Shown: in pieces, positions 1 through 32,127 of the stretch
How the letters are laid out: every line of letters starts with the position of its first letter
Position numbering within the stretch: the stretch's first letter is position 1
DNA from: Sulfurimonas sp.
GTDB lineage: Bacteria > Campylobacterota > Campylobacteria > Campylobacterales > Sulfurimonadaceae
Reading direction: 5' to 3'
Length of the DNA: 32,127 nucleotides
Assembly: GCA_027083035.1 (NCBI GenBank)
Contig: JALWSY010000008.1
Location: 1-32,127 of the forward strand
Notes under the pieces: generated by a model
The model's database searches: none
The model's input: only the letters and a program-made list of their open reading frames with translations
Told to the model about the DNA's origin: nothing
Program-made: the position numbers and the translations under genes

Positions 1-2
1 AT

Positions 3-473
3 CTAAAGGAGTCCCTCATCTTTAAAATAATTTAACACTTTCTCATACACCGGTTTTTTAAAGTGTGCTGTATGATTTAACACCTCATCGACACCTACAA
101 ACTTATAGTTTATAAACTCAGGGTGTTTTGTAGCAAGATCTATCTTTGCATCTTTTGCAAGTTTTAGTAAAAAGTAGCGTTGGGTCTGCCCTTTGTAGGG
201 CTTCATCCTCTCCGCTATCTTTGCAGGAAAATCATACGAAATCCACTCTGGATACTCTGCAATAATCTCTGCATCCCGACTCCCTATCTCCTCTTCCATC
301 TCACGAAAAAGTGCCTCTTTCACCTCTTCCCCATTGTCTATGCCGCCTTGAGGAAACTGCCAGATATCAAGCAAATCATTACGCTGAGCAATAAAAATCT
401 CTTTCTTCTTAGGATAATCGCCTGAGACAATTATCATCGCCACATTTGGACGGTACTCATTTTTTCTACTCAT
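3..473 (-). CDS. rppH: RNA pyrophosphohydrolase, Nudix family
   Basis: 156 aa ORF; Nudix box GGIDNGEEVKEALFREMEEEIG and N-terminal YRPNVAMIIV typical of RppH/NudH. Confidence 0.93.
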   Translation of the reverse strand: MSRKNEYRPNVAMIIVSGDYPKKKEIFIAQRNDLLDIWQFPQGGIDNGEEVKEALFREMEEEIGSRDAEIIAEYPEWISYDFPAKIAERMKPYKGQTQRYFLLKLAKDAKIDLATKHPEFINYKFVGVDEVLNHTAHFKKPVYEKVLNYFKDEGLL

Positions 474-585
474 TATGTACGCCTCATTTATTATTGTCGC
501 GATTATACAAAAAGTGTCATTAAAAAAAGATAATTTACCTCTTTTTGTTACAATGTCTTCTATACATTCTTCATAAGGAGAGAAA

Positions 586-1059
586 ATGAGTGACGAAGAG
601 TATTATGATGCAATGATTGAAGCCTTTGTAGATAAACCAAGTGAAGTTGAGTGGTATAAAAACGCTTTTAGCAAGTTTAATGTAAATGGTGTTGATACAC
701 TAAAATGGCATTGGAGTTGGTGGGCTTTTGGTGGTGGTTTTTTATATCTACTTTACCGTAAAGCCTATCTTCCCGCACTTATTTTGTTTATACTCTCCAT
801 CTCTTTAGGAATGATTCCCTTTGCAAGTTTTGCACTTATGATACTCAGCGGTGGACTCGCACCCTACTTTGTTTATAAAAGATTTAAAACAAAACTCAAA
901 GAGATTGAAGAGAATGTTGCAGATGAGCAGACAAGAATAGAGACAATGCGCGAGGTTGGCGGCTATCATCAATGGGTTATCTGGGTATATGCTACCTTTA
1001 TGCTACTTTTCTTTGGTGCTATTATCTCTGCTATTATGTCGAGTTATACACTCGCATAA
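586..1059 (+). CDS. small membrane protein, possibly DUF2628-like
   Basis: 157 aa ORF with SD aaggagag upstream; central hydrophobic segments after WHWSWWAFGGGFLYLLYRKAY. Confidence 0.7.
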   Translation: MSDEEYYDAMIEAFVDKPSEVEWYKNAFSKFNVNGVDTLKWHWSWWAFGGGFLYLLYRKAYLPALILFILSISLGMIPFASFALMILSGGLAPYFVYKRFKTKLKEIEENVADEQTRIETMREVGGYHQWVIWVYATFMLLFFGAIISAIMSSYTLA

Positions 1060-2114
1060 TGCTGCTCTATATTCACATCCCATTTTGTGACTCAAAATGC
1101 TCCTACTGTGCTTTTAACTCCTATGTGGACAAGTTTCATCTCAAAGAGCTCTACATGGAGGCACTTTTAGAACAGCTCAAAAGTGAACTCAAAGCCTACG
1201 ATACAAAAGAGAACTCCATAGAGACACTCTTTATAGGCGGAGGAACACCCTCCACGATTGAACCAAAACTCTATAAACCCATCTTCAAACTCCTAGAAAA
1301 CTATCTTCAAAAAGGGTGTGAGATAACCAGCGAAGCAAACCCCAATAGTGCAACTTATGAGTGGCTCAAAGGAATGCACACACTTGGAGTAAATCGCATC
1401 AGTTTTGGAGTACAAAGCTTTGATGCAAAAAAACTCAAACTCCTCAACCGCGCACATACACCACAAATGGCAAAAGATGCCCTCTTAAATGCCAAAAAAG
1501 CGGGATTTGAAAATCTCTCACTCGATCTTATCTATGCAACACTCGGCGATACAAAAGAGCTTTTACAACGTGATATAGAGACTGCCTTTAGCCTCCCCAT
1601 CAATCACATCAGCGCCTATGCACTTACTATTGAAGAGGGTACAGCCTTTGCATCACAGCCGCAGATGAGCAGCGAGGAGCTTGAACTTACCTCTTGGATA
1701 TTTCAAACCATCGAAGCAAAGGGGTTTATGCAGTATGAGATTAGTAACTTTGGCACCTACCACTCACAACATAATCTCGGCTACTGGAACTACAAAGATT
1801 ACATAGGTGTAGGAGCCGGTGCAGTTGGTAAACGCAAAGAGCAAAGATTTTACCCGCAAAGCATCATTGAGGAGTATATAAAAAATCCCACTCAACTTAA
1901 AGTAGAGTCACTCAGCTTAGAGGATACAAAAATAGAGAAGCTCTTTTTAGGAATGCGCTCCTGTGTTGGCGTGCATGAGAGCGTATTAGAGGCAGATGAA
2001 CTCCAAAGGGCAAATCTACTTGTAGATGAGAAAAAGTTACTCTTCCAAGAGCATATTTATTACAATCCCGACTACCTTTTAGCAGATGAGATTACGCTAT
2101 TTATCACATCTTAA
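1059..2114 (+). CDS. hemW: radical SAM HemW-like protein (putative heme chaperone)
   Basis: IPFCDSKCSYCAF (CX3CX2C) and GGGTPS motifs; track ORF starts at 972 but M30 at 1059 fits the family start and overlaps the previous stop (TAATG). Confidence 0.9.
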   Translation: MLLYIHIPFCDSKCSYCAFNSYVDKFHLKELYMEALLEQLKSELKAYDTKENSIETLFIGGGTPSTIEPKLYKPIFKLLENYLQKGCEITSEANPNSATYEWLKGMHTLGVNRISFGVQSFDAKKLKLLNRAHTPQMAKDALLNAKKAGFENLSLDLIYATLGDTKELLQRDIETAFSLPINHISAYALTIEEGTAFASQPQMSSEELELTSWIFQTIEAKGFMQYEISNFGTYHSQHNLGYWNYKDYIGVGAGAVGKRKEQRFYPQSIIEEYIKNPTQLKVESLSLEDTKIEKLFLGMRSCVGVHESVLEADELQRANLLVDEKKLLFQEHIYYNPDYLLADEITLFITS

Positions 2115-2159
2115 TCATTCTTTAGGTAAAATCTCGAAAATCAACAAAGAAGGCTTACT

Positions 2160-2582
2160 ATGTTTGGTATGGGTTTTACCGAGATACTTATAATAGCTGT
2201 AATAGCTATCCTTTTTCTAGGTCCAGATAAACTTCCTAGCACTATGATAGAAATAGCAAAATTTTTCAGAAATGCGAAGAGTGCCATAGGCAATGTAAAA
2301 GATACTATTGAAGAGGAGATGCATGTCGCTGACATCAAGAGTGAAGCACTCCAGTATAAAGCACAACTTGAAGAGGCATCCTCCCAACTGCATAAAGTTA
2401 CAGACATTAAAAGTACGGTCTCTTCAGAGATAGACTCTATCTTAAATGATGAAGATGATGCGCCTAAAAAGCCCACATCCCCTTATGCTGAAGAGCAGGT
2501 AACTTTTAAGAAAAAGAAGAAAAAAGAGCCAGCAGAAGAGAAGAGTGATGTAAAAATAGAGGAAGAGATAAAAGATGTTTGA
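2160..2582 (+). CDS. tatB: Sec-independent translocase protein TatB
   Basis: MFGMGFTEILIIAVIAILFLGPDKLP N-terminus, amphipathic helix, directly followed by tatC. Confidence 0.92.
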   Translation: MFGMGFTEILIIAVIAILFLGPDKLPSTMIEIAKFFRNAKSAIGNVKDTIEEEMHVADIKSEALQYKAQLEEASSQLHKVTDIKSTVSSEIDSILNDEDDAPKKPTSPYAEEQVTFKKKKKKEPAEEKSDVKIEEEIKDV

Positions 2583-3393
2583 TGAACTAAGACCTCACCT
2601 TGTTGAACTAAGAAAGAGATTGGCTATCTCTATTGCAAGCCTTATTGTTATGTTCTTTGTTATGTTCTTTTTTCATGAACCAATACTTAACTGGATTGTA
2701 GAGCCTCTCAACACCGCACTTATAGAGGTAGGTAAAAAGTCTATCCACGCAGCAGACGGTATGGTGACTACCTCACAGGTTGGTGGAGCTTTCTTTGTAG
2801 CACTCAAAGTCTCCTTTTTTGCTGCTATTTTAGGTGCCATTCCTATTATCCTCTCACAGATTTGGATGTTTATAGCTCCGGGACTTTATGCAAATGAGAA
2901 AAAGATGGTTATCCCTTTTGTAGTAGGTGGAAGTGTTATGTTTTTAGCGGGTATTCTCTTTGCCTACTACATTGTAACTCCTTTTGGGTTTGACTTTCTC
3001 ATTACCTTTGGTAGTTTCAAGTTTACTCCACTTATCAACATAGAAGATTATGTAGGCTTTTTCACAAAGATAATGTTCGGTTTTGGTATCGCTTTTCAGC
3101 TTCCTGTATTTGCTTACTTTTTAGCACTCCTTGGACTTGTCAATGACAAACAGATGATGGCATTTTTTAAGTATGCTATCGTCATTATCTTTATAGTTGC
3201 AGCGCTTCTTACACCACCAGATGTACTGACACAGTTGCTTATGGCGGGGCCGCTTATTATTTTGTATGGTCTCTCCATCGTTATTGTTAAAATGGTAAAT
3301 CCTGCAGAGGATGAAGAAGAAGAGGACGATGAGGAAGAGGATGATGCAGATGAGAGTCTGCAAGAGTCTCTTCCAAAGAGTAGTGAGGCGTAA
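2575..3393 (+). CDS. tatC: Sec-independent translocase protein TatC
   Basis: HLVELRKRL N-terminus and multiple TM segments; overlaps tatB by 8 nt; acidic C-terminal tail. Confidence 0.95.
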   Translation: MFDELRPHLVELRKRLAISIASLIVMFFVMFFFHEPILNWIVEPLNTALIEVGKKSIHAADGMVTTSQVGGAFFVALKVSFFAAILGAIPIILSQIWMFIAPGLYANEKKMVIPFVVGGSVMFLAGILFAYYIVTPFGFDFLITFGSFKFTPLINIEDYVGFFTKIMFGFGIAFQLPVFAYFLALLGLVNDKQMMAFFKYAIVIIFIVAALLTPPDVLTQLLMAGPLIILYGLSIVIVKMVNPAEDEEEEDDEEEDDADESLQESLPKSSEA

Positions 3394-3397
3394 GTAG

Positions 3398-4429
3398 GTG
3401 TCCCAAGATGCTGAACTTCTCACACAAAGCTATAACTTCTCTCTCCCTGAGGAGCTTATAGCTACCCATCCTGCACATCCGCGCAATCATGCAAAACTTT
3501 TAGTTTACGACAGAGCAACAGACACCATTACACATACTCACTTCTATGAGCTTGAGAAGTTTATTCCAAAAGGTTGCGCCCTTATCTTCAATGATACCAA
3601 GGTAATCAAAGCGCGTCTTTTTGGAAAAAAACCGAGTGGTGGAAAAATAGAGCTACTGATAAATAGAGCGCTTGATGCACATAATGTAAATGTCTATATC
3701 CGCGGCAAAGTTAAAGAAGGGAGTGAGATTTTTTTTGAGCAAAACCTCAAGGCAGTAGTGCAGAGCCTGAATGAAGATGGCAGCAGAGTAGTACGCTTCT
3801 ACCAAGAGGAGAGACTCCTGCGCTTTGAAGAGTTACTTCCTATTATAGAGATTATCGGGCATATTCCACTCCCTCCCTATATCAACAGAGCTGATGCAGC
3901 TGAGGATGCAGATGAGTATCAGAGTGTCTTTGCAAGAGCCGAGGGAGCAGTTGCCGCACCTACAGCCTCGTTGCACTTTACAGATGCACAGCACAAAAGA
4001 GTGTGTGAAAAGTTTCAACACGCTTATGTTACTCTACATGTAGGAAGCGGTACCTTTAAACCTGTTGACGCCGAAATAATCACCCAGCATCCTATGCACG
4101 CTGAGTATTATGAGATATCACAAGAGGCAAAAGAGATTTTGGACTCAGATACTCCAATTTTAAGTGTTGGCACAACCTCTACGAGAACGATAGAGTATTA
4201 TGCCAAACATGGAGGAGTGCAAAGAGGCGAAGCAAATCTCTTTTTACATCCAAAAAACAGACCAAGTAGAGTGAACCATCTACTCACAAACTTTCACCTC
4301 CCAAAATCAACACTACTGATGCTTGTTGCATCATTTGTGGGACTTCAAAAGACACAGGAGTTATACGCCCAAGCCATTAAAGAGAAGTATCGTTTTTACT
4401 CTTATGGCGACGCGATGCTTATCCTTTAA
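3398..4429 (+). CDS. queA: S-adenosylmethionine:tRNA ribosyltransferase-isomerase
   Basis: FNDTKVIKARLFG, VTLHVGSGTFKPV and TNFHLPKSTLLMLV motifs; GTG start. Confidence 0.96.
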   Translation: MSQDAELLTQSYNFSLPEELIATHPAHPRNHAKLLVYDRATDTITHTHFYELEKFIPKGCALIFNDTKVIKARLFGKKPSGGKIELLINRALDAHNVNVYIRGKVKEGSEIFFEQNLKAVVQSLNEDGSRVVRFYQEERLLRFEELLPIIEIIGHIPLPPYINRADAAEDADEYQSVFARAEGAVAAPTASLHFTDAQHKRVCEKFQHAYVTLHVGSGTFKPVDAEIITQHPMHAEYYEISQEAKEILDSDTPILSVGTTSTRTIEYYAKHGGVQRGEANLFLHPKNRPSRVNHLLTNFHLPKSTLLMLVASFVGLQKTQELYAQAIKEKYRFYSYGDAMLIL

Positions 4430-5204
4430 GCAGAGTCACCCTGCCATTTTTCACTTCTATCTCTCCGCTCAGTTCCGCTTCAAAAAGGCGCGAAGGGAAT
4501 TTTGCGAGAGCTGCATCATAACTGGGATTTGTTGCACAGAAGAGTAAAAAGACATCATCACTCTTACTTTGGCGATGTTTTTTATCCCCAAACTCTTCTA
4601 CAAAAACATCAATGTCATAAATTGCTTTTGCCTTTCCCTCAGATAAGAGTCTATTTGTTGCCTCACTCTCCCCTATTCTGTGTGCTAAGACATAAATCTC
4701 TTTTCCCATTTTCAAAGCATACTCCACACTCCGCATACTGCCAGAATTTAGATCAGCATAGGAGACTACAAGAATATCTCCAAGTGCTACAACCAACTCA
4801 TTTCGCAAAACGAAGTTGTACTTCTTTGAGGGTACTCCCTCTTGAAACTGACTCAGTACAAGCCCCTCTCTCTCCACCTCTTCTATCAATTTTGCATTTA
4901 TTTGCGGGTATCTTTTATCAAGTCCTGTAGCTGCTACTACGATAGTATTTGCATATCCGGCTGCCCTATGTGCGATAGCATCTATTCCAATTGCGCCACC
5001 ACTTACCACGCAAACACCTGAAGCTGCAAGCTTTTGGGCTAACTCTTGCGTCTTAAGACGTGCATATTGATTTGGTTTTCTGCTACCGATGATTGAGATT
5101 TGTTTTCTTTTTAGCAGCGAAGTATCCCCTATAAAGTAGAGTTTTTCCGGATACATCTTCATAGCTTCAAGAGAATCTATATGAAAATTTATCTCTTCTA
5201 TCAT
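4419..5204 (-). CDS. dprA: DNA-processing protein DprA
   Basis: ISIIGSRKPNQYA and VVSGGAIGIDAIAHRAA Rossmann-fold signatures; convergent 11-nt overlap with queA. Confidence 0.93.
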   Translation of the reverse strand: MIEEINFHIDSLEAMKMYPEKLYFIGDTSLLKRKQISIIGSRKPNQYARLKTQELAQKLAASGVCVVSGGAIGIDAIAHRAAGYANTIVVAATGLDKRYPQINAKLIEEVEREGLVLSQFQEGVPSKKYNFVLRNELVVALGDILVVSYADLNSGSMRSVEYALKMGKEIYVLAHRIGESEATNRLLSEGKAKAIYDIDVFVEEFGDKKHRQSKSDDVFLLFCATNPSYDAALAKFPSRLFEAELSGEIEVKNGRVTLLKG

Positions 5205-5208
5205 AGTG

Positions 5209-6213
5209 CTAAAGCCTGTTTACTAAAACCAAATCTACACCTTTTAAAATCGCTTTAGACTCATAGAGTGCGCGAAGGGTATTTTTGTGTGGATGTCCTA
5301 TGGCTATGGCTGTACCATGTTTCTTTGCTACTTCGATGGCTTTTTTTATCTGCTGTAGTACATACGCTTTATCCATGTGATGATCTAAAAAGACATCCCG
5401 CGCTACATACTTAAGTCCAAAATTCTCCATCACCTTTGGTGCCTTTGTCTCTGCTGTGGTGCGAGAATCTATAAAAAAGATATGATTTTTCTTCAACGCA
5501 TAAATGAGTCTGTTCATCGCCGTCTCATTAGATGTGAACTTACTGCCCGTATGATTATTAATATAGTGTACACGAGGAAACCACTTCTTTATCTCTTTGA
5601 TGCGTCGCAGTACTGCCTGTTGTGAATCATGAATGCGCAGAGTATTAGGTTCTTCGGCACTCCAATTTTTTGCTTCCATAGGAAGGTGTACCATATAAAA
5701 ATTTTCATGAGCAGCAAGTTTTGCTGTGTTTGGTCTTGATTTGCTTGGTGGCAAAAAGGACATGGTAAGCGGGAGATGCAGACTCTTAATCGCCTTGACC
5801 TGAGAAGAGGTTCCAACATCATCTATGATAATGGCAAGTTTAGGTTTTCCAGATACATGAACGACATCTTTTCTCTCAAGTTTTGGCTCCTTAGCCAGTA
5901 CACCACCATCAAGCTCATGAGAAGCACTCACATAAGCCTCTTTTTTTATCTTCTTTTTCTCCTGCTTCAAAACCTGTTTTAGGCGTTGCTTTACATCCTC
6001 TTTCTCTTTGGAACTCTTTTTTATTGCAGGCAGGTGCCGTTTTTCTTTGCTTTTTACACTATATCCCTCGACCTTTCCACTCTCATAACCAAGATAGTAT
6101 CCTATGATAAACATACCCATACTCAAAGCAACAAGAGCAAGCGCCCACGCTATATAACTTAAAACCTTTGAACTACTAGAAGCTGAACTCTTCTTTTTAC
6201 TTTTTTTACGCAT
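5209..6213 (-). CDS. divergent polysaccharide deacetylase family protein (YibQ-like)
   Basis: N-terminal TM anchor; KLAIIIDDVG, NNHTGSKFT, FFIDSRTT and IGHPH motifs. Confidence 0.88.
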   Translation of the reverse strand: MRKKSKKKSSASSSSKVLSYIAWALALVALSMGMFIIGYYLGYESGKVEGYSVKSKEKRHLPAIKKSSKEKEDVKQRLKQVLKQEKKKIKKEAYVSASHELDGGVLAKEPKLERKDVVHVSGKPKLAIIIDDVGTSSQVKAIKSLHLPLTMSFLPPSKSRPNTAKLAAHENFYMVHLPMEAKNWSAEEPNTLRIHDSQQAVLRRIKEIKKWFPRVHYINNHTGSKFTSNETAMNRLIYALKKNHIFFIDSRTTAETKAPKVMENFGLKYVARDVFLDHHMDKAYVLQQIKKAIEVAKKHGTAIAIGHPHKNTLRALYESKAILKGVDLVLVNRL

Positions 6214-6468
6214 AACTCTTCTTAATTTTTTTATAACTATACCTTTTTAGATATTAAATCTTTATTTTATTGCATTTTGCAATGAAAAATCTTTAAAAAC
6301 AAAAACAATAAAATTAAATAACTCTTTAAGTAACTTTCCTGTATAATTCCATTTCCTTTCTCTTTGTAATGTCAAGAGTGACACTATATATAGCGCTACA
6401 TCAGCAGCACTTAATCCGAGAGGGAAACAAAAAGCCGTACTGGCTATACCAAGAGGAGATCATACTAT

Positions 6469-6897
6469 ATGAGAAACTACGAAAACTTAGTAATCGTAAA
6501 ACCTACATTAACAGCTGAAGAGATTCAAGCTAGCATTAAAGAGATTGAAGAAGTAATCACTGCAAACGGTGGTGAGATTCAAGCTACAAGTCAAATGGGA
6601 ATGAGAAAATTAGCATACCCAATTAATAAAAACGAGCGTGGTTTTTACCATGTTATCTATTCATCAATTGCTCCTTCAGCAATTTCTGAAATTGAGAGAC
6701 GCTTCCGTATTAACGAAGATCTTCTTCGTTTTGTAACTATTAAATACGATACAAACCGTGAAGTAGCTGCATTTAACGCTATGGTTGAAAAAGCTAAAAA
6801 GGATGCGTCTGCTCCTGCAAAAACTGAAGAGACAGCAACAGCAGAAGAAGCACCAGCGGCAGAAGCTCCGGCAACAGAAGCTCCAGCAGCTGAGTAG
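6469..6897 (+). CDS. rpsF: 30S ribosomal protein S6, with Ala/Glu/Pro-rich C-terminal extension
   Basis: MRNYENLVIVKPTLT...IKEIEEVITANGGEI; followed by ssb and rpsR. Confidence 0.97.
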   Translation: MRNYENLVIVKPTLTAEEIQASIKEIEEVITANGGEIQATSQMGMRKLAYPINKNERGFYHVIYSSIAPSAISEIERRFRINEDLLRFVTIKYDTNREVAAFNAMVEKAKKDASAPAKTEETATAEEAPAAEAPATEAPAAE

Positions 6898-6926
6898 TTT
6901 TAGACCTAATACTCTAAGGAAACCTT

Positions 6927-7496
6927 ATGTTCAATAAAATAATTTTAGTTGGTAACCTAACACGCGATATCGAACTTCGGTACTCTCAAGGCGGTATGGG
7001 AATTGCAAAAACTGCAATAGCTACAAGCCGTAAATTCACTAGCAATGGTGAGAAAAAAGAGGAAGTATGTTTTGTAGATATCACTTTCTTTGGAAGAAGT
7101 GCTGAAGTTGCTAACCAATACCTTAGAAAAGGGAGTAAAATCCTAGTAGAGGGAAGATTACAGTTTGAACAATGGGTAGATCAAAACGGACAAAAAAGAT
7201 CAAAACACTCTGTTATTGTAGAGACAATGCAAATGCTTGACTCTAAAGGTGATGCAATGGGTGGCGCTTCACAAGGATACTCTGCACCTGCTCAAGGGCA
7301 AGGACAATCCTATCAGGCACCACAACAACAGCAGCAACCAGCTTACAATCAAGCACCGCAGCAACAGATGCAGCAGCCTATGCAACAGCAGCAACCAAGC
7401 TACAATAACCAACAAGCACAAACACAAAGTCGTCAAATGCCTAGCCCATCGGAAGTTCCGGTAATAGATATTGATGAAGATGAAATTCCATTTTAG
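6927..7496 (+). CDS. ssb: single-stranded DNA-binding protein
   Basis: MFNKIILVGNLTRDIELRY OB-fold, Q-rich linker, acidic tip IDIDEDEIPF. Confidence 0.98.
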   Translation: MFNKIILVGNLTRDIELRYSQGGMGIAKTAIATSRKFTSNGEKKEEVCFVDITFFGRSAEVANQYLRKGSKILVEGRLQFEQWVDQNGQKRSKHSVIVETMQMLDSKGDAMGGASQGYSAPAQGQGQSYQAPQQQQQPAYNQAPQQQMQQPMQQQQPSYNNQQAQTQSRQMPSPSEVPVIDIDEDEIPF

Positions 7497-7521
7497 AAAA
7501 TAGATAATAAAAGGTAAGAAA

Positions 7522-7785
7522 ATGTCAGAAAAAAGAAAATACAAAAAAAGATATTGTAAATACTGTGAAGCAAAAGTTGACTTCATGGATTATAAAGATG
7601 TGGGATCACTCCGTTTCTCACTTTCAGAAAGATATAAAATCATGCCACGCCGTCTAACAGGTAACTGTAAGCGTCACCAAGACATGATAGCAGTAGTAAT
7701 CAAGCGCGCTCGTGCAGCTGCATTAGTACCATATACTGTAACTCGTAAGCAAGTTGTAACTGCACCATTTGAAAACCTTAAGTAA
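7522..7785 (+). CDS. rpsR: 30S ribosomal protein S18
   Basis: [19 protein letters not shown]...[12 protein letters not shown]. Confidence 0.98.
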
Positions 7786-7797
7786 ATAAGGCTTTCA

Positions 7798-7815
7798 AGC
7801 CCCTCTTTTGGGGCT
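7798..7815 (+). terminator. hairpin after rpsR, possible terminator
   Basis: agcccc-tctttt-ggggct, 6-bp perfect stem 13 nt after the rpsR stop; no strong T tract. Confidence 0.45.
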
Positions 7816-7895
7816 ATAAACATAGCACCTCTTTTCATACTCCAACCCTTAATTATAGGAATGTTTTTTGCTTACTTAAATCAAAAAGTAGATAG

Positions 7896-9623
7896 ATGAA
7901 ATATTTTTTCCTTATAACATTTTTACTCCTCTCCTCACTTCATGCAAAAAAATCAGAATACTCAGTTGTTGTAGATATCCCTTTTGATGCCGCACTCTTT
8001 GATGTTACAGAAGATTATGACAGAACTATAACTGCTGTTGGATTCTCTAAAGAGTACAAAAAAAGCAGGAGTAGTTCTCGTACATTTTATGATGCGTTTG
8101 AGTATTTGGCTTCACAGCATAGCGGTAGTTTTGGGGCGCAAATGCATCTTATCAAGGTTGATAATAATGCAAATATTTTACTCTCAAAACAGGCAAAATT
8201 AGAGCGATTTAATGAAGCCATTGCAGTTGTAAAAACACCAGCTAACGGCTACTATGTCGGTGGTTCAACTATGGATGGTTCTCTTCTTGTTCTCAAACTT
8301 GACGCCGCTGCACACTTGCTCTCATCCTCCCTCTTTGGAACAAAGAACTATGACAGAATGAACAATCTTATACTTCTGAGTGATGGAGGTGTTCTCGCTG
8401 TCGGCTCCTCTACCACTTCACGAGATACTCAAGACAATATGTTTGAGACAGGACTTGGTAATAGCGATATCTTTCTTACACGATTCTCAAAAGATGGCAC
8501 AATTCTTTGGAGCAAAAAGTATGGAACAGAGTATGATGATAGAGGAATAGATGCAGTTGAAGCTAGAGATGGCTCTATCTTGGTCATTAGTGAAACTGCC
8601 TATGCACATAACAGAAGTGTAAGCTTTATGCGTATCACAGAAAATGGCAATAAAATCTGGCTAAAACACTATCAGCAAAGTAAAAAGAACGATACAACCA
8701 TAATACCAAAAAAAATCATCCGCCTTAAAGATGGAAATTTTATAGTAGCACTCACCCAGTACAACGACATACAAAAAGAGCATATTCGCCTTGTAAAGTT
8801 TGATTTGTATCAAAATATTCTCATAGATAAAGAGGTTTTTACAACTTACCCTAGTGGTATCAATGACATAAAAGAGTTTTCAAATGGGAAACTCATCGCT
8901 GTCGGGTATGTAAAAGACACCTACAATAGTGATGGATTGGCGATGCTATTTAATTCACGGCTGCAACTTTTAAATCAAGAACATTATGGAGGAGAGAATT
9001 TTGATCTCTTTAATGCTGCAAAAATTCTTCACAACTCTCAAGTAGCTGTTGTGGGTGTGCATACAAAAGAACACTCACAAGAGACAAATATGTGGCTTGT
9101 AAAACTCAACGATGATGCATCCATAGTACAACTCGCAACAGCAACATCCTCTCTCTATGAGCAACTCTGCAAACTTTTTGAGGAGGAGATAAAAAAAGGG
9201 GAGATAAAAATAACAAAAGATCTTAACATTGAGTTTATAGCAGATACCCTAACCTTTAAAGTAGGTACATACAAACTCTCTGCAAAACAAAAAGAGTATC
9301 TCAAGAGATTTTCTCAAAAGCTTATCCCATTTCTCTACAAATATAAAAATCAGATAGCCACACTTGAGATTAATGGACATAGCTCAAAAGAGTGGCAAAA
9401 AAGTAGTTTTGAGAGTGGTTATCTGAAAAACGAGAAACTCTCACTCAACCGTTCGCATGAGACACTCTCAGAAATCTTCATACATCAGAACCACACTATG
9501 CAAAAGTGGCTCACATCTATCCTTAAAGGAAGCGGCTACAGCTACTCAAAACCACTCTTTAAAAATCATACTTACGACGCCATCCACTCACGAAGAGTTA
9601 ATATCTCTATAAAACTACTTTAG
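7896..9623 (+). CDS. secreted beta-propeller-like protein with C-terminal OmpA/MotB-like domain
   Basis: Signal peptide MKYFFLITFLLLSSLHA; repeated blades (GGVLAVGSS, DGSILVISE, DGNFIVALT, NGKLIAVGY); C-terminal EINGHSS...LSLNRSHETLSEIF...HSRRVNISIKL resembles OmpA-like domains. Confidence 0.65.
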   Translation: MKYFFLITFLLLSSLHAKKSEYSVVVDIPFDAALFDVTEDYDRTITAVGFSKEYKKSRSSSRTFYDAFEYLASQHSGSFGAQMHLIKVDNNANILLSKQAKLERFNEAIAVVKTPANGYYVGGSTMDGSLLVLKLDAAAHLLSSSLFGTKNYDRMNNLILLSDGGVLAVGSSTTSRDTQDNMFETGLGNSDIFLTRFSKDGTILWSKKYGTEYDDRGIDAVEARDGSILVISETAYAHNRSVSFMRITENGNKIWLKHYQQSKKNDTTIIPKKIIRLKDGNFIVALTQYNDIQKEHIRLVKFDLYQNILIDKEVFTTYPSGINDIKEFSNGKLIAVGYVKDTYNSDGLAMLFNSRLQLLNQEHYGGENFDLFNAAKILHNSQVAVVGVHTKEHSQETNMWLVKLNDDASIVQLATATSSLYEQLCKLFEEEIKKGEIKITKDLNIEFIADTLTFKVGTYKLSAKQKEYLKRFSQKLIPFLYKYKNQIATLEINGHSSKEWQKSSFESGYLKNEKLSLNRSHETLSEIFIHQNHTMQKWLTSILKGSGYSYSKPLFKNHTYDAIHSRRVNISIKLL

Positions 9624-9773
9624 TGAGGGTGGAGCCGGTGGTTGCTGCGACTTATCAGTAACACTTGGCTGCAGAGATGCTGTATTGCTTATACTATCAG
9701 CACTCTTCACACTCTCTTTATTCTCACACCCTAAACTCATCAAAATAATAACTGCCAATATAATGTATCTCAT
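9615..9773 (-). CDS. small putative lipoprotein (52 aa), absent from the ORF track
   Basis: Manual translation: MRYIILAVIILMSLGCENKESVKSADSISNTASLQPSVTDKSQQPPAPPSLK; lipobox-like SLGC; starts 1 nt after the stop of the upstream 845-aa gene (TAA-G-ATG). Confidence 0.65.
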   Translation of the reverse strand: MRYIILAVIILMSLGCENKESVKSADSISNTASLQPSVTDKSQQPPAPPSLK

Positions 9774-9774
9774 C

Positions 9775-12312
9775 TTACTTCACCTCATCACTTAAAATGG
9801 AAGAGCCATTAAATAATACTCCATACATTTTATTCTCTAAATCAAAAATAATGCCCCTGCGGTCATTATACCCCCAACTGTGATTACTTACCTTTTCACT
9901 AAGAGTTTTTAGAGCAGTTATCTTCATATCATCCACTCTATAGATACCAAAGTTATGCGTTTCACTACTGTTACTAGAGTTACTATAATCAACATAAGGA
10001 AAACCAAAACTCTTATCGCTCTCTCTATAGACAAAAGCTTTATGGTCATACTCTGCACTACTATATGTACTAGCACTTCCTATCACTATCTTATCTGCGA
10101 GCTGAGGATTTGCAAAGTCACTTATATCAAAGAGTTGCACAGTCAAAGCACTACTTCTTCCATTACTATCTACATCTCTGCCTATACTCAAGACTCTATT
10201 TGTATCGACTATATGCAAGTAACGAGAGAAGCCCGGTATAGATAATTCCCCCGCAACTTTTGGATGCAGAGCATCGCTTAAATCAAGCGTATAGAGAGGG
10301 TCTGTCTCTTTAAAAGTTACGACAAAACCTCTATCTCCCATAAAACGCACCGCTTTTATGAGTTCACCTTTTTTGCCAAGATTACCAAGCTCGGAGACTA
10401 TCTGTAGCTCACTTCCCTGCTCATTCAAAATGGAAACTGTGTTGTTGGTATCACTATCGCCCCATGAAAAGCCTGAAGATGTAGCAACTCTTAAATACTC
10501 CCCCTGCTCGCTCATACTAAACTGATTCAACATACGACCATCAACACTCCCTTTTGCTTTATAAGCAAGGCTCTCACCAAGAGAAAATTTATAAATCATC
10601 TGCTGCTCTTCATAGTCGATGTAGTTATAGTAGAGTGGATATTCAGCGGAGACTAGATAGAGAGCATCCTTTGATGCATAGTAAGTTTGCGAACTACCGA
10701 CATAGGAGATACTCTCTTTATAGGTTGCATCATCTATATTAAAACTGCTCAATGTTGTTAGTGTCGCATCTTGGTTAAGCTTTATCGGTGCATAGAGTCT
10801 CTCTGGTGTTATTAATGCTTGAGCTACTCCATTTGTTGCAATACTCGGTGTTAAATTTTCACTCACAACCCTTGGGTTTTCATAGTCGTACTCCCAAGCA
10901 CCGGTTGCATCATAGTTGTACTTATAACACTCATTTTTATAATAAAGTTCATAATTTTGTGAATATTCACAGGTTTCAGGTGCCTTTTTCATCAAATCTG
11001 GCATCACCTCTACAACCTCTTCATCCGAGTCAGTAGTTCCTGAGCAAGAGGCATAAAGATTCTCTCTATCAATATCATTACAGAGAGTATCAACATAGAC
11101 TTTATCATAGGCATACTCAATCTGCGGTTGAAATGCACTTACTACAAAGAGTCTGCCATCCACTAAACGACTTGTTTGATAACTTCCATCAATCGTATAA
11201 GTCTCTAAAAGTTTGATGTCATTTACATTCAAAACATTATAGATATCTACATAAAAATGTTCTGTAGTATCATAATACGGCAGTAATCCCGCTTTTGTCG
11301 TAACACCTGTTTCTTCACCACTATTAATAGTATATATATTGTTCGGACGAGAGAGTAAAATAAGCCTCTTATCCTGAAGATACATTGCCACTACATCTTT
11401 GTCTTTGGTTGTAATAGTGTTGATGGCAGCATACTCTTTTTTCGCAATATTTTCAAATGAAGTTATAAATATACTAGATTTTTCTCTATCTACACTAAAA
11501 ATATACTCGCCATCATTTTTAAGTATATCAGCTTCATCTACTCCTGCTTCTTGAAGATTTGTAGTTGTAGTATCCACACTCTTTGGTGTTACATTTGTTT
11601 GTGCATCATCCACAGGAATAGAAGTATCAACCTCAATACCATCCAAGGCATAAACTATATCACCATACCCTCCATAGTACCTATTTGCCTTTAACATCTC
11701 ACGAATATAGTTCTCCATCTCTTCTTTGGAGTCAAAATTTTGCAGCTCTGAGAGCCTCTTATCCATCGCTATCTCTTGCCTTGTATCACTTTTAACCCAA
11801 AGCCCTTCACTTTCGTTTATATTTTTTATAGTAGGAAAATCAAGAGTGGCATCATTGACACTCCATTTACCATCCCCTCTATACTTCCACACCAAGGCAT
11901 CGCCAAAAAAAGAGCTATCTGCTACCGCCCTTTGCGGCAAAGAGACAAGGTTCCACCCTTTCTCTAGCACCATATTACCATTTGCAATCTCCCCTCTACT
12001 TCCCTCTTTGATATCTGCACTCCAATCCTCATTGTTGAAAATCCAAAATGCCTGCCATGCTTTTAGGGAGTCAAGTGCTGATAGATTAGCATCTTTTATC
12101 TTTTGCATCACCTGTGCATCAGGGGAGTAGCCCTGCCACTCTTGTGAGCGTGCATCAAAAGCCCACACCAGCTCTACATTTTTGTTCTCAAACACTTGCG
12201 TACTTTTCTGCGCCTCTGGAAGGCTCATAAGCGACCAACCCTTTTTAAAAGAAACGCTCTGCGATGCAAAAAGTGAGAAAACCAACAATAATAGACTCAA
12301 TAAAATTTTCAT
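9775..12312 (-). CDS. secreted beta-propeller domain protein (Beta_propel-like) with two N-terminal GW-N/S-L repeats
   Basis: Signal peptide; TTTTNLQEAGVDEADILKNDGEYIFSV matches the Beta_propel family hallmark; internal repeat KGWSLMSLP / KGWNLVSLP. Confidence 0.8.
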   Translation of the reverse strand: MKILLSLLLLVFSLFASQSVSFKKGWSLMSLPEAQKSTQVFENKNVELVWAFDARSQEWQGYSPDAQVMQKIKDANLSALDSLKAWQAFWIFNNEDWSADIKEGSRGEIANGNMVLEKGWNLVSLPQRAVADSSFFGDALVWKYRGDGKWSVNDATLDFPTIKNINESEGLWVKSDTRQEIAMDKRLSELQNFDSKEEMENYIREMLKANRYYGGYGDIVYALDGIEVDTSIPVDDAQTNVTPKSVDTTTTNLQEAGVDEADILKNDGEYIFSVDREKSSIFITSFENIAKKEYAAINTITTKDKDVVAMYLQDKRLILLSRPNNIYTINSGEETGVTTKAGLLPYYDTTEHFYVDIYNVLNVNDIKLLETYTIDGSYQTSRLVDGRLFVVSAFQPQIEYAYDKVYVDTLCNDIDRENLYASCSGTTDSDEEVVEVMPDLMKKAPETCEYSQNYELYYKNECYKYNYDATGAWEYDYENPRVVSENLTPSIATNGVAQALITPERLYAPIKLNQDATLTTLSSFNIDDATYKESISYVGSSQTYYASKDALYLVSAEYPLYYNYIDYEEQQMIYKFSLGESLAYKAKGSVDGRMLNQFSMSEQGEYLRVATSSGFSWGDSDTNNTVSILNEQGSELQIVSELGNLGKKGELIKAVRFMGDRGFVVTFKETDPLYTLDLSDALHPKVAGELSIPGFSRYLHIVDTNRVLSIGRDVDSNGRSSALTVQLFDISDFANPQLADKIVIGSASTYSSAEYDHKAFVYRESDKSFGFPYVDYSNSSNSSETHNFGIYRVDDMKITALKTLSEKVSNHSWGYNDRRGIIFDLENKMYGVLFNGSSILSDEVK

Positions 12313-12388
12313 GATACATCCTTTTACTCAAGTATAGCATAAAAAAGTTTTTAATGAAATTAGGGGAATTTTTGAGGGGAAAGAAGGG

Positions 12389-12411
12389 TGTAGAGAGATG
12401 AACTCTCTACA
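12389..12411. terminator. perfect 9-bp hairpin downstream of the 12429..12767 gene
   Basis: tgtagagag-atgaa-ctctctaca. Confidence 0.45.
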
Positions 12412-12428
12412 AAAATTTTAATTATGGA

Positions 12429-12767
12429 TTAACCACAAGATGGTACTTCACCATCTGATGCATACTTCCAAACGAAGTCATATAAGTTTTTAACATCTTT
12501 TTCTTTCATTTTTTTGATTTTCTTTGCTCCATGTGGGCAGATTGAAGTCCACTCTTCTTTAAGTTTTCCAGCATCTTTGATTGAAGCCCAACCTTTACGA
12601 TCATGCTTTACAGCAAAAACTGCACCATTTTTAAGACCATCTTTTTTACAAACTTTTAATTTTTTAAGATAGAACTTTTGACCATGTTTTGCATCAGCCA
12701 TTGCACCTGTAGTGAAAACTGATCCTGCTACCATTGCAGCGAGTAGTAATGAAGTTGTTTTTTTCAT
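12429..12767 (-). CDS. small periplasmic protein, cytochrome-c-like spacing but no CXXCH
   Basis: Signal peptide MKKTTSLLLAAMVAGSVFTTGAMA; mature GQKFYLKKLKVCKKDG...ICPHG...VKNLYDFVWKYASDGEVPSCG. Confidence 0.6.
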   Translation of the reverse strand: MKKTTSLLLAAMVAGSVFTTGAMADAKHGQKFYLKKLKVCKKDGLKNGAVFAVKHDRKGWASIKDAGKLKEEWTSICPHGAKKIKKMKEKDVKNLYDFVWKYASDGEVPSCG

Positions 12768-12877
12768 TTGATTTCCTTATGTTTTATTTAGAACTGCCGA
12801 TATGCTACTACTATTTAGATAAATAATAGTTTAATTTTAGAAATTGATTTCAAATATTTTAGATAAAAGTTTCTAAA

Positions 12878-13198
12878 TTACCCCTCTCTGTTTCGAGAAG
12901 ATTCACGAAAACCTAAACGCGTCTTATCTTGTTTGAGCTTTTTGTAGAGTTTAAATTTTGCTCTCTCTAGTGCCTCATCATCATAAGCAAACTCCTCTTT
13001 AAGGGCTTCATCACCCATATTTGCAGTATCCATTGCAAAGAGTTTGAGTTCTTTTTTAGTAAGTTTTGCTTTGAGTGCGCTATATAACTCTTTATCTTCT
13101 ACTAACAAATCCACTTCATCCATCACACAGAACTCTGCTATGTAAGTTCTAAAACTATTTTCGTCGTGATACTGTCTCCATACTGTACTCTCTAACAT
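12878..13198 (-). CDS. hypothetical protein downstream of serB
   Basis: 106 aa ORF 2 nt after the serB stop, same strand. Confidence 0.6.
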   Translation of the reverse strand: MLESTVWRQYHDENSFRTYIAEFCVMDEVDLLVEDKELYSALKAKLTKKELKLFAMDTANMGDEALKEEFAYDDEALERAKFKLYKKLKQDKTRLGFRESSRNREG

Positions 13199-13200
13199 AT

Positions 13201-13827
13201 CTATATTTTCTCCAATATTTTCGTCAAATCTTTCTCTTTTATGATTATATTTGCCTCTTTTTCTAAAATCTCTCTAGCACAAAATGCCACGCGTGTCCCT
13301 GCATGAGCGAACATACTCAAATCATTTGCTCCATCTCCACATACAAGTGTCTCCGCTTCGCTCACTCCTAAGATATTTTGAAGTCTCACCAGCATATCTC
13401 CTTTAGAGAAGTTAAACATCATATCGCCACCGACTAAACCAGTGAGCTTTCCATCTTTATGATGCAGGGCATTTGAGAAGTCTGCATCATAATCGAGAAT
13501 ATCTTTGGCATACGAAGTCGCTGTACGAAATCCGCCACTAAAACAGACTACTTTTATGCCTCTGCTCTTTAACGCAGCTATGGTCTCTTTTGCCCCTTTC
13601 ATATAGGGCAAATTATGGGAGATTTTCTCAACTACTGAGTAGTCAAGCCCTTTGAGCAGTCCTACTCTCTGCTGGAGTGACTCAAAAAAATCAAGTCTGC
13701 CACTCATCGCCTCTTCTGTGATGCGAGCCACCTCTTCACCAATTCCCAACTCCTCAGCAAAAAAATCAATCGTCTCACCATCCATAAGTGTCGAATCGAA
13801 ATCAAATACAGCCAGTTTTAAACTCAT
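13201..13827 (-). CDS. serB: phosphoserine phosphatase (HAD family)
   Basis: FDFDSTLMDGETIDFFAEELG, VVCFSGGFRTAT, CGDGANDLSMFAHAGTRVAFCA. Confidence 0.93.
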   Translation of the reverse strand: MSLKLAVFDFDSTLMDGETIDFFAEELGIGEEVARITEEAMSGRLDFFESLQQRVGLLKGLDYSVVEKISHNLPYMKGAKETIAALKSRGIKVVCFSGGFRTATSYAKDILDYDADFSNALHHKDGKLTGLVGGDMMFNFSKGDMLVRLQNILGVSEAETLVCGDGANDLSMFAHAGTRVAFCAREILEKEANIIIKEKDLTKILEKI

Positions 13828-13857
13828 ACTTACTCTCTTTTGTTATAATTGTGCAAT

Positions 13858-14127
13858 TAGACTTATTACAGTACAAAAGTGTATCATAAATAGGCTTTAA
13901 AGAGGTAAGACTGTACAAAACTTTTTTTGAAGCGTAGCCAAAGCTACGGTGATGAAAAATTTTGTGCAAGATTGCCTCTTTAAAGCCTACCCTTCGGGCT
14001 TTACACATTTGCTCATACTCTGCGTTAACACTCCTTGAATTAGCTACGGCTAGTCCTGCGTCGTGTTGCCTTGATTATGAACAAATGTGTAAAGTTTATG
14101 ACACACTTTTATACTGTAACAAGTCTA
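13858..14127. repeat. ~270 bp self-complementary element with three nested stems (candidate MITE-like or structured-RNA element)
   Basis: Outer arms 13858-13890 / 14095-14127 (30 of 33 complementary); inner arm A 13891-13920 / 13960-13989 (25 of 30); inner arm B 13998-14016 / 14077-14095 (17 of 19); terminal hairpins cgtagc-caaa-gctacg (13933-13948) and tagc-tacg-gcta (14041-14052). Confidence 0.85.
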
Positions 14128-14150
14128 CCATAACTAAAGAGGACTTTTAT

Positions 14151-15062
14151 TTGTTTGATACTTTAATAGATAAACTCAATAACAGCACATATATAACCCT
14201 AGAGACAACTCCGGGACACTCTCCTGTTTTTCTGCCAACCATAGAAAAAATAGCAGAGTTAGAACTAGAAAAATATGTAGATGGATTTTCAACAACAGAT
14301 AATCCTCTCGCAAAACTAAAATACAACGCACTCTTTGCAGCAAAGATGCTCCAAGAGAGATTTCACAAGCCTGTCATAGCGACCATGGCTATGCGTGATA
14401 GAAACAAGATAGCGCTCCAATCAGACCTGCTTGGAGCCAATGAAGCAGATATCCGTGCCATTTTAGCACTCACGGGTGATCCTGCTACTATGAGTGATCA
14501 ACCCCATACAAAGGGTGTTTTTGAGGGGGATAGCACCCTACTTCTTGACATCATCTCCGCTTTTAACTCTGGAATGAACTATGCCGGAAAACCTTTAGCT
14601 CATGCACCCAAGCATATCTCCCCCTTTGCAGTAGTAAACTCCTATGCAAAGAATCCTAAAACACTCCAAAAAAAGATTCAAAAAAAGATAAAACATGAAG
14701 CTGTTGGTATCATCACACAACCTGTTTATGATGTAGAAAATGCCAAACTGCTTTTAGAGTTAAAAGAGAATGCCAACAGAGAGTGTTGTCCTGATAAGAA
14801 AAAAGGGGAGATTATCTTTGGTATCTTCCCTATCACAAAACTCAGAACCGCTCAGTTTCTCTCAGCCCATGTTCCGGGCATCAATGTACCGGATATATGG
14901 ATAGAGAAACTAAGAGTTGCACATGAGAGAGGTACCGAGGAGGAGTACAAGGTAGGCTTTGAGCTGAGTAAAAATCTCTTTGAAGATTTAAAAGAGCTGC
15001 ATCCAAAGATACACCTCATGACTGCAAACCAGTTTCAAATAGCAAAAGATATACTAATATAA
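14151..15062 (+). CDS. metF: methylenetetrahydrofolate reductase
   Basis: TTG start ([24 protein letters not shown]) with SD aaagagga 7 nt upstream; 303 aa, with ALTGD and GIFPI motifs. The track start at 13962 reads through the repeat element and is probably wrong. Confidence 0.85.
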
Positions 15063-15078
15063 CTATACAAGGGAAAAA

Positions 15079-16329
15079 ATGATTGATTTAAAACTACTAC
15101 AAAAAGATTTTGAGAGTGTAAGTGCAAAACTTATGAGAAAGGGTGTTGATGCGGCACTTCTTGAGCAGGTAAAACAAAAATTTGAAGAGCTTAAAGTTGC
15201 CAAAGCAGAGTTTGAGAGACTCCAAGCTGCACAAAATGCGATGAGTAAAGAGTTTGGTATCTACAAGCGTGAAGGAAAGGATATCTCAGAGCTTAAGGCA
15301 AAGGTTGATGCAAATAAACTGCTTATCAATGATGCAATAGAGGTGCAAAGAGAGAAGCAAGAGGAGTTAGAGAAGATTGCTATGGCTATTCCAAATATTC
15401 CTGATGATAATGTGCCAGATGGAGAGGATGAAGAGGATAATGTAGAGCTGAAAAAAGTCCTCACTCCTCGTGAGTTTGACTTTACGCCAAAAGAGCATTG
15501 GGAGTTAGCAGAGACAAACGGTTGGATAGACTTTGAACGTGGTGTGAAAGTTGCTACCTCAAGATTTTCAGTAAGCTTTGGTATGGGTGCCAGACTTGAG
15601 CGCGCACTTATAAACTTTATGCTTGATTTTAACCGCGAAAGAGGGTTTGAGGAGGTAAGCGTACCTGCACTTGTAAACCGTCGTGCCTTGGAGGGAACAG
15701 GTCAACTTCCTAAGTTTGAAGATGATTTATATAAAATAGATGGACAAGAACTATTTCTTATCCCAACAGCGGAAGTTCCAGTCACAAACCTCTACCAAGA
15801 TGAGATACTTCACGCCGATGAACTTCCAAAGAGAATGACGGCTTATACTTCATGCTTTAGAAAAGAGGCAGGAGCAGCAGGTCGGGATACAAGAGGGATG
15901 ATACGACAACACCAGTTTCATAAGGTAGAGCTTGTAGCCATTACGACACCGGCTACAAGTGAAATCATATTTGAGCAGATGGTGAGTTGTGCATCAGACA
16001 TCCTCACAGCATTAGAGTTACCGCACCGTTTAGTAAATCTCTGTACGGGTGACTTAGGCTTTGGAGCTGCACATACAACAGACATAGAAGTATGGCTCCC
16101 CGGACAGAACAAATACCGCGAAATCTCCTCTATCTCAAACACAAGAGACTTCCAAGCAAGACGCGCAAAGATTCGCTTTAAAAATGGCAAAAAAAATGAG
16201 CTAGTCCACACCCTAAACGGCTCATCCCTAGCCGTAGGTCGTACGCTTGTAGCGATTATGGAGAACTACCAAAACGAAGATGGAAGTATCGATATTCCTG
16301 AAGTGCTGAAGCCTTATTTGGGGATGTAG
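15079..16329 (+). CDS. serS: seryl-tRNA synthetase
   Basis: Class II synthetase; N-terminal coiled coil; [60 protein letters not shown]. Confidence 0.98.
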
Positions 16330-16347
16330 TTTCCTCTTATTTTAATG

Positions 16348-16372
16348 AATAGGCAGAAGTAACTGCCTATTT
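16348..16372. terminator. hairpin AATAGGCAG-AAGTAA-CTGCCTATT after serS (copy 1)
   Basis: 9-bp perfect inverted repeat; near-identical copy at 19841-19865. Confidence 0.65.
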
Positions 16373-16400
16373 AAAGCCACTTTATCTCCATACAATCTCA

Positions 16401-16433
16401 TTTAACACTAATGTAACACTTTCTTTTTATACT
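16401..16433 (+). promoter_or_regulatory. candidate Pho box plus -10 for the TonB-receptor operon
   Basis: TTTAAC-N5-TGTAAC (11-bp pitch) then 10 nt then TATACT. Confidence 0.6.
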
Positions 16434-16465
16434 TACATAATTTTTTTAAGAAATAGGAAATGTAA

Positions 16466-18517
16466 ATGAAAAAAAGTGTTTTGAGCCTTTCTGTTATAGC
16501 TTTGCCTTTGTTAGCCCAGAGTGTTGTAGAGTTAGCCCCTGTAAGTGTTACTGCAACGGGAGTTGATGAGAGTAGTATAGAACAACCCTTAAGTATTGCC
16601 ACCAAAGATGCAAAGGAGATTCAGCTTGATCAAGTTATATTTCAAAAAGATCTGCTGAACTCTTTAAGTGGTGTTCGTATTGAGCAGACTGGCTCTGTTA
16701 TAGGGCATATGACATCTATCCGTATGCCAATGGGTACAAGCCCTTACTATCTTTTTATGCAAGATGGTATCCCTGTACAATCGAGTGGTTTTTTTAATCA
16801 TAATGCCCTCGCCTATACAACATTTCAATCAGCCTCTTCAGTAGAAATCTTAAAGGGTGCTGGAACAGCTCTGTACGGCTCAGATGCAGTTGCAGCAGTT
16901 GTCAATGTTGCATCTGCATCAGCACCATCAAAGAGTCAAGAGATATCTCTTAAAGGTATGGCAGGAAGCTATGGCTACGCAACTGCAGGTGTTTCTATGA
17001 GTGATACCATCGATGAAAACAGTGCCTATAGAGCCAATGCCACCTATATGCATAGTGATGGTTGGCGTGACCATACAAAAGCAGATAGAGCAGAAGCAAA
17101 TATTCGCTTTGATCATACTATAAGTGATGATAATGATGTCAAGATACTCTTTAACTTCTCAAAAACAGTAGCCCAGCAGGCAGATAGCTTTAATGACTAT
17201 GCAAATATTGAAAATGGTTCAACGGCTGCAAGTGATGATCCAAACTACTTTAGCGCGCTTGAGAAGACAGATGTAGAGAGAAGATTTGATTATGCAAAAC
17301 TGAGTGCTGAGTTTAACAACTATACCTTTAACGACTTGGAGATAACGCTCATCCCCTATCTTCGCTACAATAGAAACAGATATATAGCGACTTGGGAAAA
17401 AAATCTTCCAAGTAGTGACAATGAACTCTATACATTTGGCTTTTTACAAAGAAATACTTACGAACAGGAGTGGGGAAAGGTTGTCTTTGGTTTTGACACA
17501 GAATATACACAATCATCGCTAAACTACAATCAAGATTTTGATATCACAACAACAGGAAAATACTCAAAAACTTATACATCAGGTAATCTGTATGATTATG
17601 ATGTAGCGTACTTTGCCATCGCCCCTTATGTTCATGTTGATTACATGATTACTGATCAAATCAAACTCAGTCCCGGTCTCAGATATGACTACAACAGCTA
17701 TAACTATAAAAACAACTTAGCTCCAGACTCTAGTGATGACTCAAATACATACTTCCGCCCAGCTGATAGAAAAGACTCTTTTAATCACCTCAGCCCAAAA
17801 CTTGCACTTGCCTATATGCCTATGCAAGATTTAAATCTCTATGCCCGTTATGCAAATGGGTTTAGAATCCCACAGGCTACAAGACTCTACTCAGTAAAAG
17901 TGGGCTATGAAAACATCGACTTGACGGCTGAGCAGTCAAACACTTATGAGATTGGCTTTAAAAAGAGTTTCTCGAAAAAGTCATTTTTTGAATTGGCTCT
18001 TTACTACATGAATATTGATGATACAATAATCAGAGATAAAGATACAGGAGGCTACAGAAATGGTGGTGCATCAATTCACAAAGGAGTTGAGGCATCACTT
18101 AAGTCTGAAATCACAAAAGAGTGGGAGAGTAGTCTGAGCTACTCATACTCTAAACACAACTACGACAACGATCCAACCCTCGGAGACAACGAAATCGCAG
18201 GCGCACCAAACCACTTAGCAAATGCAAGACTCTTCTACATACCAGAGTACCTAAATGGTCTCACAATGATGGCAGAGTGGCAATATGTCGGCGCATACTG
18301 GATGGATGACAAACATACTATTGATAAATATGATGGTTATAGTATTGGTAATTTTAAAGCAGATTATGCCTACTCCAAGAAGCTAAGATTTTTTGGAAAA
18401 GTAACTAACATAACAGATGCAAAATATGCTGTAAATGCGCGTTACTCTTATGGAAAAGAGGACTATACTCCAGCAGACCCAAGAAGTCTCTATGCTGGAG
18501 TTGAGTATATATGGTAA
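16466..18517 (+). CDS. TonB-dependent outer-membrane receptor
   Basis: Plug domain (VSVTATGVDES, VEILKGAGTALYGSDAVAAVVNV), beta-barrel repeats, terminal aromatic residue (YIW). Confidence 0.93.
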   Translation: MKKSVLSLSVIALPLLAQSVVELAPVSVTATGVDESSIEQPLSIATKDAKEIQLDQVIFQKDLLNSLSGVRIEQTGSVIGHMTSIRMPMGTSPYYLFMQDGIPVQSSGFFNHNALAYTTFQSASSVEILKGAGTALYGSDAVAAVVNVASASAPSKSQEISLKGMAGSYGYATAGVSMSDTIDENSAYRANATYMHSDGWRDHTKADRAEANIRFDHTISDDNDVKILFNFSKTVAQQADSFNDYANIENGSTAASDDPNYFSALEKTDVERRFDYAKLSAEFNNYTFNDLEITLIPYLRYNRNRYIATWEKNLPSSDNELYTFGFLQRNTYEQEWGKVVFGFDTEYTQSSLNYNQDFDITTTGKYSKTYTSGNLYDYDVAYFAIAPYVHVDYMITDQIKLSPGLRYDYNSYNYKNNLAPDSSDDSNTYFRPADRKDSFNHLSPKLALAYMPMQDLNLYARYANGFRIPQATRLYSVKVGYENIDLTAEQSNTYEIGFKKSFSKKSFFELALYYMNIDDTIIRDKDTGGYRNGGASIHKGVEASLKSEITKEWESSLSYSYSKHNYDNDPTLGDNEIAGAPNHLANARLFYIPEYLNGLTMMAEWQYVGAYWMDDKHTIDKYDGYSIGNFKADYAYSKKLRFFGKVTNITDAKYAVNARYSYGKEDYTPADPRSLYAGVEYIW

Positions 18518-19845
18518 AAGTCTATAAACTCCATAAGATAGCAGGAATAAGTGCTGGAGTAATCCTCCTGCTTCTCTCTGTTAGTGGCTTTTTTCTTGAT
18601 CATGAGAAGTGGAGTTTTCTCTACACTACCACTTTTAGTAATACTCCAGCACAAACCCTTCAGTCTGAGCAGCGACTCTTTACAAGTTACTATCAAGATA
18701 AAAAAAATGCGCAACATATCATCGTAGGTTCACATCGTGGTCTATTTGAAAGTTATGATGCAGGGGAGAATTTTTCAAATCTATCAAAACTTCAGATTTT
18801 AGCAATAGTACCTTTTAATAATGAACTCTACCTTGCAACTTCAAATGGAGTCTATACCTATAAAAATGCAGCCCTACAGCAGATTGCACTCGATGGCGAC
18901 TATATTACCTCATTAAGTGTATCAAAAGAGAAAATTGTTGCCGTTGTAGATAAAGCACTTCTTGTAACCATAGATAAAAAAAGGCACAAAGTTTTAAATA
19001 AAACAGTAGTAAAGATAGAGAAAGAACAACTCCAACAAGATATAAAACTCTCGCGTCTTATACGAGACTTGCACTATGGCCGTGGTCTCTTTGATGGAGA
19101 TATATCACTTTTTATCAATGATTATGGTGCTGTTGTACTCACTTTTTTAGCCCTGAGTGGCTACATCATTTGGTTTCTCATCAAACAGAAAAAGCATCCA
19201 AAAGTTGTAAGAAAGCTTATAAAAACCCATGCAAATATGTTTGCCATCATCGCAACATTTCCACTCTTTATACTCGCTATTACAGGTATATTTTTAGATC
19301 ACTCCTCCACTTTGGCAAAATTTATGAAATCTACCACTATTTCGCACACTCTGCTTCCACCCGTTTATGACACCCTGCGAAGTGATATATGGTCGATTGA
19401 TTATGATGGGAAAAGTTATCGAATAGGCAATAGATATGGTATCTATAAAAGTCAAGATTTAAAAGATTGGAAGTTGGAAAACCAAGGTTTTGCATATAAG
19501 ATGATACGAAGAGATGATACACTCTACATAAGTGGCATGGGTGCGCCTAACAGACTCTTGAGAGATGAGAACTACACGCTACTACCAAATACACCCCATA
19601 TGTTTAAAGATATTCTCAAGAAAAACAATACTGTCTCTTACTTCTCTACTATGCAGACAAAATTTAAGACGCCTCACATAGAAGATATCACACTCTACAC
19701 ACTTCTCTTAACACTCCATGATGGTACTTTTTTTAGCTCTTGGTGGATATGGATAAATGACTATGCTGCACTTATGTTGCTAGTACTATCAGTAACAGGA
19801 GTTGTGAGGTGGATTATAAGGAGAAGAAAAAAAGTGAGTAAATAG
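18511..19845 (+). CDS. PepSY-TM-like inner-membrane protein
   Basis: KLHKIAGISAGVILLLLSVSGFFLDHEKW and a second KTHANMFAIIATFPLFILAITGIFLDHSS segment; 7-nt overlap with the TonB receptor. Confidence 0.82.
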   Translation: MVKVYKLHKIAGISAGVILLLLSVSGFFLDHEKWSFLYTTTFSNTPAQTLQSEQRLFTSYYQDKKNAQHIIVGSHRGLFESYDAGENFSNLSKLQILAIVPFNNELYLATSNGVYTYKNAALQQIALDGDYITSLSVSKEKIVAVVDKALLVTIDKKRHKVLNKTVVKIEKEQLQQDIKLSRLIRDLHYGRGLFDGDISLFINDYGAVVLTFLALSGYIIWFLIKQKKHPKVVRKLIKTHANMFAIIATFPLFILAITGIFLDHSSTLAKFMKSTTISHTLLPPVYDTLRSDIWSIDYDGKSYRIGNRYGIYKSQDLKDWKLENQGFAYKMIRRDDTLYISGMGAPNRLLRDENYTLLPNTPHMFKDILKKNNTVSYFSTMQTKFKTPHIEDITLYTLLLTLHDGTFFSSWWIWINDYAALMLLVLSVTGVVRWIIRRRKKVSK

Positions 19846-19865
19846 GCAGAAAGTACTGCCTATTT
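19840..19865. terminator. hairpin AAATAGGCAG-AAAGTA-CTGCCTATTT between convergent genes (copy 2)
   Basis: 10-bp perfect inverted repeat between the PepSY gene (+) and pstS (-). Confidence 0.7.
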
Positions 19866-19876
19866 GCAGGTGGGAT

Positions 19877-20881
19877 TTACTTGATACCTTTTGCTGCCCA
19901 GTATGCTCTGATTTTTGTAACCAAAGTATCTGGAAGTGGTACGAAACCTAGGCTTTTTGCTATCTCTTGTCCATTTACATAACACCAGTCATAAAATTGT
20001 GTCACTTTTTTATTCATCGCAGGCTTCTCTGATGGAAGCAGGATAAAAGTTGCTGCTACTATTGGGTAAGAGTTGGCACCCTTAGGGTCAGCTATCACAG
20101 CGTAAAAATCTTTTTTCGGATCAAGTGAAGCTTTTGCAGCAGCTATTTGGAATGACTTGAGTGTTGGTTTTATAAAGTTCCCCTCACGGTTCTCTATCGT
20201 CGCCATTGCTATGTCATTATTTTTTGCATCAGCATAGTCAATGTAGCCTACAGAGTATTTTGTCTGCTTCAATAGTGCTGCTACACCAGAGTTTGTTTTT
20301 CCACCGATGTGATGATCTCCCGGCCAACTGAGTGATTTCTTTGCGCCATAAGTTTTTCTCCACTTTTTATCTACCTTGCTTAGGAAGTAAGTGAAGTTAT
20401 ATGTAGTCCCCGAACCATCTGCACGGTGTACAAAAGTGAGTTTTTTATGTGGCAATTTTACACCCTTGTTTGCCTCTGCGATAAGTTTATTATCCCAATA
20501 AGCAATAGCTCCCTTTGCAATCCCGACAATAGCTGCACGACTCAGTTTTAACTCACTAACACCCGGCAAGTTATATCCCATAGTGATAGCACCAACTACA
20601 CCCGGAAACTGATAGAGTCCGCTCTTTTTAAGTGCCTTTGGACTCAGTGGCTTATCTGATCCTGCAAAATCAACTGCACGCGCTTTTGCATCTTTGATAC
20701 CCTTAGAAGATCCCTTCTTAATATAATCAATCTTGATACCCGTCTCTTTATTGTATGCTTTTAACCATTTTTGATATACACTATATGGAAATGATGCACC
20801 ACTCCCTTTGATAACTTCACTTGCACTTAAAGATGTAAGTAAAAGCGAACTTGCTAATGCGATTTTTATAACTTTTGTCAT
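19877..20881 (-). CDS. pstS: phosphate ABC transporter substrate-binding protein PstS
   Basis: IKGSGASFPYSVYQKWL, GSSKGIKD, HRADGSGTTYNFTYFLS, SVGYIDYADA. Confidence 0.95.
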   Translation of the reverse strand: MTKVIKIALASSLLLTSLSASEVIKGSGASFPYSVYQKWLKAYNKETGIKIDYIKKGSSKGIKDAKARAVDFAGSDKPLSPKALKKSGLYQFPGVVGAITMGYNLPGVSELKLSRAAIVGIAKGAIAYWDNKLIAEANKGVKLPHKKLTFVHRADGSGTTYNFTYFLSKVDKKWRKTYGAKKSLSWPGDHHIGGKTNSGVAALLKQTKYSVGYIDYADAKNNDIAMATIENREGNFIKPTLKSFQIAAAKASLDPKKDFYAVIADPKGANSYPIVAATFILLPSEKPAMNKKVTQFYDWCYVNGQEIAKSLGFVPLPDTLVTKIRAYWAAKGIK

Positions 20882-20911
20882 TGAATAACCCTTTGTAGTT
20901 TTATTGGCGAA

Positions 20912-20955
20912 AGTATAAACAAAGACGATTTCAGTTTGGTTACATAAAAGTTACC
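20912..20955 (-). promoter_or_regulatory. candidate Pho box (three 11-bp units) plus -10 for pstS
   Basis: Minus strand: GGTAACTTTTA TGTAACCAAAC TGAAATCGTCT TTGTTTATACT; 10 nt from the last unit to TATACT. Confidence 0.6.
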
Positions 20956-20958
20956 GTG

Positions 20959-20991
20959 TGTAATCAACTTGTAATCACTTCGTCATATAAT
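20959..20991 (+). promoter_or_regulatory. candidate Pho box plus -10 for the porin
   Basis: TGTAATCAACT TGTAATCACTTCGTCA TATAAT; 11-bp pitch, then 10 nt, then a perfect -10. Confidence 0.65.
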
Positions 20992-21025
20992 TCGCCAATC
21001 AAAAATTAAACGAGGATTTCAAACT

Positions 21026-22213
21026 ATGAAAAAAATTGTTCTCTCAGCATTAGCTGCACTTACTTTAGGCTCACTCAGCGCAAACGCGAACTCTGTTAAA
21101 CTTTACCAAGATGCAAACGGTCAGGTATTTACATCTGCTGCTGAAGGTCGTACACTTATAAAAGATAAGTCAGTCTCTGTATTTTCAAAAACAGATAAGT
21201 TAAAGTTTAGTGGGCAAACATTTATTGGCTATAAATTTACTAATTTTAAAAATGACAACGGCGTAACTCCATTAGACAATACACAAGGTTTTGAAATTCG
21301 CCGTGGTTATTTTCAACTCAAAGCGTATCTTTTAGATGATCCTAAATCTTATTATCGTGTAACTTTTGACTTAAAAAACAACTCTAGTTTTGATACAAAT
21401 AGTTTAGCAGTTCGTGCAAAATATGCTTACTTAAACTTACATGAAGTGCTTCCAGCTACAAGTCTTGAGATTGGTCTAGCTCACCGTCCTTGGCATGATT
21501 ATGAAGAGCATAATTCATGGCTTTATAGAAGTATTTCAGAAGTTCTTATTGAAAATCACAACTCTGCACATTTAAGTTCATCAGCAGACTATGGTGTTAT
21601 GGCAAAAACAAGAACAAAATTTTTAGATAGTGATATTGGTATATTTAATGGTGAAGGATATCATGGAAAACAAAACTCAAATGGTATGAGTTTAGAGTGG
21701 AGATTTACAGGTCACCTTTTAGGAACTGCGGGTAAACCTGAAAAAAACACTTATTTAGACGCTTCATTCTTTGGTCAGTTAAACCAAAAGCACTCTCATA
21801 ATGCTACAACAAACAATGATGATGATTTACACTTTTATGGTGTGCACACGGTTTTTAATATGCCAGCATTTTTGGCTTCTGCTCAATATGTTACTTCTGA
21901 TAACACATCAACTGATGCAGCACCATCGAAAGGTTCAGGTGATGGTTATAGTGTGAATTTTGAGGGTCGTTTAGGTGCTGAACATCAATATAAAGCTTTT
22001 ATAAAGTATGATAACTGGACACCAGATGCACCTACAGGTACACAAACAAACAGTCGTAAAACTTACATTGCAGGCGCAGCATGGAAAATGAACAAAAATG
22101 TTGAATGGATAGCAAATATTACTCAAAATGATAATGACAACAATGCATATGCTTCTTCTTCAAGTACCGCAAATAGTACAGCCTATATGATTACAACTGA
22201 AATAGGATTCTAA
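21026..22213 (+). CDS. outer-membrane porin, putatively phosphate-selective
   Basis: Signal peptide; beta-barrel FEIRRGYFQLKAYLLDDPKSYYRVTFDL; terminal F; divergent from pstS. Confidence 0.8.
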   Translation: MKKIVLSALAALTLGSLSANANSVKLYQDANGQVFTSAAEGRTLIKDKSVSVFSKTDKLKFSGQTFIGYKFTNFKNDNGVTPLDNTQGFEIRRGYFQLKAYLLDDPKSYYRVTFDLKNNSSFDTNSLAVRAKYAYLNLHEVLPATSLEIGLAHRPWHDYEEHNSWLYRSISEVLIENHNSAHLSSSADYGVMAKTRTKFLDSDIGIFNGEGYHGKQNSNGMSLEWRFTGHLLGTAGKPEKNTYLDASFFGQLNQKHSHNATTNNDDDLHFYGVHTVFNMPAFLASAQYVTSDNTSTDAAPSKGSGDGYSVNFEGRLGAEHQYKAFIKYDNWTPDAPTGTQTNSRKTYIAGAAWKMNKNVEWIANITQNDNDNNAYASSSSTANSTAYMITTEIGF

Positions 22214-22226
22214 GCTTATTTCTTTT

Positions 22227-22252
22227 ACAAAAGCACCGCTTCGTGCTTTTGT
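22227..22252 (+). terminator. perfect 10-bp hairpin after the porin gene
   Basis: acaaaagcac-cgcttc-gtgcttttgt; 3' arm overlaps the pstC Pho box. Confidence 0.65.
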
Positions 22253-22282
22253 AACCTTTATGTAACCAAATTTCTATATTAT
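22250..22282 (+). promoter_or_regulatory. candidate Pho box plus -10 for pstC
   Basis: TGTAACCTTTA TGTAACC, 11-bp pitch; 10 nt after the second unit is TATTAT. Confidence 0.65.
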
Positions 22283-22309
22283 TTCATAATTATTTTAAAT
22301 AGGCTAAAT

Positions 22310-23302
22310 ATGGAAAAAATCTTTCAAAAACTCTCTTTTAGTAGTGCTTCGCTTGTCTTTGTTATTCTACTTGGTATATTTATCACTCTATTTGTAGCTG
22401 CTAAACCGGCTATTGATACATTTGGTCTTGGCTTTATTACAAATCCTGATTGGAACAAAGAGGTTACACTTGAGACTCCAACAACTACTTCAGAGGTAGA
22501 GGTAATAGAGGAAGATGTGTCAGACGATGATGATGCAATGATTGCCGATGAAGATGACATGATGCTTGAAGATGAAGACGATATGATGCTCGATGATGAG
22601 GATGATGAGACCCTCACAAAAACTATCTATGGTGGTCTTGTTCCTATCGTTGGTACACTCCTTACAACCATCATAGCACTCGCATTTGCTCTGCCTATCG
22701 CTATGGGGATTGCAGTTTTTCTCGCTGAAATCGCTCCTAAAAACATCTCTAATATTGTAGGTATCGCTATTGAATTGCTCGCGGCTATCCCTTCCATCAT
22801 CTTTGGAATGTGGGGGCTTTACTACTTTGCACCCATCGTCTCTGATCTTTTTGGTGGGTATCAGGTCTCCCTCTTAACAGCAGGACTTGTTTTAGGTGTT
22901 ATGATTTTACCATTTATGGCAGCAATCACGCGTGATAGTATGAACACCACACCAAATGTTCTCAAAGAGAGTGCCTATGCACTTGGAGCTACAAAGTTTG
23001 AGGTGATTAAAGATATCATCTTTCCCTACTCCAAAGTAGGTATCATCGGCTCTATCATCTTAGCACTTGGTCGCGCACTTGGTGAAACTATGGCTGTTGC
23101 TTTTCTTATCGGTTCCATTTTTGTACTGCCGCAGAAGATTACAGACCCTACTATCTCCATCCCTGTTGCGATGGCAAACAACTTTGGAGAGGCAAGCGGA
23201 CTTGGAGAGAGTGCCTTATTTTACCTTGCACTTATCCTCTTTGTTATCTCTTTTGCCATCATCTCTTTGGCAAAATTTTACTTTCTTAAAAAGGCGAAAT
23301 AG
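22310..23302 (+). CDS. pstC: phosphate ABC transporter permease PstC, with acidic repeat insertion
   Basis: TIYGGLVPIVGTLLTTIIALAFALPIAMGIAVFLAE, EIAPKNI, ALGATKFEVI; DEDDMML repeats between TM1 and TM2. Confidence 0.93.
   Translation: MEKIFQKLSFSSASLVFVILLGIFITLFVAAKPAIDTFGLGFITNPDWNKEVTLETPTTTSEVEVIEEDVSDDDDAMIADEDDMMLEDEDDMMLDDEDDETLTKTIYGGLVPIVGTLLTTIIALAFALPIAMGIAVFLAEIAPKNISNIVGIAIELLAAIPSIIFGMWGLYYFAPIVSDLFGGYQVSLLTAGLVLGVMILPFMAAITRDSMNTTPNVLKESAYALGATKFEVIKDIIFPYSKVGIIGSIILALGRALGETMAVAFLIGSIFVLPQKITDPTISIPVAMANNFGEASGLGESALFYLALILFVISFAIISLAKFYFLKKAK
22544..22615 (+). repeat. three tandem 24-nt units inside pstC
   Basis: Units encode ADEDDMML / EDEDDMML / DDEDDETL. Confidence 0.85.
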
Positions 23303-24105
23303 TGAGACTTCTTGTAAATAAAATATTTTTAGCACTCAGCATCTTCTCTGCGCTTATTGGTTTAGCCTTTTTAGCGTGGATTTTAATCACGCTCTTCTTA
23401 AAAGGACTCAGCTCATTTCACTTTTCACTCTTTTTAAATGACCTTGTAGATGGTGGCCTGCGTAACCTCATCATCGGGCAGTTTATCTTAGCAGGACTCG
23501 CCTCTGCCATAGGTATCCCTCTTGGGATGGCAGCGGGTATCTACATCCAAGAGTATGGTCAAGGCAGATACGCTGCAGCTATTCGTGACTTGAGTGACAT
23601 TATGATGTCAGCTCCCTCTATTGTTATCGGTGCTTTTGTCTATGCCATCATAGTTGTTCCTATGGGTGGCACAAGCGGGTATGCCGGAGCTGTCGCTCTT
23701 GCTATTATGATGATTCCTGTTGTTATCAACACGACTGATAGTATGCTCTCTCTTGTTCCTCGTGAACTTCGAGAAGCGGGGATTGCTCTTGGTGCATCAA
23801 AGTATAAAGTAATCATCGACATCGTTATAAAAGCTGCCAAGGTTGGCATCATGACGGGGATTCTGCTCGCATTTGCCCGTATCATCGGTGAGACAGCACC
23901 CCTGCTCTTTACCTCTGAGACATCAAACTACTTCTCTTTGGATTTAACGGAGTCTTTTCCATCGCTTACAGTTAGTATCTATGACCTTGCAAATGAGCCA
24001 GAGGAGTCAAGTCGTGACCTTGCATGGGCTGCATCATTTATACTTACCGTACTTGTGCTCATCATCAACTTAAGTGGTAGATTTATCACTCGAAATAAAA
24101 AATAA
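23302..24105 (+). CDS. pstA: phosphate ABC transporter permease PstA
   Basis: [46 protein letters not shown] start overlapping the pstC stop (TAGTG). Confidence 0.94.
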
Positions 24106-24116
24106 GGAGACTCTCT

Positions 24117-24896
24117 ATGCCAGTCTTAAATATTAAAAAATTCTCATTTACCTACCCGGGAGTCGATCACCCCTCACTCAAAAATATCAACCTCCCGATA
24201 AAACGCAATGCAATTACGGCACTTATAGGACCGAGTGGTTGTGGAAAATCAACCCTGCTTAGAAGTATGAACCGTATCCATGATCTCTATCCGGGAAACA
24301 AGTATGATGGCAAGATTGAGTTTATCGACAGCAATAAAAATGTCAGTAATATCTTAGATATCAAAAAAGAGAATGAGTTTATAGAACTGCGTCAAAAGAT
24401 TGGTATGATTTTTCAAAAACCAACTCCTTTTCCTATGAGTATCTTCGATAATGTCGCTTATGGACTTAAAATTGCTGGTATTAAAAACAAAACGGAACTC
24501 GCAGACCGTGTAGAAGCAGCACTCAAAGGCTCTGCTCTCTGGAAGGAAGTTCACGACAGACTCGACAAATCAGCAATGGGACTCTCCGGTGGACAGCAGC
24601 AGCGTCTCTGTATCGCGCGTGCAGTTGCAGTAAAACCAGAGGTACTCCTCTTTGATGAGCCAACCTCAGCACTTGACCCCATCTCAACTGGAGCCATCGA
24701 GGAGCTGATAGTTGAGCTGAAAAAAGATGTCAGCATAGCTATTGTCACACACAATATGCAGCAGGCATCGCGTATTAGTGACTATACTGCCTTTATGTAT
24801 CTCGGAGATCTCATAGAGTTTGACAAAACTGAGACTATCTTCTTAAACCCTAAAGAGCAGAAGACAGAAGATTATATTACCGGCCGTTTTGGTTAA
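24117..24896 (+). CDS. pstB: phosphate ABC transporter ATP-binding protein PstB
   Basis: Walker [63 protein letters not shown]. Confidence 0.97.
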
Positions 24897-24923
24897 AAAC
24901 AACTTGAAGGAAAAAAAGAAACA

Positions 24924-25583
24924 ATGCTATCAAATTTTCAAACAAATATAAATGAGATAAAATCAAAAATAATGGAGATAGGTGATGGACTGCTCAAAGC
25001 AAACACACTTATCAACTCAGCCATTGCAACCTGTGATGATGCAAAGTTCCAAGAGGCGCGTTCTTACATTAAAAATGTTGGCTCTAAAGCAAATGAGATA
25101 GATAACAACATCATCAAAGTTTTAGCACTCTATGCACCAGAGGCAAAAGATTTGCGTCAGGTGATTGCTTATCTGAAGATAACAAATGAACTCTCTCGTG
25201 CCTGCTCAAACACGCGTAGTTTTATTCGTGGATTTACTACTGTCTGCAATGATGTAGATGTAGAAACCATTAATGAGTATGCCGTACCTATGCAGACCTC
25301 AACAGTCAAAGCGATTAAACTCACTATGAGTATGCTAGAGTGTGATGATGCAGAGGAATTACAAGAGATTTATAATGATGTCCTCATAGAGGAGAGTAAA
25401 ACAGATGATCTCTATGAGATGGTAGAGCGAAACCTCTCCAAGCAGGCTGATGATGTAAAAAACTTCGAGAAGTTTCACAAAATGCTCCGAGCGCTTAGAA
25501 AAAGTGGTAAGATTGCCTCACGCGCTATAAGCATCGCAAACCTTCTTGTCTATGCAAAAGTGGGTGGGAACTTTCATAATTAA
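24924..25583 (+). CDS. phoU: PhoU-like phosphate regulatory protein
   Basis: Two helical PhoU-like halves; position after pstB. Confidence 0.8.
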   Translation: MLSNFQTNINEIKSKIMEIGDGLLKANTLINSAIATCDDAKFQEARSYIKNVGSKANEIDNNIIKVLALYAPEAKDLRQVIAYLKITNELSRACSNTRSFIRGFTTVCNDVDVETINEYAVPMQTSTVKAIKLTMSMLECDDAEELQEIYNDVLIEESKTDDLYEMVERNLSKQADDVKNFEKFHKMLRALRKSGKIASRAISIANLLVYAKVGGNFHN

Positions 25584-25639
25584 TATTTCTCTTAAAGCAT
25601 AGCTGATATAATCATCTTATACTTCCATAGGAGAGTGTA

Positions 25640-26311
25640 GTGAATAAGAGAACTATTCTTATCGTAGATGATGAAGAGGATATATTAGATTTGTTGGATT
25701 ATACTCTTGTGAGTGAGGGGTATGATGTCATTACCTGTGTGAATACTTCCAATATAAGAGATATCCTTGATGAGGAGGATATCTCGCTTATACTTATGGA
25801 TAGAAATCTTCCCGGAGTTGAGGGAAGTATGTTTGTTGAGTCTATTCGCTCTGAGGGGTATAATCAGCCTGTCATCTATGTGAGTGCAAAAAATCTCTCA
25901 GATGATATTGTTGAAGGTTTTGAGCGAGGTGGAGATGACTACATTACAAAGCCCTTTAACATCAACGAACTCAAGGCACGCGTGAAAGCCCTTCTTAGGC
26001 GTACCCAAAAGAGCGAAAATATTTTAAAATATCGTGATATCACCTACAACGCAGCAAATAAAACATTCACCATTGATGCACAAAGCGTAAAACTGACAAC
26101 GCTTGAGCGTGACCTCCTTTTAGAGTTTATAAAAAACCCAAATATTCTACTCTCAAGAGAAGCATTACTTGAGCGTGTTTGGAAAGATAGCTTTAACAAA
26201 CAACTCAAAACTGTCAATGTAGCCATCAAACGGCTCAAAGAGCATATAGACCCCGATGGAAGCAAAAACTACATTCAAGCTGTTCGGGGTGAGGGGTATA
26301 TATTTTGTTAA
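25640..26311 (+). CDS. phoB: OmpR/PhoB-family response regulator
   Basis: ILIVDDEEDILDLLDYTL receiver, KPFNINEL, winged helix ending AVRGEGYIFC; GTG start. Confidence 0.85.
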   Translation: MNKRTILIVDDEEDILDLLDYTLVSEGYDVITCVNTSNIRDILDEEDISLILMDRNLPGVEGSMFVESIRSEGYNQPVIYVSAKNLSDDIVEGFERGGDDYITKPFNINELKARVKALLRRTQKSENILKYRDITYNAANKTFTIDAQSVKLTTLERDLLLEFIKNPNILLSREALLERVWKDSFNKQLKTVNVAIKRLKEHIDPDGSKNYIQAVRGEGYIFC

Positions 26312-27684
26312 AATTTCAGCAGATAGTTCTTCGGAAGGTACTACTTTCCTTCTCCATTTTATTTATCGCACTTGGTGTGATTGTTTACTTTTGGATAAAA
26401 AATTTCTATCTGCAAGAGACAACAAAGTGTTTAAAAAACAATATAGAAGTTATTGCTCTGACTCTTGAGAACAACCCAAATCTTGACCTTTTAGCCCAAG
26501 AGATTAAAAAAAATCTTCATCTTCGACTCACTCTCATAGATATAGATGGAAATATCCTAGCAGAGTCTCATGAAGATAAAACTAAGATGGAAAATCATAA
26601 ATACAGAGATGAAATTCTCCAAGCTAATGATGCAGAGTACGGGTTGAAGATACGACACTCAAAAACAATAAACAAAGACCTTCTTTATGTAGCTAAAAAA
26701 GTTACTACATCCAAACAAACACTCTATATCAGACTCTCTGAAGAGGTAAAAAGCATAAATGCAGAACTTATTTTACTCGCAGAGAAGATATTTGGAGTGC
26801 TTGCCCTCTTCTTTGTTGCTATCTTTATAACTACTTACAGGATGAGTCAAAGGTTAGAGAGTGAAGTACAAAAGATTGTCAACTTTCTCACGGCACTCAC
26901 GAAGAAAAACAAAGAGACATACATCCACTCTACCTACTCTGTAGAGTTTCATAAGATTACTACACTACTCACCAAAGTTTCACAAATACTTGTAAAAAGA
27001 GAGAAACAAAAAACAAAGTTTACAGCAAAACTCCAAAGTTCTAACAAACAAAAAGATGATATCATCTCTGCCATCAGCCATGAGTTTAAAAACCCTATTG
27101 CCGTCATTAATGGCTACTCCCAAACACTCCTTGATGATGCAGATATCAATCCAAACATCCGTCAGAAATTTCTTAAAAAGATTTATAAAAATGGACGCAA
27201 ACTGAGTGAACTCATAGATACCCTTCGTCTCTCTAGTAAGCTTGATAGTGGACAACAGGAGTTGCAGTTTAAAACCATAAACCTCTATGAATTGCTTAGT
27301 GAAATAGTAGAGTCCATAAGTACGAACTACCCCTCTCGAGAAGTAATTATAAAAGGCGATAAAGAGATCACTATAAAAGGAGACAACTCCCTCTTTGGAG
27401 TAGTTCTTACAAACCTTATAGAGAATGCCTTTAAGTATTCGGAAGATGAAGTTGTCGTAGAGTTTGATGCCAACTCTTTGAGTGTCATAGATACAGGTAT
27501 AGGCATCTCAAAGAAAAATTTAGAAAATATTACAAGCAAATTTTATAGAGTAAATGAGAACAGCTGGAACAATTCACTAGGTCTCGGGCTTTTTATAGTC
27601 AGTAACATTCTAACGCTCCATCACTTCAAACTCTCCATTAAAAGTCAAGAGCATAAAGGCTCAACTTTTACTATTATATTTTAA
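26305..27684 (+). CDS. phoR: sensor histidine kinase, PhoR-like
   Basis: Two TM segments, H box AISHEFKNPIAVINGYSQTLL, N box NLIENAFKYS, G boxes DTGIGIS and GLGLFIV; TTG start overlapping phoB. Confidence 0.82.
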   Translation: MLKFQQIVLRKVLLSFSILFIALGVIVYFWIKNFYLQETTKCLKNNIEVIALTLENNPNLDLLAQEIKKNLHLRLTLIDIDGNILAESHEDKTKMENHKYRDEILQANDAEYGLKIRHSKTINKDLLYVAKKVTTSKQTLYIRLSEEVKSINAELILLAEKIFGVLALFFVAIFITTYRMSQRLESEVQKIVNFLTALTKKNKETYIHSTYSVEFHKITTLLTKVSQILVKREKQKTKFTAKLQSSNKQKDDIISAISHEFKNPIAVINGYSQTLLDDADINPNIRQKFLKKIYKNGRKLSELIDTLRLSSKLDSGQQELQFKTINLYELLSEIVESISTNYPSREVIIKGDKEITIKGDNSLFGVVLTNLIENAFKYSEDEVVVEFDANSLSVIDTGIGISKKNLENITSKFYRVNENSWNNSLGLGLFIVSNILTLHHFKLSIKSQEHKGSTFTIIF

Positions 27685-27807
27685 CAGGAAAAATTAAGAT
27701 ATAATTTTTTCCTATAGTTTAACTTCTACCATATATTTTAAGATGTACTTAACCTTTATTTTATTAATATGCTAAAAACAAAGCAGTTAAGGGCATTAAG
27801 GGATATT

Positions 27808-29433
27808 ATGAAGACAATTAGTATATTTGCAAAACTTATGATAATCTTACTCGTCAATGTTGTAAGTTCAATTCTTATTTGGCAACTTTCTGATAATGTC
27901 CTCGCGAATTTACACAAAAAATACCACAAACTCCAGTCTATTAACTTGCCCTATGTTCAAGAAATTGGCAAACTTGAAAAAAAGATTTTAGAGATGCAAA
28001 TTGTTATTTTGCAATCTGGTATAGAAGCTAAAAATGAACTCTCAAAAGCAGAAGCTTTGAATCGTGATATAACTACTATTTTTCAAACTATAAGAGACTT
28101 AACTAAGAAGTTTGAATCTGAAAATATCAATAAAGAAGATTTAACCAAAAACTTGCACTCTCTTGAAAAGAGATATAAAAACTTCTATTCCATAGCAAAA
28201 TCATTTCCGGAAATCATGGTAGATATGCCAGAAGAGGGAAAATATGAGGTAGAGCCGGTAAACCAAATGCATGAGCTACTACAAAAAGAGATGCAATCCC
28301 TTGTAAATGCTGTAGAGAGTGATAAGGACAAGGTCTCTCATTCAATTTTGGAACTATTTTCTTCTCAAAGTAAAATGCTCTTTATAGTAAATACCATTGC
28401 TTCGATTTTACAGATTTTAATCATTGCACTCATTGTTTTTAATATTAATAAAGCAATAAAACGCGTCAATCGATGGCTTAAAAAGATAAATCAAACAAAA
28501 GACTTTACAATTCCTTCACCACAAAATATAGAAAATGAGCTTTTACAGATTACAAAAGCTGTTAATAGTATTCTTGGTTCTTTTGGGGTACTTGTCAGTA
28601 ATATTCAAAAAAGCGCGCATGACAGTGCTGATATCTCTCACAATGTCGGAAAGAGTTCGCATAAAATAGGGGAGAGTTCAAAAGCAATCTCTAGTGAGCT
28701 AATACTCGCAGTTAACGATGGAAAAGAGATTATCGAAATGCTTCAAGAGTCTAACACTGAGACCCTTCAAACAGAAGATGAAATTCAAAAAGCTGAAGCC
28801 TCTTTACAAAATGTTCAAGACAATATCGATGCACTTAATGAACAAATAACATCAAGTGTAGAAAAAGAGATGGAGATATCACAAAAAGTGAGTCAACTCA
28901 GTGCTGAAGCAACACAGGTAAAAGATGTCCTCTCTGTTATCAGCGATATTGCGGATCAAACAAACCTTCTTGCTCTCAACGCTGCCATAGAAGCTGCCCG
29001 TGCAGGAGAGCATGGCCGTGGTTTCGCTGTCGTTGCAGATGAAGTAAGGAAACTCGCAGAACGCACACAAAAATCTCTTAGTGAGATTCATGGCACTATA
29101 AATATCATCGTACAATCCATTGCGGATTCATCAGAGAGCATCAATAAAAATGCACAAGACATTCAAGTGCTTGCTACAAGTTCTGATACAGTTCAAGAGA
29201 GAATTTATGAAGTTTCTACTGTTATGAACTCGCTTAAAGTAAGCATTCATAAAACATCCGAAATTTCTCAAAAAATCAATACCAATACAACTTCGCTAAT
29301 TAACAAAAATACTTTCATTGCAAAGAGTAGTGAAAAAAATATTGATAATACAAAAGAGATAGAGAATGAAATAGAAAAACTTATTAGTAGCAATGAGCTA
29401 CTCGTATCTCAAGTAAGTGAATTCAAAACTTAA
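27808..29433 (+). CDS. methyl-accepting chemotaxis protein
   Basis: TM-flanked helical sensor region; signalling hairpin [50 protein letters not shown]. Start placed at [10 protein letters not shown] rather than 27769. Confidence 0.92.
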
Positions 29434-29469
29434 GAACGAATTTTAAATCTAACAAAGGAGAAACATTAG

Positions 29470-29730
29470 ATGAAAAAGATTACAGTCGCACTTTGTGCAT
29501 TACTACTTGCAAATGTTCTTGCAGCAGCTGATTTAGCCGCGTTGGCTAAAGATGTCTATGCAAAAGCAAAAGGAAATAAAACAGAGTCTCAATGGAAACG
29601 CTACTTTAAAAATCCAAAGTGGCAAAAGAGATTAGGTATAGATGGTTTAAGTGATGGCGATCGTGCTGCACTTTTATCCTACTTAAATGAGCGTTCTGCG
29701 GATAAAGATCAAGCAACCGTACCTCAATAA
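29470..29730 (+). CDS. small periplasmic protein of unknown function
   Basis: 86 aa, signal peptide MKKITVALCALLLANVLAAA, SD aaaggag. Confidence 0.6.
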   Translation: MKKITVALCALLLANVLAAADLAALAKDVYAKAKGNKTESQWKRYFKNPKWQKRLGIDGLSDGDRAALLSYLNERSADKDQATVPQ

Positions 29731-29761
29731 TAGACAAATAATAAAGATTAAAGGAGTAAAA

Positions 29762-31243
29762 ATGAAATTAAAATATACATTAAGTGCAGTAACAGCAGCA
29801 ATTTTGGCTCACACAACACTAATGGCTGCAGATACGGTATCTCAAGCTGATTTAGATGAAGTGTGGGAAGTTTTAGACAAGGTAGAGACAAAGGCATTCT
29901 CAGATAAGCTTAACTGGTCTGCTGATTTACGTGGGCGCATGGATAACTTTAGTTATGACAACAATGGTATAGGTGCAAACATAGGAAAACCTTATGATGC
30001 AACTGCACCTAAAAATGAACGAAGAGAGATGGCATATCCACAAGTAAAAGAGTGGGAACCACACTACTCTATCCGTGGTTACTTAAATATGAACACGAAA
30101 CTTGAAGATATCAGCTTTACAGGTCGTCTCCGTTTTGATCACTCCTCTCAAGGAAATCAACGTATCTGTATCTTAAGTCCTCAAGATATAGGTCATGATT
30201 TACCAGCTTCTAGCACAACAAAATTTACAGGATTTGATATAGACAGATTCTATTTTGACCTTCCTATCTTTAGCAAAAGTGCCTTGCCTCTTATCATAAC
30301 TGGTGGTATTTTGCCGACTTCAGGTGGAATGAGTTCAAATATCATTGAAAACACGCCTCGTCGTTCAGTATTTCCAAGTCTTATCTTTGACTCAAATGCC
30401 TATGGTGCTATAGTAACTGCAAAACTTACAGAGTATATCGATAAAGCATATATCCGTGTAGTAGGTGGTAAGGCATATACACTGAATGATACAATGTTCT
30501 ACTACCAATGTAATCGTGAAAATATTCAAGATATGAATGTCCTTGGTCTTTTTGCAGAGTTGCAACTCCCAATAGGTGTGAACAATATCTTCTGGATGGG
30601 TATCAATAGAAACGGAAGTATCAAAGCAACTCCATTCCTAGGTGGTGATAATGCTGAGAACAAAGGTTCTAACACAGATATTAAACACCAAAAAGATTTA
30701 GGAAGCATCACTAACTATGGTCTTGGTTTAGAGATTCAGAAAATGGAAGTTCCGGGTGGTAAGGTGGATCTTTTTGCTCACTTTGCAGTATCGGATCCTG
30801 ATGGAAATGGAAACTGTGTAAACTATACAGATGTAAATGATGGCTCTTGTACGGTTGGTGCAGATGCAAATCCTCATCCATACTATCACTCAGAGATGGC
30901 AAGAGGAACACTTCTAACAGATACAGGTAACTCTATCTATACTGGTTTCAAATATGAAGCAAACTACTCTTTAAAGACACAGTTTGGTTATGAGTACAAC
31001 AAAGGAAGCGAGTTTTGGTGGTCTGCAACGCAAGGAAGTGAAGATGTATTTAACAAGCTTGCAACGCGTGGTCAGGTAAATGAAGCATATATTATTCAAC
31101 CGATTAACAAAAACCTCTATGTTCGTCTAGGTTACCTCAATATCAAAGAGGAATATACAGGTTCAGGTTGGCACTTTGGAACACCAATGGCCAAAGACGC
31201 TACACAACAAAACCTCTACTTTCTTTTTAACGCTTACTTCTAA
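29762..31243 (+). CDS. DUF3373-like putative outer-membrane barrel protein
   Basis: Signal peptide MKLKYTLSAVTAAILAHTTLMA, short coiled coil, barrel strands, terminal aromatic F; start placed at 29762 after SD aaaggag. Confidence 0.75.
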   Translation: MKLKYTLSAVTAAILAHTTLMAADTVSQADLDEVWEVLDKVETKAFSDKLNWSADLRGRMDNFSYDNNGIGANIGKPYDATAPKNERREMAYPQVKEWEPHYSIRGYLNMNTKLEDISFTGRLRFDHSSQGNQRICILSPQDIGHDLPASSTTKFTGFDIDRFYFDLPIFSKSALPLIITGGILPTSGGMSSNIIENTPRRSVFPSLIFDSNAYGAIVTAKLTEYIDKAYIRVVGGKAYTLNDTMFYYQCNRENIQDMNVLGLFAELQLPIGVNNIFWMGINRNGSIKATPFLGGDNAENKGSNTDIKHQKDLGSITNYGLGLEIQKMEVPGGKVDLFAHFAVSDPDGNGNCVNYTDVNDGSCTVGADANPHPYYHSEMARGTLLTDTGNSIYTGFKYEANYSLKTQFGYEYNKGSEFWWSATQGSEDVFNKLATRGQVNEAYIIQPINKNLYVRLGYLNIKEEYTGSGWHFGTPMAKDATQQNLYFLFNAYF

Positions 31244-31257
31244 AGAGCGTCAAAGTT

Positions 31258-31284
31258 TTAAAGATGAGTTCTTCTCATCTTTAA
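31258..31284. terminator. 11-bp hairpin between convergent genes
   Basis: ttaaagatgag-ttctt-ctcatctttaa. Confidence 0.7.
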
Positions 31285-31291
31285 TCCCTCA

Positions 31292-32032
31292 CTACATCCC
31301 CAAATCAATCTGCTCAATGCTTCTTTGCAATGCACCCATAACACAGCGTCTTTGTGGCAACTCTATTTTATCTGCTACCTCTAATTTCTCCAAATCTAGT
31401 TTTATAAACTGACTCTCCTCCGCTGTGTTGTATGTAAAGTATAAATTTCCATCAATGATGTGAGAAGTGTGTGACTGCATAATAACCCCATCTTCTCTCT
31501 TGTCTGAAAACGTAATGTTTTTAATAAATTTATTATGCTGAGGATCACTCACATCATAAAAAGATTTAAAATTATCGGCATGGTTTGTTGTTATAAGCAT
31601 ATCTTTGTAAAATTTAAAATGCCCAAGACCTCTTCCTGATTGAAAAGTATCCACTAAAGAGAGAGTCTCTGTATCAAGTACAAAAACATTCCCCTCATAA
31701 GAGCCAGTATAAAGATAATCTTTACTCGGATGAAAAGCAAAGTGATGAAATCCCCATGAAGCGGTATTAAAATCACTTGGTAGGTTTTCAAAAGAACTCA
31801 TTAAGCGTTCCCTCACTTCTGTAAAATCTCCATAAGCTATTTTAAATTTTATAATTCCGGGAGAAACACCATCTCTTACTCCCTCTAGTGTTCCATAAAA
31901 ATAGCCATCTTTTTTCAGTAAAATATGCACACTTGAAGAGGTTTTTAGCTTTGAGACCACTTGCGTATCTCCGGTATGGTAGAGTTCTATACTATTTTCC
32001 GGGTAGTGTAAAATAATTTCTGTAAATTCCAA
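31292..32032 (-). CDS. WD40/YncE-like beta-propeller protein of unknown function
   Basis: 246 aa ORF with blade-like GTLEGVRDG, YLYTGSYEGNVFVLDTETLSLVDTF and NLYFTYNTAEESQFIKLDLEKLEVAD segments. Confidence 0.6.
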   Translation of the reverse strand: MEFTEIILHYPENSIELYHTGDTQVVSKLKTSSSVHILLKKDGYFYGTLEGVRDGVSPGIIKFKIAYGDFTEVRERLMSSFENLPSDFNTASWGFHHFAFHPSKDYLYTGSYEGNVFVLDTETLSLVDTFQSGRGLGHFKFYKDMLITTNHADNFKSFYDVSDPQHNKFIKNITFSDKREDGVIMQSHTSHIIDGNLYFTYNTAEESQFIKLDLEKLEVADKIELPQRRCVMGALQRSIEQIDLGM

Positions 32033-32071
32033 ATTGACTATGATTATGAAAAAATAAAAAGGATCATAGAG

Positions 32072-32127
32072 ATGGAATTACAAGGGAAAAAGATAGAATT
32101 TGAGTTAGAGGAGTTTGTACCACTTCT
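32072..32127 (+). CDS. 5' end of a truncated ORF (MELQGKKIEFELEEFVPL...)
   Basis: ATG at 32072, open to the window edge. Confidence 0.45.
   Translation, partial: MELQGKKIEFELEEFVPL

What the first reader, a model, noticed from the sequence alone, without database searches (positions are those of the whole stretch)
13858..14127. ~270 bp almost entirely self-complementary element forming a three-way junction between serB and metF
Seen directly: outer stem 13858-13890 pairs with 14095-14127 (30 of 33). Arm A (13891-13920 with 13960-13989, 25 of 30) starts at the next base. Arm B (13998-14016 with 14077-14095, 17 of 19) abuts the other side of the outer stem. Arms A and B are separated only by ~8 nt (CCCTTCGG). 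Each arm ends in a small hairpin containing the shared core AGCTACGG (13942 and 14042). This is far beyond a terminator and encodes no plausible protein. It resembles a non-autonomous mobile element (MITE) or a structured RNA/ssDNA element. The three outer-stem differences are transitions that would all be G-U wobbles in a minus-strand transcript, which weakly hints at RNA-level pairing (chance about 1 in 4).
Basis: partly seen in the sequence, partly recalled or inferred. Interest (0 to 1): 0.82.

Follow-up and report, generated by a model that had tools for sequence, protein, structure and literature searches.

The report
Fold-back mini-transposon with swappable ends
The sequence is a 268-base piece of non-coding mobile DNA that jumped between two genes in a Sulfurimonas-like bacterium; it belongs to an apparently undescribed family whose Y-shaped fold and hairpin caps are kept across many genera while the ends that a transposase would recognise have been exchanged for unrelated ones.

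Summary
The element is 13859-14126 (268 bp), inserted between the divergent genes serB and metF. All 29 relatives compared have a short spacer without it; in the nearest one the length difference is exactly 268 + 3 bp. Copies occur in 13 of 68 Campylobacterota genera sampled. In 83 distinct two-arm copies the arm caps lie 105-110 nt apart, and most copies are 266-274 bp. All three stems covary strongly. It is a MITE (non-autonomous transposon). Its end class (T2, AGACTTCTTGCA..) shares ends and a 3-bp ANT target duplication with IS5-family insertion sequences in related genomes. Two things are unusual. First, the same two-arm core sits inside at least four different end classes; one pair of copies is about 95% identical in both arms but has both ends replaced, at the junction base. 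I propose that the fold-back core is the persistent unit, and that copying one arm onto the other keeps it paired and lets it change transposase. Which transposase moves this copy, and what the caps do, are not shown.

The parts
13859..14126 (.). whole mobile element, 268 bp, three-way fold-back
   Evidence: filled site 324 bp minus empty site 53 bp (G017) = 271 = 268 + 3; class-wide 3-bp repeat at this boundary
13856..13858 (.). left target-site repeat ATT
   Evidence: class T2 shows 3-bp repeats in 30 of 57 copies, shuffled mean 10.3, maximum 17; empty site in G017 reads ..ATTATAACT..
14127..14129 (.). right target-site repeat, now ACC (2 of 3 differ from ATT)
13859..13890 (+). left terminal inverted repeat / outer stem (diverged class T2)
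   Evidence: 29 of 32 complementary to 14095-14126
14095..14126 (-). right terminal inverted repeat / outer stem
13891..13989 (+). arm A, 'type 2' hairpin (TTGTGCAAAA-like stem)
13931..13952 (+). conserved cap AGCGTAGC-CAAA-GCTACGGTGA of arm A
   Evidence: cap motif shared by 34 arms; CM hit G000:C8:13905-13978, E 9.6e-15
13990..13998 (.). linker mini-hairpin CCCTTCGGG between the arms
13999..14094 (-). arm B, 'type 1' hairpin (AAGGC/AACG internal loop), opposite orientation to arm A
14041..14054 (-). apical cap of arm B (TTAGCTACGGCTAG)
13844..13849 (+). TATAAT box retained left of the insertion (context; promoter function inferred)
   Evidence: two facing boxes conserved in the empty sites of relatives
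13201..13827 (-). serB (context)
   Evidence: SerB homologue found in 58 of 61 genus genomes
14151..15062 (+). metF (context; probable TTG start at 14151)
   Evidence: name taken from the finding

Best explanation
The element is a non-autonomous DNA transposon (MITE) of a Campylobacterota-wide family. Its ends are of class T2. They match the ends and the 3-bp ANT target duplication of IS5-family insertion sequences (HTH_Tnp_4 + DDE_Tnp_4) in related genomes, so a transposase of that kind most likely moves it in trans. This copy landed in the serB-metF divergent spacer. The interior is not taken from the insertion sequence. It is a conserved module of two different long hairpin arms at fixed spacing, each capped by AGCGTAGC-NNNN-GCTACGGTGA, in inverted orientation; with the outer stem they form a three-way fold-back. 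Proposed mechanism (inferred): the fold works at DNA level (hairpin or cruciform) and brings the two ends together for the transposase. Copying of one arm onto the other (fold-back correction) keeps the arms complementary and can also spread a newly acquired end to the other side, so the core can change from one transposase system to another. Shown: insertion, dispersal, ends and target duplications, covariation, strand symmetry, exchange of ends on a near-identical core. Inferred: mobilisation in trans, DNA folding in the cell, the conversion mechanism, and the role of the caps.
For: Empty sites: serB-metF spacer is 51-64 bp in the relatives and 324 bp here; nearest relative 53 bp, difference 271 = 268 + 3. 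Copies in 25 of 61 genus genomes by DNA search, up to 12 listed per genome; 29 of 398 high-quality genomes and 13 of 68 genera of the phylum by covariance model. Target repeats: T1 4 bp in 19 of 37 (shuffled 5.7, maximum 10); T2 3 bp in 30 of 57 (10.3, maximum 17). Partner: G305 holds four 913-bp insertion sequences with ends AGACTTCTTTCATAACCC and AAT/AAT flanks, proteins HTH_Tnp_4, DDE_Tnp_4, NF033581 IS5 family; in G322 contig ends show AGACTTCTTGCAAAACTC running into a transposase-like start (MNKYERLQKKEAKN..), the same end as its MITEs. Architecture: cap spacing 105-110 nt in 83 of 83. Covariation: 457 double-changed cells v 150 shuffled and at most 112 slid; score 0.521 v 0.179. Exchange of ends: L162 (T1) v L131/L013 (T2), arms 94-96% identical, outer 30 nt about 57%, breakpoints at CTCAG/CTGAG on both sides. 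84 of 90 cap pairs have like ends and none has two different classes. Strand symmetry 78 v 77.
Against: No intact insertion sequence with the window copy's own ends was found, and searches of G000 for DDE_Tnp_4 and DDE_Tnp_1 were negative. No partner was found for class T1; partners of T3 and T4 were not sought. The right target repeat differs from the left at 2 of 3 bases. Fold-back conversion is not observed directly; the symmetric wobble is also expected if nothing selects the pairing and only correction or recent amplification maintains it. Many genomes are fragmented metagenome assemblies.
Confidence: 0.82

Rival explanations
1. The MITE carries a functional structured RNA: it spreads as a transposon, but the fold is selected in transcripts, for instance as an RNase III substrate or mRNA stabiliser as proposed for NEMIS elements.
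For: Strong covariation in all stems. Conserved U.G/G.U columns in the type-2 arm and purine mismatches next to the cap. The cap-sense strand folds better as RNA in 34 of 34 arms. 67 of 69 copies lie outside open frames, where they could be co-transcribed.
Against: G.T and A.C are equally common in pairs predicted on both strands, overall (78 v 77) and per stem (33 v 26, 20 v 17, 25 v 34). The G.U excess is confined to one arm subtype (34 v 7), absent in the others (12 v 9). The arms are in opposite orientation, and the linker loop occurs as TTC or GAA on either strand. No Rfam family reaches its gathering score; no terminator-like site.
Confidence: 0.2
2. Ordinary MITE whose arms are complementary only because quasi-palindromes are corrected by template switching; no selection on the fold, and the core is merely old.
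For: Wobble is strand-symmetric, as correction would give. Perfect arm complementarity coexists with sequence divergence.
Against: Correction without selection should also erase the specific internal mismatches and caps, yet these are the most conserved positions, and cap spacing is 105-110 nt in 83 of 83 copies across end classes and genera.
Confidence: 0.25
3. A REP/REPIN-like element moved by a RAYT (HUH) transposase as single-stranded DNA.
For: Inverted pair of imperfect hairpins with conserved mismatches.
Against: Has terminal inverted repeats and 3- or 4-bp target duplications, which HUH transposition does not make (established knowledge); ends shared with DDE insertion sequences.
Confidence: 0.03

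Closest known systems
MITEs moved by a co-resident insertion sequence, e.g. MITEAba12 / ISAba12 in Acinetobacter (PMC6382973)
   Same: short, non-coding, inverted-repeat ends matching an insertion sequence, target duplications, AT-rich sites
   Different: MITEAba12 is 113 bp with one end class and 9-bp target duplications; here a 268-bp core with conserved two-arm fold occurs inside several end classes
CIR elements of Caulobacter and Brucella (as reviewed in PMC2229807)
   Same: two long hairpin arms joined by a linker, phylogenetically conserved fold
   Different: the review describes CIRs as lacking the 5'-3' outer stem; CIRs carry GANTC, which the window element lacks
Correia/NEMIS, ERIC, RUP, YPAL-type elements (PMC2229807)
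   Same: intergenic, TA-rich ends, strongly base-paired
   Different: those are described as single stem-loops of about 100-200 bp with one end type per family
Insertion sequences of the IS5 family with HTH_Tnp_4/DDE_Tnp_4 transposase (NF033581)
   Same: ends and 3-bp ANT target duplication of class T2
   Different: only the ends are shared; the MITE interior was not found in them

Membership tests
MITE (bacterial, general) | short non-coding unit with terminal inverted repeats | tested here: met
   268 bp, ends 29 of 32 complementary, frames interrupted, longest stop-free run 72 codons
MITE (bacterial, general) | multiple dispersed copies | tested here: met
MITE (bacterial, general) | target-site duplication | tested here: met
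   class level: T1 4 bp, T2 3 bp far above shuffles; the window copy itself is imperfect (ATT/ACC)
MITE (bacterial, general) | empty orthologous site | tested here: met
   29 relatives
MITE (bacterial, general) | autonomous insertion sequence with the same ends | tested here: met
   class T2: G305 and G322; not found in the window's own genome with DDE_Tnp_4 or DDE_Tnp_1
MITE (bacterial, general) | transposition in trans observed | not testable with these tools
   needs an experiment
CIR (Caulobacter) | GANTC motif in the arms | tested here: not met
   no GANTC in 13859-14126; present in 31 of 83 relatives, so not a constant feature
REP/REPIN | no target duplication, RAYT partner | tested here: not met
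   target duplications present; RAYT partner not searched
Known Rfam RNA family | score above gathering threshold | tested here: not met
   none in the window; at relaxed threshold only eukaryotic miRNA models far below gathering
Intrinsic terminator | G+C-rich hairpin followed by T run | tested here: not met
   0 found in 13780-14200

The most novel reading that the evidence does not exclude
A DNA-structure parasite: the two-arm fold-back core, not the transposase ends, is the evolving unit. It swaps its ends between unrelated transposase systems by fold-back conversion, and it carries a cap recognised by some host or transposase-independent factor common to several phyla.
Probability: 0.25. 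Interest if true: 0.85.

Novelty: new variant of a known kind. Interest (0 to 1): 0.6.

Why it matters
MITEs are normally seen as passengers of one transposase. Here a near-identical structured core is found with both ends replaced by another class, which has a different target-duplication length. If fold-back conversion explains this, non-autonomous elements can change transposase and outlive any one insertion sequence. The family also gives a large natural alignment for asking whether DNA fold-backs are selected in bacteria, and its insertion between two divergent promoter boxes makes the effect on serB and metF testable.

Tried and rejected
Rfam search: nothing. Plasmid and phage collections and IMG/VR with the cap pattern: no match. 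A long outer-stem pattern from the window copy in genome contigs: no match, because ends diverge fastest. First covariance model R1 had only 7 pairs and was replaced by R2. RNA-strand hypothesis: early tests favoured one strand, but they were biased by folding one strand and by one arm subtype; the balanced test removed the effect. T1 partner sought with PF01609 in eleven genomes, not found. Wider spread of the cap: 0 of 298 further Bacteroidota and 0 of 273 further genomes of the Wenzhouxiangella class at E <= 1e-4, so sporadic outside Campylobacterota; homology of those single-arm elements is not shown. MetF identities came from a wrong reading frame and are not used; the spacer sequences there are read directly. 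Papers: seven searches, no description of this family found (and reading 71-73); subscription journals and ISfinder were not available.

Full report
What is there. The described self-complementary region is real. The outer stem pairs 30 of 33; two long arms and a CCCTTCGGG linker fill the inside; the region folds about 12-14 standard deviations better than shuffles on either strand.

It is an insertion. SerB was used to fetch the same locus from genus genomes. In 29 relatives the serB-metF spacer (or the start of it, where the contig ends early) lacks the element; it is 51-64 bp long and has two facing TATAAT-like boxes. The nearest relative, G017 (SerB 98% identical), reads ACTTACTCTCTTTTGTTATAATTGCGACATTATAACTAAAGAGGACTTTTATT. 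The window has the same flanks with the element in the middle: 324 against 53 bp. The difference of 271 is the element AGACTT..AAGTCT (13859-14126, 268 bp) plus a 3-bp repeat (left ATT, right ACC). The insertion separates the two boxes, so expression of both genes may have been rewired; this is inference.

It belongs to a family. The own genome holds a second full copy at C125 and a further cap hit at C117. 25 of 61 genus genomes match at DNA level. A covariance model of the arm (R2) hits 29 of 398 high-quality Campylobacterota genomes in 13 genera. Hits come as a + and - pair about 105 nt apart, the signature of the two inverted arms. Of 83 distinct complete copies, all have cap spacing 105-110 nt, and most are 266-274 bp long.

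Anatomy. Where the arm types could be assigned, 61 of 83 copies have one 'type 1' arm (AAGGC/AACG internal loop) and one 'type 2' arm (TTGTGCAAAA stem), in inverted orientation. Both end in the cap AGCGTAGC-NNNN-GCTACGGTGA. On 29 aligned copies, 81 consensus pairs include 54 with changes on both sides, and 95% of cells pair. Double-changed cells number 457, against 150 in shuffles and 63-112 in slid controls.

Ends. Four end classes surround this core in Campylobacterota: T1 GGGCACCTCTAAAAACCC, T2 AGACTTCTTGCAWAAC, T3 ATTACGYCACCAA, T4 ACTGACCTTACGCAC; among 90 cap pairs 84 have matching classes on both sides (27 T1, 41 T2, 10 T3, 6 T4) and none is mixed. Target repeats differ by class: T1 4 bp (19 of 37; shuffled 5.7) and T2 3 bp of the form ANT (30 of 57; shuffled 10.3); T3 and T4 gave no clear length. 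Hence different transposases are likely.

Partner. In G305 four 913-bp insertion sequences have T2 ends (AGACTTCTTTCATAACCC), AAT on both sides, and two overlapping open frames matching HTH_Tnp_4 and DDE_Tnp_4 / NF033581 IS5 family. In Sulfurimonas G322 the same T2 end that bounds its MITEs also bounds sequence with a transposase-like start. The 3-bp ANT duplication agrees with what I recall of the ISL2 group of IS5; that is memory, not a test.

Exchange of ends. L162 carries T1 ends; L131 and L013 carry T2 ends. Their two arms and linker are 94-96% identical, while the outer 30 nt on both sides differ (about 57%, near chance for aligned AT-rich sequence), with the change at CTCAG and CTGAG, the base of the three-way junction. 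Other pairs share only one arm (97% in type 2, 68% in type 1). The core is therefore modular, and both ends can be replaced together.

DNA or RNA. If the fold were selected in one RNA strand, G.T should outnumber A.C on that strand. Early counts seemed to show this, but they were made on structures folded from that strand or dominated by one arm subtype. Using only pairs predicted on both strands in 50 copies, G.T 78 and A.C 77. I read this as pairing kept at a strand-symmetric, DNA level. Correction of quasi-palindromes during replication can produce this (established knowledge of template switching); the retention of specific mismatches and caps suggests that selection acts as well. This does not exclude transcripts with effects.

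Mechanism and status. Shown: insertion, family, ends, target repeats, conserved fold, exchanged ends. Inferred: IS5-type transposase acts in trans; fold-back brings ends together; fold-back copying maintains complementarity and spreads new ends. Unknown: what the cap does.

Comparison. Known bacterial MITEs such as Correia, ERIC and RUP are reviewed as single stem-loops; CIR has two arms without an outer stem and carries GANTC (PMC2229807). MITEAba12 illustrates mobilisation by a co-resident insertion sequence (PMC6382973). The present family combines an outer stem and two arms and keeps them through changes of ends; I found no description of it, within the open literature available here.

Noticed in passing
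L162 v L131, L013: Near-identical cores with different ends on both sides; the clearest natural case of exchanged ends.
   Followed up: yes
L134 near 3305-3843; L152 near 2322: Nested insertions: an element with T7 ends interrupts a T1 element in L134; in L152 a short T1-ended hairpin lies directly beside a T2 element.
   Followed up: partly
L110 902-1064; L204; L201: Shortened copies with one arm or a fused arm (about 130-165 bp) that still have intact ends.
   Followed up: partly
G445, G450 (Flavobacteriales bins), e.g. L061, L062: More than 50 single-arm elements each, with ends ACCTTAAATCCGCAAGTG, carrying the same cap motif; 3-bp or 5-bp flanking repeats (22 and 17 of 30).
   Followed up: partly
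L089 1541, L077 3349, L063 1788, L157 3403: A second repeated hairpin in the Flavobacteriales bins with apex TGCATAGCNNNNGCTATGGAAA, distinct from the cap studied here.
   Followed up: no
G447, G448 (1.1-Mb genomes; L098, L127): About 164-bp elements with ends AGAGCCTGTTCAGAATCTTTCT and the same cap.
   Followed up: no
G000:C117:921-995: A further cap hit in the window's own genome (E 7e-9), not delimited.
   Followed up: no
window 13962-14150: The metF reading frame stays open upstream through arm B of the element, so an automatic start call could make MetF too long.
   Followed up: partly
G322 contig starts (e.g. C13, C21, C56): Many contigs begin about 80 nt inside a T2-ended repeat, so copy numbers in draft genomes are underestimates.
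   Followed up: no
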